Shown piece after piece: positions 1 through 64,000 of a stretch of 64,000 bases of DNA (its first letter is position 1; each line of letters opens with the position of its first letter). This DNA comes from Photobacterium sanguinicancri. GTDB lineage: Bacteria > Pseudomonadota > Gammaproteobacteria > Enterobacterales > Vibrionaceae. The notes beneath the pieces were generated by a model, which was not told the DNA's origin, ran no database searches, and was given only the letters and a program-made list of their open reading frames with translations. The translations under genes were made by a program, and so were the position numbers. The stretch lies in contig NZ_NOIF01000005.1 in the NCBI RefSeq assembly GCF_002265265.1, positions 1 through 64,000 of the forward strand. The letters run 5' to 3'.

Positions 1-1
1 A

Positions 2-220
2 ATATTAAGATGGGTATTATATACGCAGGTGAGATATTTTAAAGGTATGTTATGGATAAGGGAGATAAATATACCTTTAAAAAGTATAACAGGATGGGAA
101 ATGCTTACATTAAATGTAATGATTCTTCATGGGTGTATATTTGTTGTAACAATGGTATTTATCCTTACACTTCGGGGAATAATAAAAAGGAACAGATGTG
201 TTAATTCTGTCCCTTTTTGA
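2..220 (+). CDS. Possible 3' end of an unidentified gene, or non-coding open frame
   Basis: This frame is open from the window edge and ends at a TGA at 218-220. A GTG at 29 is the first internal start candidate. The translation has one hydrophobic stretch in its C-terminal half followed by basic residues, which would fit a membrane segment, but I recognise no family. Its last twelve or so codons lie inside a perfect-looking terminator hairpin (184-218), which argues that it is either the tail of a gene entering from the left or not coding. Another frame open from the edge stops at 40-42 and could equally be the end of the upstream gene. Confidence 0.15.
   Translation: MLRWVLYTQVRYFKGMLWIREINIPLKSITGWEMLTLNVMILHGCIFVVTMVFILTLRGIIKRNRCVNSVPF
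184..218. terminator. Bidirectional intrinsic terminator downstream of the permease gene
   Basis: Arms AAAAAGGAACAGA (184-196) and TCTGTCCCTTTTT (206-218) pair with one mismatch around a 9-nt loop. Each strand has a run of five T at the stem end, so it can stop transcription from the left as well as the minus-strand permease transcript that ends at 248. Confidence 0.75.
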
Positions 221-247
221 TGTCTTAATATACAATGAGATTAATCA

Positions 248-1177
248 TCACATTGCAGGAAACAATATTTGGTAAAGGTAACCTGCGCTGATTGCCATTC
301 CAAGAATGACAACAAGGAACGCGATAATCATTTTATTTTTGAATATCGACTTTAATAGAATAACTTCCGTTAGACTTGCACCCGCACTACCGATAATTAA
401 TGCCATGACTGCACCTAATCCCATGCCTTTTGCGGCTAATGCAGCACTAAGTGGGATAACTGCTTCTGCACGAATATAGAGTGGAATACCAATCACGGCT
501 GCGACAGGAATGGCAAAGATATTATCGTCATTCGCTACACTTGCAACCCATTCTGTTGGCATAAAGCCATAAATCATCGAACCAACTGCAATACCACCAA
601 TCAGGTAAGGAAGTACCTTTTTGAAGTCTACCCATGTAGATCGCCATACTCTAACCCATTTACTAACAGGCTTAGCCTTGCTGCCACAACTTGAGCCACA
701 GCCTTTAGATGCTGGTGCTTCATAAGCTTCTGGTTTGATGTAACGCTCAAAGCCTAGCTTTTCAAGTGTGTAACCGGCAATAACGGAAACACCCATCGCA
801 ACCATGAAGTAGAACACTGTCACTTGTAGGCCAAAGGTAACCGCAAACAAGCCAATAATAATTGGATTTAGCAGTGGGCTAGCAAACAAAAATACCATCA
901 TGGTGCCAAACCCTGCTTTAGCGCGCAGTAATCCTTTTAGAAACGGAATCGTTGAGCATGAGCAGAAGGGGGTAATTGCGCCAAGGAACGCTGCGATGAT
1001 ATACCCTTTTCCTCTCTTCGCACTTAAGATCTGCTGGATCTTTGCTGGGGAAATATACTCCTGCAAGATCCCAACAGCGTAGCTGATAAGTAAAAATAGG
1101 ACGGTTAGCTCAGCAGCAAGAAAAACAAACATATCTAAGGTGTCTTTTGCCATAGTGAGCATGCTTGGAGTGATCAT
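248..1177 (-). CDS. Predicted permease, YraQ/ArsP type (DUF318/UPF0718)
   Basis: The 309-residue product has about eight hydrophobic segments and the family signature PFCSCSTIPF near residues 70-80, whose cysteines are typical of DUF318 permeases. A cytoplasmic loop around residue 160 carries a second cysteine cluster (KGCGSSCGSK) followed by basic residues. Members of this family include ArsP, which exports trivalent organoarsenicals; YraQ-type members have no settled substrate. An AAGG six bases before the ATG supports the start. It is divergent from a small ArsR-type repressor, with two shared operator-like palindromes, so metalloid, thiol or metal-responsive export is the likeliest role. 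The substrate is inference. Confidence 0.85.
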   Translation of the reverse strand: MITPSMLTMAKDTLDMFVFLAAELTVLFLLISYAVGILQEYISPAKIQQILSAKRGKGYIIAAFLGAITPFCSCSTIPFLKGLLRAKAGFGTMMVFLFASPLLNPIIIGLFAVTFGLQVTVFYFMVAMGVSVIAGYTLEKLGFERYIKPEAYEAPASKGCGSSCGSKAKPVSKWVRVWRSTWVDFKKVLPYLIGGIAVGSMIYGFMPTEWVASVANDDNIFAIPVAAVIGIPLYIRAEAVIPLSAALAAKGMGLGAVMALIIGSAGASLTEVILLKSIFKNKMIIAFLVVILGMAISAGYLYQILFPAM

Positions 1178-1204
1178 AGTAAGCCTTAAACTTTATAGTT
1201 AAAT

Positions 1205-1232
1205 CTATATTTCTGGAATAGTCGAAATATAG
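1205..1232. promoter_or_regulatory. Operator-like inverted repeat 1 (arsR/permease intergenic)
   Basis: Perfect 9-bp arms CTATATTTC (1205-1213) and GAAATATAG (1224-1232) flank a 10-bp spacer, 28 bp before the permease start and 80 bp before the arsR start. The same core recurs at 1255-1280, so it is very likely the binding site of the adjacent ArsR-family repressor. Confidence 0.65.
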
Positions 1233-1254
1233 GTGCAATTAATTTCATCGTCAA

Positions 1255-1280
1255 TATATTTCTGCTATTATCGAAATATA
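1255..1280. promoter_or_regulatory. Operator-like inverted repeat 2 (arsR leader)
   Basis: Arms TATATTTC (1255-1262) and GAAATATA (1273-1280) with a 10-bp spacer repeat the architecture of the site at 1205-1232, 49 bp away centre to centre. The spacers also agree at several positions (TG...TA.TC). It lies 30 bp upstream of the arsR start codon. Confidence 0.65.
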
Positions 1281-1310
1281 AATTACCGAGATGAAGTAAG
1301 GTCAGAAGTT

Positions 1311-1601
1311 ATGGATATCGAATTTTTTGCTAAGGCCCTGAAAGAACTAGGTCATCCGACACGTCTTCAGATTTTTAAGCATTTGGTAAAGTCGGGTCAT
1401 CAAGGCTTAGCCGTTGGTGATATACAAGAAGAGTTGGGTATTCCTGGTTCAACCTTGTCACACCATATTTCAAGTTTGGTGGCGGCAGGTCTAGTTAAGC
1501 AGCATCGGGAAGGGCGAACACTTTATTGTGTGCCACAGTATGATGCCTTACAGCAAGTAATTGATTTTTTGCAGGATGAATGTTGTAGCCGAGAGGCATA
1601 A
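1311..1601 (+). CDS. ArsR/SmtB-family winged-helix repressor
   Basis: The 96-residue protein begins MDIEFFAKALKELGHPTRLQ, the usual opening of ArsR-family repressors, and has a winged HTH with the recognition helix around GSTLSHHISSLVAAGLV. Metal-binding CxC on the recognition helix is absent; cysteines are instead at LYCVP and in the C-terminal DECCSRE, which could form an alternative thiol or metal site. The frame is open further upstream, but that extension (from 1233) would translate through the second operator palindrome and has no family similarity, so ATG 1311 is preferred. It probably represses itself and the divergent permease. The inducer is unknown. Confidence 0.85.
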   Translation: MDIEFFAKALKELGHPTRLQIFKHLVKSGHQGLAVGDIQEELGIPGSTLSHHISSLVAAGLVKQHREGRTLYCVPQYDALQQVIDFLQDECCSREA

Positions 1602-1618
1602 GGTAATGTGAAGAGAGT

Positions 1619-2047
1619 TTATGCTTTAATATTGGTACCTAACGTACGAATATTTTGTGCTGCTCCTTCGCTGTTGTAGGTCATTTGATGCTTGCCGCGG
1701 CTTTGCTGGAATAAGTTATTTAATTTATGAAAGCTTAGCTGTGCACGTTGAAGTGCTTCACCATTAATTTCATTGAGTTCTTTACAGCGAGCGGCGCAGG
1801 CTTTGATGGTATTAACAGACTCGATGTGAGTTGGGGACTCTGTTAATAGTTGACGTTGAGTATGGCTAGCAATGAGGTGGTCTTGTTGTTGGACCTTATG
1901 GATAAGATTGAGTTTTTCTTTAGCAATACGCTCAATTTCAGTAGATTGACGCGAGACGATCGCCCCTTTTTCCTGCTCAAGAAGGCGAGACAACGACATT
2001 AATGTTGCGTGTTGTAATTCAAGCAACTGATCTATGGTCTGAGACAT
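1619..2047 (-). CDS. flgN: FlgN, export chaperone for hook-filament junction proteins
   Basis: A 142-residue, mostly helical protein with heptad-like Leu spacing, the normal size for FlgN. FlgN keeps FlgK and FlgL unfolded in the cytoplasm and delivers them to the flagellar export gate. The identification rests mainly on position: it follows flgM and flgA on the same strand, the order known from Vibrio. It is convergent with arsR; the two stop codons are 17 bp apart. It is transcribed with flgM from the sigma-28 promoter at 2507-2533. Confidence 0.85.
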   Translation of the reverse strand: MSQTIDQLLELQHATLMSLSRLLEQEKGAIVSRQSTEIERIAKEKLNLIHKVQQQDHLIASHTQRQLLTESPTHIESVNTIKACAARCKELNEINGEALQRAQLSFHKLNNLFQQSRGKHQMTYNSEGAAQNIRTLGTNIKA

Positions 2048-2113
2048 CTAAGGTTACCGATGGTTAGCAGGAAATTATGAATTGTTATGGTTAAAGGGAA
2101 GGGTTACTTCCCC

Positions 2114-2437
2114 TTAAATACCACGTAACTCATCTTCAAATTTTGTCATATTTGATGCAAGTTTGTCAGCATCAACTTTGTACGAGCCATCTGCGATAGC
2201 TTGTTTAATTTCGGCAACTTTTGCGCTGTCAAAACTGGGTTCAGCTGCAAGTTGTTGGTGGATTTGTCCCACTGCTTTTCCTTGTGCGCTAAGGGATACA
2301 GCATCATTTTTCACACGCGGGCTCGACGCAGCAGCAGCTGTCGATGGCGCATCAGATGATGTACTACCTACTTTGGTTTGATTACTACGCGTAGTCGGAA
2401 TGGGTTGTCCGGTACGGAGCTGATCGATATTTGCCAT
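2114..2437 (-). CDS. flgM: FlgM, anti-sigma-28 factor
   Basis: A 107-residue protein with the typical start MANIDQLRTGQPIP, a disordered Ser/Ala/Thr-rich N-terminal half, and a helical C-terminal half (VSLSAQGKAVGQIHQQL, then a helix pair) that binds FliA. FlgM holds FliA (47126-47848) inactive until the hook is complete and FlgM is exported. AAGGG eight bases before the ATG supports the start. The sigma-28 type promoter just upstream on the same strand means FliA drives its own inhibitor, a negative feedback loop. Confidence 0.93.
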   Translation of the reverse strand: MANIDQLRTGQPIPTTRSNQTKVGSTSSDAPSTAAAASSPRVKNDAVSLSAQGKAVGQIHQQLAAEPSFDSAKVAEIKQAIADGSYKVDADKLASNMTKFEDELRGI

Positions 2438-2506
2438 AAGATTAACCCTTTGAACAAAATACTGATTGAATATTCAAGTACCTAATAGAGGTAGCTTGGG
2501 TATCTA

Positions 2507-2533
2507 CTATCGGCCGTGAATATTATAACTTTA
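2507..2533 (-). promoter_or_regulatory. Sigma-28 (FliA) promoter for flgMN
   Basis: Read on the minus strand, TAAA (complement of 2530-2533) is followed after exactly 15 nt by GCCGATAG (complement of 2507-2514). This matches the FliA consensus TAAA-N15-GCCGATAA at all but the last base. It lies about 70 nt upstream of the flgM start. Confidence 0.85.
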
Positions 2534-2542
2534 GCACCTAAA

Positions 2543-3262
2543 TTAAAAATTTACGGTCACTTCACCAACACCCGTAACGATACCATCGACCACACGTTTG
2601 GATTTGTTATTTTGGATGCGGACTTGTTCGCCAAGTGCACCATCACCTAGCGCAGTACCATTGGTGACAATATTCAGTCCACTACCACCGGCACGGATTA
2701 ACACTGAATCATTACGGCATACCAAGCAAATATCATTGCCTTCAATCGTATCGCCCATATTAACGCCACGTTTTACTTTAGAACCAATAACTTGGTTTGG
2801 ATCTTCAAAGCTAACACTGCGTTGGAAGCGGTTTTCAACCAGCTTGATGGTGAGGTCTGATGCTGATAGCACAGTGCCTCTTGGCAAAGGTTTAGTTGCA
2901 ACAACACGTGGTAATAGTAGCTTTACTCGCACAGGCACATATACTTGCCAGCCTTCTGATGGACAATTGATAAGTACAGTGACATTGCCGGTCATTGATT
3001 GTTTGCCGGGAACCGAAATATTGAGAGGAACGGTACATTCAGCGAGGCGTAATCGTGAATCAAGCTGGGTTGCCGTTACTTGTAGCTCGCCGTTTTGTGG
3101 TGCTGATAGGCTGTCAGTGACAAAATCCTCTGCCGTTTGCTGTACGGTATGTAGATAATTTGTACTTGTTCCATGTACAATAGTGCTAAAGATAATCGCG
3201 AAGATGCCGACTATCAGTAATAAGGGTGAAAAATGTGCTTTATTTGTCACTGTTTTACTCAT
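2543..3262 (-). CDS. flgA: FlgA, P-ring assembly chaperone
   Basis: A 239-residue periplasmic protein with an N-terminal hydrophobic signal segment (FSPLLLIVGIFAIIFSTIVHG) followed by the SAF-type domain with features such as LPRGTVLSASDLT and the C-terminal VLIRAGGSGLNIVTNG and VDGIVTGVGEV. FlgA helps FlgI polymerise into the P ring around the rod. The frame is open upstream to an ATG at 3307, but ATG 3262 puts a normal signal peptide at the N-terminus and is preferred. It is upstream of flgMN on the same strand and divergent from cheV. Confidence 0.92.
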   Translation of the reverse strand: MSKTVTNKAHFSPLLLIVGIFAIIFSTIVHGTSTNYLHTVQQTAEDFVTDSLSAPQNGELQVTATQLDSRLRLAECTVPLNISVPGKQSMTGNVTVLINCPSEGWQVYVPVRVKLLLPRVVATKPLPRGTVLSASDLTIKLVENRFQRSVSFEDPNQVIGSKVKRGVNMGDTIEGNDICLVCRNDSVLIRAGGSGLNIVTNGTALGDGALGEQVRIQNNKSKRVVDGIVTGVGEVTVNF

Positions 3263-3313
3263 ATTAACAATATTGCAGGGGCTGAAATCGCAAGTGATGA
3301 AGTCCATAATATG

Positions 3314-3341
3314 TGATTCGCAAATAGATTGCTTGCGATCA
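3314..3341. repeat. Imperfect inverted repeat between divergent flgA and cheV
   Basis: TGATTCGCAA (3314-3323) and TTGCGATCA (3333-3341) are complementary apart from one bulged T. The site lies between the divergent starts of flgA and cheV and could be an operator or a leader hairpin. No function can be assigned. Confidence 0.4.
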
Positions 3342-3380
3342 CCCGCTTAAATATAAAAATCTTTAGATGGAGTCACCTGT

Positions 3381-4304
3381 ATGACGGGAATACTTGATTC
3401 AGTGAATCAGCGCACCCAGCTTGTCGGCCAAAACCGTCTGGAACTACTTACGTTCCGCTTAAACCGACGTCAGCGTTACGGCATTAACGTTTTTAAGGTG
3501 AAAGAAGTTTTACAGTGCCCTAAATTGACCACCATGCCTAACCTGCACCCATTGGTGAAAGGTATTGCACATATCCGTGGTCAGACTATCTCTGTTATCG
3601 ATATGAGCCTAGCTACTGGCGGTCGCCCAATCGATGATCTGAATAATTGTTTTGTTATCATTTCTGAATTTAACCGTTCAATTCAAGGTTTCTTGGTTTC
3701 ATCTGTTGAGCGTATAATCAACATGAACTGGGAATCGATTTTGCCGCCGCCAAAAGGTGCTGGTAAAGCGAACTACCTAACGGCCGTGACAGAAATTGAT
3801 GGCGAGCTAGTGGAAATCTTGGATGTTGAAAAAATCCTTGATGAAATTTCACCAGTGAACACCGACATTACAGATACAGTGCTAGAAGAGTTGATTGAAG
3901 ACTTTACGGCAGTACGCCGTGTACTTGTTGCCGATGATTCAAGTGTGGCACGTAAACAAGTTCAGCGTGCTATTGAAGCGATTGGCTGTGAATGTGTGTT
4001 GGTTAAAGATGGCCGCGAAGCCATTGTAAAACTGCGTGAAATGGCGAAAGAAAGCAGTATCTATGAACAGTTGGCGCTCGTTATCTCTGATATCGAAATG
4101 CCGGAAATGGATGGATACACGCTGACAGCCGAAATTCGTAACGATCCTAATTTAAAAGATCTTCACGTTATTCTTCATACTTCGTTGAGTGGTGTTTTCA
4201 ACCAAGCTATGGTTGAGCGTGTGGGGGCTAATGCCTTCATTCCTAAGTTTAACCCAGATGAACTCGGTGCAGCGGTTAAAGCCGCCATGCCAGTTGAAGC
4301 ATAA
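3381..4304 (+). CDS. cheV: CheV, CheW-receiver coupling protein
   Basis: 307 residues: an N-terminal CheW-like domain (about 15-165) and a C-terminal response-regulator receiver domain (about 180-305). The acidic pair is D185-D186, the phospho-acceptor is D237 in ISDIEMPEMDG, and the Thr/Lys switch residues follow in the last third. CheV couples receptors to CheA and uses its receiver to adapt or buffer phosphate flow. It heads the cheVR pair upstream of flgB, the same arrangement as in Vibrio. An ATGGAGTC purine-rich stretch precedes the ATG. Confidence 0.95.
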   Translation: MTGILDSVNQRTQLVGQNRLELLTFRLNRRQRYGINVFKVKEVLQCPKLTTMPNLHPLVKGIAHIRGQTISVIDMSLATGGRPIDDLNNCFVIISEFNRSIQGFLVSSVERIINMNWESILPPPKGAGKANYLTAVTEIDGELVEILDVEKILDEISPVNTDITDTVLEELIEDFTAVRRVLVADDSSVARKQVQRAIEAIGCECVLVKDGREAIVKLREMAKESSIYEQLALVISDIEMPEMDGYTLTAEIRNDPNLKDLHVILHTSLSGVFNQAMVERVGANAFIPKFNPDELGAAVKAAMPVEA

Positions 4305-4406
4305 TTAAAGATTACAATTGGCTTATTAAGCAGTGATTTTATTAGCTGAGTAGGCCATGAGTAACAAAAAAACGCTGAAATGCAACCGTGTATTAAAGAG
4401 TAGTAG

Positions 4407-5234
4407 ATGACAGCTATAACAATAAAAGACCAAGAATATAAAGACTTTTGCCGATTTCTAGAAGCTCAGTGTGGCATTGTCCTTGGCGACAGCAAACAGT
4501 ACTTAGTGCGTAGTCGCCTAAGTCCATTAGTCAGCCGATTTTCGCTATCATCTCTGTCTGAATTATTGCAGCAAGTGATCACTGGCCGTAATCGCGAACT
4601 TCGCGTTGCAGCTGTTGATGCGATGACGACAAACGAAACTTTATGGTTCCGTGACAGCTACCCGTTCACCGTGATGTCAGATAAAATTCTGCCAGAACTT
4701 GCAGCGAACAAACGACCACTTAAAATTTGGTCTGCAGCGAGTTCATCAGGTCAAGAACCGTATTCACTGGCGATGACAATCTTGGAAACTCAAGCTCGTC
4801 GTCCAGGTTTGCTGCCAACTGTTAGTCTAACGGCTACAGATATTTCGCAAACAATGCTAGATACTTGCCGTGCAGGTGTGTATGACAACCTAGCATTAAG
4901 CCGTGGTTTATCACCAGAACGTCGCCGTATGTTCTTTGAAGACAATGGTGACGGCCGCATGAAAGTGAACGACAAAGTGAAGCGTATGGTTAACTTCCGT
5001 CCGCAGAACTTAAAAGACAGTTACGCGCTATTAGGTAAATTCGACATTATCTTTTGTCGTAACGTATTGATTTATTTCTCGCCAGAGATGAAATCAAAAG
5101 TACTTAACCAAATGGCGGCATCACTTAACCCTGGTGGTTATTTGTTCCTTGGTGCATCTGAGTCGTTAACTGGTTTGACTGATAAGTTTGAAATGATCCG
5201 CTGTAACCCAGGTATCATCTACAAGCTAAAATAA
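4407..5234 (+). CDS. cheR: CheR, chemoreceptor glutamate methyltransferase
   Basis: 275 residues with the all-helical N-terminal domain and the SAM-dependent methyltransferase domain. Landmarks are TTNETLWFRD (74-83), the SAM-binding loop WSAASSSGQEPYS (108-120) and FCRNVLIYF near residue 220. It methylates glutamates on receptors, opposing CheB (51435-52598). No C-terminal pentapeptide-binding insertion stands out. The gene is 102 bp downstream of cheV and ends before a hairpin at 5245-5262. Confidence 0.95.
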   Translation: MTAITIKDQEYKDFCRFLEAQCGIVLGDSKQYLVRSRLSPLVSRFSLSSLSELLQQVITGRNRELRVAAVDAMTTNETLWFRDSYPFTVMSDKILPELAANKRPLKIWSAASSSGQEPYSLAMTILETQARRPGLLPTVSLTATDISQTMLDTCRAGVYDNLALSRGLSPERRRMFFEDNGDGRMKVNDKVKRMVNFRPQNLKDSYALLGKFDIIFCRNVLIYFSPEMKSKVLNQMAASLNPGGYLFLGASESLTGLTDKFEMIRCNPGIIYKLK

Positions 5235-5244
5235 TCAGGTTGCA

Positions 5245-5262
5245 GCCAGCGCTCACGCTGGC
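5245..5262 (+). terminator. Stem-loop after cheR
   Basis: GCCAGCG (5245-5251), loop CTCA, CGCTGGC (5256-5262): a perfect GC-rich 7-bp stem just after the cheR stop. There is no T run after it, so it is at best a weak intrinsic terminator or an mRNA 3'-end stabiliser. Confidence 0.45.
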
Positions 5263-5341
5263 AATCAATATGGGCGTGGTCTAAATATTGGGTTGTAGCG
5301 ATACAATCGAGTAGACCTAACGTTTCGTACTGGTTTTAATA

Positions 5342-5389
5342 TGGCATTGCTTCATTTAATTGCTCTACCAATGTATGTGGGCAATGCCA
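5342..5389. repeat. Perfect 9-bp inverted repeat in the cheR-flgB gap
   Basis: TGGCATTGC (5342-5350) and GCAATGCCA (5381-5389) are exact reverse complements 30 bp apart. The cheR-flgB gap (5235-5537) contains this repeat, the hairpin at 5245-5262, the sigma-54 promoter, and a 27-codon hydrophobic frame at 5341-5424. Nothing else is evident there. The repeat is about 120 bp upstream of the predicted flgB start point, a distance suitable for an enhancer-binding protein. Confidence 0.45.
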
Positions 5390-5490
5390 CCTTTATCCTC
5401 TTTATTTACGCGCTGCTTATTTGATTCACCCGATAAGCGAACGACGCCGTTTTTCATTCTTCATTTTTATATATTCCTCAAACCTAAAAC

Positions 5491-5507
5491 TTGGCATTGT
5501 CTTTGCA
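5491..5507 (+). promoter_or_regulatory. Sigma-54 promoter for flgBCDE
   Basis: TTGGCAT-N5-TTGCA, with GG at 5493-5494 and GC at 5505-5506 separated by exactly 10 bp, matches the sigma-54 -24/-12 consensus. Transcription would start near 5518, about 20 nt before the flgB ATG. Confidence 0.9.
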
Positions 5508-5537
5508 TTTAACTACTCAGGTTAATTGGAGGCAGCT

Positions 5538-5933
5538 ATGTCCATTTCTTTTGATAAAGCATTAGGTATTCACCAACATACGGTTGGGATCCGCGCTCAG
5601 CGTGCAGAAACTCTAGCGAGTAACCTCGCTAATGCCAATACCCCTGGGTATAAAGCAAAGGACATGGATTTCGATCGCGCACTGAAAGCGGCAAAGTCTG
5701 GGGCAAGCATTGGCCTTAGCCGTACCAGCGAGCGGCATATCTCTGCCTCAACTAAATTAATGGGCGAGCAAATGTACCGTGTGCCAACGCAACCCGACAC
5801 TGGCGACGGCAATACAGTCGACTCTCAATTAGAAAAAAGTTTGTTCATGCAGAACTCACTGGAATACCAAGCATCACTAGATTTTCTTGGTTCTAAATTT
5901 CAGAACATGTCCAAGGCATTGAAAGGGGAATAA
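5538..5933 (+). CDS. flgB: FlgB, proximal rod protein
   Basis: 131 residues with the rod/hook family N-terminal motif (ETLASNLANANTPGYKAKD, about 24-42), which forms the coiled-coil that packs axial proteins. FlgB is the rod subunit nearest the MS ring. The ATG at 5538 follows GGAGG by six bases; an in-frame TTG at 5526 would place the ribosome site inside the gene and is rejected. It is the first gene of flgBCDE, directly behind the sigma-54 promoter. Confidence 0.95.
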   Translation: MSISFDKALGIHQHTVGIRAQRAETLASNLANANTPGYKAKDMDFDRALKAAKSGASIGLSRTSERHISASTKLMGEQMYRVPTQPDTGDGNTVDSQLEKSLFMQNSLEYQASLDFLGSKFQNMSKALKGE

Positions 5934-5936
5934 TAA

Positions 5937-6353
5937 ATGAGCCTATTTAACGTATTTAATGTGGCAGGATCTGCCATGAGTGCAGAATCGGTTCGTTTGA
6001 ATACCACTTCAAGTAACCTTGCGAATGCGAACAGTGTGAGTAGTTCTGCAGAAGAAACGTACAAAGCACGTCACCCTATTTTTGCGGCTGAATTGCAAAG
6101 TGCCAGTTACCGCCGTGAAGACAGCGTGCCTGTCCAAGTGAAAGGCATTGTTGAAAGCCAAAAGCCGTTGCGTGCTGAATACAACCCAGCTCACCCAATG
6201 GCGAATGCTGAAGGTTACATCTACAAGCCAAACGTTAATGTGATGGAAGAAATGGCCAATATGATTTCTGCATCGCGTTCCTATCAAAGTAATGTGCAAG
6301 TAGCTGATGCAAGTAAGCAAATGCTGATGAGCACATTACAGATGGGCAAATAG
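5937..6353 (+). CDS. flgC: FlgC, rod protein
   Basis: 138 residues. The N-terminus has the axial-family helix with TTSSNLANANSVSS, and the C-terminus has NVNVMEEMANMISASRSYQSNVQVADASKQM, the conserved C-terminal helix of rod and hook proteins. FlgC is one of the proximal rod components. It begins three bases after the flgB stop, so the two are translationally linked. Confidence 0.96.
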   Translation: MSLFNVFNVAGSAMSAESVRLNTTSSNLANANSVSSSAEETYKARHPIFAAELQSASYRREDSVPVQVKGIVESQKPLRAEYNPAHPMANAEGYIYKPNVNVMEEMANMISASRSYQSNVQVADASKQMLMSTLQMGK

Positions 6354-6369
6354 GTAAGGAGTTTCAGTA

Positions 6370-7086
6370 ATGACCGGTATTAATGGTGCAGGTGGCGCTT
6401 CCAACCTAACGTATCTTGATCAGCTTAAGGCGATGCAAGATAAAAAGGTCCAAGAAGAACAGAAAACCACAGGTCAGAATGAGCTAAAGCAAGAAGACTT
6501 TTTGTCGTTGCTTACCAAGCAACTTGCACAACAAGACCCATTTAAACCTGTGGGTAATGACCAAATGATTGCTCAAATGGCATCATTTGCGACGGTTGAT
6601 GGTATCAGCCAAATGAATGACCAATTTGGTAGCTTGAATTCAGCAATGACCTCAAGCCAAGCACTACAAGCTTCTTCGCTCGTTGGCCGTGATGTACTGA
6701 TCCCAAGTTCAACCGCCGTGAAGAGCATCGAAGGTGGTGTTGCGGGCATGGTGAAATTACCACAAGCCCTCGATAACTTGATGGTGCGGATTGAAAACGA
6801 ACAAGGTCAATTAATTAAGACAATGGATCTTGGTGCGAAACCACCAGGTGAACATCGCCTTGATTGGGATGGTATGGATGAAAACGGCAACCCATTGCCT
6901 GAAGGTCGATACCAAGTTAAGGCGGCAGGTCTGGTTGGCGGTGAAAGCCGTGAATTCGACGTATCAACCTATGCAAACGTAAATAGCGTCTTGCTAGGAA
7001 ATGGTGATGGCAATGTCATGCTAAACCTTGCTGGTTTGGATTCACCATTCAAATTGGCTGAAGTTTTAGAAGTCGGTAAGGTTTAA
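6370..7086 (+). CDS. flgD: FlgD, hook-capping scaffold protein
   Basis: 238 residues. The conserved N-terminal export and cap region includes QEDFLSLLTKQLAQQDPFKPV (about residues 41-61), and the C-terminal half holds the FlgD Ig-like fold with LDWDGMDENGNPLPEGRYQV. FlgD sits at the growing hook tip and is discarded when FlgK arrives. The start follows GTAAGGAG. It lies between flgC and flgE in the usual order. Confidence 0.96.
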   Translation: MTGINGAGGASNLTYLDQLKAMQDKKVQEEQKTTGQNELKQEDFLSLLTKQLAQQDPFKPVGNDQMIAQMASFATVDGISQMNDQFGSLNSAMTSSQALQASSLVGRDVLIPSSTAVKSIEGGVAGMVKLPQALDNLMVRIENEQGQLIKTMDLGAKPPGEHRLDWDGMDENGNPLPEGRYQVKAAGLVGGESREFDVSTYANVNSVLLGNGDGNVMLNLAGLDSPFKLAEVLEVGKV

Positions 7087-7114
7087 TAAGGTTTAGGGAT
7101 TCGGAGAATAGATC

Positions 7115-8416
7115 ATGGGTTTTAACATTTCACTTAGTGGTATCGGGGCATCGCAGAAAGACCTTAATACTACCAGTAACAACATTGCGAACTCGAATAC
7201 ATATGGTTTTAAAGAGTCGCGTGCTGAGTTTGGTGATGTGTACTCATCGTCGATTTTTTCGAATGCAAAAACGACTACCGGTGGCGGTGTACAAACTTCA
7301 GTGGTTGCTCAGCAATTCCACGAAGGTTCAAGCATCTACACCAATAACCCGCTTGATATGCGTATTTCAGGCAGTGGTTTCTTTGCGGTTGCTGACGATA
7401 GCCTACAACCACAAAATAATAGTTTAAGCCGTAACGGCGCATTCCACTTAAACAAAGACAACTACATGGTTAACTCCGAGAACCAGTACTTGCTTGGCTA
7501 TAAAGTGGACTCAGAAACTGATCAAGTAACATCGTACGAACCACAGGCGTTGAAAGTGCCAGATCAATTTGGTCAGCCTCGTGCATCAACCAATGTGCAA
7601 GTGGGTGTGAACTTACCTGCCAATGCAGATGCAAAAGATGCGTCATTGTTTAACCACAATGATCCTGCAACGTACGACAAATCAACCTCAGTAACGATTT
7701 ACGACTCACTGGGTCAGCCATATAAGATGAGCACGTATTACACCAAAGATAATACAGCGCCAAATCGCTGGGTATCTCATTATACGGTTACGGATAGTGA
7801 CGGTGAAAAGCCGTTGAATGTAACTAATGGCGGTTCAACCAGTGCAACGGGTCACAAAGGTACAGTGTTAGACTTTAACTCTGACGGTTCTGTAAAAACC
7901 ATCAATGGTGGTAATCCTATCGTTACTGATAGCTTTGCAGCGGCAGGTATTCAGATGAACGGTGGTGATGATCAACAAACTCTGACCTTTAATTATGACG
8001 AACCAACCCAGTACGCAGCCCCATTTGAGGTGCGCCGCTTTAATGAAGATGGTGCAACAACGGGCTACCTTGCAAAAGTAGACATCGATCCGAAAGGTTC
8101 TATCGTTGCGACTTACAGTAACGGTGAAAACGTCACCTTGGGCCGTGTTGGTATGGTACGTGTACCTAATGAACAAGGTTTGGTATCGAAGGGCGGTACT
8201 CAGTGGGTAGCGAGCCAGGACTCAGGTGCAGCAATTTGGGGTGAAGCAACCCAAGGTGCATTTGGTGCGATTAAGAGTGGTACGCTTGAGCAATCAAACA
8301 TCGATATGACCCAAGAGTTGGTTGATTTGATTACCGCGCAGCGTAACTTCCAGGCTAACTCACGTGCGCTAGAAGTCGATAACCAGCTACAACAAACTAT
8401 TCTTCAAATCCGTTAA
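7115..8416 (+). CDS. flgE: FlgE, hook protein
   Basis: 433 residues, similar to the hook protein of Vibrio. N-terminal axial motif TTSNNIANSNTYGFKESRAE (about 20-39); central FlgE D1/D2 region with DPATYDKSTSVTIYDSLGQP; C-terminal helix SNIDMTQELVDLITAQRNFQ. FlgE polymerises into the universal joint connecting rod to filament. A Shine-Dalgarno CGGAGA precedes the ATG. It is the last gene of the first rod/hook operon and is followed by a 224-bp gap with a hairpin and a new sigma-54 promoter. Confidence 0.97.
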   Translation: MGFNISLSGIGASQKDLNTTSNNIANSNTYGFKESRAEFGDVYSSSIFSNAKTTTGGGVQTSVVAQQFHEGSSIYTNNPLDMRISGSGFFAVADDSLQPQNNSLSRNGAFHLNKDNYMVNSENQYLLGYKVDSETDQVTSYEPQALKVPDQFGQPRASTNVQVGVNLPANADAKDASLFNHNDPATYDKSTSVTIYDSLGQPYKMSTYYTKDNTAPNRWVSHYTVTDSDGEKPLNVTNGGSTSATGHKGTVLDFNSDGSVKTINGGNPIVTDSFAAAGIQMNGGDDQQTLTFNYDEPTQYAAPFEVRRFNEDGATTGYLAKVDIDPKGSIVATYSNGENVTLGRVGMVRVPNEQGLVSKGGTQWVASQDSGAAIWGEATQGAFGAIKSGTLEQSNIDMTQELVDLITAQRNFQANSRALEVDNQLQQTILQIR

Positions 8417-8471
8417 TTAGTATGAGTGCTCAGCATTCATCTTTATAAATAGTTCGGATCCTGCTTTATTG

Positions 8472-8502
8472 ATTTTGCCGCCTCTATGTAAGGCGGCAAA
8501 AT
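8472..8502. repeat. Perfect 11-bp inverted repeat between flgE and flgF (hairpin or FlrC-type site)
   Basis: ATTTTGCCGCC (8472-8482) and GGCGGCAAAAT (8492-8502) are exact reverse complements with a 9-nt loop. It could act as the end of the flgBCDE transcript, but there is no U tract after the GC stem. Both arms contain CGGCAA, which I recall as the reported FlrC recognition core in V. cholerae. The site is about 115 bp upstream of the predicted flgF start point, so enhancer function is an alternative. Confidence 0.6.
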
Positions 8503-8593
8503 TTGTCATATCTGCCGCCATGAAATTGGCACCCTTCCGTTATATCTTGCCTCCAGTTATCTAACATTTTGATAAGTAACATTATTAAATAGT

Positions 8594-8607
8594 GGCATAT
8601 TTATTGC
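8594..8607 (+). promoter_or_regulatory. Sigma-54 promoter for flgFGHIJ
   Basis: GTGGCAT-N5-TTGCT, with GG at 8594-8595 and GC at 8606-8607 spaced by 10 bp. The predicted start is near 8619, some 20 nt before the flgF ATG. Confidence 0.88.
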
Positions 8608-8640
8608 TTAATTCTCGTCATATGATGATGGGAGAGTAAT

Positions 8641-9390
8641 ATGGATCGCGCGCTATTTCTTGCCATGAGTGGGGCAAAGCAAGACATGCATGGTATGCAG
8701 CTGCATGCCAACAACCTTGCTAACGTAAAAACAACGGGTTTTCGTGCCGATCTTGAACAAGCTCGCAGTATGCAAGCATACGGTGAAGGTTTACCAAGTC
8801 GTGTTTTTGCGATGACTGAACGCCCTGGCCAAGATTTCTCGCAAGGCTCAGTAATGACGACGGGTCGTGATTTAGATGTCGCGGTTCAAGACCAAGGTTG
8901 GTTAGCCGTGATGGACCCATCAGGCCAAGAAGCCTATACCCGCGCGGGTCACTTAAAAATCGACCAAACGGGCATGTTGCAAAACTCGAATGGTAACTTG
9001 ATGATGGGCGAAAATGGCGGCCCAATTTTTGTTCCTCTCCCTATCAGTAAAATTCAAATTGGCACTGATGGTACTATTTCGGTATTACCACAAGGTGCGC
9101 CACCCGAAGCAATGGAAGTAATTGATCGCTTGAAGCTGGTTCGTCCGGCTAACAATGAACTTTACAAAGATGCGAACGGCTTATTTAAGTCGAAAACACC
9201 AGGTAAAACCTACGAAGCGGATGCCAATGTCAAAGTCCTAAAAGGGGCACTGGAAGGCAGTAACGTGAATGCAGTGGGCGAAATGACCAGCATGATTGAT
9301 CTACAGCGCCACTTTGAAATGCAAGTGAAATTGATGAAAACCGCGGAGCAGATGGACGAGGCCTCAAGCTCGTTACTGCGCATGGGTTAA
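8641..9390 (+). CDS. flgF: FlgF, proximal rod protein
   Basis: 249 residues. N-terminal axial motif LHANNLANVKTTGFRADLEQ, a central FlgF/G-type domain with YTRAGHLKIDQTGMLQNSNGN, and C-terminal VNAVGEMTSMIDLQRHFEMQ. FlgF joins the proximal rod (FlgB, FlgC) to the distal rod FlgG. GGGAGAG precedes the ATG. It is the first gene of the flgFGHIJ unit. Confidence 0.96.
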   Translation: MDRALFLAMSGAKQDMHGMQLHANNLANVKTTGFRADLEQARSMQAYGEGLPSRVFAMTERPGQDFSQGSVMTTGRDLDVAVQDQGWLAVMDPSGQEAYTRAGHLKIDQTGMLQNSNGNLMMGENGGPIFVPLPISKIQIGTDGTISVLPQGAPPEAMEVIDRLKLVRPANNELYKDANGLFKSKTPGKTYEADANVKVLKGALEGSNVNAVGEMTSMIDLQRHFEMQVKLMKTAEQMDEASSSLLRMG

Positions 9391-9410
9391 TAGGGTAGAA
9401 GGAAACTAAG

Positions 9411-10199
9411 ATGCATCCAGCACTATGGGTAAGTAAGACTGGCCTTGACGCTCAGCAAACCAATATTTCAACCATCTCGAATAACTTGGCGAATGCCTCG
9501 ACTGTGGGTTTTAAAAAGAGCCGTGCGGTATTTGAAGATTTGTTCTACCAAAACATTAATCAACCGGGCGGGCAGTCGTCGCAAGACACACAATTGCCAT
9601 CAGGCTTGATGTTGGGTGCCGGTTCAAAAGTGGTGGCTACTCAAAAAGTATTTACCCAAGGTAATACCCAAACAACCAATAATGCGATGGATATGATGAT
9701 CGAAGGCGATGGCTTCTTTCAAATCATGCTGCCAGACGGCAATATCGGTTATACCCGAAACGGTCAGTTCACGATTAACAATGAAGGCCAATTAGTTACG
9801 ACAGGTTCTGGTTACGTGCTACAGCCTGAAGTGGCAGTACCGGAAGATGCGGTCGGTATTACGGTTGGTACGGACGGTGAAGTCTCGGCACGTATTCGTG
9901 GTCAGCAAGAAAATCAGGTGCTTGGCCAAATCACCACAGTTAACTTTATCAATCCAGGCGGTTTAGAGCCGATTGGTCAAAACCTCTTCCTACCAACAGG
10001 CGCTAGTGGCGATCCCCAAGAAGGTGTACCGGGTTTGAATGGCTTAGGTTCTGTTCGTCAGTCGATGTTAGAAACATCGAACGTTAACGTGACGGAAGAA
10101 TTGGTCAACATGATTGAAGCTCAGCGTGTGTACGAGATGAACTCGAAAGTGATCTCGACGGTCGACCAAATGCTGAGTTACGTAAATCAGCAACTCTAA
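9411..10199 (+). CDS. flgG: FlgG, distal rod protein
   Basis: 262 residues, the standard FlgG length. Axial motif [20 protein letters not shown]; the FlgG-type stretch [13 protein letters not shown] near residue 45 that stiffens the distal rod; [21 protein letters not shown] in the middle; C-terminal [20 protein letters not shown]. FlgG builds the long distal rod that spans the P and L rings. Located 20 bp after flgF. Confidence 0.97.
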
Positions 10200-10228
10200 T
10201 CCGCCACTGTAAAGAAGGTAGTTGTACG

Positions 10229-11008
10229 ATGATGAAAAAACTGTTGTGTGGTGTGTTTATCATGACCCTTACGGGCTGTGAAATGCTGACGCCACCACCG
10301 GATACTGGCAGTGATGTTGAAAAAGCGACCACCAATGTGGATGCGGTTGAAGGCTCAACCGAAAAAGACACAGACTTGGTGGACATGCTGCGCCGTCGTA
10401 CCGATCCACAGGCGGGAGATCCTGCTTGGGCGAGTCTTCGCCCTCAGCCAAAGCCAGAGCATTACGCAACATCTACAGGATCTTTGTTTAGTCAAACGCA
10501 AGTACAAGACTTATACGATGACACCAAACCGCGTGGTATCGGTGACATAGTGACTGTACTGCTTGAAGAAAAGACCCAAGCGAAAAAAAGTGCGAGCTCA
10601 GATTTAGACAAGAAAACCGATATGAGCATGGATCCTATGGCGATCGGTGGTCAAAATTTACAAATTGCTGGGCGAGAACTGTCGTACGAAGTGAAAAATC
10701 AGAACAAATTTGCAGGGACGACATCAGCTGATCAGAGCAACAGCATTAAAGGTGAAATCTCGGTTGAAGTTATTGATGTGCTAGCGAATGGCAACTTAAT
10801 GGTACGCGGTGAAAAGTGGTTAACACTCAATACTGGCGATGAATATATCCGAGTTAGCGGCACCATTCGTCCTGATGATATTTCACAAGACAACACGGTT
10901 ACCTCTACACGAATTACCAATGCGCGTATTCAGTATTCTGGTACGGGTGATCGCCAAGATATTCAAGAACAAGGTTGGTTAGGCCGATTCTTTAACGTCA
11001 CCTTATAA
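10229..11008 (+). CDS. flgH: FlgH, L-ring lipoprotein
   Basis: 259 residues beginning with a lipoprotein signal peptide; the lipobox LTGC places the lipidated cysteine near residue 16, in agreement with the outer-membrane L ring. The body carries the FlgH features [19 protein letters not shown] and [21 protein letters not shown]. FlgH forms the outer-membrane bushing around the rod. Two adjacent ATG codons at the start leave a one-residue ambiguity. Confidence 0.96.
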
Positions 11009-11034
11009 CTGTGGCATTTATTAGGAGCATGAAC

Positions 11035-12126
11035 GTGAACATCCGTCTATTGATAGCCAGCTTGTTGATTCTACTAACGTTACCAGTACACGCAGCGCGC
11101 ATTAAAGATGTGTCTGAGGTTGCTGGGGTTCGTAGTAACCAATTAGTCGGTTATGGTCTTGTTGTTGGTTTGCCGGGAACCGGTGAAACCACACCGTTCA
11201 CCGATCAAAGCTTTCGTGCCATGCTACAAAACTTTGGTATTCAATTGCCAGCAGGGCAAAAACCAAAAACTAAAAACGTAGCGGCGGTTGCCGTTAATGC
11301 CACATTACCTGCTTTTACCAAGCAAGGTCAGAGTATTGATATTACGGTTTCTTCAATCGGTTCTGCTAAGAGTTTACGCGGCGGTACCTTGTTGCAAACT
11401 TTCCTAAAAGGTCTTGATGGCAAGGTATACGCGGTTGCTCAAGGTAGTTTAGTGGTTAGTGGATTCAGTGCTAACGGTGCCGATGGATCTAAAATTGTCG
11501 GTAATAACCCAACCGTTGGACGGATTAGTAATGGCGCCATGGTTGAACAAGAAGTGCCAAACCCATTTGGTCGTGGTGATTTCCTGACTTTTAACTTATT
11601 TGAATCTGACTTTACGACAGCCCAGCGAATGTCTGACACCGTCAATCAATTTTTAGGTCCTGATATGGCGGCAGCGATTGATGCGACCTCTATTCGAGTG
11701 CGTGCGCCTCGAGATGTCAGCCAGCGTGTTGCTTTTTTATCGACGATTGAAAACCTTGAATTTGACCCAGCCGAAGGCGCTGCCAAGATTATTGTGAACT
11801 CCCGTACAGGCACCATAGTGGTCGGCCAGCACGTTAAGCTAAAACCTGCGGCGATTACTCATGGTGGCATGACGGTAACGATCCGAGAGAACCCACAAGT
11901 CAGTCAACCAAATGCATTTTCGGGAGGGAATACGGTAGTAGTACCCAATTCTGACATTGAAGTGACAGAAGCCGATTCGCGAATGTTTAAATTCGACCCA
12001 GGTGTTAGCTTAGATGACTTAGTACGCGCGGTGAACCAGGTCGGTGCTGCACCATCAGATTTAATGGCTATTTTGCAAGCGCTGAAACAAGCGGGTGCTA
12101 TTGAAGGTCAGCTGATTATTATCTAG
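11035..12126 (+). CDS. flgI: FlgI, P-ring protein
   Basis: FlgI with an N-terminal signal peptide ending near [11 protein letters not shown], then the conserved [20 protein letters not shown] and C-terminal [32 protein letters not shown]. It forms the periplasmic P ring with help from FlgA. Three in-frame starts exist: GTG 11011, ATG 11029 and GTG 11035. The AGGAG at 11023-11027 is too close to 11029 (one base) but well spaced (seven bases) from 11035, which gives 363 residues; ATG 11029 cannot be excluded. Confidence 0.95.
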
Positions 12127-12156
12127 TGGTATTTCTGAGTAAGTTGAGAAATACCA
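12127..12156. repeat. Perfect 10-bp inverted repeat between flgI and flgJ
   Basis: TGGTATTTCT (12127-12136) and AGAAATACCA (12147-12156) are exact reverse complements with a 10-nt loop, starting at the base after the flgI stop codon. No U tract follows. It may tune flgJ expression or protect upstream mRNA. Confidence 0.5.
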
Positions 12157-12186
12157 AGTAGAAAAAGACCCAATTGAGAAAAGATA

Positions 12187-13155
12187 ATGATTAAAAATGT
12201 AGATGCGGGATTTGTTCATGATTTATCAAGCCTTGATCGCTTGCGTGCCGGGATCAAAGATGATGAACAAGGATCGTTACGCGCTGCTGCAGTGCAATTT
12301 GAATCAATCTTTACTCAAATGCTGTTTAAATCGATGCGCCAAGCGAATGAAGCGTTTGAATCGGATTTAATGAGCAGCAGTAATACCAAGTTCTTTGAGC
12401 AAATGCACGATGAACAAATGGCCAGTGAGCTTAGTAGTACTGGTTCATTAGGCTTAGCTGATTTGATCGTAAATCAACTCGGTGGCGATCAAGAGAAGCC
12501 ACCTGAAGATGTTATCCGTAATGCGATTCATGATTCTCCGTTGCGTTTACCTGTTGATAAAAATGGTAATAAGCCCGATCAGGCGATGGTAGATAAAGCT
12601 GCCAATGACGCGATCTTAGCCATGCAATCGTCGCAAGCTCAGCAATCGGCGGTGATGGCGCCACCGATGGCAAAGGCTAAGCCCGAAACCTTTGATAGCC
12701 CAGAACAGTTTGTGAGTAAGCTGCAACCGTACGCTGAAAAAGCAGCCAAAGCATTAGGCACAGATCCGGCGGTATTGATTGCTCAGGCTGCGTTAGAAAC
12801 CGGCTGGGGTAAAAAAGTCATTAAGAACGCAGCGGGTTCTAGCAATAACTTATTCAACATCAAGGCTGATCCACGCTGGCAAGGTGGCAAAGTGGCAACT
12901 AATACCTTGGAGTTTCATAACGGTATCGCGGTGCAAGAGAAAGCCGCTTTTCGTTCGTATAACGACTATCAAGACAGCTTTAACGATTATGTGCGCTTTT
13001 TGAATCAAAACCCACGTTATGAAAACGCCCTGAATTCCCCGCAAGATCCACGTCAGTTTATTCGTAACTTGCATCAAGCCGGTTATGCTACCGATCCGAA
13101 TTACTCACAAAAAGTTATTAGTGTGATGGATAAAGTCACCAGTATGATGAAGTGA
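12187..13155 (+). CDS. flgJ: FlgJ, rod cap and peptidoglycan hydrolase
   Basis: 322 residues in two domains. The N-terminal rod-cap domain (about 1-110) has FESIFTQMLFKSMRQANEAFE. The C-terminal glucosaminidase-type (GH73) domain (about 165-322) has LIAQAALETGWGKKVI with catalytic-type E204, then SSNNLFNIKADPRW. It caps the growing rod and opens the cell wall. The two-domain form is typical of beta/gamma-proteobacteria. A strong terminator follows at 13187-13216, ending the flgFGHIJ transcript. Confidence 0.96.
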   Translation: MIKNVDAGFVHDLSSLDRLRAGIKDDEQGSLRAAAVQFESIFTQMLFKSMRQANEAFESDLMSSSNTKFFEQMHDEQMASELSSTGSLGLADLIVNQLGGDQEKPPEDVIRNAIHDSPLRLPVDKNGNKPDQAMVDKAANDAILAMQSSQAQQSAVMAPPMAKAKPETFDSPEQFVSKLQPYAEKAAKALGTDPAVLIAQAALETGWGKKVIKNAAGSSNNLFNIKADPRWQGGKVATNTLEFHNGIAVQEKAAFRSYNDYQDSFNDYVRFLNQNPRYENALNSPQDPRQFIRNLHQAGYATDPNYSQKVISVMDKVTSMMK

Positions 13156-13186
13156 TAATCAGCAAAGCCACTTGTTTATTGTCAGC

Positions 13187-13216
13187 AAAAAGCACCTAAA
13201 GTAAGGTGCTTTTTTT
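13187..13216 (+). terminator. Intrinsic terminator after flgJ
   Basis: AAAAAGCACCT (13187-13197), 6-nt loop, AGGTGCTTTTT (13204-13214) and further T residues: a canonical Rho-independent terminator separating flgFGHIJ from flgKL. Confidence 0.9.
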
Positions 13217-13250
13217 GTTTCTGTAAGGTACTGATAACAGATTTATTTAG

Positions 13251-13267
13251 TTGGCTCGAATATTGCA
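13251..13267 (+). promoter_or_regulatory. Sigma-54 promoter for flgKL
   Basis: TTGGCTC-N5-TTGCA with GG at 13253-13254 and GC at 13265-13266, spaced by 10 bp. The predicted start near 13278 leaves a leader of about 40 nt before flgK. Confidence 0.87.
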
Positions 13268-13316
13268 TTTAAGTCTGCATTAATCGTATTTTCATGAACA
13301 ATTTACTGGAGGCGAG

Positions 13317-15200
13317 ATGGGGTTTGACCTACTCAATATGGGGTCGCAGGGCGTTTTAACCGCTCAGCGTCAGCTCAACACCACTAGCCACAATATTAAT
13401 AACGTTAATACTGAAGGTTATAGCCGTCAGTCAGTTGTTCAGAGCACCAATGATCCAATTTGGTGGGGCGGCAATCAGTACGGTACGGGTGTGCATGCGG
13501 CAGAAGTTCGCCGTGGTTATGATCAATTTGCCACCAATGAATTAAACCTCACGACGACGAACCTGAATTACGCCAGCGAACGCGAAGGGCAGTTGGGGCG
13601 TTTGGATAATATGTTGGCAAACAGTGCCAAAAAAATTCCAGAAGACATGAACCAATGGTACGACGCCATCAAAGGTATGGCGGATAGCCCGAGTGACATT
13701 GGTAGCCGTAAAGTTGTATTAGAAAAAGCCAAACTGGTTGCGGCTGGCCTTAATGACAATCATAAGGTTTTAGCGCAGCAGCAAACTGAAACTAATGAAG
13801 TGCTAGGGCGTACGCTGAATCGAGTCAATGATATCGGTCGTGAGCTGGTGGATATTCATAAAGCGATTATCAAAACCCCGACATCGGGCGCTGACAATGA
13901 TTTATTAGATCGCCATCAAGCACTGATCAATGAATTGTCGCAATACACCAAAGTGACGGTGACTCGCAAGAATGAAGAAACCTTCAACATCATGATTGGC
14001 AGTGGCCATACGCTAGTATCAGGTACTGAGTCGAGCCAATTACAGATGGTGGATGGTAATCCCGATCCGCGTCAAACCCAGCTTGCTATGGTTGAAGGCC
14101 AATCACTTAAAACGATTCGTAATGATGATATTGGTGGCAAACTGGCTGCATTATTTCAGTTTAGAGATGAAACGTTAGCACAAGCAATGGACGAAATGGG
14201 CCGTATTGCGGTGGGTTTCTCCGACTCGATGAATGAACTGCAATCGCAAGGTTTAGACTTGAAAGGCCAAGTGGGAGAAAATATTTTCCATGATATAAAT
14301 AGCCCCGAAAGTGCGGGGTCACGCGCCTTGATCCCGAAAGGTTCTACGGCGGCAGTCAACGTTTATATTGATGATATTAAAGCGTTAAAGTCGGGCGAAT
14401 ATCAACTAAGTTTTGATGGTAGCCAACACAAGTTAGTTTCACCTGATGGCCAGAGTCAAACCGTGATGCCAAGTGGCACCCCACCTAAATTTAGCGTCGA
14501 TGGGTTAGAAATTGAAATTGCAGCACCGATTGGGATAGGTGAACCGATATTGATCCGCCCAACGCGTACCTCTGCCAGCGAAATCCGTGTAACCATGGAT
14601 GACCCATCTAAACTGGCAGCGCAAAGCTACATGAGCTCAGCAACAAAAGCGCATGGCACGGCTGATTTGCAGGTATCGACTCCTGGTGCATTACGTGAAT
14701 TTCAAGTGGCTATTTCACCCGATGCCAGCCAGTTCGCTGTTCTCGATATGAAAGGCCAAATTTTGCAGGCACCACAGACGTACCCGCCAACAGGAGATGT
14801 GACAGTTAACGGTACCAGTTTTAGCTTAAGCAATGGCGCACTGGGTAACGATGTCTTTGCGGTTAACTTAAATGCTGCGGTGGGTGATAACGGTAACCTA
14901 ATAAAAATGCAGGATGTGCAAACGGCAAAGGTAATGAACGATGGCCGCTCTACGGTATTGGATGTCTACGAAGGGCTCAATACGGATATGGGGGTGCAAA
15001 AAGCATCGGCAAGCCGTTTACGTGAAGTGGGCCTAGTGGAAAAAGATGCCGCTGAAAGCCGAGTGGCTGAAATATCAGGGGTCAACCTTGATGAAGAGGC
15101 TGCCAACATGATGCGCTTCCAACAGTCTTACGCCGCCTCGTCCCGTATTATGACGGTGGCGAATGAAACCTTTGAAACCTTGCTGAATGCATCTCGCTAG
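13317..15200 (+). CDS. flgK: FlgK, first hook-filament junction protein
   Basis: 627 residues. N-terminal axial motif LNTTSHNINNVNTEGYSRQS (about 22-41) and C-terminal EISGVNLDEEAANMMRFQQSYAASSRIMTVANETFETLL are both classic FlgK. The variable middle forms the surface domains. FlgK is chaperoned by FlgN and binds the hook tip. GGAGGCG lies before the ATG. It is first in the flgKL operon behind a sigma-54 promoter. Confidence 0.97.
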   Translation: MGFDLLNMGSQGVLTAQRQLNTTSHNINNVNTEGYSRQSVVQSTNDPIWWGGNQYGTGVHAAEVRRGYDQFATNELNLTTTNLNYASEREGQLGRLDNMLANSAKKIPEDMNQWYDAIKGMADSPSDIGSRKVVLEKAKLVAAGLNDNHKVLAQQQTETNEVLGRTLNRVNDIGRELVDIHKAIIKTPTSGADNDLLDRHQALINELSQYTKVTVTRKNEETFNIMIGSGHTLVSGTESSQLQMVDGNPDPRQTQLAMVEGQSLKTIRNDDIGGKLAALFQFRDETLAQAMDEMGRIAVGFSDSMNELQSQGLDLKGQVGENIFHDINSPESAGSRALIPKGSTAAVNVYIDDIKALKSGEYQLSFDGSQHKLVSPDGQSQTVMPSGTPPKFSVDGLEIEIAAPIGIGEPILIRPTRTSASEIRVTMDDPSKLAAQSYMSSATKAHGTADLQVSTPGALREFQVAISPDASQFAVLDMKGQILQAPQTYPPTGDVTVNGTSFSLSNGALGNDVFAVNLNAAVGDNGNLIKMQDVQTAKVMNDGRSTVLDVYEGLNTDMGVQKASASRLREVGLVEKDAAESRVAEISGVNLDEEAANMMRFQQSYAASSRIMTVANETFETLLNASR

Positions 15201-15213
15201 GGAGTAACTTGAT

Positions 15214-16404
15214 ATGATCACTCGTATGGCTACCTTCCATAACTATCGCTCAGTCGCGAATGATATGAATCGCCAACAAGTTAAAGTTGCTGAAAATCAG
15301 CAGCAGTTAGCATCCGGCAAACGGTTATTAACGGCTGGTGATGACCCTGTTTCATCGATTTATATTCAGAATTTCGATCAACAAAATACTCAAATAGATC
15401 AATCGCTGAAAAGCATCACGATGGCAAGAAACCGTCTGAATAATGAAGAAACAGCGGTTGCTGAAGTTGAAAATTTGCTTGATGAAGCAAAGCGAAAATC
15501 CATGCTGATGGTCAACGGTTCACTATCAGCCGATGACCGTATTGCGCATAAGCAAGATATGCAGGGTTTATACGACTCGTTCATGAACGTAGTGAACAGC
15601 CAAGATGAATCTGGCAACTTTGTGTTTGCTGGTACGCGTTACAATAAACAACCTTTCTTTCGCGATAACAATGGTGTTGTGGCTTATGCGGGTGACAGTT
15701 ATCAACGTATGGCTAAAGTCTCAGCATCGGTTGATGTACCCATTAACGATGCTGGCGATAAACTCTTTTTAGAGGTTGCTAACCCCTATGGTGATTATCA
15801 GCCTGACTATGATTTAAAAAGTGGATCTCTGCTGCTGTTATCTAACGCGACCAATACTAACAACGCTGATAAAGCCGCGTATGACGTGACCTTTACCAAT
15901 ACTGCAGCTGGAACCAACTATGAGTTATTCCAAAACGGAGTATCGGTGCAGCAAGGTAAATACGAGGCGGATACTGGGATTCAGTGGGGAACGTTACAAG
16001 TTGATTTAGAAGGCGAAATTAAAGATGGCGATAAAATTAGCCTAAATCGCCAAGAGCATGTCAATGTTTTTGAAGCGTTTCGCCGTGGTATCGAATTATC
16101 GGATAGCAGTGTATCAGATGCATCGGCCAGTGCAGAATTACACCAGGTCGCCGCTGAACTGTCTGAAGGGTTTAAACATATTAACCGGGTGCGCTCAGAG
16201 GTAGGTACACGCTTACAAACATTGGACCGCCAAGAAGATATGCATCAAGACTTTAAGATTGTCATGAGTGAAGCTCGTGGCACATTAGAGGATTTGGACT
16301 ATCCAAGTGCGGTAATTGAATTGAACGAAAACATGATGTCTCTGCAAGCATCGCAACAAGCGTTTGCGAAGACAAAAGATTTGAATTTGTTTAATTATAT
16401 TTAA
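15214..16404 (+). CDS. flgL: FlgL, second hook-filament junction protein
   Basis: 396 residues. The N-terminal helix with QQQLASGKRLLTAGDDPVSS resembles flagellin, as expected, and the C-terminal helix ends SQQAFAKTKDLNLFNYI. FlgL links FlgK to the filament. It starts 13 bp after flgK and is followed by two hairpins, the second a bidirectional terminator shared with the convergent gene at 16506-18620. Confidence 0.96.
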   Translation: MITRMATFHNYRSVANDMNRQQVKVAENQQQLASGKRLLTAGDDPVSSIYIQNFDQQNTQIDQSLKSITMARNRLNNEETAVAEVENLLDEAKRKSMLMVNGSLSADDRIAHKQDMQGLYDSFMNVVNSQDESGNFVFAGTRYNKQPFFRDNNGVVAYAGDSYQRMAKVSASVDVPINDAGDKLFLEVANPYGDYQPDYDLKSGSLLLLSNATNTNNADKAAYDVTFTNTAAGTNYELFQNGVSVQQGKYEADTGIQWGTLQVDLEGEIKDGDKISLNRQEHVNVFEAFRRGIELSDSSVSDASASAELHQVAAELSEGFKHINRVRSEVGTRLQTLDRQEDMHQDFKIVMSEARGTLEDLDYPSAVIELNENMMSLQASQQAFAKTKDLNLFNYI

Positions 16405-16419
16405 AGCACCTAGATGAAA

Positions 16420-16446
16420 AGGACGACATACGCAGTGTCTCGTCCT
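16420..16446. repeat. Inverted repeat preceding the flgL terminator
   Basis: AGGACGA (16420-16426) and TCGTCCT (16440-16446) are exact reverse complements with a 13-nt loop. It immediately precedes the terminator at 16447, giving a tandem hairpin 3' end for flgKL. Confidence 0.5.
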
Positions 16447-16479
16447 AAAAAGCCTTTGCGAGTAAGCAAAGGCTTTTTT
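16447..16479. terminator. Bidirectional terminator between flgL and the TPR gene
   Basis: AAAAAGCCTTTGC (16447-16459), loop GAGTAA, GCAAAGGCTTTTT (16466-16478) and one more T. T runs on both strands serve the converging flgKL and TPR-glycosyltransferase transcripts. Confidence 0.92.
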
Positions 16480-16505
16480 GATCGTGCTAGGTTTACCGTG
16501 TTTAC

Positions 16506-18620
16506 TTATTGATCTGCAAAGTCGTTTTTAATACGCTGGCTGATGGCTTCAATCATAGGGTATTTATTCCCCATCATTGGTGGGAAGCGGAAGAAAAACT
16601 CCTGTTTCTCATTCATATCGCCAAAGTACTCCGTTGGCTCTGCAAAGTTCGATTCATTTGAGCCGGCACCATAAACATAACAAGGAGTGGTTGTCGTCAC
16701 GGTTAACATATGTACAGCGGTTGGTGCCGTAAAGACAATATCAAGTGAATTCATAACGGCAGCAGTGGCGAGGAAATCATCACGCAGATCTAATCCTTCA
16801 AGCTGAATCACTTTCACGCCGCTTAGCTTCTCTATTTTTTTCAATTCTTTGCTGCACTCACCGTACTGCAAGTTGTAGAAGCTAGCATCAGGAAATTGCT
16901 TAATAAAGTGCGCAACTTCATGGATTTTCAAGAAGTTAATATTACGGGATGCAGACCCTAGACCGCTTCGCCAGCTGATGCCGATTCTGAGCCCTTTACC
17001 TGAATGTTGGGTATCAACCTTGTCTTGCCATTGCTGCTTTAGGTCGGCAGGAAACACACCATAATGAGGTTTAGCCCAGTGTTTACCCGTTTCATTGTAG
17101 ATTTCACCACCAAGACTGCCCGCAGGGATCCAGCTCGTACATTGCTGAACAACCTCGGTTGGAATATCAAGTAAGTGCTTTTCTTGAGAGCGTTTTAGCG
17201 GAATGTAGCTAACCGTAGGATAGGCGAGTGATAAATAAGGGACAAGTCGCTGATCACAAGCGACAAATACCTTTTTCACACGCTCGATAATAAAGTTGAG
17301 GTTATGATAAAAACGGATTTCATCACCAACGCCTTGTTCAGGTAGAACAATAACCGTTTCTTCTTTTGTTGATAGGCTTGCGTGCCAGCGAGGCATGTCA
17401 CTCGTATGATTAACACGCTCATCAAGCTCAATACCCAGTTCATAAGCTGGGTAGTATTCTTGCCAGTTGTTGCGGTGTAAAAACAAGATATGCTGAAGCC
17501 AGCGCATTTGTAAATTGTCAGGAGTCATGCGAAAAACATCAGTAAAATAGCTCTCTGCTTGTTGAATATCGCCTAAGTACCAAGTGACTTCGGCTTTGTA
17601 GCTGAGTAATTCATTGAGTCGTTTTTGAGATGCTCCCACCATGGCTTGATCAATACAATCTATGGTGGCTTGCATTGCTTCTGGTGTGTAGTTATGACGA
17701 TTTCGTAATAAATGAAAGCTACATAAGGTGTACAAATAGCAAATATCGTTATCTTCTGGATAGCGTTGCTTTAACGCTTTGCCCAGAGTTTCACCTTGGA
17801 TCCACTGTTTGTCTTTGACGCACATGACGAGCCATTGTTTTTCAATTTGCGCATGTTGGCCAGCTTCTCGGACGAAGTTTTGGCAAACGAGTCGGCCTTC
17901 TGAATATTGATTTAGTCGGGCATACACTTTGGATAATAAAAGTGCAGCAAGTTCATCGGCAGGATTGATCGATAGTAATCGCTTGAGCTGGTGGGCAGCT
18001 TCAATATTTTTCTCTTGTACCATCAACAACTGTGACCATTTATGAATCGCATCACGGTTATTTTCATCTAACGATAGAATCGCAACAATGAGTTGTTCGG
18101 CTTGCTCATTTTGACCTTGAGTCATCAAGGTCTCGGCAACTGCAAGTGTTTCGGCAATCTCAGTATCGAGTTGTTGTGCTTTATGTTGCTTTATTTGATC
18201 GAGCTGTTTTTCGTCGCGTTTGCTGGCACCACGTTGCCCCATTAGCGCGGTAAGCTCTTGCCGCAGTTGCAATGCAGTGGCATTCGTTGGATCGAGGGAT
18301 AAAACATCTTCTGTCAAACTCAATGCGTCTTTGTTGCGGCCTTGGGCTTTAATGGCAATAGCAAGATCGAGAGTAAGAGAAAGATCTTGAGGCGCTAGGC
18401 TCTGAGCATGACGAAGTTTTGTTTCAGCGGCAGTAAAATCGTGATCTTCCATATCCAAGACAGAGAGTACTTGTAAAACAGGTAAAGAGTCAGGGGAGGC
18501 AGCGAGGATTTGCTCGAAGATATTTCTCGCCGTCTCTTTTTCACCCTTTTGGTAATGTTCCACCGCTAAGTTAAACGCCTCTTCTAGCGTTAAGGACGTA
18601 TTACTTGTCTCGCTCGTCAT
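16506..18620 (-). CDS. TPR protein with C-terminal glycosyltransferase-like domain
   Basis: 704 residues, no signal peptide. The N-terminal half (about 10-380) consists of tetratricopeptide-like helical pairs, for example AVEHYQKGEKETARNIFEQI and LDLAIAIKAQGRNKDALSL. The C-terminal 270 residues resemble the glycosyltransferase domain often attached to TPRs (GT9/GT41-like), with VIVLPEQGVGDEIRFY, GISWRSGLGSASRNI, FYNLQYGE and an acidic-aromatic stretch ending SLDIVFTAPTAVHMLTV. Active-site residues cannot be confirmed by eye. It lies on the opposite strand between flgL and the first flagellin, so glycosylation of flagellin or another axial protein is a reasonable hypothesis. It is not part of the core flagellar set. 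Confidence 0.75.
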   Translation of the reverse strand: MTSETSNTSLTLEEAFNLAVEHYQKGEKETARNIFEQILAASPDSLPVLQVLSVLDMEDHDFTAAETKLRHAQSLAPQDLSLTLDLAIAIKAQGRNKDALSLTEDVLSLDPTNATALQLRQELTALMGQRGASKRDEKQLDQIKQHKAQQLDTEIAETLAVAETLMTQGQNEQAEQLIVAILSLDENNRDAIHKWSQLLMVQEKNIEAAHQLKRLLSINPADELAALLLSKVYARLNQYSEGRLVCQNFVREAGQHAQIEKQWLVMCVKDKQWIQGETLGKALKQRYPEDNDICYLYTLCSFHLLRNRHNYTPEAMQATIDCIDQAMVGASQKRLNELLSYKAEVTWYLGDIQQAESYFTDVFRMTPDNLQMRWLQHILFLHRNNWQEYYPAYELGIELDERVNHTSDMPRWHASLSTKEETVIVLPEQGVGDEIRFYHNLNFIIERVKKVFVACDQRLVPYLSLAYPTVSYIPLKRSQEKHLLDIPTEVVQQCTSWIPAGSLGGEIYNETGKHWAKPHYGVFPADLKQQWQDKVDTQHSGKGLRIGISWRSGLGSASRNINFLKIHEVAHFIKQFPDASFYNLQYGECSKELKKIEKLSGVKVIQLEGLDLRDDFLATAAVMNSLDIVFTAPTAVHMLTVTTTTPCYVYGAGSNESNFAEPTEYFGDMNEKQEFFFRFPPMMGNKYPMIEAISQRIKNDFADQ

Positions 18621-18779
18621 TGTTTATTCTCAGCTACAGCTATAGTTATGGCTGATTATAAAGCAAGAAGTGTACCTACAGGGAATTCTTGAGCGGGAAT
18701 AGGCACCCCTTTGCCACTACGGTTATTCTCTTCTTTGTGATTTATTTTAAGTTATTGAAAATAAATATTTAAGTTTTTT
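18621..18779. other. Divergent intergenic region, TPR gene / first flagellin
   Basis: This AT-rich stretch (notably 18735-18779) lies between the minus-strand TPR gene start and the sigma-54 promoter of the first flagellin. I see no further gene. No clear sigma-54 or sigma-28 site for the TPR gene is visible, which suggests it uses a housekeeping promoter. Confidence 0.4.
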
Positions 18780-18794
18780 GGCACACTTATTGCT
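18778..18794 (+). promoter_or_regulatory. Sigma-54 promoter for the first flagellin gene
   Basis: TTGGCACACTTATTGCT: GG at 18780-18781 and GC at 18792-18793 are spaced by 10 bp, and the GGCAC form is the best -24 match. The predicted start is near 18805, so the leader is unusually long (about 125 nt). V. cholerae flaA is likewise sigma-54 dependent. Confidence 0.92.
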
Positions 18795-18807
18795 AAATGC
18801 ATGGGGT

Positions 18808-18824
18808 GGCAATAAGCATTGCCG
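18808..18824. promoter_or_regulatory. Inverted repeat just downstream of the flagellin start point, candidate FlrC site
   Basis: GGCAAT (18808-18813), AAGC, ATTGCC (18818-18823). With the next G it contains TTGCCG, the complement of CGGCAA, which I recall as the FlrC core in V. cholerae, where FlrC is known to bind downstream of the flaA start. Position here is about +4 to +20 relative to the predicted start. Confidence 0.45.
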
Positions 18825-18851
18825 ATAATTTAATGATATTAGATAGCTAGT

Positions 18852-18913
18852 CCCGCTTCATTGTCTTTTGGATTGACTGTTGCGGGTAGGCTGTTTCGCT
18901 GAAGACAGCGAAA
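18852..18913 (+). other. Structured 5' leader of the first flagellin mRNA
   Basis: Two stems can form: CCCGC (18852-18856) with GCGGG (18882-18886), and a perfect 8-bp hairpin TTTCGCTG-AAGA-CAGCGAAA (18894-18913). The second ends five bases before the AAGGAGAG ribosome site, so it could stabilise the mRNA or control its translation. Confidence 0.5.
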
Positions 18914-18929
18914 GTCAAAGGAGAGCAAA

Positions 18930-20084
18930 ATGGGTGTAACCGTAAACACCAACGTGTCTGCCATGACTGCGCAGCGTTACCTGAACAAGGCATCAGAAGA
19001 TCTTGGTCGTTCAATGGAACGCTTATCGACAGGTGAGAAGATCAATAGTGCAAAAGATGATGCTGCTGGTTTACAGATTTCTAATCGCTTAGTGGCGCAA
19101 ACACGCGGCCTAAACGTTGCAATGCGTAATGCTAACGACGGTATTTCGATTGCTCAAACTGCTGAAGGCGCAATGCAAGAGTCAACCAGCATCCTGCAAC
19201 GTATGCGTGACTTATCCCTTCAATCATCGAACGGCGCAAACTCGGACGATGATCGTGTTGCAATGCAAGAAGAAGTTTCTGCACTGCAAGATGAACTTAA
19301 CCGTATTGCTGAAACGACTGCCTTTGGTGGCCGTAAGCTATTGAACGGTACATTTGGTGAAGCTGCATTCCAAATTGGTTCTGATTCTGGTGAAGCTATT
19401 ATTATGGGTATCACTAGTGTGCGTGCCGACCATACTGATATGGGTGGCCAGAAGGTAGTGGCAACCGGTATGGCAGAGCCTACTTGGACTGCGGGTTCAA
19501 GTAACGTCATGAAAATTAAGATTGATGGTGAGGCTTCGCCGTCTATTTCGATCGACCTTATCGAAGGCGATGATATTGAAGAAGTGGCAACACGCATCAA
19601 TGGTCAGTCTAACGGTCGCGTTAATGCATCGGTAACGGAAGAAGGTAAGCTACAAATCTTCTCTGACGAAGGCAGTATTGAAATTGATGGTACAACGAAA
19701 CTAGCGCAAGGTGTTGATGCCGCGGGTGCTGCTGCTGATATCTTTGCTGCAGGTGCCACAAGTACTTTAACCACAGTGCAAGAAGTGGATGTTAAGTCCG
19801 TAGGGGGCGCGCAATCTGCGGTCAGTGTTATCGATGCTGCGCTTAAATATATTGATAGCCAACGAGCTGATTTAGGTGCGAAACAGAACCGCCTTGGCCA
19901 CACTATTAATAACTTGGCTAACGTATCTGAAAACGTATCTCAGTCGAATAGTCGAATTCGTGATACTGATTTTGCCAAAGAAACAACAGAGATGACGAAG
20001 AGTCAGATCTTGCAACAAGCAAGTACGTCTATTCTTGCGCAAGCAAAACAAGTACCTCAAGCGGCAATGACGTTACTTCAATAA
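18930..20084 (+). CDS. flaA: Flagellin, sigma-54-dependent (FlaA-like)
   Basis: 384 residues with the conserved D0/D1 termini: [19 protein letters not shown] at the start, [20 protein letters not shown] near residue 32, and C-terminal [32 protein letters not shown]. The middle (about 175-285) is the variable surface domain. A very strong AAAGGAGAG ribosome site and the long structured leader imply high expression. The sigma-54 promoter upstream and its position next to flgL make it the likely counterpart of V. cholerae FlaA, the flagellin required for filament assembly; the symbol rests on that analogy. Confidence 0.95.
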
Positions 20085-20102
20085 ACCAAATCACATTTTA
20101 CT

Positions 20103-20136
20103 AAACGGCAAGAGGTTTCCTCTTGCCGTTTTTTTT
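20103..20136 (+). terminator. Intrinsic terminator after the first flagellin
   Basis: AAACGGCAAGAGG (20103-20115), loop TTT, CCTCTTGCCGTTT (20119-20131) and T run to 20136. A perfect 13-bp stem, the strongest terminator in the window. Confidence 0.95.
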
Positions 20137-20230
20137 GCTGTAGTTACGTGCTTTTTTCTGCATTTATCCTATTTCCATAATTCATTGCCTTTGGTGGTTG
20201 GCCTTTTTTCTTATTTTTCAAAAAAAAACT

Positions 20231-20257
20231 TAAAGGTTTTCGAAACCATGCCGTTAC
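20231..20257 (+). promoter_or_regulatory. Sigma-28 promoter for the second flagellin
   Basis: TAAA (20231-20234), 15-bp spacer, GCCGTTAC (20250-20257) matches the FliA consensus spacing, with two mismatches in the -10. The spacer includes the palindrome GGTTTTCGAAACC. TAAAGGTTTT recurs at 20277-20286. There is no GG-N10-GC element here. Confidence 0.78.
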
Positions 20258-20333
20258 AACTCTTGAATAAAGATTATAAAGGTTTTGCCGGCTGGGCTGG
20301 TCAAGCCATTCTGAATAAGTAAGGAGATACATT

Positions 20334-21449
20334 ATGGCAGTTACAGTAAATACTAACGTTTCTGCAATGACCGCTCAGCGTTATTTAAACCAAGCGTCTG
20401 AAGCGTCTGGCAAATCAATGGAACGTCTTGCGACTGGTAGTAAGATCAACAGTGCGAAAGATGATGCTGCTGGTCTTCAAATCTCCAACCGTTTGATGAC
20501 TCAAAGCCGCGGCCTAGATGTTGCAGTACGAAATGCTAACGATGGTATTTCAATGGCGCAAACCGCTGAAGGTTCAATGCAAGAAACAACTAGCATCCTA
20601 CAGCGTATGCGTGACTTGTCTCTACAGTCTTCAAACGGCTCAAACTCTGCAGAAGACCGTGAGTCAATGCAAGGTGAGGTCACAGCACTTCAAGACGAAC
20701 TTAACCGTATCGCAGAAACCACGTCTTTCGGTGGTACTAAACTGCTTAATGGTACGTTTAACACGCGTTCTTTCCAAGTGGGTGCGGATTCAGGTGAAGC
20801 CGTACAAATGGAAATTAAAAACGTTCGTGCTGATGAATCAAAAATGGGTGGCCAAGTTCATACTGCTACCAATGGCGCTTCTGCTGGCTGGGAAGTGAAA
20901 ACAGGTTCATCATTAACAATTAAAGTTAATGGTGGCGCAACTATCGATGTTAACGTTAAAGCTGGCGACGATATCGAAGAGCTTGCAACCAAAATTAACG
21001 GTGCAGTTGATGGTATCAACGCATCAGTAGGTGACGACGGTAAACTACAAGTTGTTTCTGCTGCTGGTGAGTCAGTCACATTTGCTGGTGGTGTTGGTAC
21101 ATCCCTAGGCCTAACAAGTGGCGCTGGTACGAAAGAAACAATCCAAGATGTTGATATTCAAAATGTTGCAGGCGCACAAAAAGCGGTAGCACTTATTGAT
21201 AACGCCCTAAAATACGTTGATTCAAACCGTGCAGAGCTTGGTGCTTCGCAAAACCGTTTGAACCACACCATTAACAACTTGAATAACGTTAATGAGAACG
21301 TATCGGCATCTAACAGCCGTATCCGTGATACAGACTTCGCGAAAGAAACGACTGAAATGACGAAGAACCAGATTCTTTCTCAAGCTTCTACGTCTATCTT
21401 GGCGCAAGCGAAACAAACGCCACAAGCGGCACTTAGCTTATTAGGTTAA
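20334..21449 (+). CDS. Flagellin, sigma-28-dependent
   Basis: 371 residues, closely similar to the preceding flagellin in the first 170 and last 90 residues ([19 protein letters not shown] at the start; [23 protein letters not shown] near the end) and divergent in the central surface domain (about 175-270). A good AAGGAG ribosome site precedes the ATG. The sigma-28 promoter makes it a late gene, released once FlgM is exported. It is probably an accessory flagellin mixed into the filament, like the FlaB/C/D/E group of V. cholerae; no specific letter can be assigned. Confidence 0.95.
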
Positions 21450-21460
21450 TCGCTGATAAG

Positions 21461-21488
21461 ACGGCAAGGTGAAGACCTTGCCGTTTTT
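21461..21488 (+). terminator. Intrinsic terminator after the second flagellin
   Basis: ACGGCAAGGT (21461-21470), loop GAAG, ACCTTGCCGT (21475-21484) and T run to 21488. Only 25 bp separate it from flaG, and no promoter is evident in between, so flaG-fliD-flaI-fliS may depend on read-through. Confidence 0.9.
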
Positions 21489-21512
21489 CTGTTTACTGGA
21501 AGGTAATAGATA

Positions 21513-21950
21513 ATGGAAATAAAACCCGTTGCTATATCTCAGCTGCCTTCATCCACTTCTTCGCAACACTCCTCATCTGGCACGAATGTTGCAGATAAAT
21601 CTGGCAGCACAACACCACTTTCTCAATCAAGACACCAAGAGCAAGCTGTAAAAAGTAGCGATCAAGGCAAAACTGATGTTCGCCGTGTGGAACAAACCGT
21701 TTCGCTTGAAGAAAAACAACAAATTCAACAGCAAGAATTGGCAAAAATGGTTGAGAGCATCGAAGAGTTTGTTGGTACTTTAAATAAAGGGCTAGCATTT
21801 CGCTTAGACGAAGACTCTGGTCGGCAAATTATTACCGTTTACGATAAAAAAAGCGGTGAAATTGTCAGGCAGATCCCTGATGAAGATTTATTGTCACTAT
21901 CTCGTCAGTTAGCAACACACTCTGGGGGATTGTTTACCACCCAAGTTTAA
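21513..21950 (+). CDS. flaG: FlaG family protein
   Basis: 145 residues. The N-terminal half is Ser/Gln-rich and low-complexity; the C-terminal FlaG domain (about 75-140) has LNKGLAFRLDEDSGRQIITVYDKKSGEIVRQIPDEDLLSLS as its recognisable core. FlaG influences filament length in several polar flagellates; the biochemical role is not settled. It is 62 bp after the second flagellin and heads the flaG-fliD-flaI-fliS series, the same order as in Vibrio. A GGAAGG precedes the ATG. Confidence 0.93.
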   Translation: MEIKPVAISQLPSSTSSQHSSSGTNVADKSGSTTPLSQSRHQEQAVKSSDQGKTDVRRVEQTVSLEEKQQIQQQELAKMVESIEEFVGTLNKGLAFRLDEDSGRQIITVYDKKSGEIVRQIPDEDLLSLSRQLATHSGGLFTTQV

Positions 21951-21973
21951 ATTTGATTCGTTCGAGGATGTAA

Positions 21974-23341
21974 ATGAATATTGGTTCCGCAACGGCGTCT
22001 GGCCTTGATATCAACACGATGGTGAATAAAATTGTTGATTCTGAGCGTGCCCCGAAAGAAGCGCGGATCAATGAACAACGCGGACAAATCAGCACCACTA
22101 TCAGTGCCTACGGGCAACTCAAAAGCTCCCTTGATGGCATGAAAAACATGATGGCAGACTTTCGCCGTAATGATGCCTTCTCTGCGCGTATGGTCACCGT
22201 TGATAACGATGAAGTACTTAACCCATCGGTTGATGCGGACGCTATTCCTGGTAAATACACCATTGATGTGCAGCAACTCGCACAGTCCCATAAAATTGTC
22301 TCAGGCTCATTTGATGAAAAAGACAAATTAGGTGCGGGTAAACTATCCATCGCCCTTGGCGGTAAGCATTTCAATGTAGAGATACCAGAAGACGAAAGTA
22401 AAGCCTTAGATGTGGTTCGCCATATTAATCGCCACCCCGCCAATACTGGGGTGATGGCGTCGTTAATTAAAGATGATGTAGGTACTCGCTTAGTCTTATC
22501 ATCGGATAAACCCGGTGAAGATAACACTATTAAGGTCAGGGTTGATGCTCCCATTACGAGCACGCTGCAGAAGTTTGGGTTTAATCCTAATAATGAATTG
22601 AACTCGATGAGTGAAATGCAGGTCGCAAAAGACTCTAGAGTGTTGATTGATGGCTTAGCGGTTGTCACTAGCCAAAACAATGTGATTGAAGATGCGATTA
22701 AAGGGGTCGATCTCAATTTAGAAAAAGTGACGGATGGTATCGATGTTAAACCCGTAGTGGTTGAAGTCGCTTACGATCGTGACTCCGTTAGAGGCGCAAT
22801 CGAGCAGTTTGTTCAAGCTTATAACCAATTTGAGAATACGTCTGAACGGCTCGCGAAATTTGATCCGCAAAGCCAAGAAAAAGGCCCATTAGTGGGTGAC
22901 AGCATCGTTCGTATTTCAAATAATCAATTGCGTGCTGCATTTTCAACGCCGCTAGAAAAAGCACCTGAATCACTGTCAACGTTGAGTGAGCTTGGGATCA
23001 AGACCACCCTTGAAGGTAGCTTAGAAATTGATTACAAAGTGCTTGATAAGCACTTAGATAAGAACTTCAGTGATGTGGGTGAGTTTCTTGGTGGGCGAAA
23101 CGGTTTTGCTCGTAAAATAGAAGAGTTGATCCACGCTCATACAGGGATCACTGGCAGTATTCGTAGCCGTGAAAATAGCTTAAATGACCAAGTGTTAGAT
23201 CTTAATAACGATCAAGACAAGTTAGATCGACGCATGGACAGTGTGCAAAAGCGAACCTTTGATCAGTTTGCGGCAATGGATAATGCGATGGGTAAAATGC
23301 AGAGTCAATTTGGTTCAATGATGAGTATGATGCCACAGTAA
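21974..23341 (+). CDS. fliD: FliD, filament cap protein
   Basis: 455 residues. The N-terminal FliD domain includes ASGLDINTMVNKIVDSERAPKE and the C-terminal domain includes a helical stretch ending KRTFDQFAAMDNAMGKMQSQFGSMM. FliD pentamers cap the filament tip and fold incoming flagellin. The length is close to that of enteric FliD and, as I recall, clearly shorter than the roughly 650-residue FliD of V. cholerae, so one outer domain may be missing. It follows flaG by 23 bp. Confidence 0.95.
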   Translation: MNIGSATASGLDINTMVNKIVDSERAPKEARINEQRGQISTTISAYGQLKSSLDGMKNMMADFRRNDAFSARMVTVDNDEVLNPSVDADAIPGKYTIDVQQLAQSHKIVSGSFDEKDKLGAGKLSIALGGKHFNVEIPEDESKALDVVRHINRHPANTGVMASLIKDDVGTRLVLSSDKPGEDNTIKVRVDAPITSTLQKFGFNPNNELNSMSEMQVAKDSRVLIDGLAVVTSQNNVIEDAIKGVDLNLEKVTDGIDVKPVVVEVAYDRDSVRGAIEQFVQAYNQFENTSERLAKFDPQSQEKGPLVGDSIVRISNNQLRAAFSTPLEKAPESLSTLSELGIKTTLEGSLEIDYKVLDKHLDKNFSDVGEFLGGRNGFARKIEELIHAHTGITGSIRSRENSLNDQVLDLNNDQDKLDRRMDSVQKRTFDQFAAMDNAMGKMQSQFGSMMSMMPQ

Positions 23342-23375
23342 AGTGACTTTGGTGTCGTGATAAAGAGATTTCAGT

Positions 23376-23678
23376 ATGCAGCAATTAGATCAGCTAGATG
23401 AAAAGTTAGCCGCCTTATTGGCAACAAACACCGAGTTGGCAACAGAAACAGAGGTTGATTCTGAGCAGCTGCAGCAGTTATTACAGCAACGTGAAGTGTT
23501 GCTACAAGAATTAATGGCGCACCCAGAACGGTTGAATAAACCACAATGGCAAGCTGCCGTAGAAAGAACATCGTTGTTGCTTGAGCAGATCCGTTACCAC
23601 AGGGACAGATCCGCCGGCCAACTTAAACGACTCCAGCACGGGCAACGCTCGATGCAGATTTATAATAAATTTCGGTAA
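23376..23678 (+). CDS. flaI: FlaI, FliT-like small flagellar protein
   Basis: A 100-residue, Gln/Leu-rich, almost wholly helical protein. It occupies the position of flaI between fliD and fliS in Vibrio. FliT-type proteins are export chaperones for FliD; the assignment here rests on place, size and helical character, since the sequence itself has few invariant residues. Confidence 0.8.
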   Translation: MQQLDQLDEKLAALLATNTELATETEVDSEQLQQLLQQREVLLQELMAHPERLNKPQWQAAVERTSLLLEQIRYHRDRSAGQLKRLQHGQRSMQIYNKFR

Positions 23679-23689
23679 GGTAAGTAATC

Positions 23690-24100
23690 ATGGCAATGAG
23701 AGGCTCTCTTCAGGCTTATAAACGTGTATCCGTTGATAGCCAGCTAACATCAGCGACCCCACACCGTGTGGTACAAATGCTTATGGCTGGTGCTATCGAG
23801 CGTTTAATTCAAGGTAAAGCAGCCATGCAGCAAGGCTCTATTGCTGTGAAAGGTGAGCGTTTAGGTAAGGCATTGGACATCGTCATAAGCCTACGAGGCT
23901 GTTTATCAATGGAAGATGGTGGTGAAATTGCGACCAACCTTGATTCACTATATGACTTTATGATTCATCAGATCTCTACCGCCAATCAAAACAACGAACC
24001 TGAAAAACTGGACGACGTTGTTGATATTCTTCGAGAGATAAAATCTGCTTGGGATCAGATCCCAACTGAATTTCATTCAATGACACAGCTTGATAATTAA
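23690..24100 (+). CDS. fliS: FliS, flagellin export chaperone
   Basis: 136 residues, the family length. Landmarks are the N-terminal SLQAYKRVSVDSQLTSATPHRVVQMLM, with the Tyr that caps the flagellin-binding groove, and LDIVISLRGCLSMEDGGEIATNLDSLYDFM. FliS binds the C-terminus of flagellin and prevents early polymerisation. It is 11 bp after flaI and ends the flaG operon. Confidence 0.96.
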   Translation: MAMRGSLQAYKRVSVDSQLTSATPHRVVQMLMAGAIERLIQGKAAMQQGSIAVKGERLGKALDIVISLRGCLSMEDGGEIATNLDSLYDFMIHQISTANQNNEPEKLDDVVDILREIKSAWDQIPTEFHSMTQLDN

Positions 24101-24132
24101 GCAACCACCTCGCAAAATTACTTCTGGTTTGT

Positions 24133-24163
24133 ACTGGGGTCACAGGTTTTTGTCGTCCCCAGT
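24133..24163. repeat. Inverted repeat between fliS and flrA
   Basis: ACTGGGG (24133-24139) and CCCCAGT (24157-24163) are exact reverse complements with a 17-nt loop. It may mark the end of the fliS transcript. No sigma-54 site is seen before flrA, which fits its place at the top of the cascade. Confidence 0.45.
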
Positions 24164-24273
24164 TGCCATCTGCTGTGCATTTATTACAATAGGCAGTTAT
24201 GAATTTTGGTAGCTGTTCCTTTTTAGAATACGCCACAAAATAAAATCCCCCATAAAGGCAGGCAGTTAGACCT

Positions 24274-25734
24274 ATGCAAGGCTTAGCTAAAACTCTCGTT
24301 ATTGATGACGATTTGCAGCACCGACATGACTTAAGTGTCATTTTAAATTTTGTGGGTGAACAGCATGAAGCCGTCTCAACAGGTGAAGTGCACAGTTCAC
24401 TTTTAGATCAAGCCTGGGGAGCGTGTTTACTTGGTAAAATTAGCTCGCCAATTGCGCTGACCAAGATTTTGGATTTTCTTCAAATTCACCATCACATTCC
24501 AGTGATCGCATTATCAACACATAATAGTGAAGTCGCAGGCCTCTCAAACTATGTGGGTGAACTTGAATTACCGCTTCATTATCCTCAGCTGACAGATGCG
24601 TTACGCCATTGCCAAGAGTTTCTTGGTAAGCGTAGCTTCCATGTCCCTCAGCTTGGTAGGAAAAACACCTTATTCCGTAGCATGGTTGGTCGCAGTGAAA
24701 GCATCAGCCAAGTGCGTCATCTGACTGAACAAGTTTCAGCAACAGATGCGAGTGTCTTGATTTTAGGTGAGTCTGGTACGGGTAAAGAAGTTGTTGCTCG
24801 TAACATCCATTACCATTCATCTCGCGGTAAAGGCCCATTCGTCCCTGTAAACTGTGGCGCAATTCCACCTGATTTACTTGAAAGCGAACTGTTTGGCCAT
24901 GAAAAAGGGGCGTTTACTGGAGCGATAGCTTCACGTAAGGGCCGTTTTGAATTAGCGGATGGCGGTACATTATTCCTTGATGAGATTGGTGATATGCCAA
25001 TGTCGATGCAAGTGAAGTTACTGCGCGTACTGCAAGAGCGTAGCTTTGAACGCGTTGGTGGTAACCAAACGATTAAAGTTAACGTGCGCATTGTAGCGGC
25101 GACTCACCGTAACTTAGACGAGATGATAACTGCGAATCAGTTCCGTGAAGATTTGTATTATCGTCTCAATGTCTTCCCAATCGAAATGCCAGCGTTACGT
25201 GAACGTATCGAAGATACGCCATTATTATTACAAGAGTTACTGGCGCGTATGGAAGCTGAAGGGGCTAAGCCTATTCACTTTACACCCCGTGCCATTAATT
25301 CCTTAATGGAACATGATTGGCCGGGCAATGTGCGTGAACTAGCCAACTTAGTTGAACGCTTAATTATTTTGTACCCAGGTGAAATGGTGGATGTGAATCA
25401 TCTACCGATGAAATATCGTTACAGCGAGTTACCTGACTTCCAACCAGAAGATAATAACTTCTTGTCGGTAGAAGATCAGGAGCGTGCAGCCTTAGCCGAT
25501 ATGTTTGCCTCTTCATTTGAAGATGAGTCTCACGATGACAATGCCGCGTTTAGTGATCTACCTCCTGAAGGACTTAACCTTAAAGAGATGCTTGCTGAAC
25601 TTGAAATTGACATGATACGTCAAGCGCTTGACGCTCAAGGTGCGGTTGTTGCACGTGCTGCCGACATGTTAGGTATGCGTCGTACAACACTTGTTGAAAA
25701 AATGCGCAAATATGGCTTAAACAAAGCCAGCTAA
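24274..25734 (+). CDS. flrA: FlrA, sigma-54-dependent master flagellar activator
   Basis: 486 residues: an N-terminal FleQ-type receiver-like domain (about 7-125) with an acidic cluster IDDDLQH but no normal phospho-acceptor environment, a AAA+ domain (Walker A GESGTGKE near 166, GAFTGA loop near 213, DEIGDMP downstream), and a C-terminal Fis-type HTH (ARAADMLGMRRTTLVEKMRKYGL). GAFTGA is the sigma-54 contact. In V. cholerae FlrA starts the hierarchy by activating class II genes and is inhibited by c-di-GMP. It is monocistronic here, ending at a hairpin. Confidence 0.96.
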   Translation: MQGLAKTLVIDDDLQHRHDLSVILNFVGEQHEAVSTGEVHSSLLDQAWGACLLGKISSPIALTKILDFLQIHHHIPVIALSTHNSEVAGLSNYVGELELPLHYPQLTDALRHCQEFLGKRSFHVPQLGRKNTLFRSMVGRSESISQVRHLTEQVSATDASVLILGESGTGKEVVARNIHYHSSRGKGPFVPVNCGAIPPDLLESELFGHEKGAFTGAIASRKGRFELADGGTLFLDEIGDMPMSMQVKLLRVLQERSFERVGGNQTIKVNVRIVAATHRNLDEMITANQFREDLYYRLNVFPIEMPALRERIEDTPLLLQELLARMEAEGAKPIHFTPRAINSLMEHDWPGNVRELANLVERLIILYPGEMVDVNHLPMKYRYSELPDFQPEDNNFLSVEDQERAALADMFASSFEDESHDDNAAFSDLPPEGLNLKEMLAELEIDMIRQALDAQGAVVARAADMLGMRRTTLVEKMRKYGLNKAS

Positions 25735-25747
25735 TCGAGTTAAAAAT

Positions 25748-25771
25748 CGCGTGTCATTTTTATGACGCGCG
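25748..25771 (+). terminator. Hairpin after flrA
   Basis: CGCGTGTCAT (25748-25757), loop TTTT, ATGACGCGCG (25762-25771), a 10-bp stem with one G-T pair. It is followed by TTATT rather than a strong T run, so it is a moderate terminator candidate. Confidence 0.55.
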
Positions 25772-25819
25772 TTATTACCTTCCTATAAAGCTCAATTCAT
25801 TGAAAATCAACGTTTTTTA

Positions 25820-25836
25820 TTGGCACGAAATATGCT
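25820..25836 (+). promoter_or_regulatory. Sigma-54 promoter for flrBC
   Basis: TTGGCAC-N5-ATGCT with GG at 25822-25823 and GC at 25834-25835, spaced by 10 bp. This is the expected FlrA-dependent class II promoter; the start would be near 25847. Confidence 0.9.
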
Positions 25837-25882
25837 TAATAGGGTTAAGTGTTAAATTATTTCGAGCTGAATCAAATTACGT

Positions 25883-26953
25883 ATGGATCAACAAGAATCA
25901 CCACTAGGCTCTTTGAGTCAACAGGTCAGTCGTTATAAGCAAGTATTGGATGTCTTGCCTGCAGGTGTGATCTTGTTAGACCCTATGGGATGTGTTTGCG
26001 AAGCGAATCCTGAAGCACAGCGCTTATTAGACACCCCGTTAGCGGGTGAACGTTGGTTTGATGTGATACAATGTGCCTTTTCACCGAAAGAAGATGATGG
26101 ACATGAAGTTTCTTTACGTAATGGTCGTAAAGTAAAGCTTGCGATTTCAGCGTCCGATGCCGGGCAACTTATTCTGATCACCGATATGACAGAAACACGG
26201 TTACTGCAATCTCGTATCGGTGATATGCAGCGCATGTCGTCATTAGGGCGTATGGTTGCATCGCTTGCTCACCAAGTACGTACACCGTTATCGAGTGCCA
26301 TGCTTTACGCATCTAACTTGTCATCACCGAATTTGAATGAACAAACTCGTGAGCGTTTTCAAACCAAGTTGGTGGATCGTTTACACGATCTTGAAAAGCA
26401 AGTGAATGACATGCTGTTATTTGCCAAAGGTGGTGATAACAAAGTTGTCGCGCCGTTTACGTTAGAAGCTTTACTCAATGAGCTTGAACCTATGGTTGAA
26501 GCGCAGATTCTTGCCCAGAAAATTGACTTTAGTATTGAGTGTGATGACGAAAGTTTACTGATTTTAGGCAACGCTAACGCCCTTGCGAGTGCGTTAAGTA
26601 ACTTGATCACCAATGCGATTCAAATTGCGGGCAAAGAAAGCCAAGTGTCCTTGGTATGCCAAGCGAGCCAAGATCAGATCCACTTAAGTGTAATTGATAA
26701 TGGACCTGGTATAGCATCTGACATGCAAACCAAAATATTAGAGCCCTTTTTCACCACTCGCCAACAAGGCACAGGCCTTGGTCTTGCCGTGGTTCAAATG
26801 GTGACTAAAGCACATAAAGGTCGCCTTTCGTTAGTATCGGAAGAGGGGCAAGGGGCATGTTTCACTGTTTCATTGCCAATGGCAGACACCGTTGCCACAG
26901 AGAGTGACCATGTTGCTCAGTACGCTGAAAATACCCCAATGGGAGAATTATAA
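25883..26953 (+). CDS. flrB: FlrB, flagellar sensor histidine kinase
   Basis: 356 residues with a PAS-like N-terminal domain (about 15-105), no membrane segment, the H-box SLAHQVRTPLSS with phospho-acceptor H130, and the HATPase domain (N box NLITNAIQIAG, G1 DNGPGIA, G2 GTGLGLAVVQMV). FlrB phosphorylates FlrC. The signal is unknown in detail; in polar flagellates it is thought to report assembly of the export apparatus and MS ring. The stop and the flrC start are adjacent, so the pair is translationally coupled. Confidence 0.95.
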   Translation: MDQQESPLGSLSQQVSRYKQVLDVLPAGVILLDPMGCVCEANPEAQRLLDTPLAGERWFDVIQCAFSPKEDDGHEVSLRNGRKVKLAISASDAGQLILITDMTETRLLQSRIGDMQRMSSLGRMVASLAHQVRTPLSSAMLYASNLSSPNLNEQTRERFQTKLVDRLHDLEKQVNDMLLFAKGGDNKVVAPFTLEALLNELEPMVEAQILAQKIDFSIECDDESLLILGNANALASALSNLITNAIQIAGKESQVSLVCQASQDQIHLSVIDNGPGIASDMQTKILEPFFTTRQQGTGLGLAVVQMVTKAHKGRLSLVSEEGQGACFTVSLPMADTVATESDHVAQYAENTPMGEL

Positions 26954-28366
26954 ATGAACACAAGCCGAGTCTTAGTTGTAGAAGATGATGAAGGTCTGCG
27001 TGAAGCACTCGTCGATACATTGGCCCTTGCAGGGTATCAATGGATAGAGGCGGACAGTGCAGAACAAGCGCTTTTGTTATTGAAATCTGAGTCGGTAGAT
27101 ATTGTGGTTTCAGACGTACAAATGGCTGGCATGGATGGCTTAGGTTTACTGCGTAATATCAAACAACATTGGCCTAAAATCCCAGTGTTGCTAATGACAG
27201 CGTACGCCAATATTGAAGATGCTGTTGCGGCGATGAAAGAAGGTGCTATCGATTACATGGCAAAGCCATTTGCGCCTGAAGTTTTGCTTAATATGGTGAG
27301 CCGTTACGCGCCCGTCAAAATGGAAAGCAACCAAGCGATTGTGGCTGATGAAAAAAGTTTAAAGTTGTTAGCATTAGCCGATAAAGTCGCTAAAACTGAT
27401 GCCAGCGTAATGGTACTTGGCCCAAGTGGCTCCGGTAAGGAAGTGATGTCTCGCTATATTCATCAGCAATCTCATCGAAACACCAAACCATTTGTCGCCA
27501 TTAACTGTGCTGCGATTCCTGACAATATGCTGGAAGCGACGTTATTTGGCTATGAAAAAGGGGCGTTCACGGGGGCAATTCAAGCTTGCCCTGGTAAATT
27601 TGAACAAGCACAAGGGGGAACTATTTTGCTGGATGAAATCAGCGAAATGGACCTGAACCTGCAAGTTAAATTATTACGTGTATTGCAAGAACGCGAGGTT
27701 GAGCGTTTAGGCAGCCGTAAGAGCATTAAGCTGGATGTACGCGTATTGGCAACCAGTAACCGTGATTTAAAACAGTATGTGTCTGAAGGTAACTTCCGTG
27801 AAGACTTATACTATCGCTTGAATGTATTCCCATTAGTTTGGCCTGCGCTGGCTGAACGTACTGGGGATATTTTGCCATTAGCGAAACATTTATTAGAGCG
27901 TCATTGCGTTAAACAAGGTAATGCTGTACCAACATTCACTGTTCAAGCTCAGCAGAAGTTATTGGACTATCAATGGCCTGGTAATGTGCGAGAGCTTGAT
28001 AATGTTATCCAGCGAGCAATGATTTTAGCTAATGGCCCACAGATTGATGCTGATGCCATTTTGCTAGAAAGTTTAGACTGGCTTGATGCATGTAGTATCC
28101 AACCCGCGTACGATAACGCGTTAGCCCCAACAGTCAGCCCTGTTGCACAGCCTGTTTCTATGAATAATGTGGCAAGTTCAGGTAATAATGGTCGTGAAGG
28201 CTTAGGTAATGAGTTGCGGGAACAAGAGTTTACCATCATTCTAGACACGATTCATGCGTGCGAAGGTCGCCGAAAAGAGGTTGCCGAGCAATTGGGGATT
28301 AGCCCACGAACGCTTCGCTATAAATTGGCGAAAATGCGTGATGCAGGTATCGAAATCCCATTATAA
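26954..28366 (+). CDS. flrC: FlrC, sigma-54-dependent response regulator
   Basis: 470 residues: a canonical receiver (acidic residues E10-D11-D12, phospho-acceptor D54 in VSDVQMAG, later K in YMAKPF), a AAA+ domain (Walker A GPSGSGKE near 156, GAFTGA near 203) and a C-terminal Fis-type HTH (VAEQLGISPRTLRYKLAKM). FlrC-P activates class III sigma-54 promoters: in this window, likely those at flgB, flgF, flgK, the first flagellin and fliK. It is also needed for its partner operons in Vibrio. Confidence 0.96.
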   Translation: MNTSRVLVVEDDEGLREALVDTLALAGYQWIEADSAEQALLLLKSESVDIVVSDVQMAGMDGLGLLRNIKQHWPKIPVLLMTAYANIEDAVAAMKEGAIDYMAKPFAPEVLLNMVSRYAPVKMESNQAIVADEKSLKLLALADKVAKTDASVMVLGPSGSGKEVMSRYIHQQSHRNTKPFVAINCAAIPDNMLEATLFGYEKGAFTGAIQACPGKFEQAQGGTILLDEISEMDLNLQVKLLRVLQEREVERLGSRKSIKLDVRVLATSNRDLKQYVSEGNFREDLYYRLNVFPLVWPALAERTGDILPLAKHLLERHCVKQGNAVPTFTVQAQQKLLDYQWPGNVRELDNVIQRAMILANGPQIDADAILLESLDWLDACSIQPAYDNALAPTVSPVAQPVSMNNVASSGNNGREGLGNELREQEFTIILDTIHACEGRRKEVAEQLGISPRTLRYKLAKMRDAGIEIPL

Positions 28367-28393
28367 GAGCGACCTAGTTAGCAAAGCAGATGC

Positions 28394-28411
28394 AATGGCA
28401 TGACGTTTGAT
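28394..28411 (+). promoter_or_regulatory. Weak sigma-54-like candidate upstream of fliE
   Basis: AATGGCATGACGTTTGAT has GGCAT and TTG at the right spacing but ends GA instead of the invariant GC. No better match exists in the 182-bp flrC-fliE gap. It might be a degenerate site, or fliE may be reached from the flrBC promoter. Confidence 0.25.
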
Positions 28412-28548
28412 GTTTTATTGTCTGAAATGCGTGCTAATAAATCTCTCTGTCAATATAATGGCAAACACAATCAATATAATTACTACTCTCTCATTATCTT
28501 TAGATGTGCTTAGGTGCATCTTAGTGGGAGGGAGCCATGAGGTAGCGA

Positions 28549-28860
28549 ATGAAAATCAGTGGTCTTCAATCTGAAATGCAAACCATGGCATTAGAAGCGC
28601 AGAACACGACACGTCCTGCGACAGCTCAGCAAGTGAATGCTGATTTTGGTGATTTACTTGGCGATGCCATTAAATCGGTAAACCAACTGCAAGGTGAGTC
28701 GAGTGCGTTACAGACTCGTTTTGATCAAGGCGACCGTAGTGTCAGCCTTTCCGACGTAATGATAGCCCGGAATAAATCCAGCGTTGCTTTTGAAGCAACC
28801 GTACAAGTGCGTAATAAGCTGGTGGAAACTTATAAAGAAATGATGAACATGCCAGTTTAA
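28549..28860 (+). CDS. fliE: FliE, MS-ring to rod adaptor
   Basis: 103 residues, the standard length. The C-terminal part has the conserved helices SLSDVMIARNKSSVAFEATVQVRNKLVETYKEMMNMPV. FliE joins the FliF ring to the first rod proteins and is the first axial substrate. GGGAGGGAG lies about 13 bases before the start. It heads the fliEFGHIJ operon. Confidence 0.96.
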   Translation: MKISGLQSEMQTMALEAQNTTRPATAQQVNADFGDLLGDAIKSVNQLQGESSALQTRFDQGDRSVSLSDVMIARNKSSVAFEATVQVRNKLVETYKEMMNMPV

Positions 28861-28875
28861 TTCGGGAATTAATTC

Positions 28876-30627
28876 GTGTCTGAACAATCACAAAATCACG
28901 ATCTGGCACTCGCTGGCAATAGTAGCTCAGCGGTTGTTTCAGCAGAGGGTGATCTTGAACTACAAAATCCAGATTTAGAGGCGAAAAGCGCTTCCAAGGT
29001 TGACGGTCTACTCGGCAACCTCGATTTGCTGCGTCAGGTTATCCTTGTCTTATCCGTCGCGATTTGCGTGTCGTTGATCGTGATGGTCGTGATGTGGATT
29101 AAAGAACCTGAAATGCGTCCACTCGGCACCTATCAGACTGAAGAGTTGATCCCAATTCTTGACCACTTTGACCAGCAAAAAATCACTTATGTTTTGGATG
29201 GCAATACTATCCGAGTGCAAAGCGATAATTATGCCTCCATTAAGCTTGAACTCTCTCGTGCTGGGCTTAATAACTCTGTTGCTGAAGGCGATGATATTCT
29301 GCTAAAAGACATGGGGTTTGGGGTATCGCAACGGTTAGAACAAGAGCGATTGAAATTAAGTCGTGAGCGACAACTTGCGCGGGCCATTGAACAAATTCGC
29401 CATGTCCGTAAAGCTCAAATCTTATTAGCGATGCCAAAACAAAGTGTATTTGTGCGTCATAATCAAGAAGCGACGGCGACGGTATTTTTGACCTTGTCAT
29501 CGAATACGTCTCTGGGCCAGCAAGAAGTCGACTCGATCGTTGACATGGTAGCAACGGCAGTACCTAGCCTTAAGCCAACACGTGTTACGGTGACCGATCA
29601 ACATGGTCGTTTACTGAGTTCAGGTACCGAAGACCCATCGGCAACGGCTAAACGTAAAGAATACGAGCACGAACAAAAGCAAGAAAGAGCGCTACGTGAC
29701 AAGATCGACTCTATCTTAATTCCTGTTTTAGGTCTGGGTAACTACACCTCACAGGTGGATGTATCTCTCGATTTTAGTGCGATAGAAGAAACACGGAAAA
29801 AATTCGACCCCTCAACGCCATCAACGCGTAGCGAATACACATTAGAAGATTACAATAACGGTAATATTGTTGCTGGTATTCCAGGTGCTCTGAGTAACCA
29901 ACCGCCTGCTGATGCGTCTATCCCTCAGGATGTACGTGATTTACAGAGTGGCAAGGGATCGAACAATGGCAAAGTACACCGTGAAGCCACGCGTAACTTT
30001 GAGCTTGATACCACCATCAGCCATAAACGTGCTCAAACGGGGGTTATTAGCCGACAAACCGTTTCTGTGGCAGTTGATTACAAAAATGTCACCAATCCAG
30101 AAACGGGTGAGGTGACACGAGTCCCCGTTAGTGAAGCTGAATTACAAAAAATTCGTCGTTTGCTAATGGGTGGCGTTGGTTTCGCTGAGTACCGTGGTGA
30201 CATGCTAGAAGTCATTTCAGTACCGTTTGCGCTCCCTGAACAACCTGTATTGGCCGATCTTCCTATCTGGGAACACGAAAACTTTAATACATGGGTACGC
30301 TGGCTAGCTGCGGCACTGGTGATCATCGTGGTCTTGATGACGCTGGTTCGTCCTGCTATGCGTAAGCTGCTGTACCCGAACCAATCTGAAGATGGCACGC
30401 CATTGGATGAACATGGTTTACCTATCATTAATCGGGATAGCGATGGCCTAGGCCTTATTGGCTCTGATTTAGACGGTAGTGATGGTTTTGATCTCAGCAG
30501 TAGTGGATTAGATTTACCGAACTTGCACAAAGATGAAGACTTACTGAAAGCCGTTCGTGCCTTAGTGGCGAATGAACCAGATCTTGCGGCGCAGGTCGTG
30601 AAAACGTGGGTAAATGAAGATGGCTGA
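28876..30627 (+). CDS. fliF: FliF, MS-ring protein
   Basis: 583 residues. One N-terminal membrane segment (about 50-72), the YscJ/FliF ring-building domain (LELSRAGLNNSVAEGDD and GFGVSQRLEQERLKLSRERQLARAI), the second membrane segment near 475-490 (WVRWLAAALVIIVVLMTLV) and a cytoplasmic C-terminus (about 545-583) ending in LKAVRALVANEPDLAAQVVKTWVNEDG that anchors FliG. It forms the ring on which the export apparatus and C ring assemble. The start is GTG. It overlaps fliG by eight bases. Confidence 0.96.
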   Translation: MSEQSQNHDLALAGNSSSAVVSAEGDLELQNPDLEAKSASKVDGLLGNLDLLRQVILVLSVAICVSLIVMVVMWIKEPEMRPLGTYQTEELIPILDHFDQQKITYVLDGNTIRVQSDNYASIKLELSRAGLNNSVAEGDDILLKDMGFGVSQRLEQERLKLSRERQLARAIEQIRHVRKAQILLAMPKQSVFVRHNQEATATVFLTLSSNTSLGQQEVDSIVDMVATAVPSLKPTRVTVTDQHGRLLSSGTEDPSATAKRKEYEHEQKQERALRDKIDSILIPVLGLGNYTSQVDVSLDFSAIEETRKKFDPSTPSTRSEYTLEDYNNGNIVAGIPGALSNQPPADASIPQDVRDLQSGKGSNNGKVHREATRNFELDTTISHKRAQTGVISRQTVSVAVDYKNVTNPETGEVTRVPVSEAELQKIRRLLMGGVGFAEYRGDMLEVISVPFALPEQPVLADLPIWEHENFNTWVRWLAAALVIIVVLMTLVRPAMRKLLYPNQSEDGTPLDEHGLPIINRDSDGLGLIGSDLDGSDGFDLSSSGLDLPNLHKDEDLLKAVRALVANEPDLAAQVVKTWVNEDG

Positions 30628-31660
30628 TGAAGCTGACAAAATAGATGAAAAAAAGTTTGATGTAACCAGCTTATCAGGTACTGAAAAAGCCGCGATTTTA
30701 TTGCTTAGTTTAAGTGAGCAAGATGCAGCAAGCATCATCCGTCATTTTGAACCCAAACAGGTTCAGCGTGTTGGTGGCATCATGGCGAGCATGAACGATT
30801 TAAGCCAAGAAAAACTGTCTGCCGTTCATCGTAATTTTCTAGAAGATATCCAAAAATACACCAGTATTGGTATGGGTAGCGAAGACTTCGTACGAAATGC
30901 CTTGGTAGCAGCACTGGGTGAAGATAAAGCCAATAACTTGGTCGATCAGATCCTTATGGGCAGTGGTTCTCGAGGTTTGGACTCTTTGAAATGGATGGAC
31001 CCTCGTCAGGTGGCAAGTATCATCTTAAACGAGCACCCACAGATCCAAACGATTGTACTGTCGTATTTAGAGCCTGAACAGTCAGCCGAAATATTAGCCC
31101 AGTTCCCTGAACGTGTTCGCCTTGATCTTATGATGCGTATTGCCAACCTTGAAGAAGTTCAGCCAGCAGCATTGCACGAGCTAAACGACATCATGGAGAA
31201 ACAATTTGCGGGTCAAGCGGGTGCGCAAGCAGCGAAAATTGGCGGCTTGAAAGCAGCGGCAGAAATTATGAACTACCTCGACAACAATGTTGAAGGTTTG
31301 TTGATGGATCAAATTCGCGATAATGATGAAGACATGGCAACCCAAATCCAAGACTTGATGTTTGTGTTTGATAACCTTGCAGAAGTTGACGATCGTGGTA
31401 TTCAAGCCTTGCTACGCGATGTTCCACAAGAGCTACTGCAAAAAGCCCTTAAAGGGGCTGATGATCTGCTGCGTGATAAAATCTTACGTAACATGTCGAA
31501 GCGTGCAGCTGAAATGCTGCAAGACGACCTTGAAGCCATGGGACCAATTCGTGTGGCAGATGTAGAATCGGCACAAAAAGAAATTCTATCTATCGCTCGT
31601 CGCCTCGCTGATGCTGGAGAGCTGATGCTGTCGGGTGGTGGTGGTGATGAGTTCTTATAA
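30620..31660 (+). CDS. fliG: FliG, motor switch protein
   Basis: 346 residues from ATG 30620 (an ATG at 30614 would add two residues). Three domains: N-terminal FliF-binding (LSGTEKAAILLLSLSEQDAASIIRHF), a middle domain with the EHPQ motif (LNEHPQIQTIVLSYL), and the C-terminal torque domain with charged residues in KALKGADDLLRDKILRNMSKRAAEML. It transmits torque from the stator and sets rotation direction with FliM and FliN. Overlap with fliF implies translational coupling. Confidence 0.97.
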   Translation: MADEADKIDEKKFDVTSLSGTEKAAILLLSLSEQDAASIIRHFEPKQVQRVGGIMASMNDLSQEKLSAVHRNFLEDIQKYTSIGMGSEDFVRNALVAALGEDKANNLVDQILMGSGSRGLDSLKWMDPRQVASIILNEHPQIQTIVLSYLEPEQSAEILAQFPERVRLDLMMRIANLEEVQPAALHELNDIMEKQFAGQAGAQAAKIGGLKAAAEIMNYLDNNVEGLLMDQIRDNDEDMATQIQDLMFVFDNLAEVDDRGIQALLRDVPQELLQKALKGADDLLRDKILRNMSKRAAEMLQDDLEAMGPIRVADVESAQKEILSIARRLADAGELMLSGGGGDEFL

Positions 31661-31721
31661 GTGATGAGCCGTAGCTATCTAATCAATAATCTAGCTGGAA
31701 TCCAACAAGGCGGAGTATTTA

Positions 31722-32519
31722 ATGAGCACTGATCGCCGTCGTGGATTTATGCGTGTTTCAGAGCACCAAGCACAAGAACTTGAGCGCTGGGCGTTTCCCG
31801 ATTATGCCGAGGAACAGTTAGAGCCGCGTGATAACGCGATGAACTATGATCCGCAGTGGGAACCTGAACCATTAGAGCCAGAAGAAGAGCCTGGTCCTCC
31901 GCCATTAACCGCGGCAGATTTAGACGACATTCGCCAATCGGCTTATGAAGAAGGATTAACCGAAGGGCGCACCTCAGGTCATGCTGAAGGTTTTGACATC
32001 GGCAAGCAAGAAGGGCTTGAATCAGGTTTACTTGAAGGCCGAGAGCAAGGCCACGCCGAAGGTCTCCAACAAGGCCAAACTGAAATATCAGCCCATGTTG
32101 CAGCCTTGGTGAAACTGGCTGAACAGCTAGCGACGCCGTTACAACAACTTGATGGTGAAGTTGAAAATCAAATGGTTGCCATGGTCACCAGTTTGGCGAA
32201 AGAGCTGATCCGAGTTGAAGTGCAAACTAACCCACAAGTGATCTTACAAACCGTACGTGAAGTGATTGCCGAATTACCAATGGCAGGGCGTACGATTACC
32301 TTACAACTACACCCTGATGATCTCGCAATTGTACGTGATGCCTATAACGAAGATGATCTTGCCGATCGCCAATGGAAGCTACAAGCTGAGCCAGCCATGA
32401 ATCGTGGCGATCTTCATGTTCAGTCTGGTGACTCTAATGTCGATTTCTTTATGGACGATCGCATTCGCCAGCTATTAGAGCAATTTCAAGGTGTTAATAA
32501 ACAACATGGTGGTGAGTAA
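31722..32519 (+). CDS. fliH: FliH, regulator of the export ATPase
   Basis: 265 residues. An acidic N-terminus (about 20-65, rich in Glu and Pro), a central GxxxG-like repetitive segment ([20 protein letters not shown], then [22 protein letters not shown], about 75-125) typical of FliH, and a C-terminal domain binding FliI. FliH dimers hold FliI off and recruit it to the export gate. The last base of its stop codon is the first base of fliI. Confidence 0.95.
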
Positions 32520-34072
32520 TGTCATCACCTTACTCTGAGCATCCGCTAACGGATGATCCGCAACAGCCTTTACCACATCAAGCTGGCGTTACTGGTCAAG
32601 TGAAAGAAAACCAGCAAGGCTTTGATCAACAAAGCTCGGATCTACAAAGTACCAATCCACAAAGCAGCGATCTACAAAGTACCGATCTACAAAGTGCTGA
32701 GCCGCAAACTGACGCAGCACTTTTTTCAACACCTGTCACGCCCGCTCATATTTCCCCTAATTTATCGGAAAAGCTAGCTAAGTATAAAACAAAAGGCTTA
32801 GCCACTCGGCCTGTTGCCTCAGGACGATTAGTTCGTGTGGTTGGTTTAACACTAGAGGCTATTGGCTGTCGTGCGCCTGTTGGAAGCTTATGCAAAGTGG
32901 AAACGCTTAAAGGGGAAATGGAAGCCGAAGTGGTTGGTTTCTCTGGTGATACCTTGTTTTTGATGCCAAGCGAGCAACTTGCTGGGATCATGCCGGGCGC
33001 AAAAGTGACGCCAATTACAGAAGCCGCAGGCATTCCTGTTGGAATGGAACTGCTTGGCCGCGTGATTGATGGCGTGGGTAATCCTCTTGATGGGTTAGGT
33101 GATATTTTTACCGCGAAACGTGCCGCTTTTAATGCAGAACCGATCAACCCCTTATCACGCAAGCCAATCAAAGAGCCGCTTGATGTTGGCCTTAAAGCGA
33201 TCAATGGATTATTAACCGTTGGTAAAGGGCAACGCATTGGTTTATTTGCAGGTTCTGGTGTGGGTAAATCTGTGACTTTAGGCATGATGACCCGAGGTAC
33301 AACTGCACAGGTTGTGGTGGTTGGCTTGATCGGCGAACGTGGTCGTGAGGTAAAAGAATTTATTGATGAAATTCTTGGTCTGGAAGGACGAGCGCGTGCG
33401 GTTGTGGTTGCGGCTCCTGCCGATGCTTCGCCACTAATGCGCTTAAAAGGTTGCCAGACAGCCCTGACGATTGCGGAATACTTCCGTGACCAAGGGTTAG
33501 ATGTTTTGTTATTAATGGATTCGCTGACGCGTTTTGCCCAAGCGCAGCGTGAAATAGCCTTATCTGTGGGTGAGCCTCCAGCAACCAAAGGTTATCCACC
33601 ATCGGTCTTTGCTAAATTGCCTGCTTTGGTAGAACGTGCCGGTAACGGCAATGAAAACCAAGGGTCTATTACGGCTTTTTTCACCGTATTAACGGAAGGT
33701 GATGACTTACAAGATCCGATCGCCGATGCTTCGCGAGCGATTTTGGATGGTCACATAGTACTGTCCCGTGAAATGGCCGATGCAGGGCATTACCCTGCGA
33801 TTGACGTTGAGCGTTCGGTGAGCCGTGTTATGCCAGCCATTGTCGATGACGAGCACATGTTGATGTCAAAAGCTGTTCGCCAAGTGTTATCGATTTGCCG
33901 TAAAAACCAGGATTTAGTGTCGATAGGGGCTTACAAACCGGGTACTGATCCCGCCATTGACCAAGCTTTCTTGTTGAAGCCCAAACTCGATATGTACTTG
34001 CAGCAGCAGATGAAAGAATCTGTACCGTACCAAATGTGTGTCAATATGCTCAGAAGTACTCTCAGCGGATAA
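32519..34072 (+). CDS. fliI: FliI, flagellar export ATPase
   Basis: 517 residues, about 70 longer than usual because of an N-terminal low-complexity extension. From residue 85 on it is a normal F1-beta-like ATPase: Walker [12 protein letters not shown] (about 241-251), [13 protein letters not shown], and [17 protein letters not shown]. It energises substrate unloading at the export gate. The extension contains six tandem pentapeptides (residues 36-65) encoded by 15-bp repeats. The start overlaps fliH by one base, so the extension is probably translated. Confidence 0.96.
32624..32713 (+). repeat. Six tandem 15-bp units in the fliI N-terminal coding region
   Basis: Units begin at 32624, 32639, 32654, 32669, 32684 and 32699; those at 32639 and 32669 are identical (GATCTACAAAGTACC) and 32684 differs by two bases. 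They encode [30 protein letters not shown]. Gain or loss of units keeps the frame. Confidence 0.9.
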
Positions 34073-34090
34073 TTTTAAAATTGATCGTTT

Positions 34091-34534
34091 ATGCCTAACA
34101 GTGCCTTACAACTTATCCTAGAACGCGCCAAAGAGGATGAGCACCAAGCTTCTTTAGCGCTAAATAACGCCCGTAATGAGCGTGATAACTATTTAGTTCA
34201 ACTTCAACAAATTGAACAATATCGCTTAGATTATTGTAAGCAACTCTCCAGCCGAGGCCAGGCTGGCCTAACCGCTAGTAATTATAATCACTTACAAAAA
34301 TTCCTTACTCAGCTTGATGAAACGTTGGCGAAGCAGAGAATGGCAGGGGCGCAATTTGACGAACAAGTGAATGCTTGTAGTGAATACTGGCAAGAGGTCA
34401 GAAAAAAGCGCCGCTCCATTGAGTGGCTACTAGAAAAAAAGCAAACCGAACGCCAACAGATGTTGGATAAACAAGAGCAAAAAATGATGGATGAATTTTC
34501 AACCTTACAATTTGCTCGTCGCCATTTACGCTGA
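34091..34534 (+). CDS. fliJ: FliJ, export apparatus stalk and chaperone-cycling protein
   Basis: 147 residues forming one long helical hairpin with many Gln, Glu and Arg heptads, for example LALNNARNERDNYLVQLQQIEQYRLDY and RKKRRSIEWLLEKKQTERQQML. FliJ acts like the gamma stalk in the FliI hexamer and recycles chaperones. The ATG follows the fliI stop by 18 bp. It is the last gene of fliEFGHIJ. Confidence 0.95.
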   Translation: MPNSALQLILERAKEDEHQASLALNNARNERDNYLVQLQQIEQYRLDYCKQLSSRGQAGLTASNYNHLQKFLTQLDETLAKQRMAGAQFDEQVNACSEYWQEVRKKRRSIEWLLEKKQTERQQMLDKQEQKMMDEFSTLQFARRHLR

Positions 34535-34587
34535 TCATCACGAGTTGAGTGTATAGCTTGAATAGACGATTAAGAGCATCATTCATA

Positions 34588-34604
34588 GTGGCTTGATTAT
34601 TGCA
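34588..34604 (+). promoter_or_regulatory. Sigma-54 promoter for fliKLMNOPQR-flhB
   Basis: GTGGCTT-N5-TTGCA with GG at 34590-34591 and GC at 34602-34603, spaced by 10 bp. The start would be near 34615. The same operon is sigma-54 dependent in V. cholerae. Confidence 0.87.
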
Positions 34605-34654
34605 TGGTATTTGCATTCATTGTACCGTGCTTTTTTTCTTGTTGATGAGTGTTT

Positions 34655-36553
34655 ATGAGCCTGTCTAGCTTAATGCCTTTTAATTTTTCTTCTGTTTCTA
34701 AAGCTGCGCCTAATGGGGCGAATCCAGCATCTTCAGATACTGAAGGTGGAAGTGATTTTTCCGAAGAATTACAACAAGCTAGTGCGTCGTCGTCACCGTC
34801 AGCATTAAAAAAACAACTAAGTAGTGGTGACGCTGTTTCTGATACTTCTGAACATGCGGTAAAGAGCAGTGGCGAGAAACTGACGTCTGATGATTCAGTC
34901 GAGTCTGCTGAAACCGTAGCTAAGAGTGCCGACCTTGAATTAGGGCAAATTGATGGCGAACTTGCAGCCAAAGATGAGGCTAAAGCCGTCACATCTGTTC
35001 AGCAAGTTATTGATACAGATAGTAATGACGATATTTCTGATGATGTGCTACAAGTTGAGGCAGTTACTTCTGGTCAGGCTGGCAATACCAAAGTTAGTAC
35101 GGTAGAGAATATACCACTAAGCCAAGCAAAGCAGCAGACAATGACAGAAGGGGAAGCCTTTTTAAATCAGATGGATGCAGCGAATAAGCAGTTGTCAGCA
35201 AAAGAGTTAAATACCCCAAATCAGCCTTCAGCAAATGATGTTGATGGCAACTCCTTGCCAGTTGGTACGGCATTAGTTGCTGGCCAATCGCTAGGCGAAG
35301 CTCCTGTTGATGGTGCTATTGATGCCCCAATTAATGGTTCTATTGGTACTTCTGTTGATAGCGCTGAATTGCAAGGCCAAACAGAAGCTGCAGATACAGA
35401 ATCACTAGCGCATGTCTTTAACTCCTCAGCAGTGAATAGTAACGTAACAGCCGCAAATGTGGGTGATGCCTCCGTGACCAGCAGTGAAGCGGAAGCAGTT
35501 GTGAATGGAACGGCTTCAGGGGCGACAGAGGCAAGCCAAGCTGTCGCGGCATCTGGTGCCATTGGTGTTGCTGCGACCAATAATGTAAACGGTGAGCCTG
35601 TTATTACCGACGCGAGTGATACCACAACAGAACAGGTATCAGGAAAAGCGAGCGGTGCTGCGGTGTTAGCGAATGGTACAACAGCGAGTACTCCATCGGC
35701 GGGTACGGCACATATTCCATGGTCTTCCAGTGCAGTTATGGCCCCAAGCACGATGGACGCTGGTGGCGTATCAAGCGCGAACTTAGCGGGTGGTCTTGCT
35801 GTCGGAGTCAGTGCAGGAGTCAGTACTGGTATAGGTATCGGCGCTGAAGCTGTAACGCCAACGGATGGTTCAAGCCAAGAAATGGATCACGCTGCGGCAA
35901 TGTTGGCAGGAGGGGCGATTGTTGCCAATACAGCTGATGGACAACAAGACTCAACAGCAAATATACAAGCAAATGAGTCAGCCGCGGCAATAACGAATAA
36001 CGTGACCGCGGGAAGCCTGACCATGCAGCAAGCAGCAAAAGCGGATGCATTGGCACAAGCTCAAACCCCCATTCAGTTAACCAAAGATCACGGTGGTGAT
36101 GAGTTGGCCGAAAAAGTGAATATCATGCTGTCGAAAAATTTAAAGCATGTTGATATTCGGTTAGACCCGCCAGAGTTGGGTAAAGTACAAATCAAATTAT
36201 CTATGAATCAAGATCAGGCATCGGTTCAATTTACAGCAGCGAATGCACAAACCCGTGAGTTATTGGAGCATTCTATGCCGCGTTTGCGTGAGTTACTTCA
36301 CCAGCAAGGTATGCAGCTAGCACAAACCTCGGTGCAACAAGACACCAGCCGTCAGCAGTCAGGCGGACAAGCTTTCGCTGGTCAGCAAGGCCAACACACC
36401 AATGGGCAAGATGGCTCAAATGGTGGACAGCAGCGTGGCGGCACATCAGGCCAAGGACATGGTCAAGGTGATGGGCATTGGGGTGCGGGTGACGGACAAT
36501 CGCTAGAAATGTATGCAACACCATCAAACGATCGTGTCGATTACTATGCTTAA
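34655..36553 (+). CDS. fliK: FliK, hook-length control protein
   Basis: 632 residues from ATG 34655 (an in-frame GTG at 34649 is possible). Residues 1-470 are low-complexity, rich in Ala, Ser, Thr, Gly and Val, the expected extended molecular ruler. The C-terminal FliK domain (about 475-565) has VDIRLDPPELGKVQIKLSM and LRELLHQQGMQLAQTSV, followed by a Gly/Gln-rich tail. FliK measures the hook and switches FlhB specificity. A second gene with a FliK-like C-domain is at 56093-56950. Confidence 0.94.
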   Translation: MSLSSLMPFNFSSVSKAAPNGANPASSDTEGGSDFSEELQQASASSSPSALKKQLSSGDAVSDTSEHAVKSSGEKLTSDDSVESAETVAKSADLELGQIDGELAAKDEAKAVTSVQQVIDTDSNDDISDDVLQVEAVTSGQAGNTKVSTVENIPLSQAKQQTMTEGEAFLNQMDAANKQLSAKELNTPNQPSANDVDGNSLPVGTALVAGQSLGEAPVDGAIDAPINGSIGTSVDSAELQGQTEAADTESLAHVFNSSAVNSNVTAANVGDASVTSSEAEAVVNGTASGATEASQAVAASGAIGVAATNNVNGEPVITDASDTTTEQVSGKASGAAVLANGTTASTPSAGTAHIPWSSSAVMAPSTMDAGGVSSANLAGGLAVGVSAGVSTGIGIGAEAVTPTDGSSQEMDHAAAMLAGGAIVANTADGQQDSTANIQANESAAAITNNVTAGSLTMQQAAKADALAQAQTPIQLTKDHGGDELAEKVNIMLSKNLKHVDIRLDPPELGKVQIKLSMNQDQASVQFTAANAQTRELLEHSMPRLRELLHQQGMQLAQTSVQQDTSRQQSGGQAFAGQQGQHTNGQDGSNGGQQRGGTSGQGHGQGDGHWGAGDGQSLEMYATPSNDRVDYYA

Positions 36554-36620
36554 GCTGAAAAATACACGACAATAGGCGTAATGGATTGGCTTAGGTTTAA
36601 TAAAGAATAAAAGAGGAAGC

Positions 36621-37109
36621 ATGGCGGACGAGTTACAAGAAACGGGCAAAAAGAAGAAGCTCATTATCATTATAGTGGCTGTAGTTGTTCTTCTTCTCGG
36701 TGGTGGTGCCGCTGCATGGTTCATGATGGGCGATGATACGCCTGCTGCCGTTGAGTCAGTTAATACTCCAGCACAAGCGACAAAAACTGAGCCTGCGTAT
36801 TACGTGACTTTGCCACAGCCTTTTATCTTTAATGTGACAGGTGATAAGCGTGATCGCCTTGTTCAAGTTAAAGTGCAATTAATGGTGCGAGGTGACGATA
36901 ATGAATCAACCGCTAAACAACATGTTCCTTTGATTGAAAGTACCCTGTTGCAGACATTCGGTGCTGCGACAGTAGAAGAATTACGCACGCCAAATGGTCG
37001 CGTTGAATTACGTGAAAAAGCGCGCGAATCTGTGCAAGGTGCGCTGCAAAAAGTCTCGGGCCGACAAGTGGTCGAGCGTGTTTTATTTACTGGCTTTGTA
37101 ATGCAATAG
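36621..37109 (+). CDS. fliL: FliL, stator-associated membrane protein
   Basis: 162 residues: a short Lys-rich cytoplasmic tail, one membrane segment (LIIIIVAVVVLLLGGGAAAWFMM, about 14-36) and a periplasmic domain with YVTLPQPFIFNVTGDKRDRLVQV. FliL rings surround stator units and support torque at high load. AGAGGAAG precedes the ATG. Second gene of the fliK operon. Confidence 0.95.
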   Translation: MADELQETGKKKKLIIIIVAVVVLLLGGGAAAWFMMGDDTPAAVESVNTPAQATKTEPAYYVTLPQPFIFNVTGDKRDRLVQVKVQLMVRGDDNESTAKQHVPLIESTLLQTFGAATVEELRTPNGRVELREKARESVQGALQKVSGRQVVERVLFTGFVMQ

Positions 37110-37116
37110 GTTCAAT

Positions 37117-38163
37117 GTGAGTGATCTATTAACCCAAGACGAAATTGATGCGCTCTTACATGGTGTTGATGACGTAGAAGATGATGATGATCTAGACGAT
37201 GGTGGCTCCTCCAATGCCACGACGTTCGATTTTTCATCGCAAGATCGTATTGTTCGTGGGCGGATGCCTACGCTTGAGTTGATCAATGAACGCTTCGCCC
37301 GACATATGCGTATTAGCTTGTTTAATATGCTGCGTAAAACGGCTGAAGTGTCGATCAATGGCGTGCAAATGATCAAATTTGGTGAATACCAAAACACCTT
37401 ATACGTTCCAACCAGTTTGAACATGGTTCGCTTTCGTCCGCTAAAAGGGACAGGACTGATTACCATGGAAGCGCGTTTAGTTTTCATCTTGGTAGAAAAC
37501 TTCTTTGGTGGGGATGGACGTTTCCACGCAAAAATTGAAGGGCGTGAATTTACCCCTACCGAGCGCCGTATTGTTCAAATGCTATTGAAACTCGTATTTG
37601 AAGATTACCGCGAGGCATGGTCGCCAGTAATGGGGGTTGAGTTTGAGTATCTCGATTCTGAAGTTAACCCAACCATGGCGAACATTGTCAGCCCAACTGA
37701 AGTGATCGTAGTGAGTTCGTTCCATATTGAAGTGGATGGCGGTGGCGGTGATTTTCACGTGGTCATGCCATACTCCATGGTTGAGCCTATTCGTGAATTG
37801 TTGGATGCGGGTGTGCAATCCGACAAAATGGATACTGATGTTCGCTGGAGTAAAGCATTGCGTGATGAAATCATGGACGTACCAGTGAATATGCGTGCCA
37901 AATTATTGGATGTGAATTTGTCACTGCGTGATTTGATGGAACTGCAAACGGGTGATGTGATCCCAATTGATATGCCAGAAGCGGCAACTGTGTTTGTTGA
38001 AGATCTACCAACATATCGCGCAAAAATGGGTAAATCAGGCGATAACGTCGCGTTAAAAATTACCGAAAAACTAAAACGACCAGATATGGTGAAAACTGAT
38101 CTGGCTTTCCTTGATCGTGATGCACTTGGTACCGCGTTGATGGAAATTAATAATGAAGACTAA
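37117..38163 (+). CDS. fliM: FliM, motor switch protein
   Basis: 348 residues from a GTG start. The N-terminal CheY-P-binding peptide LLTQDEIDALLHGVD is followed by an acidic linker, the CheC-like middle domain (LFNMLRKTAEVSINGVQM near 60-80, FFGGDGRFHA near 130) and the C-terminal FliN-like domain (NLSLRDLMELQTGDVIPI). CheY-P binding here reverses or pauses the motor. Starts seven bases after fliL. Confidence 0.97.
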   Translation: MSDLLTQDEIDALLHGVDDVEDDDDLDDGGSSNATTFDFSSQDRIVRGRMPTLELINERFARHMRISLFNMLRKTAEVSINGVQMIKFGEYQNTLYVPTSLNMVRFRPLKGTGLITMEARLVFILVENFFGGDGRFHAKIEGREFTPTERRIVQMLLKLVFEDYREAWSPVMGVEFEYLDSEVNPTMANIVSPTEVIVVSSFHIEVDGGGGDFHVVMPYSMVEPIRELLDAGVQSDKMDTDVRWSKALRDEIMDVPVNMRAKLLDVNLSLRDLMELQTGDVIPIDMPEAATVFVEDLPTYRAKMGKSGDNVALKITEKLKRPDMVKTDLAFLDRDALGTALMEINNED

Positions 38164-38177
38164 CGATAGGTGTAATC

Positions 38178-38570
38178 ATGTCTCAAAATGATCAACAAAT
38201 CGCAGATGACTGGGCTGCAGCGCTTGCGGAGCAAGCTGACGACGAAACAGTACAGGCTGCGCCACTTGAAGAGTTAACTGACGAGAGTACACCAATTACG
38301 GAAGATGAACGCCGTAAGCTTGATAGCATCATGGATATTCCGGTGACTATCTCAATGGAAGTCGGTCGCACCCAGATTAGTATTCGTAACTTACTGCAAT
38401 TAAACCAAGGTTCAGTGGTGGAATTGGATCGTATCGCTGGTGAGTCTTTGGATGTGATGGTAAACGGCACATTGATTGCACACGGTGAAGTGGTCGTGGT
38501 GAATGATAAATTTGGTATTCGTCTTACTGATGTCATCAGTCAAACTGAACGTATTAAGAAACTACGTTAA
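38178..38570 (+). CDS. fliN: FliN, motor switch protein
   Basis: 130 residues with an acidic N-terminal tail (about 1-55) and the SpoA/FliN domain (MDIPVTISMEVGRTQISIRNLLQLNQGSVVELD and AHGEVVVVNDKFGIRLTDVI). FliN builds the bottom of the C ring and docks FliH-FliI. Its stop overlaps the fliO start (TAATG). Confidence 0.97.
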   Translation: MSQNDQQIADDWAAALAEQADDETVQAAPLEELTDESTPITEDERRKLDSIMDIPVTISMEVGRTQISIRNLLQLNQGSVVELDRIAGESLDVMVNGTLIAHGEVVVVNDKFGIRLTDVISQTERIKKLR

Positions 38571-38998
38571 TGCTGTGGCGTAAATTGAGTAAAATGGTTG
38601 ACCTGCGAATGACGAAAATACTGCTTTCAGTGCTACTTGCTAGCTTATCTTTACCAGCAATGGCAGCCCCACCAGAAGTGAATCTTGCGACGACATTAGC
38701 ATCACTGCTGTTAGTCATTATGTTGATTTTAGTGCTAGGTTGGCTACTAAAACGCTTACGTTTGCCTTCGATCCAAGGCGATAACAATATGAAAATTGTT
38801 AAGCAGCTAACAGTGGGACAAAAAGAACGTATTTTGTTGCTACAGGTCGGTGATGAGCAGCTATTAGTTGGGGTGACTCAGCATAATATTTCGTTACTGA
38901 ATAAGTTGGAACAACCACTTCCAGAGCCTGTGGTTACTCGTCCCGAGTTTGCTAGTCAACTGGGCAAAATATTAAAAAACGACGCTAAAACGAAATGA
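38570..38998 (+). CDS. fliO: FliO, export gate assembly protein
   Basis: 142 residues with a hydrophobic N-terminus and one strong membrane segment ([24 protein letters not shown], about 43-66), then a small cytoplasmic domain. FliO is a scaffold for the FliP ring. Starts at 38570, 38594 and 38609 are in frame; ATG 38609 would give a clean signal-like N-terminus ([20 protein letters not shown]), whereas 38570 gives stop-start overlap with fliN. The choice is open. Confidence 0.9.
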
Positions 38999-39828
38999 TA
39001 AAAAATAGCCTAGTGGCTGCATTGTTGGCAGCGTGTACTTTCTTTTTCAGTGTTTCAGCATGGGCATCCGTAGAAAATGGTACGGTAAGTGTCACTGAGC
39101 AAGCTATGCAAAGCGAGCAAGGTGCATCGCATATGGTGGCTAAGCGAAATGGCACGGGGATTCCTGCTTTTTCCGTTAGCGTGAACCCTGACGGTACGGA
39201 AGATTACTCGGTCACTTTGCAAATACTGGGCTTGATGACAGCACTGGGTTTTTTACCCGCTATCATTATTTTGATGACCTCGTTTACCCGTATCGTGGTA
39301 GTCATGTCTATCTTGCGTCAAGCCATGGGTTTGCAACAGACGCCATCGAATCAGGTGATTATTGGCATCGCATTGTTCATGACATTTTATGTTATGTCAC
39401 CAGTGATCGATAAAATAAATACCCAAGCTGTTCAGCCGTACATCAATGAAGAAATAAATGCAGAACAAGCATTTACTGCTGCACAAGATCCACTGCGTCA
39501 GTTTATGTTGAAGCAAACTCGGGTGAAAGATCTTGAAAGCTTCGTCAATATGTCTGGCTCATCGGCGACAGATCCACAAGAAGTGCCGATGACAGTCTTG
39601 ATCCCTGCGTTCATTACGTCAGAGCTAAAAACCGCATTCCAAATTGGTTTCATGTTGTTTTTACCATTTTTGATTATTGACCTTGTTGTTGCTTCCGTCT
39701 TGATGGCCATGGGTATGATGATGCTATCACCTATGATTGTCTCTTTGCCGTTTAAACTCATGCTGTTTGTATTGGTCGACGGTTGGAACTTGATCCTGTC
39801 AACGCTCGCGGGCAGTTTTGGCACTTAG
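38995..39828 (+). CDS. fliP: FliP, export gate core protein
   Basis: 277 residues with a cleavable signal peptide (about 1-24, ending SVSAWAS), which is a FliP trait, a variable segment to residue 75, then the conserved core [38 protein letters not shown] and C-terminal membrane segments ending [16 protein letters not shown]. Five FliP subunits form the gate helix. The ATG overlaps the fliO stop (ATGA). Confidence 0.97.
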
Positions 39829-39844
39829 CCAGTAGAGAGTACGC

Positions 39845-40114
39845 ATGACACCTGAAGCTTTTGTCGAAATATTCCAAGATGCACTCTACATGGTTTTAAT
39901 CATGGTATGCATGATTGTAATACCGGGCCTATTGGTGGGCTTGGTTGTTGCTGTTTTTCAAGCCGCAACCTCAATCAACGAACAAACCTTGAGCTTCTTG
40001 CCTCGTTTGATTGCCACTTTGTTAGCATTAATGCTCTTTGGGCATGCGATGACAACCATGCTCATGGACTATTTTTTCCGCGTGATTGAGCGGATCCCGC
40101 AGTTACTCTATTAG
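39845..40114 (+). CDS. fliQ: FliQ, export gate protein
   Basis: 89 residues, two membrane segments (about 15-40 and 52-75) with the conserved VAVFQAATSINEQTLSFLPR between them. Four FliQ copies wrap the FliP-FliR core and close the gate. Sixteen bases after fliP. Confidence 0.97.
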   Translation: MTPEAFVEIFQDALYMVLIMVCMIVIPGLLVGLVVAVFQAATSINEQTLSFLPRLIATLLALMLFGHAMTTMLMDYFFRVIERIPQLLY

Positions 40115-40149
40115 TGACTCAAATTATGACAATGGAACACGCGTAAACG

Positions 40150-40932
40150 ATGCACTATCCAGCGACAATGATCCTCGATTGGATGGCGAATTATTTTTGG
40201 CCATTTATCCGCATCTCATCGATGTTAATGTCGATGACGTTTTTTGGCGCGCGCTTTGTTTCACCTAAGATTCGTTTATATCTTGCGGTGACTATTACGA
40301 TAGCGGTGATGCCTGCATTACCTGCCGTTCCGCAAGATATTGAAGTCATGTCTTTTCAAGGTTTTCTGATCATTGCCCAGCAAGTCATTATTGGTGTTTC
40401 AATGGGATTTGTGACTCAGTTTGTAAGCCAAACCTTTGTCTTACTTGGCCAGATTCTAGGTATGCAATCGAGTTTGGGTTTTGCATCTATGGTCGATCCG
40501 GCAAACGGTCAAAATACGCCCGTGCTTGGTCAGTTATTCATGATGTTTGCACTCATGCTGTTCTTGTCGACTGACGGCCATTTAGTGATGCTACAAATGG
40601 TGATCATGAGCTTCACGACCTTGCCTATCGGGAAAGGGATGTTGGAAGCGGGGGATTATTATCAGCTCGCTGGTTGGTTTGGTTTAATGTTTAAAGCGGC
40701 ACTGAACATGGCATTAGCTGGGATTATCGCCCTAATGACAGTGAATTTAGCCTTTGGTGTTATGACGCGTGCTGCACCACAGTTAAACATTTTTGCATTA
40801 GGTTTTTCTTTTGCGTTATTGCTGGGCTTAACCATTGCTTGGTTCTTAGTCTTAGGGATGTTGCCACACTATGAGTATCAGTGGCAGCTTGGTGTTGACC
40901 AGGTTTGTAGCCTGATCCGTTTAGATTGTTAA
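40150..40932 (+). CDS. fliR: FliR, export gate protein
   Basis: 260 residues, six predicted membrane segments. Family landmarks are SSMLMSMTFFGARFVSPKIR near the start and GFVTQFVSQTFVLLGQILGMQSSLGFASMVDP in the centre. One FliR completes the FliP5-FliQ4-FliR1 gate and contacts FlhB. Located between fliQ and flhB as usual. Confidence 0.96.
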   Translation: MHYPATMILDWMANYFWPFIRISSMLMSMTFFGARFVSPKIRLYLAVTITIAVMPALPAVPQDIEVMSFQGFLIIAQQVIIGVSMGFVTQFVSQTFVLLGQILGMQSSLGFASMVDPANGQNTPVLGQLFMMFALMLFLSTDGHLVMLQMVIMSFTTLPIGKGMLEAGDYYQLAGWFGLMFKAALNMALAGIIALMTVNLAFGVMTRAAPQLNIFALGFSFALLLGLTIAWFLVLGMLPHYEYQWQLGVDQVCSLIRLDC

Positions 40933-40953
40933 TCCAGTAGGTTAGAAGCAGAG

Positions 40954-42084
40954 ATGTCAGATTCTGACGGTCAGGAACGTACCGAAGAGGCCACGCCCCG
41001 AAGGCTTGAGCAGGCGCGAGAAAAAGGTCAAGTACCGCGCTCAAGAGAATTAGCTTCCGTTGCCGTATTAGTGGCAGGTGCTGTATCACTGATGTGGTTT
41101 GGCGAGTCGCTAGCACATGGCTTGATTGCCATTATGACAAAAATGTTCACCCTGTCTCGTGAAGAAATCTTCGATGTCAGTAAATTGTTTGCGATGATCT
41201 TCGTATCTCTCAAGCACATTGCTATGCCGTTGTTTATTGTCTTGGCTTTTTTGTTTGTCTGCGCCTTAATTGGAGCATCTGCATTAGGGGGAGTGAGCTT
41301 TTCTGCGGAAGCGGCGCGTCCCAAGTTATCAAAAATGAGCCCACTGAGCGGCTTCAAGCGAATGTTTGGCCTTCAGAGTTGGGTTGAGCTGATCAAATCG
41401 ATCCTTAAAGTGCTGCTGGTAGCAGGGGTTGCGCTGTATTTGATGTACAGCAGTATTAATGATTTGTTTTTGATTAGTACAGAGTTATTCCCTAATAATT
41501 TCTATCATGCTTTGCAACTCTTAATGGACTTCGTGCTATTGATTTGTTGTTCTTTGCTGGTGGTCGTCGCCATTGATGTGCCTTATCAAATTTGGCAACA
41601 CAACGAACAGCTAAAAATGACGAAACAAGAAATAAAGGATGAATATAAAGACAGTGAAGGTAAACCTGAAGTTAAAGGGCGTATTCGTATGCTTCAGCGG
41701 GAGATGGCTCAGCGTCGAATGATGGCTGACGTGCCTGAAGCTGATGTGGTGATAACAAACCCGGAACACTTCTCGGTGGCATTGCGATATAACACTGAGT
41801 TAGATGGTGCACCTGTGGTCATCGCGAAGGGAACCGATCATTTAGCTCTTAAAATTAGAGAAGTTGCCAATAAGCATAAAATTGATATCGTCCCATCGCC
41901 TCCTTTAGCACGAGCGATTTATCACACCACGGAACTAGAACAACAAATACCGGATGGATTATTTATCGCGGTTGCTCAGGTGCTTGCTTATGTTTATCAG
42001 TTGAAACAGTATCGAAAAGGGCAAGGTAAAAAGCCCGTACTTTCAAAAGAGGCAAATAATATTCCGACTGAACTTCGTTACTAA
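40954..42084 (+). CDS. flhB: FlhB, export specificity switch protein
   Basis: 376 residues: conserved N-terminus (QERTEEATPRRLEQAREKGQVPRS), four membrane segments (about 28-215), the linker DEYKDSEGKPEVKGRIR, and the cytoplasmic C-domain. The autocleavage motif reads NPEH at residues 269-272 (bases 41758-41769), whereas the family norm is NPTH. Cleavage between Asn and Pro lets FliK switch export from hook to filament proteins. The rest of the C-domain (APVVIAKGTDHLALKIREVA, PSPPLARAIYHTTEL) is normal. Confidence 0.96.
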   Translation: MSDSDGQERTEEATPRRLEQAREKGQVPRSRELASVAVLVAGAVSLMWFGESLAHGLIAIMTKMFTLSREEIFDVSKLFAMIFVSLKHIAMPLFIVLAFLFVCALIGASALGGVSFSAEAARPKLSKMSPLSGFKRMFGLQSWVELIKSILKVLLVAGVALYLMYSSINDLFLISTELFPNNFYHALQLLMDFVLLICCSLLVVVAIDVPYQIWQHNEQLKMTKQEIKDEYKDSEGKPEVKGRIRMLQREMAQRRMMADVPEADVVITNPEHFSVALRYNTELDGAPVVIAKGTDHLALKIREVANKHKIDIVPSPPLARAIYHTTELEQQIPDGLFIAVAQVLAYVYQLKQYRKGQGKKPVLSKEANNIPTELRY

Positions 42085-42230
42085 AGCCTTCTGTAAATCT
42101 CTCGGCATCAATAGCATAAACATAAAACAATGCGAGTTGTTCAATATTAAATTGTACATATTTGCATCACCAATTGTTATACTGTGAGCTGCTTCAAATT
42201 ATGTTTTCTGTCAAAAAAATGACGATCGAT

Positions 42231-42247
42231 TGGGCATGATTGTTGCT
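42231..42247 (+). promoter_or_regulatory. Sigma-54 promoter for the flhA operon
   Basis: TGGGCAT-N5-TTGCT with GG at 42233-42234 and GC at 42245-42246, spaced by 10 bp; only the T before the invariant GG is replaced. Predicted start near 42258, leaving a leader of about 78 nt that includes a small stem TTTCGT/ACGAAA (42254-42272). Confidence 0.8.
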
Positions 42248-42335
42248 TTGGTGTTTCGTTTTTAAGACGAAAGCCTTAAAATAGCCTGACAATTATTATT
42301 CCAATTTCCTATGCGACATTATTAATAGCGATTTA

Positions 42336-44432
42336 ATGAAACTTCTAACGTCTTTAGCGGCGAAATTACCGCTGTCTCGTTTAAAAGCAATGCCTGCCAT
42401 TGGCGCACCCGTTATGGTGTTAGCAACGCTCGCGATGATCATCTTGCCAATGCCTCCGATTCTGTTGGATATGGCGTTTTCTTTTAATATCGCATTATCG
42501 ATGGTGGTATTGCTTGTCACCATCTATACCCGCCGCCCACTGGATTTTGCGGCATTTCCTACGGTGCTACTGATTGCCACATTATTACGATTGGCATTGA
42601 ACGTAGCTTCTACGCGTGTGGTGTTGCTTTATGGCCATGAGGGCTCGGCGGCTGCTGGCCAGGTTATTGATGCTTTTGGTTCTGTTGTTATTGGCGGTAA
42701 CTATGCGGTTGGTTTAGTGGTCTTCCTGATTTTGATGATCATCAACTTCATGGTTGTAACCAAAGGTGCTGGCCGTATTTCGGAAGTAAGTGCCCGTTTT
42801 ACCCTTGATGCATTACCCGGTAAACAAATGGCAATTGATGCCGATTTGAACGCAGGTTTGATCGATCAGGACCAAGCGCGAACTCGCCGTAGTGAAGTGA
42901 CGAAAGAAGCTGACTTCTATGGTTCGATGGATGGTGCCTCGAAGTTCGTCAAAGGTGATGCCATCGCTGGTATCTTGATTTTGTGTATCAACATTATCGG
43001 CGGTTTGGTGATCGGCATGGGTCAGCATGGCCTAGCGTTTGGTGAAGCGCTCGAAATCTATAGCTTACTGACCATAGGTGATGGCCTGGTTGCTCAAATT
43101 CCGTCATTGTTATTGTCGATTGGCGCTGCCATGATGGTGACCCGTCAAAATACTGACGAAGATATGGGGCAGCAGCTTTACTTCCAGTTATTCAATAACC
43201 CGCAAGCTTTAATTATCACTGGTGGCATTTTGTTTGTGATGGGGATTGTGCCGGGGATGCCACATGTTCCTTTTCTGCTACTAGCTGCCTTGATTGGATT
43301 GATGGCTTATTGGCGAGTGAAAAAAGAACAAGCGGCGGCGTTGGTTGAAAAGGATGAGGCATCCACCGAACTTGCTGCGGCACCAAAACAGAAAGAGTTG
43401 TCGTGGGATGATGTTCAACCTGTTGATATTATTGGCCTTGAGGTTGGTTATCGCTTGATACCTATGGTTGATAAAGAGCAGGGCGGTGAGCTACTTGACC
43501 GTGTTAAAGGGGTACGTAAGAAGCTTTCTCAAGATTTTGGCTTCTTAGTTCCACCTGTTCATATTCGCGATAATTTAGAACTGCCGCCTAACAGTTACCG
43601 CATCAGTTTGATGGGGGTTGCTTGTGGTGAGGCCAATATTCACCACAACATGGAATTAGCCATTAACCCAGGCCAAGTCTTTGGTTCTATTGATGGTGAA
43701 GTCACCACTGACCCTGCTTTTGGTTTAGAAGCCGTGTGGATTATGGAGTCTCAGCGGGAACATGCCCAAGCGTTAGGTTATACCGTGGTGGACTCTGCGA
43801 CAGTACTTGCAACGCACCTTAGTCAGATCCTCACAAATAGTGCCGCACAATTGCTCGGCCATGAAGAAGTCCAGAACTTACTTGAGATGCTAGGGCAGTC
43901 CACACCTAAATTGGTGGAAGGCTTTGTGCCGGATCAAATATCGCTTGGTGTGGTTGTTAAAGTGATGCAGAACTTGCTTAATGAAAGCATTCCAATCCGT
44001 GATATTCGAACGATTGTTCAGACTTTGTCCGAGTACGCACCCAAGAGTCAAGATCCTGACATATTAACGGCAGCTGTTCGTATTTCATTAAAACGACTAA
44101 TTGTTCAAGAAATCAACGGTATAGAGCCAGAGTTGCCTGTTATTACTTTGGTTCCAGAGTTGGAACAAATATTGCATCAAACAATGCAATCTGCGGGTGG
44201 TGAGTCTACAGGTATTGAACCTGGTTTGGCCGAGCGATTACAGCGCTCGTTAGCAGAAGCCACCCAACAGCAAGAGCTGAAAGGGGAGCCCGCAGTACTG
44301 CTGACATCAGGTGTACTACGTTCAACTCTCGCGAAGTTCGTAAAGAATACCATCCCAAGTTTACGGGTGCTTTCTTACCAAGAAGTGCCAGATGAAAAGC
44401 AAATTCGAATTGTAAACGCCGTGGGGAATTAA
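42336..44432 (+). CDS. flhA: FlhA, export gate ring protein
   Basis: 698 residues: eight membrane segments in the first 330 residues, including the FHIPEP-type signature TRRPLDFAAFPTVLLIATLLRLALNVASTR and LDALPGKQMAIDADLNAGLI, then a long cytoplasmic domain that forms the nonameric ring for substrate-chaperone docking (LGLEVGYRLIPMVD, VSPEQ-type and VLSYQEVP near the end). It couples proton flow to export. The ribosome site before the ATG is weak. First gene of the flhA-flhF-flhG-fliA-che operon. Confidence 0.96.
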   Translation: MKLLTSLAAKLPLSRLKAMPAIGAPVMVLATLAMIILPMPPILLDMAFSFNIALSMVVLLVTIYTRRPLDFAAFPTVLLIATLLRLALNVASTRVVLLYGHEGSAAAGQVIDAFGSVVIGGNYAVGLVVFLILMIINFMVVTKGAGRISEVSARFTLDALPGKQMAIDADLNAGLIDQDQARTRRSEVTKEADFYGSMDGASKFVKGDAIAGILILCINIIGGLVIGMGQHGLAFGEALEIYSLLTIGDGLVAQIPSLLLSIGAAMMVTRQNTDEDMGQQLYFQLFNNPQALIITGGILFVMGIVPGMPHVPFLLLAALIGLMAYWRVKKEQAAALVEKDEASTELAAAPKQKELSWDDVQPVDIIGLEVGYRLIPMVDKEQGGELLDRVKGVRKKLSQDFGFLVPPVHIRDNLELPPNSYRISLMGVACGEANIHHNMELAINPGQVFGSIDGEVTTDPAFGLEAVWIMESQREHAQALGYTVVDSATVLATHLSQILTNSAAQLLGHEEVQNLLEMLGQSTPKLVEGFVPDQISLGVVVKVMQNLLNESIPIRDIRTIVQTLSEYAPKSQDPDILTAAVRISLKRLIVQEINGIEPELPVITLVPELEQILHQTMQSAGGESTGIEPGLAERLQRSLAEATQQQELKGEPAVLLTSGVLRSTLAKFVKNTIPSLRVLSYQEVPDEKQIRIVNAVGN

Positions 44433-44490
44433 CCCTGTAATACATTATAGTTCTGTGTGTTACCGATAGGGGTCTAGTAACAATTTTATC

Positions 44491-44511
44491 AAGCCAGCCT
44501 GAGGCTGGCTT
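44491..44511. repeat. Perfect 9-bp hairpin between flhA and flhF
   Basis: AAGCCAGCC (44491-44499), loop TGA, GGCTGGCTT (44503-44511). Stable and GC-rich, but followed by AATGAG rather than a T run on either strand. It may be a partial terminator or an RNA-processing or stability element setting the flhA:flhF ratio. Confidence 0.6.
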
Positions 44512-44558
44512 AATGAGTCTGACAATGTGGTAAAGCGCCATTTGACGGGAATATTAGA

Positions 44559-46253
44559 TTGAAGATTAAACGATTTTTTGCAAAAGATATGCGAACAGCA
44601 TTGAGCCAAGTGAAGGAAGAACTTGGTTCAGATGCGGTGATCATGTCGAATAAAAAAGTCACTGGCGGAGTGGAGATTGTTGCCGCAGTTGACACTGACT
44701 CTGGCAATCAGCCGCCGCCACCGTCTCCTGCCCGTGATGAGTTAGCGAATCGCTTAGGTCAAGCGAAGCGTAAATTGGCTGATGATAAAGTACAGCTTAA
44801 ACAATCGGCAGGTAGCCGATTCGCCAGCATGCTACAGAATTATCAAGGCCATAATGAATCTTCAGCGGAAAACCGCAGCGAAGAAGATTCATTATCTGCG
44901 TTATTAAAGCGCCAATCTAAGCACAGCAACGGTGGACGTGATTACGGTTATGACCGTGAAGAACAACCGTCACGCCAACGACATGAGCAGCCACAACATG
45001 CCCGTCAACCGATGCAAAGTCGTAATAATGTAGGCATGCGTGAGCAGTCAGGCTCTAATGGTTATGGTTCTCAAGCTAATAGCGGCCATGCTAATGGTGG
45101 CTTAGGTAAACGCCAACCAGCCAAACATGCATTAGATATTGGTAATTACCAGCGCCCAAATTCTCAAAATTATGATGATAAGCCTGATTGGGGCCACAAT
45201 CAGCGTAGTGGTTACCAAGGCGGTCAAAATAATACGGCATCGCGTTCACCGATGGGGGAGCGTAACAACCGTTTAGACCCATCACGTTATGATTCTAAAT
45301 CGCCATCACGCCCTGAAGATATTGATGCGATGCGCAGTGAAATGGCTTCGATTCGCCGTTTGTTAGAGCACCAATTATCAGGCTTGATGTGGCAAGAGGT
45401 TGAACGTCGTGAGCCAATGCGCGCCATGATGATTAAACGCTTAGAGAAAATGGGCCTATCACCAGAACTGAGTGATCAGCTTGCTTGTTACATCCCAGAA
45501 GACGTGCCAGCTCATGAAGCTTGGCCCGCATTACTCGGTTTATTAGCCGATCAAATTATTACCACCGATGACTGTATTTTAGAAACGGGTGGGGTGGTCG
45601 CTTTATTAGGCCCTACAGGGGTAGGAAAAACCACGACCATCGCGAAGTTAGCCGCACGTGCCGCAATGGACTACGGCCCAGAAGAGATCGCACTGGTGAC
45701 AACCGATACTTATCGTATTGGTGCGCACGAGCAATTATCTACTTATGGTCGAATTTTAGGCTGTCCGGTAAGAGTTGCTAAAGATGCGGAAGAACTGGCC
45801 GATATACTTCATCAGTTACGGCATCGACGATTAGTTTTATTAGATACAGCAGGGATGGGACAGCGCGATATTCGCCTGTCAGAACAGCTTGATACACTCA
45901 TGCAAAACAGTGGCGCTCAAATCCGCAGTTTGTTGGTATTACCTTCAACGGCACAGCGTCGAGTATTACATGAAACGATTGAACATTTCCGTCGTATACC
46001 GTTATCTGGTTGTGTGTTAACCAAACTTGATGAAGCATTAAGTTTGGGTGAGGTGATGTGTGTAACCATAGAGAATGCACTCCCTATTGCGTATTTGGCC
46101 GATGGTCAGCGTGTGCCAGAAGACATAAAAGTTGCCACAGGCAAATTTTTGGTCGCACGAGCCAACGAACTATTAGAACAAGAAATTAGTCAGCAACCTC
46201 ACTTCTGGAGTAGCGACAATTCAGAAAACCAGGCGGCGGATTTTTATGATTGA
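44559..46253 (+). CDS. flhF: FlhF, SRP-type GTPase for polar placement of the flagellum
   Basis: 564 residues. N-terminal B domain (KIKRFFAKDMRTALSQVKEELGSDAVIMSNKKV), a long Gln/Asn/Arg/Gly-rich linker (about 60-255), then NG domains with G1 GPTGVGKTTT (about 351-360), TTDTYRIGAHEQL, LLDTAGM and TKLDEA. The start must be the TTG at 44559: the next ATG (44589) would cut off the conserved KRFFA segment. FlhF recruits the first MS-ring components to the pole. Overlaps flhG by eight bases. Confidence 0.95.
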   Translation: MKIKRFFAKDMRTALSQVKEELGSDAVIMSNKKVTGGVEIVAAVDTDSGNQPPPPSPARDELANRLGQAKRKLADDKVQLKQSAGSRFASMLQNYQGHNESSAENRSEEDSLSALLKRQSKHSNGGRDYGYDREEQPSRQRHEQPQHARQPMQSRNNVGMREQSGSNGYGSQANSGHANGGLGKRQPAKHALDIGNYQRPNSQNYDDKPDWGHNQRSGYQGGQNNTASRSPMGERNNRLDPSRYDSKSPSRPEDIDAMRSEMASIRRLLEHQLSGLMWQEVERREPMRAMMIKRLEKMGLSPELSDQLACYIPEDVPAHEAWPALLGLLADQIITTDDCILETGGVVALLGPTGVGKTTTIAKLAARAAMDYGPEEIALVTTDTYRIGAHEQLSTYGRILGCPVRVAKDAEELADILHQLRHRRLVLLDTAGMGQRDIRLSEQLDTLMQNSGAQIRSLLVLPSTAQRRVLHETIEHFRRIPLSGCVLTKLDEALSLGEVMCVTIENALPIAYLADGQRVPEDIKVATGKFLVARANELLEQEISQQPHFWSSDNSENQAADFYD

Positions 46254-47133
46254 GAACATGATGCACGATCAAGCGAGCGGCTTACGCCGTATGACTAAAC
46301 TGTCTTCTACCAAAGTTATTACTGTTACCGGCGGTAAAGGTGGAGTAGGTAAAACTAACGTCACGCTCAACATGGCAATCTCAATGGCCCGCCAAGGTAA
46401 AAGAGTCATGGTATTGGATGCCGACTTGGGGCTGGCTAACGTTGATATCATGCTAGGTTTACGTGCAGGCAGAAACTTGTCTCATGTGCTAGCTGGCCTG
46501 TGTGATCTACAAGATATTATTGTAGAAGGTCCATACGGTGTGAAAATTATTCCCGCATCGTCAGGTACCCAAAACATGGCAGAATTAAGCCCTGCACAGC
46601 ATGCTGGGTTAATTCGTGCATTCGGTAGCTTGAATGATGACGTCGATGTGTTGTTGGTGGATACCGCAGCGGGTATTTCAGACATGGTATTGAGCTTCTC
46701 GCGAGCAGCACAAGAAGTGCTAGTCGTTGTTTGTGATGAGCCAACATCCATTACCGATGCTTATGCGCTGATTAAAATCCTGAGCCGAGAATACGATGTG
46801 CAGCGCTTCAAAATTGTTGCCAACATGGTACGCAGTTACCGTGAAGGGCGAGAATTATATGCCAAGCTAACCCGTGTTACTGAACGCTTTTTAAGTGCAA
46901 ACCTCGAGTTGGTTGCTTGCGTGCCACTGGACGATAAAGTTCGTCAGGCTGTAAAGCGTCAAAAAATTGTGGTTGAAGCTTACCCTAAAAGTCCTGCAGC
47001 ATTAGCGTTAAATTCACTGGCGAACAAAGCGCTTACTTGGCCAGTACCAACCAGTGCTGGTGGCCACCTTGAGTTCTTTGTTGAGCGGTTATTAGTGAAA
47101 CCAACGCCAACAGAGGTACCTATCGGTGAATAA
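46246..47133 (+). CDS. flhG: FlhG (FleN), MinD-like ATPase limiting flagellar number
   Basis: 295 residues with the deviant Walker A KGGVGKTN (31-38), the MinD/ParA motifs VLDADLGLANVDIMLGL and LLVDTAAGISDMV, and a C-terminal amphipathic region. The N-terminal DQAxxLR activator motif (DQASGLRRM, about 8-16), which stimulates FlhF GTPase, is present. FlhG antagonises FlhF and dampens FlrA so that one flagellum forms. The ends overlap flhF and fliA by eight bases each. Confidence 0.96.
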   Translation: MIENMMHDQASGLRRMTKLSSTKVITVTGGKGGVGKTNVTLNMAISMARQGKRVMVLDADLGLANVDIMLGLRAGRNLSHVLAGLCDLQDIIVEGPYGVKIIPASSGTQNMAELSPAQHAGLIRAFGSLNDDVDVLLVDTAAGISDMVLSFSRAAQEVLVVVCDEPTSITDAYALIKILSREYDVQRFKIVANMVRSYREGRELYAKLTRVTERFLSANLELVACVPLDDKVRQAVKRQKIVVEAYPKSPAALALNSLANKALTWPVPTSAGGHLEFFVERLLVKPTPTEVPIGE

Positions 47134-47848
47134 AGCGTTAACCTATGGCCGTTACCAAGAGAGCCCGCAAGCGTTCGTAATGCGCTATTCGGCCTTGGTT
47201 AAGCGGATTGCACATCACTTAATGGGGCGGCTTCCTCCCAGTGTGCAAGTTGAAGATTTAATTCAAGCAGGCATGATTGGCCTGCTTGAGGCACAACAAA
47301 ACTATGACCCAACAAAAGGGGCGAGTTTTGAAACATTTGCTGGAATTCGTATTCGGGGCGCAATGCTTGATGACATTCGCCGTGGGGATTGGGTGCCACG
47401 TTCGGTTTATAAAAATAGCCGACGTATCACCGAAGCAATCTCGGTGCTTGAAGGAGAGCTAGGTCGCGACCCGAACGATCAGGAAATTGCGACACATCTC
47501 GAAATGACACTGGATCAATACTATCAGGCTTTAAATGATGTAAATTGTGGTCGCTTGATAGGTATGGATGATCTTGGTGTGACAGAAGATGCGATTGCCA
47601 ACGAGGAATCGCTTGAGGAAAATCTTCCCTTTCAAGGTGTTGTGGATGATAATTTCCGTCATTCATTGGCTGAAGCCATTAAAACCTTGCCTGAACGTGA
47701 AGCACTAGTACTGTCGCTCTATTATGATGAAGAACTCAACTTAAAAGAGATCGGTGCTGTTATTGGGGTTAGTGAATCCCGAGTGTGTCAGATTCATAGT
47801 CAGGCTATGCAACGCTTGCGCGCTAAGCTCACAGCTTGGACTGCGTAA
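47126..47848 (+). CDS. fliA: FliA, flagellar sigma factor (sigma-28)
   Basis: 240 residues from a GTG start. Sigma-70 family regions: region 2 (VEDLIQAGMIGLLEAQQNYDPTKGASFETFA, GAMLDDIRRGDWVPRSV), region 3, and region 4 (LPEREALVLSLYYDEELNLKEIGAVIGVSESRVCQIHSQAMQRL). It reads the sites at 2507-2533 and 20231-20257 and is held by FlgM. Position after flhG is conserved in polar flagellates. Confidence 0.97.
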   Translation: MNKALTYGRYQESPQAFVMRYSALVKRIAHHLMGRLPPSVQVEDLIQAGMIGLLEAQQNYDPTKGASFETFAGIRIRGAMLDDIRRGDWVPRSVYKNSRRITEAISVLEGELGRDPNDQEIATHLEMTLDQYYQALNDVNCGRLIGMDDLGVTEDAIANEESLEENLPFQGVVDDNFRHSLAEAIKTLPEREALVLSLYYDEELNLKEIGAVIGVSESRVCQIHSQAMQRLRAKLTAWTA

Positions 47849-47893
47849 AAATTAGAATATTATAAAAACACTGTGACCTCAGTGGAGGCAACT

Positions 47894-48277
47894 TTGAACA
47901 AAAATATGAAAATCCTCATTGTTGATGACTTCTCAACAATGCGCCGCATCGTTAAAAACCTTTTACGTGACTTGGGCTTTAATAACACCCAAGAGGCGGA
48001 TGATGGATTGACCGCATTACCTATGCTCAAAAAAGGTGGTTTTGATTTCGTAGTGACTGACTGGAACATGCCTGGCATGCAAGGGATTGATCTACTTAAA
48101 CACATCCGTGTTGATGATGAATTGAAGCATCTGCCTGTCTTAATGATCACCGCGGAAGCAAAACGCGAGCAGATCATTGAAGCCGCTCAAGCCGGTGTTA
48201 ATGGTTACATTGTTAAGCCATTTACTGCAGCAACGCTTAAAGAAAAATTGGATAAAATTTTCGAACGTATGCAGTAA
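47894..48277 (+). CDS. cheY: CheY, chemotaxis response regulator
   Basis: A single receiver domain: acidic D11 and D12, phospho-acceptor D56 ([11 protein letters not shown]), Thr in MITAEAK and Lys in [11 protein letters not shown]. CheY-P binds FliM and FliN to change motor direction. GTG 47873, GTG 47882, TTG 47894 and ATG 47906 are all in frame; GGAGG at 47884-47888 is correctly spaced only for TTG 47894, giving 127 residues. Vibrio CheY proteins often carry a short extra N-terminus, so 47882 remains possible. Confidence 0.95.
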
Positions 48278-48312
48278 TGCTGTCTGTCAGACGCTAACAG
48301 GTAAACATAATA

Positions 48313-49032
48313 ATGATAACACTTGCTCAAGCGAAACAGCTTGTCAGCCTGCTTGAAGACGGACAACAAGATGAAGCGAATCAACTCGTTTTATCTGCCG
48401 TTAATGAAAGCCGCGATCCAATGTATGACGAAGTTGGGAAATTGACCCGTCAATTGCATGATTCGTTGCAGAATTTCCGTCTTGACCCGCGTATTTGTGA
48501 TCTTGCTAAAACTGAAATTCCAGATGCGAGAGGGCGTTTATCGTATGTTATTGACCGCACTGAAGAGGCGGCAAATAAAACGATGGATGCAGTAGAAAAT
48601 ACTTTACCTATTGCGGATAAGTTGCACGATAACTTGCTATTAGTTCAGCCTCAGTGGAAGCGACTAATGGTAGGTAAGATCGAGCTGCACGAGTTTAAAA
48701 CGCTTTGCCACAACATTGATGGATTGCTAACGCAAGTTGAAGGCGATAGCGGTGAACTTCGTAGTCAACTGACAGAAATCTTAATGGCGCAAGACTTTCA
48801 GGATCTCACCGGGCAGATTATTCGCCGTGTGATTGAGCTCGTCCATGAAGTGGAAGATCAGTTAGTTGATATCCTGAAAGCCTTTGACATGGAACAAGAT
48901 GACAAAGCTGAAGCCCTAACGGAAGCACAAACTATTGCCCCAGAAGGGCCAATTATCAACAGCGAAGAACGTGTAGATGTAATGTCTTCACAAGATGATG
49001 TTGATGATTTGCTGTCGAGCCTTGGATTTTAG
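48313..49032 (+). CDS. cheZ: CheZ, CheY-P phosphatase
   Basis: 239 residues, a long helical hairpin with the conserved LMAQDFQDLTGQIIRRVIELV, in which the Asp and Gln attack CheY-P, and a C-terminal CheY-binding peptide VDDLLSSLGF after an acidic tether. It dephosphorylates CheY-P. Located between cheY and cheA, as in Vibrio. Confidence 0.96.
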   Translation: MITLAQAKQLVSLLEDGQQDEANQLVLSAVNESRDPMYDEVGKLTRQLHDSLQNFRLDPRICDLAKTEIPDARGRLSYVIDRTEEAANKTMDAVENTLPIADKLHDNLLLVQPQWKRLMVGKIELHEFKTLCHNIDGLLTQVEGDSGELRSQLTEILMAQDFQDLTGQIIRRVIELVHEVEDQLVDILKAFDMEQDDKAEALTEAQTIAPEGPIINSEERVDVMSSQDDVDDLLSSLGF

Positions 49033-49041
49033 GGGAATTAT

Positions 49042-51348
49042 ATGAGCTTTGATTTAGATGAAGATATCCTGCAGGATTTCCTTATTGAAGCAGGAGAAAT
49101 CCTAGAGTTGCTTTCGGAGCAGCTTGTGGAGCTAGAACGTAGTCCAGATGACGGTGAACTTCTAAACGCGATTTTTCGCGGTTTTCACACCGTAAAAGGT
49201 GGTGCCGGTTTCTTATCATTGGCTGAGCTTGTTGATGCTTGTCATGGTGCTGAGAATATCTTTGATTTACTTCGCACCGGTAAGCGTCAAGTTACATCTG
49301 AACTGATGGACGTGATTTTAGAAGCGTTAGATACCATTAATGCCATGTTTGTCCAAGTTCAAGCGCGCGAGCCATTGGACCCAGCAAATCAAACATTGTT
49401 GGAAGCGCTTCACCGTTATAGCCAGCCGCCAACGGAAGCTGAACTGAATCCACCTGTTGTGGAAGACGTTGTTGTACCTGTGGCAACTCCAGAGCCTGTT
49501 GCTCCTGTAGTCGAAGCGCCTATTGAAGTACCTGCATCAACCATTCCAAGCGATAGTATTATTGCTGGTAACTCAGTTGATGACATTACTCAAGATGAGT
49601 TTGATCGTCTATTAGATGAACTTCATGGTGTGGGTAATAGCCCGTCAGACGCTGCTATTTCAGCACCAGCACCTGTAGCCGAAAATATTGTTAATCAAAT
49701 TCAGGCAGAAAGCGGTGATATTACCGATGATGAATTTGAACGCTTACTGGATGAACTTCACGGTTCAGGAAAAGCACCAGGCTCGAATACACCAGTAGCA
49801 GCTCCTGTGGCTGAAGCGCCAGTTGTTGCGCCTAAGCCAGCAGTGTCAATTACTGCAACATCAGGCGATGACGACTTAATGTCAGACGATGAATTTGAGC
49901 GTTTACTGGATGAACTTCATGGTTCAGGTAAAGGTCCATCACCTGATGAGCTCGATTTTGCCACTAAGCCTATCGCTGACATGATTGCAGATGATGCGCC
50001 TGTTGCACCTGCACCTGTTGCATCAGCTTCGGTTGCTGCGGCTCCAGCTCCAGTGGCTAAGCCAGTTGTTGCTGCACCTGTTGCACCTACGCCAGCGCCA
50101 GTTGCGGTCTCCGCACCTGCAGCTAATCCAGTGGCTGAACGTAAAGCGCCACCAGCAAAACCAGCGCAGGCTAAAGCACAAGCAGAAGCAACGGTACGTG
50201 TCGATACATCAACGCTAGATACCATCATGAATATGGTGGGTGAGCTGGTATTAGTACGTAACCGCCTGGTTAGCTTAGGTCTGAATAATAACGACGAAGA
50301 CATGTCGAAAGCGGTTGCTAACTTAGATGTAGTCACGGCTGATCTGCAAGGCGCGGTAATGAAAACGCGTATGCAACCGATAAAGAAAGTCTTTGGCCGT
50401 TTCCCGCGCGTTGTACGCGATTTAGCACGTGCTTTGAAAAAAGATATCGTGCTCGAAACGCGTGGTGAAGAAACCGACCTTGATAAAAACTTGGTTGAAG
50501 CACTTGCTGATCCATTGGTCCACTTAGTGAGAAACTCGGTAGACCACGGCATTGAAATGCCAGATGTACGTGAAAAAGCGGGTAAACCTCGAACCGGGAC
50601 AGTTCTGCTTTCAGCATCACAAGAAGGTGATCATATCCTCTTAACCATCGAAGATGATGGTGGCGGTATGGATCCTGATAAACTACGTTCGATTGCGGTT
50701 GAACGTGGTGTGATGGACGCCGATGCGGCTTCTCGTATATCGGACAACGAAGCGTACAACTTAATTTTTGCACCTGGTTTCTCGACCAAAAAAGAAATTT
50801 CTGACATTTCTGGTCGTGGTGTAGGGATGGATGTTGTTAAGACGGGTATCAACCAGCTAAATGGCTCGATTTTTATCGATTCAGCGCTAGGTAAAGGCAC
50901 CCGTATTGACATTAAAGTACCGTTGACGTTAGCGATTCTACCGACCTTGATGGTGGGTGTTGCTGAGCAGCCATTTGCATTGCCATTAGCCAGCGTGAAC
51001 GAGATTTTCCACCTTGATCTGCGTAAGACCAATGTGGTTGATGGTCAGTTAACGACGATTGTGCGTGATAAAGCTATCCCACTGTTCTACCTCCAAGATT
51101 GGTTGAGTGGTGTTGGCTTACCTAAACGCGAACGTAAACACGGCCATGTAGTTATCGTTCAGCTTGGTCATCAGCGTATTGGTTTTGTGGTCGATACTTT
51201 GATTGGTCAAGAAGAAGTGGTTATTAAGCCGCTTGATGAGTTGCTTCAAGGTACGCCAGGTATGGCGGGTGCAACGATTACCAGTGATGGTCATATTGCC
51301 CTGATTCTTGATGTACCAAATTTGCTGAAGCATTACGCTGGTCGTTAA
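49042..51348 (+). CDS. cheA: CheA, chemotaxis histidine kinase
   Basis: 768 residues. P1 HPt domain with phospho-acceptor H49 (GFHTVKGGAGF); no clear P2 CheY-docking domain; a 240-residue Ala/Pro/Val linker with three copies of DEF(D/E)RLLDELHG (185-196, 230-241, 283-294); P3 dimerisation (DTIMNMVGELVLVRNRL); P4 HATPase (RNSVDHGIEMPDVR, DDGGGMD, ISGRGVGMDVV); P5 CheW-like. In Vibrio the linker region binds ParP, so the repeats are good candidates for that contact. A terminator-like hairpin follows the stop. Confidence 0.96.
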   Translation: MSFDLDEDILQDFLIEAGEILELLSEQLVELERSPDDGELLNAIFRGFHTVKGGAGFLSLAELVDACHGAENIFDLLRTGKRQVTSELMDVILEALDTINAMFVQVQAREPLDPANQTLLEALHRYSQPPTEAELNPPVVEDVVVPVATPEPVAPVVEAPIEVPASTIPSDSIIAGNSVDDITQDEFDRLLDELHGVGNSPSDAAISAPAPVAENIVNQIQAESGDITDDEFERLLDELHGSGKAPGSNTPVAAPVAEAPVVAPKPAVSITATSGDDDLMSDDEFERLLDELHGSGKGPSPDELDFATKPIADMIADDAPVAPAPVASASVAAAPAPVAKPVVAAPVAPTPAPVAVSAPAANPVAERKAPPAKPAQAKAQAEATVRVDTSTLDTIMNMVGELVLVRNRLVSLGLNNNDEDMSKAVANLDVVTADLQGAVMKTRMQPIKKVFGRFPRVVRDLARALKKDIVLETRGEETDLDKNLVEALADPLVHLVRNSVDHGIEMPDVREKAGKPRTGTVLLSASQEGDHILLTIEDDGGGMDPDKLRSIAVERGVMDADAASRISDNEAYNLIFAPGFSTKKEISDISGRGVGMDVVKTGINQLNGSIFIDSALGKGTRIDIKVPLTLAILPTLMVGVAEQPFALPLASVNEIFHLDLRKTNVVDGQLTTIVRDKAIPLFYLQDWLSGVGLPKRERKHGHVVIVQLGHQRIGFVVDTLIGQEEVVIKPLDELLQGTPGMAGATITSDGHIALILDVPNLLKHYAGR

Positions 51349-51367
51349 GATAAAACAATAATAAATC

Positions 51368-51402
51368 AAAAGAATTAGGAGCATTTGTTCCTAATTCTTT
51401 TT
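51368..51402 (+). terminator. Intrinsic-terminator-like hairpin between cheA and cheB
   Basis: AAAAGAATTAGGA (51368-51380), 8-nt loop, TCCTAATTCTTTT (51389-51401). Perfect 13-bp AT-rich stem ending in a T run. It is directly followed by a second small hairpin TCCGG-GTAT-CCGGA (51402-51415). It sits inside the operon and could reduce cheB and downstream expression relative to cheA. Confidence 0.7.
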
Positions 51403-51434
51403 CCGGGTATCCGGAGCAACAGGACAATAAGTAG

Positions 51435-52598
51435 ATGGCAATTAAAGTATTGGTAGTGGACGACTCAAGTTTTTTTCGTCGTCGTGTGAGTGAAATTATA
51501 AACTCAGATCCACAACTGGAAGTAATTGGTAACGCTGTAAATGGTAAAGAAGCAGTCGATCTTGCAAAGCAACTTCGTCCTGATGTTATTACCATGGATA
51601 TCGAAATGCCGGTGATGGACGGTATTACGGCTGTGCGTGAAATTATGAAAAGCACACCGACACCAATCTTAATGTTTTCATCACTAACACATGATGGTGC
51701 TAAAGCGACCTTGGATGCTTTAGATGCCGGTGCGTTAGATTTCCTGCCTAAAAAGTTTGAAGATATTGCGCGTAATCGTGATGAAGCTGTGAGCTTATTA
51801 CAAAAACGCGTAATTGAAATTGCACGTAAGCGCGTTATGATGCGTCGTACTGCAGTTCGTCCCGTTACAACGGCGACAATCGCACCGCGCGACCCCGTTT
51901 CACGTGATGGCGCACGTTCTTTAGCTACGCGTCCAGCAACATCAGCGACAGCAACTCGTACGCCAGTTGCCCCTCGTCCTGCAATCAAACCTGTTGCTGC
52001 TCGTTTTAAAGCAACAGGTAAAAAATATCAGTTAATGGCGATTGGTACGTCAACCGGTGGTCCAGTAGCGCTTCAGAAAGTGTTAACTAAACTGCCTGCC
52101 AATTTCCCATTACCGATCGTACTAGTGCAGCATATGCCTGCTACTTTTACTGCAGCTTTTGCAGCGCGTTTGAATAATCTGTGTAAGATTTCAGTCAAAG
52201 AAGCAGCTGATGGCGACGTACTAAAACCTGGCGTGGCCTATCTAGCGCCAGGTGGCATGCAAATGATGCTTGAAGGTCGTCCTGGTTCAACCCGCGTTCG
52301 CATCATTGATGGCGGTGAGCGCATGAACTACAAACCTTGTGTTGATGTTACTTTTGGCTCTGCAGCGAAGATTTATCAAGATAAAGTGCTATCGATGATC
52401 CTTACGGGGATGGGTGCTGATGGCCGTGAAGGTTGTCGTATGCTGAAAAGCGGTGGCTCAACTATTTGGGCACAAGACGAAGAAAGCTGTGTGGTTTACG
52501 GCATGCCACAAGCGGTTGCTAAAGCTAACATCTCAACGGAAGACTTACCGCTTGAGCGTATATCTGAACGTATTTTAGTCGAGTTAGGACTAGGGTGA
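51435..52598 (+). CDS. cheB: CheB, receptor methylesterase
   Basis: 387 residues: receiver domain (D9-D10, phospho-acceptor D55 in [11 protein letters not shown]), an Arg/Ala/Thr/Pro-rich linker (about 130-198) and the esterase domain with catalytic S206 in GTSTGGP, then [15 protein letters not shown] and MGADGREG. It demethylates and deamidates receptors, opposing CheR. The linker is longer than in enteric CheB. Located after the cheA terminator-like hairpin. Confidence 0.96.
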
Positions 52599-52608
52599 GG
52601 AGCACCGC

Positions 52609-53388
52609 GTGTTAGTCTGGAGCATTGCTAACCAAAAAGGTGGTGTTGGTAAAACAACGACAACAGTTGCGCTTGCTGGGTTACTCAGCGAGCGAAATAA
52701 ACGTGTGTTGTTGGTTGATACCGATCCCCATGCGTCGTTGAGCACGTATTTGAACATCGATTCAGATCATGTGCCTGCAAGCTTATTTGATTTGTTTCAG
52801 TTAACGGAGATTACCCGCAACACCGTGATGCCACTGGTGATGCAGACTAATTATCCGGGCATTGATATTATCCCTGCCCATATGTCGCTAGCGACATTAG
52901 ATCGCGTCATGGGTAGCCGTGGTGGTATGGGGTTGGTGCTGAAAAAAGCATTGCGCAGTTTGGTTGATGATTACGACTATGTGCTGATCGATTGTCCACC
53001 GATCCTTGGTGTAATGATGGTCAATGCGTTAGCAGCCAGTGATCGTATTTTGATCCCGGTACAAACCGAATTTCTGGCGATGAAAGGGCTTGAACGCATG
53101 ATGCGTACATTGCATATTATGCAAAAGTCACAGCCTAACGGATTCAGGGTCACAATTGTGCCAACCATGTACGACAAGCGAACGCGTGCTTCTTTGCAAA
53201 CCTTGCAAGAATTAAAGGTGCGTTTCCCTGATCAAGTGTGGGCATCCGCTGTACCAATTGACACTAAGTTTCGTGATGCCAGCATCAAGCATATGCCACC
53301 ATCCTACTTTGCTCGTAGTTGCCGTGGTGTCTTTGCCTATAAAACATTATTAAATTATCTCCTGCGGTTAGAACAAGATGAGCGATAA
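52609..53388 (+). CDS. parC: ParC, ParA-like ATPase positioning chemotaxis arrays
   Basis: 259 residues from GTG. ParA/MinD family: deviant Walker A NQKGGVGKTTTTVALAG (about 8-24), LLVDTDPHASLSTYL, and VLIDCPPILGVMMVNAL. No partner parB or parS site is present, and the neighbours are cheB and parP, which matches the ParC of polar chemotaxis operons, an ATPase that recruits arrays to the cell pole. Its end overlaps parP by 11 bases. Confidence 0.9.
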   Translation: MLVWSIANQKGGVGKTTTTVALAGLLSERNKRVLLVDTDPHASLSTYLNIDSDHVPASLFDLFQLTEITRNTVMPLVMQTNYPGIDIIPAHMSLATLDRVMGSRGGMGLVLKKALRSLVDDYDYVLIDCPPILGVMMVNALAASDRILIPVQTEFLAMKGLERMMRTLHIMQKSQPNGFRVTIVPTMYDKRTRASLQTLQELKVRFPDQVWASAVPIDTKFRDASIKHMPPSYFARSCRGVFAYKTLLNYLLRLEQDER

Positions 53389-54838
53389 AAAACGATTATC
53401 CAGTGAACAAGCACTGGACGATTACTTTTTCGATCTGTTGATTGAGCCAGAAGAAGAGCTTGAAGCAGAAAGCACGATTGAAAGTGAGGCAGATACAAGT
53501 GGGGAGATCGAATCTCAACTAACTGAACTGCCAGCAGATATTGATGTTACGGCAACCGATAGTGATGAATCAGATAATATTGGTGTAAGTGACGATGTTG
53601 TAGATCAACAGCCTGGGTTAGGTGACTGGGAGGTCAAACCGACGGATGATTTATCTGTGTTACCCGCTCAAGTTGATGGTTCACTCACTAATTACGATCA
53701 AAAAAGTGAAGATAATTCGCAAGTGGTCGATAGCTTAGATGACTTTGTCGATGATCTTGCCTTGGAAATGTCGGCAAGTCGAAATGCGGATTATGATTTT
53801 TCAACGATTGAACTGACGCACAGTACGCATGGTAAGATCGCTGAAGATGCACAAGCTAGCAATACACACCACGATGATGGTGAAGTATTGGCGAGTCAAT
53901 CGCTTGCCGATGACTCGACGTCAGTAAATTTAGAAGTGAATGTCGATGGTTTAACACCATCACTTGTTTCATCATTTTCGCTGACACAACACTGTCAGTC
54001 ACAAGCATCTAACTGGGTGCCATCAGTACAGCGTGTAGAAGCCCGTAATTTGGCGTCATTTACGCCAGTCGTCATGGAGCATACTCAACCTGATATGCAA
54101 GGCGTACAACGTCTGCTTGATCAAATGGTGAGTATGCAAACTGCGATTCAACAAGACAGCGATGCCTTGATTGATAATGTGACCGAAGCAGAGTTCCTTG
54201 CAGCAGCGCAAGATGACGTTATGCTTGCAGAGCCAGAGCCAGAGCCAGAAATTATCGAGCAAGTGGAGGAAACCCCTTCAGTTGCGACTGACACTGTTGC
54301 GAACTTAAGTGTTAATAACAATGTAGAATCTCAGCTAGCGACACAAGTTGGCAGTGACATACCACCCGAGAAAACTGCAGAATCGCAGTTAGGTAGTGAG
54401 TTTCAAGCGCTCTTTTTTGAAGCTTGTGGGGTGACATTTGCTGTGTCGTTAACAGAACTGGGCGGTATTCATCAAATGGGTGAGTTAAACCATTTGTTAG
54501 GCCGACCAGAGTGGTATCTTGGCTTATTAACGAGCCGTGAGTTACAGCATGATGTTGTTGATACTGCACGGTGGGTAATGCCAGAAAAGTTAAGCTCTGA
54601 CGAACATAAAGAGAACTATCGCTATATCGTCATGTTGGGTGAAAGTAAGTGGGGGTTAGCATGTGATAAGCTCCACGGTACTGAAACCTTAACAAAACAG
54701 AGTATTCGTTGGCGAGAAAAGGTTGGAAAACGACCTTGGCTTGCTGGAATGGTTAAAGAAAAAATGTGTGCTTTAATTCACGTCGAAGAACTTATCAAAA
54801 TGCTCAATGCAGGGCTTGATGTTAAGGGTATTCAGTGA
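53378..54838 (+). CDS. parP: ParP, CheW-domain protein linking CheA arrays to ParC
   Basis: 486 residues: a short N-terminal segment (LSSEQALDDYFFDLLIEP), a long acidic, low-complexity middle (about 25-340) and a C-terminal CheW-like domain (FQALFFEACGVTFAVSLTELGGIHQMG, to residue 480). In Vibrio ParP binds CheA and ParC and keeps arrays at the pole. The gene lies between parC and cheW as expected. The middle carries an EPEPEPE run from a short tandem repeat near 54228-54250. Confidence 0.88.
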   Translation: MSDKKRLSSEQALDDYFFDLLIEPEEELEAESTIESEADTSGEIESQLTELPADIDVTATDSDESDNIGVSDDVVDQQPGLGDWEVKPTDDLSVLPAQVDGSLTNYDQKSEDNSQVVDSLDDFVDDLALEMSASRNADYDFSTIELTHSTHGKIAEDAQASNTHHDDGEVLASQSLADDSTSVNLEVNVDGLTPSLVSSFSLTQHCQSQASNWVPSVQRVEARNLASFTPVVMEHTQPDMQGVQRLLDQMVSMQTAIQQDSDALIDNVTEAEFLAAAQDDVMLAEPEPEPEIIEQVEETPSVATDTVANLSVNNNVESQLATQVGSDIPPEKTAESQLGSEFQALFFEACGVTFAVSLTELGGIHQMGELNHLLGRPEWYLGLLTSRELQHDVVDTARWVMPEKLSSDEHKENYRYIVMLGESKWGLACDKLHGTETLTKQSIRWREKVGKRPWLAGMVKEKMCALIHVEELIKMLNAGLDVKGIQ

Positions 54839-54860
54839 GTAGGCCCCAAGAGGAAACAGC

Positions 54861-55352
54861 ATGTCGCAGGTGAGTGTAGCCGAAATTCAAAAAGAAGACG
54901 GCGATCAAGTATTACAGTGGGTTACTTTCCAACTGGAAGATGAAACTTACGGTATTAACGTAATGCAGGTACGCGAAGTACTGCGTTACTCTGAAATTGC
55001 ACCTGTACCAGGTGCGCCAGACTACGTGATTGGTATTATCAACCTACGTGGTAATGTTGTAACGGTGATCGATACTCGTTCTCGCTTTGGCTTGATGCCG
55101 GGTGAGATTTCAGACAATACCCGTATCGTTATTATTGAAGCCGAAAAACAAGTGATTGGTATTTTGGTTGATAGCGTTGCAGAAGTTGTTTATTTACGTA
55201 GCTCAGAAATCGACACCACTCCAAGTGTGGGTACTGAAGAAAGCGCTAAGTTCATTCAAGGCGTAAGTAACCGCGACGGTGAGCTGCTGATCCTAGTGGA
55301 TTTAAATAAGCTGCTTAACGATGATGAATGGGACGAGATGGCGTACCTATAA
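54861..55352 (+). CDS. cheW: CheW, receptor-kinase coupling protein
   Basis: 163 residues, one CheW domain: VTFQLEDETYGINVMQVREVLRY, IGIINLRGNVVTVIDTR, then FIQGVSNRDGELLILVDLNKLL. It links CheA to receptors. AAGAGGAAACAG precedes the ATG. Its TAA shares a base with the ATG of the DUF2802 gene. Confidence 0.97.
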   Translation: MSQVSVAEIQKEDGDQVLQWVTFQLEDETYGINVMQVREVLRYSEIAPVPGAPDYVIGIINLRGNVVTVIDTRSRFGLMPGEISDNTRIVIIEAEKQVIGILVDSVAEVVYLRSSEIDTTPSVGTEESAKFIQGVSNRDGELLILVDLNKLLNDDEWDEMAYL

Positions 55353-55783
55353 TGCTTGATTTGGTCATACAATGGTTACCTCTTGGTATCTCGTTGATTG
55401 CGCTTATCTTACTGTTTGTGTTACTTGGCCGTGAGCGAAAAGCCCGTTTAGCCTTAGAAGCTAAATTTTCGGCGATGGAGCTTGTGGCAAAAAATGCACG
55501 TCAGCAACATGAAAGCCTCACTAAACAGTTCAATGAACTGCGTGTAGGTACCATGGGTATGAGCCAAAAAATGGCCGAAATAGCAGATCATCAAGAAATG
55601 TTAGCTGATCGTCAAAGTGAAATATCAATGCAAGATCCTGATGGACGCTTGTATAGCCGAGCCAATAAAATGGTTGAGCTTGGTGCGGATATTAATGAGT
55701 TGATGGAAGAGTGTGATTTGCCAAAAGCAGAAGCTGAATTGCTGATGCGATTACAGCAAATATCACAAACTCGCCGCCGCTAA
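55352..55783 (+). CDS. DUF2802 membrane-anchored coiled-coil protein
   Basis: 143 residues: a short N-terminal membrane segment (about 3-22, LVIQWLPLGISLIALILLFVLL), a coiled-coil (about 25-85) and a C-terminal small helical domain with ANKMVELGADINELMEECDLPKAEAELLMRL, the DUF2802 signature. The function is unknown to me. The start is ATG 55352 overlapping the cheW stop (TAATG); a GTG or ATG upstream at 55328 would lie inside cheW. It closes the chemotaxis operon in Vibrio too, so a role in array placement or in the motor is plausible but unproven. Confidence 0.85.
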   Translation: MLDLVIQWLPLGISLIALILLFVLLGRERKARLALEAKFSAMELVAKNARQQHESLTKQFNELRVGTMGMSQKMAEIADHQEMLADRQSEISMQDPDGRLYSRANKMVELGADINELMEECDLPKAEAELLMRLQQISQTRRR

Positions 55784-55792
55784 GTATTCTAC

Positions 55793-55810
55793 CTGTCGTT
55801 TACACGACAG
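55793..55810. terminator. Hairpin at the convergent ends of the DUF2802 gene and flhX
   Basis: CTGTCGT (55793-55799), loop TTAC, ACGACAG (55804-55810); perfect 7-bp stem whose loop holds the flhX stop codon. No strong T run on either strand, so a modest terminator for two convergent transcripts. Confidence 0.5.
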
Positions 55811-56096
55811 TATCGATGTTTTCAGACCCTTCCCATCCGGGCGGGGTTTTTCCGTTTATGAACCATGAAAATGCAATAAGCTCTGCAATGATGACGTAGA
55901 GTTGCTCTGGAATGGTATCACCGACCTCAAGCTTGTTTAAATACTCCAGCAATACGGGATCTTCGTGAATTAACCCGCCTTGTTGTTTAACTTGCTCAAT
56001 AATATGCTCGGCAAGCTGCTCTGTCCCTTTGCTGGTGACTTGTGGTGCTGTTCGGCCATCATAGTGTAATGCAACAGCATGTTTTGAATAGCTCAT
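55800..56096 (-). CDS. flhX: FlhX, FlhB C-terminal-domain homolog without membrane part
   Basis: 98 residues aligning with the FlhB cytoplasmic domain from just after the NPTH autocleavage site: KHAVALHYDGRTAPQVTSKGTEQLAEHIIEQV parallels HFSVALRYNTELDGAPVVIAKGTDHLALKIREV in FlhB. It has no membrane segments and no cleavage motif, so it resembles a free, already cut FlhB C-domain. FlhX in Salmonella can partly replace the FlhB C-domain. It is downstream of, and overlaps by ATGA, a FliK-like gene. Confidence 0.88.
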   Translation of the reverse strand: MSYSKHAVALHYDGRTAPQVTSKGTEQLAEHIIEQVKQQGGLIHEDPVLLEYLNKLEVGDTIPEQLYVIIAELIAFSWFINGKTPPGWEGSENIDTVV

Positions 56097-56950
56097 ATTT
56101 TGGCGATCAGTCCTGTATACGTCGTATTGTGCTCGCTATCAAACGTTTTGCTTTCTTGTTTGAAACTCATATTTGAAGTGGCTATACCCAGTGATTGCAT
56201 TCGATGAGTGAGGTGAGGGGCTAGCAGCTCTGTACGTTGTAGTAGTTGTGCTGACGTACTACTGAAAAGGAGATGTAGTTGCTGATTCTTCCACACGGCT
56301 TTGGTGATTAACGTTTCACTGCCACCAATGGGAAGCGTGAGGTCAATATGCCAACTTTCTTGTTTCTCATTTTTTTGTGAGCCACTCTTCGCTTTGTCTC
56401 TCCAGACATGTAGTTTAATTTCTTTTCCTTGTGCCTGCGCGAGGTGTAACTGCAATACTGTCGGGATATCACTATCTTGCTGTGCATTAAGCGCTACACG
56501 TTGTTCTGCGGCTAAGCGAAGTAAAGCTTTAAAGTCATTTTGGTCGCTGGGTGAGAGATCGGATAGCCACTGGTAAACCGTACTATTGGGTATAGCTAAT
56601 TGTTGAAGTAGCATTTGAACGGCTGATTGCCCAGCCCCTTGGCGTAACCAAGGAATAAGAGTTGCCTGATTATTCGGCAAAAGAAGCTGAGAGAGTATTT
56701 GCTGAGTAAAGTTTTGTGGCGTAGTCGACGTCGTATTTAACGATGACAAAAGTGCAACAAAACGTTGCAGTGCAGGCAGGTTTGTTAATAAAGTTTGCAG
56801 CCTTTGATGTGGGTTCTGCTCTACCACTTTAGTGTTAACTGATTGACTTGTATCAACAACTTGGCCATTTAATCGCACTTTATCTGTATTGACTTGTCTA
56901 TCGCTAGTTACTATAGCCATTAACGTTTTGTTGATGTGTACGGGGTTCAC
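56093..56950 (-). CDS. FliK-like protein (hook-length-control C-domain homolog)
   Basis: 285 residues from a GTG start with AAGG nine bases upstream. The N-terminal 160 residues are Gln/Leu-rich helical; the last 90 residues resemble the FliK C-domain (WHIDLTLPIGGSETLITKAVWKNQQLHLLFSSTSAQLLQRTELLAPHLTHRMQSLGI). It is shorter than FliK and lacks a long ruler-like low-complexity region. Its stop overlaps the flhX start, so the two are translationally coupled. FliK acts by contacting the FlhB C-domain, so the pairing with an isolated FlhB C-domain is striking. Function is inference. Confidence 0.72.
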   Translation of the reverse strand: MNPVHINKTLMAIVTSDRQVNTDKVRLNGQVVDTSQSVNTKVVEQNPHQRLQTLLTNLPALQRFVALLSSLNTTSTTPQNFTQQILSQLLLPNNQATLIPWLRQGAGQSAVQMLLQQLAIPNSTVYQWLSDLSPSDQNDFKALLRLAAEQRVALNAQQDSDIPTVLQLHLAQAQGKEIKLHVWRDKAKSGSQKNEKQESWHIDLTLPIGGSETLITKAVWKNQQLHLLFSSTSAQLLQRTELLAPHLTHRMQSLGIATSNMSFKQESKTFDSEHNTTYTGLIAKI

Positions 56951-57058
56951 AAATACTTACCTTCACCCTTAATCTAGATAATCGGGTCGCTAACAATATG
57001 TCCGTCCGATGTGGTAATATGCGTGCTTAATTGTGTCACCTAGGATACATCATTTCGT

Positions 57059-57709
57059 ATGTTGTCAGTAGAAAAGTTAAGCTGTATTCGTGATGAACGT
57101 GTACTGTTCGATGACTTAAGTTTTACCGTTGAAAGCGGTGAGTTAGTGCAAATCGAAGGCCATAACGGTGCGGGTAAAACTACGTTGCTCCGTATCATCG
57201 CAGGGCTAGGTAATACCGATGAAGGTCGAGTATGCTGGAATCAGGAAGATATACTGAGTGCCCGTGAAGAATATCATCAAGAGTTGCTTTTTTTAGGGCA
57301 TCAAACCGGTGTAAAGCGCGAACTGACAGCATTTGAAAATTTAGCTTTTTTCCAAGCAATGCATACTGAGGTTGGTGAGTCACCGTTAGGCGGCAGTGCG
57401 CAAGTATTTGGTGATGATGCCTTGTGGCAAGCATTAGCCCATGTGGGCTTAGCCGGGCGTGAAGATGTTCCGGCGGGTCAATTATCTGCAGGTCAGCAAC
57501 GACGTGTTGCTCTTGCAAGGTTATGGATAAGTAATCATCGATTGTGGGTGCTTGATGAGCCACTCACCGCGATAGATAAACAAGGTGTTCGTGTATTAGA
57601 GCGTTTGTTTTTAGCGCATGCGCAACGTGGTGGCATCGTATTGTTGACCACGCACCAAGATATGTTTACAGACAGTGATCAACTAAGAAAAATAAAATTG
57701 GGGCAGTAA
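57059..57709 (+). CDS. ccmA: CcmA, ABC ATPase of cytochrome c maturation
   Basis: 216 residues with Walker [10 protein letters not shown] (34-42), signature [14 protein letters not shown], Walker [13 protein letters not shown] and the H-loop TTHQD. With CcmB it uses ATP to release holo-CcmE from the CcmC-haem complex. First gene of the ccm operon, divergent from the FliK-like gene with about 108 bp between the starts. Confidence 0.97.
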
Positions 57710-57714
57710 GCCGA

Positions 57715-58383
57715 ATGTTGAATGCTATTTCTCAGGTTATTCGTCGTGAGCTATTAATTGCCTTTCGTCGTCAGGCCGATGTGTTTAACCCATTGTGGTT
57801 TTTCATTATCGTTATTACCTTATTTCCATTAGGGATCGGACCTGAGCCTAATTTACTTGCTCGTATCGCACCGGGCATTGTGTGGGTTGCGGCACTATTG
57901 GCAGCACTGTTATCACTTGAGCGTTTGTTTCGTGATGATTATGCCGACGGTTCATTAGAGCAAATGATGTTGATGCCAACGCCATTACCTGTGTTGGCAT
58001 TAGCGAAAATGTTAGCGCATTGGTTACTGACGGGTGTGCCACTATTAATTATAAGTCCTCTGCTTGCGATTTTATTGTCGCTGGATTGGGCAACATGGAA
58101 AGCCGTTGTGCTTACCCTGTTAATTGGTACACCAACGTTGAGTTTTCTAGGCGCGATTGGGGTGGCATTAACGGTGGGATTACGTAAAGGTGGTGTTTTA
58201 TTGAGTTTGCTCATATTGCCTCTTTATATTCCTGTGCTTATATTTGCAACCTCGGCGATTGATGCAGCGAGCCTAGGCATGCCATACAATGGCCAATTAG
58301 CCTTAATGGGCGCCATGCTGGTGGCATCAGCAACGTTATCACCGTTTGCGGTTGCTGCCTCGCTTCGAATTAGCGTGAACTGA
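57715..58383 (+). CDS. ccmB: CcmB, membrane subunit of the CcmAB complex
   Basis: 222 residues, six membrane segments, with the family start LRRELLIAFRRQADVFNPLWFF-like sequence and GLERLFRDDYADGSLEQMM-like loop (here SLERLFRDDYADGSLEQ). Five bases after ccmA. A hairpin with TGCAAC/GTTGCA arms (58385-58403) follows in the 76-bp gap to ccmC. Confidence 0.97.
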   Translation: MLNAISQVIRRELLIAFRRQADVFNPLWFFIIVITLFPLGIGPEPNLLARIAPGIVWVAALLAALLSLERLFRDDYADGSLEQMMLMPTPLPVLALAKMLAHWLLTGVPLLIISPLLAILLSLDWATWKAVVLTLLIGTPTLSFLGAIGVALTVGLRKGGVLLSLLILPLYIPVLIFATSAIDAASLGMPYNGQLALMGAMLVASATLSPFAVAASLRISVN

Positions 58384-58384
58384 T

Positions 58385-58403
58385 TGCAACTTTTGTGGTT
58401 GCA
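58385..58403. repeat. Hairpin in the ccmB-ccmC gap
   Basis: TGCAAC (58385-58390) and GTTGCA (58398-58403) with a 7-nt loop. No clear T run; probably a weak structure within the operon. Confidence 0.35.
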
Positions 58404-58459
58404 GTGAGTAATATAATTATATTTATAACTGTTACATTTAGACTGAGTAGAGTTGATTT

Positions 58460-59191
58460 ATGTGGAAGTGGCTACATCCCTACGCAAAAGCTGAAAACTG
58501 CTACCGCTTATGCGGCAAGTTGTTACCTTGGTTTTCCGCTATCGCACTGATATCTATTATCGCAGGTTCCGTTTGGGGGCTGGCTTACGCGCCAAGTGAT
58601 TATCAGCAAGGCGATAGTTTCCGTATTATTTACCTGCACGTACCGGCTGCTATATGGTCGATGGGCGCATACATGTCGATGGCGATTGCCGCTTTTATTG
58701 GCTTAGTATGGCAAATTCGCCTATCGGATATGGCTGCTGCGGCAATGGCACCTATTGGTGCTGTGTTTACGTTTATTGCACTACTTACAGGGGCAATTTG
58801 GGGTAAGCCTATGTGGGGCGCTTGGTGGGTATGGGATGCTCGCCTGACTTCTGAATTGATTCTTTTATTCTTATACTTGGGTGTTATCGCACTATACAGT
58901 GCATTTGATGATCAAAAAACAGCGGCTAAAGCTGCGGGTATTCTTGCGATTGTTGGTGTGATTAACCTGCCTATTATTCACTTCTCAGTCGAGTGGTGGA
59001 ATACCTTGCACCAAGGTGCGACCATTACCAAATTTGATAAGCCATCGATGGACAGTTCAATGCTGTGGCCTTTATTGCTAAACATTATTGGCTTTGCTTG
59101 TTTCTTCTGTGCGGTTACTTTGGTGCGTTTGCGCAGTGAAATTATTGCGCGTGAAAGTCATCGCCCTTGGGTCCGTCAGTTAGTAAAGTGA
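58460..59191 (+). CDS. ccmC: CcmC, haem delivery protein
   Basis: 243 residues, six membrane segments, with the haem-handling WWD motif (WGAWWVWDARLTSELILL, about 120-137) and conserved histidines in IYLHVPAAIWSMG and PIIHFSVEWWN. It loads haem onto CcmE. Third gene of the operon. Confidence 0.97.
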   Translation: MWKWLHPYAKAENCYRLCGKLLPWFSAIALISIIAGSVWGLAYAPSDYQQGDSFRIIYLHVPAAIWSMGAYMSMAIAAFIGLVWQIRLSDMAAAAMAPIGAVFTFIALLTGAIWGKPMWGAWWVWDARLTSELILLFLYLGVIALYSAFDDQKTAAKAAGILAIVGVINLPIIHFSVEWWNTLHQGATITKFDKPSMDSSMLWPLLLNIIGFACFFCAVTLVRLRSEIIARESHRPWVRQLVK

Positions 59192-59198
59192 GGAAAGT

Positions 59199-59405
59199 AT
59201 GCATTTTGAATCATTTAGCGACTTTTTAGCGATGGGGGGTTATGCCTCTTACGTGTGGAGCGCTTACGGTATCTCTTTCCTTGCGATGCTTTGGATTTTA
59301 TTGTCGAGCTTACAAAAAAAGCGCCGTTTAATGGCGGAGCTTAAAAATAAAATTGCGCGTGAGCAGCGTATTGAAGATGCGAAAAAACTGGAGAACACAC
59401 TATGA
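59199..59405 (+). CDS. ccmD: CcmD, small adaptor of haem delivery
   Basis: 68 residues: the family motif [23 protein letters not shown] with one membrane segment, then a basic coiled tail. CcmD is needed for release of holo-CcmE from CcmABC. Its stop overlaps the ccmE start by four bases (ATGA). Confidence 0.95.
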
Positions 59406-59887
59406 ACCCGAGACGTAAAAAGCGCTTAACCTTGGTGTTAGCGTTAGTCGTTGGCCTCGGTGCAACTATTGGCTTAATGCTGTATGCATTAAATCAAAAT
59501 ATGGACTTGTTCTATACCCCGACCGAACTTGTGAATGGTAAACCTGATGGTACAAAACCAGAGGTTGGGCAGCGTTTACGTATTGGCGGTATGGTGGTTG
59601 CAGGTTCAGTCAGTCGTGACCCTCAGTCGTTACAAGTAAGTTTTGATGTGGCTGATATTGGCCCGTCAGTAACCGTTACGTATGACGGCATCCTACCTGA
59701 CTTGTTCCGTGAAGGTCAGGGTATTGTAGCGCAAGGTGTGTTAGTTAACGCAACAACGATTGAAGCGCATGAAGTGTTAGCGAAGCATGATGAAGAATAC
59801 ATGCCGCCAGAAGTTGCAGCAGCAATGGAAAAAACACACGCACCGCTTGAATATTCAAAAGAACAAACGCAAGGTAGTACACAATGA
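59402..59887 (+). CDS. ccmE: CcmE, periplasmic haem chaperone
   Basis: 161 residues: an N-terminal membrane anchor (about 8-28) after RRKKRL, a beta-barrel with [12 protein letters not shown], and the covalent haem-binding His in H129-D-E-E-Y133. It receives haem from CcmC and hands it to CcmF. ATGA overlaps with ccmD and ccmF on each side. Confidence 0.97.
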
Positions 59888-61869
59888 TTGCTGAAATAGG
59901 GCACTTTGCTCTGATCATTGCGCTAGGGTTGTCGGTGCTTGCGAGCATTTACCCACTCTATGGTGCAACGACCGGAAATCAGGCAATGATGCGGACAGCA
60001 CGACCACTCACACATGGTGTGTTTGGTATGCTGATGATCTCGTTTGTTATCCTGTGTTGGGGATTTTATAGCAACGATTTTACGATCACGTATGTTGCAA
60101 GTAACTCAAACTCTTTACTGCCTTGGTACTACCGTATAACCGCAGTTTGGGGTGCACACGAAGGTTCGTTACTGCTTTGGGTATTAATCCAAGCGGGTTG
60201 GGCTGCTGCTGTCGCTCGTTTTAGCCGTGGTATGCCGCTAGAATCTGTAGCACGCGTATTGGCAGTCATGGGAATGATTTCAGTGGGCTTCCTACTGTTT
60301 ATTATTGTTACCTCAAACCCATTCCTGCGTACGCTTCCTTATTTCCCTGTTGATGGTCGTGATCTTAACCCGCTTCTACAAGATCCTGGTTTGATCATTC
60401 ACCCACCAATGCTTTACATGGGCTATGTTGGTTTCTCGGTTGCGTTTGCATTTGCGATTGCATCGCTAATGACTGGCCGTCTTGATACGGCTTGGGCGCG
60501 TTGGTCTCGCCCTTGGACAATCGCAGCATGGTCTTTCCTAACATTGGGTATCGCACTAGGTTCATGGTGGGCTTACTATGAATTAGGCTGGGGTGGCTGG
60601 TGGTTCTGGGATCCAGTAGAAAATGCTTCATTTATGCCATGGCTTGCGGGTACGGCATTAATGCACTCGCTATCTGTGACAGAAAAGCGCGGTACATTTA
60701 AAGCTTGGACAGTATTGTTAGCCATCTCAGCATTTTCACTGAGCTTACTGGGTACTTTCCTTGTGCGTTCTGGTGTATTGGTCTCGGTTCACGCCTTTGC
60801 TTCTGACCCTGCACGTGGCATGTTCATCTTAGGTTTCTTGGTTGTTGTTATTGGCGGCTCGTTACTGCTTTACGCTCTGCGTGGCGGTCAAATTCGCTCT
60901 CGTGGTAACTACAGCTTGCTGTCACGTGAAAACCTACTGTTAGCGAATAACTTATTGTTAGTTGCTGGCCTGTTAGTGGTATTAATCGGTACTTTATTAC
61001 CGCTTGTACATAAACAAATTGGTTTGGGCTCGGTATCTATCGGTGCGCCATTCTTTAATACCTTGTTTACTTGGTTAATGATCCCATTTGCTTTCATTTT
61101 GGGTATCGGTCCACTGGTTCGCTGGAAACGCGATCAGATGTCGAGTATTAAAAAACCAATGATCATTTCAGCTTTGATCACTGTACCGTTTGCAATTGGC
61201 TCTATCTACTTGTTGACCGATAAATTCCAAGTGATGGCGGCACTGGGTGTTGCGATGGCGGTTTGGATTATTACACTGCAATGTTATGAAGTTTATGAGC
61301 GAGCAACGCATCGCCATAGTCTAATGACGGGGTTAGGTAAGCTAGGCCGAAGCCATTGGGCTATGGTATTAGGTCACTTAGGTATGGCTGTTACCGTTAT
61401 TGGTATCGCGCTTGTGTCTAACTATGATCTAGAACGTGATGTTCGTATGGCGCCGGGTGAAACCATCAACGTTGAAGGTTACGACTTCCACTTCGCCGGT
61501 GTGCGCGATGCTGACGGTCCAAACTACGACGGTTATATTGCTGACTTTAACATTACTAAATCGGGCAAACGTGTAACGACACTTCATGCAGAAAAACGTT
61601 TCTACAGCGTAGCGCGTTCTATGATGACCGAGGCTGCTATTGACAGTGGTATTACCCGCGACCTTTATGTTGCTATGGGTGAGAAACTGGGTAACGACGG
61701 CGCTTGGGCGGTACGTATTTACTACAAACCATTTGTGAACTGGATTTGGTTCGGTGCAACCTTAATGGCATTGGGCGGCGCAATTGCAATTAGTGATAAG
61801 CGCTACCGTTTCCGTAAAAAAGCGAAGCAACCAGAATCAAGTGATGCTCAAGAAGCTGAGGTGAACTGA
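59884..61869 (+). CDS. ccmF: CcmF, cytochrome c haem lyase subunit
   Basis: 661 residues, about fifteen membrane segments. The haem-handling WWD domain is [29 protein letters not shown] (about 237-265), with the conserved [12 protein letters not shown] stretch (about 176-187) and [11 protein letters not shown] (about 93-103). It attaches haem to apocytochrome with CcmH and CcmI. The stop overlaps ccmG by one base. Confidence 0.97.
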
Positions 61870-62423
61870 TGAATAAAAAAGTCTTATTTATCCCACTAGC
61901 TCTGTTTATTGGGTTAGTTGTGATGTTCCTTGTTCAATTAACGCGCAATGCTGGCGGTGATGATCCCACTAAATTGGAATCAGTCTTAGTAGGCAAACCT
62001 GTTCCTCAATTTAAGTTGGAAGATTTAGTTGAAGCAGGCAAGTTGTACGAACAAGGGATTTTCAAAGGTGAGCCATTATTGCTAAACGTATGGGCAACTT
62101 GGTGTCCAACGTGTTATGCCGAGCACTCTTACCTAAATGAGTTGTCAGCTGATGGTGTGAAGATCGTAGGCCTGAACTACAAAGATGATCGCTTAAAAGC
62201 GGTGCAATGGTTGAATGAACTGGGTAACCCTTATGTTCATAGCCTGTTTGATGGTAACGGCATGCTTGGGATGGATCTGGGCGTATATGGTGCGCCAGAA
62301 ACCTTCTTGATCGATGCGAATGGCATTATTCGTTACCGACACGTCGGGGATGTTAACCCGCGTAACTGGTCTGAAAAATTGCAACCTATGTATCAAGCGT
62401 TACTTGAGGAGGCAAAAGGATGA
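61869..62423 (+). CDS. ccmG: CcmG/DsbE, thioredoxin-like thiol reductase
   Basis: 184 residues: an N-terminal anchor (about 5-25) and a thioredoxin fold with active site WCPTC (C79 and C82), followed by the family motif VGLNYKDDR and GVYGAPETFLID with the cis-proline. It keeps apocytochrome and CcmH cysteines reduced. The stop overlaps ccmH. Confidence 0.97.
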   Translation: MNKKVLFIPLALFIGLVVMFLVQLTRNAGGDDPTKLESVLVGKPVPQFKLEDLVEAGKLYEQGIFKGEPLLLNVWATWCPTCYAEHSYLNELSADGVKIVGLNYKDDRLKAVQWLNELGNPYVHSLFDGNGMLGMDLGVYGAPETFLIDANGIIRYRHVGDVNPRNWSEKLQPMYQALLEEAKG

Positions 62424-62935
62424 TGAAACGACTTTCCATTATGCTCGCGAGTTTACTTTTGGTATTAACGGCTTCACTGCCTGCCTATGCTGCGATTGAA
62501 GTACATACTTTCGATAATGTCACTCAGGAAGAAGCTTTCCAAGAGCTAACAGCGACCCTGCGTTGTCCTAAGTGTCAGAATAACACCATTGGTGACTCTG
62601 ATGCCCCACTGGCACAAGATATGCGCCAGAAAGTATATGATATGCTGCAGCAAGGCAAAGAAAAGCAAGATGTCGTTGATTACATGGTTGCCCGTTACGG
62701 TAATTTTGTAACTTATGAACCACCAGTAATGTTATCGACGATTATTCTTTGGCTTGGTCCTTTTTTGTTTATCGCAATTGGTTTCACTGTACTGGTGATG
62801 CGTTCTCGCCGCACTACTGCAACTGATAACACAGCAAAAGCGGATGATTTCGATGAACAAGAAGCAAAGCGCCTTAAAACTTTGCTTGCTGAAATGGAAA
62901 ACACAGAGAATAAAAACGATAAGGTGAAAAAATAA
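62420..62935 (+). CDS. ccmH: CcmH, thiol-disulfide component of the haem lyase
   Basis: 171 residues: signal peptide, conserved RCPKCQN (C49 and C52), MRQKVYDMLQQGKEKQDVVDYMVARYGNFV, and a C-terminal membrane segment (about 110-128) with an acidic tail. It lacks the long TPR part of the E. coli fused CcmH, which is supplied by the separate ccmI gene. Two adjacent ATG codons leave the start open by one residue. Confidence 0.96.
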   Translation: MMKRLSIMLASLLLVLTASLPAYAAIEVHTFDNVTQEEAFQELTATLRCPKCQNNTIGDSDAPLAQDMRQKVYDMLQQGKEKQDVVDYMVARYGNFVTYEPPVMLSTIILWLGPFLFIAIGFTVLVMRSRRTTATDNTAKADDFDEQEAKRLKTLLAEMENTENKNDKVKK

Positions 62936-64000
62936 TGATGTTGTTTTGGATTGCCACGGTCGTTTTGATTCTGATCGCGGTTGCTGTCTTTGTTGTGCCA
63001 ATTTACTCAGGTAAAGAGGAAGATGAAGTTGCAAGCCGTGACGAGCTTAATAAAGCATTTTATAAAGATCGCGTGCGTGAAATCGAACTAGAAACAAGCG
63101 AAGGTATTGTCGAGAAGCAAGGCGATCTTGTGACTGAACTGCAGCAATCGCTACTTGATGATGTTACCGAACAGAAAGAATTGCATGAAAACAATGTATC
63201 AGCAGGACTAGTTATCCCCGGCGTATTGGTGATGATTATGATCAGCTATGGTATGTACTTCAATGTCGGTAACCTCAATAAGGTTGAAGAATGGCAAGAG
63301 GTCGCATCACGTCTACCTGAGCTATCACAACGCTTGATGGGTGAAGCTCAAGACCCGCTTAGCGATGAGGAAATGAATGATCTGACGCTTGCCTTGCGTA
63401 CGCGTTTGCATTCAACACCGGATGATGCAACAGGCTGGCTACTACTTGGCCGTGTCGGTATGGCAAACCGTGATGCCGAAACATCACAAAGTGCGATGAA
63501 GCGTGCTTATGATCTGAATCCTGACGATACTGAAACCCAGCTTGGTTATGCACAGACATTGATGATGATTGGTGATCCTGCACAGGTTGATTTTGTGCGT
63601 TTCCTACTTAAATCAGTGATTAAGCGTGACCATACTAACGTGCGTGCGATGTCTCTTCTGGCCTTTGATGCATTTGAAGATGGGAAGTTTGAGCAAGCAA
63701 TTTCATACTGGACCATGATGAAAAATCTAATCTCACCAGATGACCCTCGTGCCCCAATGTTGAACCGCAGTATTGAACGTGCGCAAGCTCAGTTATCACC
63801 GACAGGTGTGACAGCTAAATCAGTGTCTATTACAGTAGACCTTGATCCTAGTGTTCAATTGCCGCAACAAGGTGTACTGATCATTTCTGCCCATGATGAG
63901 AATGGTTCACCAATGCCTATCGCCGCGCGTCGTGTACCATTATCAGGGAGCTTTCCAGTAACGATAACGCTCGATGATAATGACAGCATGATCCCTGAGC
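62935..64000 (+). CDS. ccmI: CcmI, apocytochrome chaperone (3' end beyond the window)
   Basis: The first 355 codons are present; the gene continues past base 64000. The N-terminus has two membrane segments (MMLFWIATVVLILIAVAVFVVP and around 90-110), the cytoplasmic loop has FYKDRVREIELETSEGIV, and a TPR region (about 150-260, GWLLLGRVGMANRDAETSQSAMKRAY) follows. CcmI binds the C-terminus of apocytochrome c and passes it to the lyase. It starts one base inside the ccmH stop; ATG 62938 is an alternative. Confidence 0.93.
   Translation, partial: MMLFWIATVVLILIAVAVFVVPIYSGKEEDEVASRDELNKAFYKDRVREIELETSEGIVEKQGDLVTELQQSLLDDVTEQKELHENNVSAGLVIPGVLVMIMISYGMYFNVGNLNKVEEWQEVASRLPELSQRLMGEAQDPLSDEEMNDLTLALRTRLHSTPDDATGWLLLGRVGMANRDAETSQSAMKRAYDLNPDDTETQLGYAQTLMMIGDPAQVDFVRFLLKSVIKRDHTNVRAMSLLAFDAFEDGKFEQAISYWTMMKNLISPDDPRAPMLNRSIERAQAQLSPTGVTAKSVSITVDLDPSVQLPQQGVLIISAHDENGSPMPIAARRVPLSGSFPVTITLDDNDSMIPE

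Follow-up and report, generated by a model that had tools for sequence, protein, structure and literature searches.

Why would a bacterium that carries full-length fliK and flhB also keep, beside its chemotaxis genes, a two-gene unit encoding a second FliK-like protein and a free-standing piece of FlhB? We addressed this question with a 64,000-nucleotide stretch of a Photobacterium sanguinicancri contig (NZ_NOIF01000005.1), referred to here as the window. The initial annotation had described a fliK-like gene joined through a shared ATGA to flhX, the part of FlhB released by autocleavage (the CC domain), in a genome region that also holds full fliK and flhB. Reading of the open frames confirmed the two small genes and their overlap, as well as the two full genes, and the features are located as follows.

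56093 to 56950, minus strand: FliK-like gene (fliK2), GTG start, 285 amino acids, from the reading of open frames
55800 to 56096, minus strand: flhX, 98 amino acids, a free-standing FlhB CC domain without the membrane part and without the NPTH cleavage site
56150 to 56356, minus strand: putative FliK C-domain within the FliK-like protein (residues 199-267, approximately), with a strands-helix-strand order
56096 to 56116, minus strand: tail at the extreme C-terminus of the FliK-like protein (TGLIAKI), in the place of FliK's [VI]DYYA tail
56093 to 56096, minus strand: ATGA overlap of fliK2 and flhX (gap -4)
40954 to 42084, plus strand: full flhB of the window's flagellar system, 376 amino acids, cleavage site NPEH, presumed docking partner of FlhX
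34649 to 36553, plus strand: canonical fliK, 634 amino acids, C-terminal end VDYYA
55328 to 55783, plus strand: DUF2802 gene, overlapping the end of cheW, last of the chemotaxis genes

The pair had been placed at the end of the chemotaxis operon, and this needs correction. The stop of flhX (55800) lies 17 bases from the stop of the DUF2802 gene (55783); the pair, on the opposite strand, is transcribed convergently with the chemotaxis genes and divergently from ccmA (57059), and it adjoins the operon but lies outside it. The DUF2802 gene stays by cheW and flhX in many families, and it remains where the pair is absent. Also in the window (52609-54838, plus strand) are a ParA-like gene and then a long gene with a CheW domain, whose products we take to be similar to the polar array proteins ParC and ParP of Vibrio. 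The same genome carries a second full flhB (contig C16) and a second fliK (contig C34) away from the window, which points to a second flagellar system; a second stand-alone flhX was not found in this genome.

We observed that FlhX matched PF01312 with 45.2 bits (cut-off 24.4), over the last 74 positions only (261-334 of the 335 in the profile). The FlhX profile retrieved FlhB-CC structures (3b1s, E 4e-14). The best fold match of the AlphaFold2 model (pLDDT 76.8) was Salmonella FlhB (3b0z_B, E 1.2e-4, 2.4 Å), and the 34 top-ranked structures were all cytoplasmic domains of SctU or FlhB. The profile and fold matches established FlhX as the CC part of FlhB, as had been claimed. Its N-terminus falls close to the NPTH/NPEH cleavage site of FlhB, and neither the site itself nor the membrane part was found in the 98 residues. 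Against the TIGR00789 family (flhB_rel), FlhX of the window scores 64.4 bits, under the curated cut-off of 117.35.

In a tree of 104 columns, with FlhB rows taken from this order only and FlhX rows from within the phylum, a branch with 100/99 support, present in 100% of 200 bootstrap trees, split 92 FlhX from 23 FlhB-CC rows. Since the two groups lie on opposite sides of this branch, FlhX is, as judged from sequence, an old separate family and not a recent fragment of flhB. Among 40 FlhX sequences of the order 23 positions were invariant, including H44 and D46, and residues 44-53 read H-x-D-x-x-L-x-x-x-L in place of the [LV]-[ATC]-R of FlhB. The arginine of this FlhB motif, near H44 and D46, was present in 23 of 23 FlhB rows (drawn from L001, L002, L069, L070 and L266-L285; from L068 and L282 an FlhB-CC row that could be used was not obtained). 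FlhX of family f30, taken to be Pseudomonadaceae, carries Y-E-N in place of H-x-D; H44 and D46 are thus not universal. As FlhX is without the FlhB arginine after L-[AT], it may not be an equal substitute for FlhB-CC. P18, A71 and I74 were kept in all 40 FlhX sequences of the order, and by eye these presumably correspond to the early-substrate pocket of FlhB-CC, whose positions we assume.

The FliK-like protein of the window, taken alone, matched PF02120 with 15.6 bits (E 0.014), which is under the cut-off of 29.8. When 37 members of its family from 53 loci were compared, 26, the window's included, matched at E 0.1 or better, the best at 6.2e-13. PF02120 scans of 40 whole genomes gave a match at the gene beside flhX in 10, and in two of these the score exceeded the cut-off (52.0 and 39.8 bits). 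The family profile found the solved FliK C-domain, 2RRL, at E 7e-4, with Importin-4 (E 0.52) as the sole other row, and also picked canonical FliK genes as weak second matches (for example at E 6e-7). With an HMM of canonical FliK, 12 of the 53 upstream ORFs scored above all 741 other ORFs and 41 did not; the window's ORF was only just above the others (6.8 versus 6.0 bits). The PF02120, 2RRL and canonical FliK matches uphold the FliK C-domain of the initial annotation, and indicate that the FliK-like protein ends in a diverged form of it, weak in the single protein and clear at family level. The P-x-E-L-G motif of FliK is lost.

A structural likeness of the C-terminus to the FliK C-domain had also been expected. 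The predicted model was most confident around residues 200-265, where block means of 91 to 96 were followed by one of 84, and had pLDDT below 50 over residues 1-61. Foldseek and VIA-align both placed 5CUK (the PscP switch domain) and 2RRL at the head of the folds matched; 2RRL superposed at 2.3 Å over 68 residues. The scores were modest (Foldseek E 0.036 and 0.078; Z 5.6 against 5.5 and 5.3 for unrelated rows). The predicted fold supports the FliK C-domain assignment without carrying it.

When we examined the extreme C-terminus, canonical FliK ended in [VI]D[YF]YA in 28 of 31 loci (the genome's own two and 29 of the 30 best-scoring PF02120 matches), the exceptions being this genome's second FliK, L187 and L191. 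E. coli FliK ends in GVDIFA. Passages of a Salmonella study propose that the last five residues of FliK act on FlhB-CC (PMC13344023). The FliK-like protein of the window ends in LIAKI and not in [VI]DxxA. Its relatives at the named loci had V, I or A as the last residue in 78 of 78 cases and I or V at -3 in 75 of 78. As the tail in Photobacterium and its neighbours differs from VDxxA, a tail of the Photobacterium type may not act on FlhB-CC. The FliK-like proteins of f30 ended in VDETA in 13 of 13 loci, and among distant relatives 10 of 34 ended in [VIL]DxxZ (Z being A, V, T, S or L), the other 24 differing. We infer that the tail may have moved together with its target, FlhX in place of FlhB-CC.

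How often the two genes occur together had been left to a survey. Profile scores were compared with those of all other ORFs at the loci, with training and test sets that share species and are not fully independent. In 79 of 80 named loci the ORF immediately upstream of flhX was FliK-like (at least 32.2 bits, versus at most 9.5 in 4528 other ORFs). The same was seen in all 53 loci from the order and genus, the window included (at least 24.9 bits; best of 741 others, 8.6), and in all 15 further loci from other families (at least 46.0 bits; next, 3.7). Two loci, L015 and L201, repeat the window. The FlhX alignment A1 covered 33 of the 53 loci and alignment A2 covered 37; A4 and A5 took the window with 48 and 39 of the 80, respectively. 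Among 39 distant loci, hand-picked among the matches listed (mostly one per phylum family, some from this class), 34 had an upstream FliK-like ORF of at least 8.8 bits, versus 7.7 for the best of 1999 others (flhX counted in). It was not found next upstream in the remaining five (L229, L239, L243, L263 and L265). The pairing of the two genes thus extends well beyond the window.

Alishewanella agri (L130) is a true exception, in which flhX follows the DUF2802 gene and the FliK-like gene lies elsewhere without flhX beside it. A second candidate, L134, was rejected, since a longer reading showed an intact FliK-like frame and then several hundred inserted bases. In Rheinheimera, L134 and L124 have a few hundred inserted bases, alike in both, between the FliK-like gene and flhX. 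Intergenic gaps ranged from -14 to +74 nucleotides, with L124 (275) and the larger insert of L134 as outliers. A gap of -4 (ATGA) occurred in 19 of 78 named loci; for the named Photobacterium loci the count was 5 of 30, and for the loci from other families 14 of 15. Adjacency is thus the conserved feature, and the ATGA overlap is present at some loci and not at others. (Gap and tail counts exclude L130 and L134, and length counts exclude L136 as well, which lies at a contig edge.) In many other families, too, the pair lies by cheW and DUF2802, and often by ccmA, if not at every locus read. Long flhX frames at L219, L222 and L254 were considered as natural fusions of the two genes; each had a separate FliK-like ORF next upstream, and a fusion was found at none of the loci read.

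A consensus scan of 200 nucleotides upstream of the FliK-like gene (135 in the window) found no shared flagellar promoter in 27 loci. Three Photobacterium loci (L076, L078 and L083) had a sigma-28-like TAAA-N15-GTCGTTAA, which 3-8% of shuffles reach; such a site is absent from the 135 nucleotides scanned in the window.

We also evaluated whole genomes for the presence of the pair. Both genes were found in 19 of 36 Vibrionaceae genomes, and neither, at family strength, in the other 17, which comprise 5 Photobacterium and 12 of a sister genus (g2, presumably Vibrio). In 16 of the 17 pair-less genomes the DUF2802 gene was located, and in these ccmA comes directly after it, the junction being closed. 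Four near-complete Photobacterium genomes without the pair retain fliK and flhB. FlhA is encoded in 151 of the 197 genomes examined from the order. Stand-alone FlhX, defined by an E-value of at most 1.1e-14 and an open frame of at most 220 amino acids, was found in 60, all within the 151, and in none of the 46 FlhA-less genomes. Since the other 91 FlhA genomes have no stand-alone flhX, the pair is not required for a flagellum as such. The initial annotation had weighed the prospect of homologues spread widely without flhX and without flagella. We saw no FliK-like gene without flhX among the 36 Vibrionaceae genomes, and stand-alone flhX always occurred with flhA in the 197. A scan of the phylum matched at least 334 of 398 genomes, a count that includes FlhB itself. 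E. coli Flk (Fluke, L290) matched 13 of the 197 genomes and none of the 60 with stand-alone FlhX (chance 0.001 if the genomes were independent). As Flk is confined to three family codes, this exclusion may be explained by descent.

Several known systems resemble the pair in part. Helicobacter pylori HP1575 and Campylobacter jejuni Cj0848c are FlhX homologues and, like the window's, are short stand-alone CC domains with a full FlhB elsewhere; HP1575 is said to be a spare part able to stand in for FlhB-CC. In the injectisome pairs SctP-SctU (PscP, 5CUK; PscU, 5CUL) the C-domain of the ruler acts on an autocleaved CC domain, and 5CUK ranks first among the folds matched by the FliK-like model; unlike SctU, FlhX is without a membrane part, and fliK2-flhX has a flagellar setting. 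To FliK (PF02120) the FliK-like protein is related by its C-domain sequence and a conserved extreme C-terminal end, and probably by its predicted fold. It differs in size (285 versus 634 amino acids for the genome's FliK) and in its end (LIAKI versus VDYYA), and its gene is paired with flhX and not in the fli cluster.

FlhX has already been named in print. One phrase in the passages seen of a paper on Nitratiruptor, of another phylum, mentions a unit of flhX and fliK outside the main flagellar cluster (PMC9321776), which we liken to the present pair by description only. Apart from this, no description of the flhX-fliK pair or of its conservation was found in the open literature searched, a scope that most subscription papers lie outside; the conserved pairing with a FliK-like gene is without a description found there. 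Passages on C. jejuni identify its flhX as Cj0848c. In a screen of 321 C. jejuni genes, Cj0849c was one of 42 for which the initial 108 bases led to export of a reporter (PMC2764114). By its number, Cj0849c is next to flhX in C. jejuni. We had taken Pseudomonas PA1466/PA1467 for possible homologues of the pair, and dropped them, as the passages found concern PA14_-numbered genes such as PA14_66580. Bacillus ylqG-ylqH may be a Gram-positive counterpart; the passages found in the open literature searched gave nothing on its function.

What the pair might do is suggested by work on Salmonella. According to passages of Chevance et al. 2026 (PMC13344023), the hook-to-filament switch is accompanied by a loss of FlhB-CC that depends on FliK, FlhB-CC disappears after the switch and is presumed degraded, and export of hook protein is absent without FlhB-CC. 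Given this FliK-dependent loss, a CC-domain gene beside a FliK C-domain gene would fit a second plug and its remover. Our preferred reading, held with moderate confidence, is that fliK2-flhX is an accessory module of the export gate, made up of a replaceable FlhB-CC plug and a dedicated FliK-like partner. FlhX, which starts near the start of autocleaved FlhB-CC and is predicted to keep its fold, would be a pre-cut copy of the plug. We infer that it docks on FlhB, where it would occupy the CC position or compete with the native CC piece, and that there it would hold or restore export of the early, rod/hook type. The C-domain and tail of the FliK-like protein would engage FlhX as FliK engages FlhB-CC, and the protein may escort FlhX, remove it or trip the switch. 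Made from one two-gene unit, plug and remover would stay matched.

The pair could instead be a relic, shrinking in Photobacterium, where the long middle of the FliK-like gene is gone and the rest is being lost. The open frame is indeed short in the genus: among the 30 named Photobacterium loci, 29 have 284-325 amino acids and the other has 468, compared with 310-943 in 47 other named loci (median 692). Both genes are absent in 5 of 24 Photobacterium genomes, one of these 74% complete. Against this, short forms (264-317 amino acids) are also found in a few further families within the order (L028, L029, L064 and L067), and the frames are intact in all 30 named Photobacterium loci. Relative to the nearest sibling genome (G219), dN/dS was 0.18 for the FliK-like gene, the same as for fliK, and 0.025 for flhX, where dS was 1.3, near saturation. 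These values indicate purifying selection, and we consider decay very unlikely. The low dN/dS and an adjacency kept across many families also make the two genes more than chance ORFs. The sizes bear, too, on the initial description of the pair as a miniature copy of the genome's own fliK and flhB, which did not hold, given the 100/99 branch between FlhX and FlhB and partners of up to 943 amino acids elsewhere; "miniature" suits Photobacterium and some others, not the whole FliK-like family.

The far stronger constraint on FlhX than on its partner would also be in keeping with a passive spare, taking the CC position once native FlhB-CC has been lost or degraded, with the FliK-like protein stabilising or escorting it and switching left untouched. 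HP1575, going by the title of Wand et al. 2006, is a precedent. Such a role leaves unexplained why the FliK switch domain is kept in the partner in nearly every lineage examined, and why the two genes are absent together, and we hold it to be unlikely, if still a serious contender. A soluble complex away from the gate, titrating FliK, early export substrates or a regulator of chemotaxis or assembly, would be regulatory and not structural. It would accord with an FlhX that has no membrane part, with a locus that in other families, too, is often found by cheW and DUF2802, and with the invariant P18, A71 and I74 if these do form the early-substrate pocket. Yet both domains are known to work at the gate, and neither protein has a regulator or DNA-binding domain by Pfam or NCBIfam; this explanation seems to us distinctly improbable.

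The gate module that we favour has a more far-reaching form, which we put forward tentatively and think rather unlikely, in which the pair is a reset of the supposedly one-way export switch. New FlhX would fill the CC site emptied by FliK and put the gate back into its early rod/hook mode, so that a flagellum could be completed, mended or built anew; or FlhX may serve in place of the guard given by Fluke in enterics. The FliK-like protein would be the key that takes FlhX off again.

The hook-to-filament switch is a model for irreversible substrate change by secretion machines. FliK and FlhB, to which the proteins of this old, conserved pair correspond, meet when hook growth ends and filament growth starts, and with the pair the cell may control that decision from a separate, second point. 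A widespread pair with a second CC domain and a second FliK C-domain would let many bacteria act on the switch from a second locus, and it makes testable the question of whether the hook-to-filament switch can be held open or reset.
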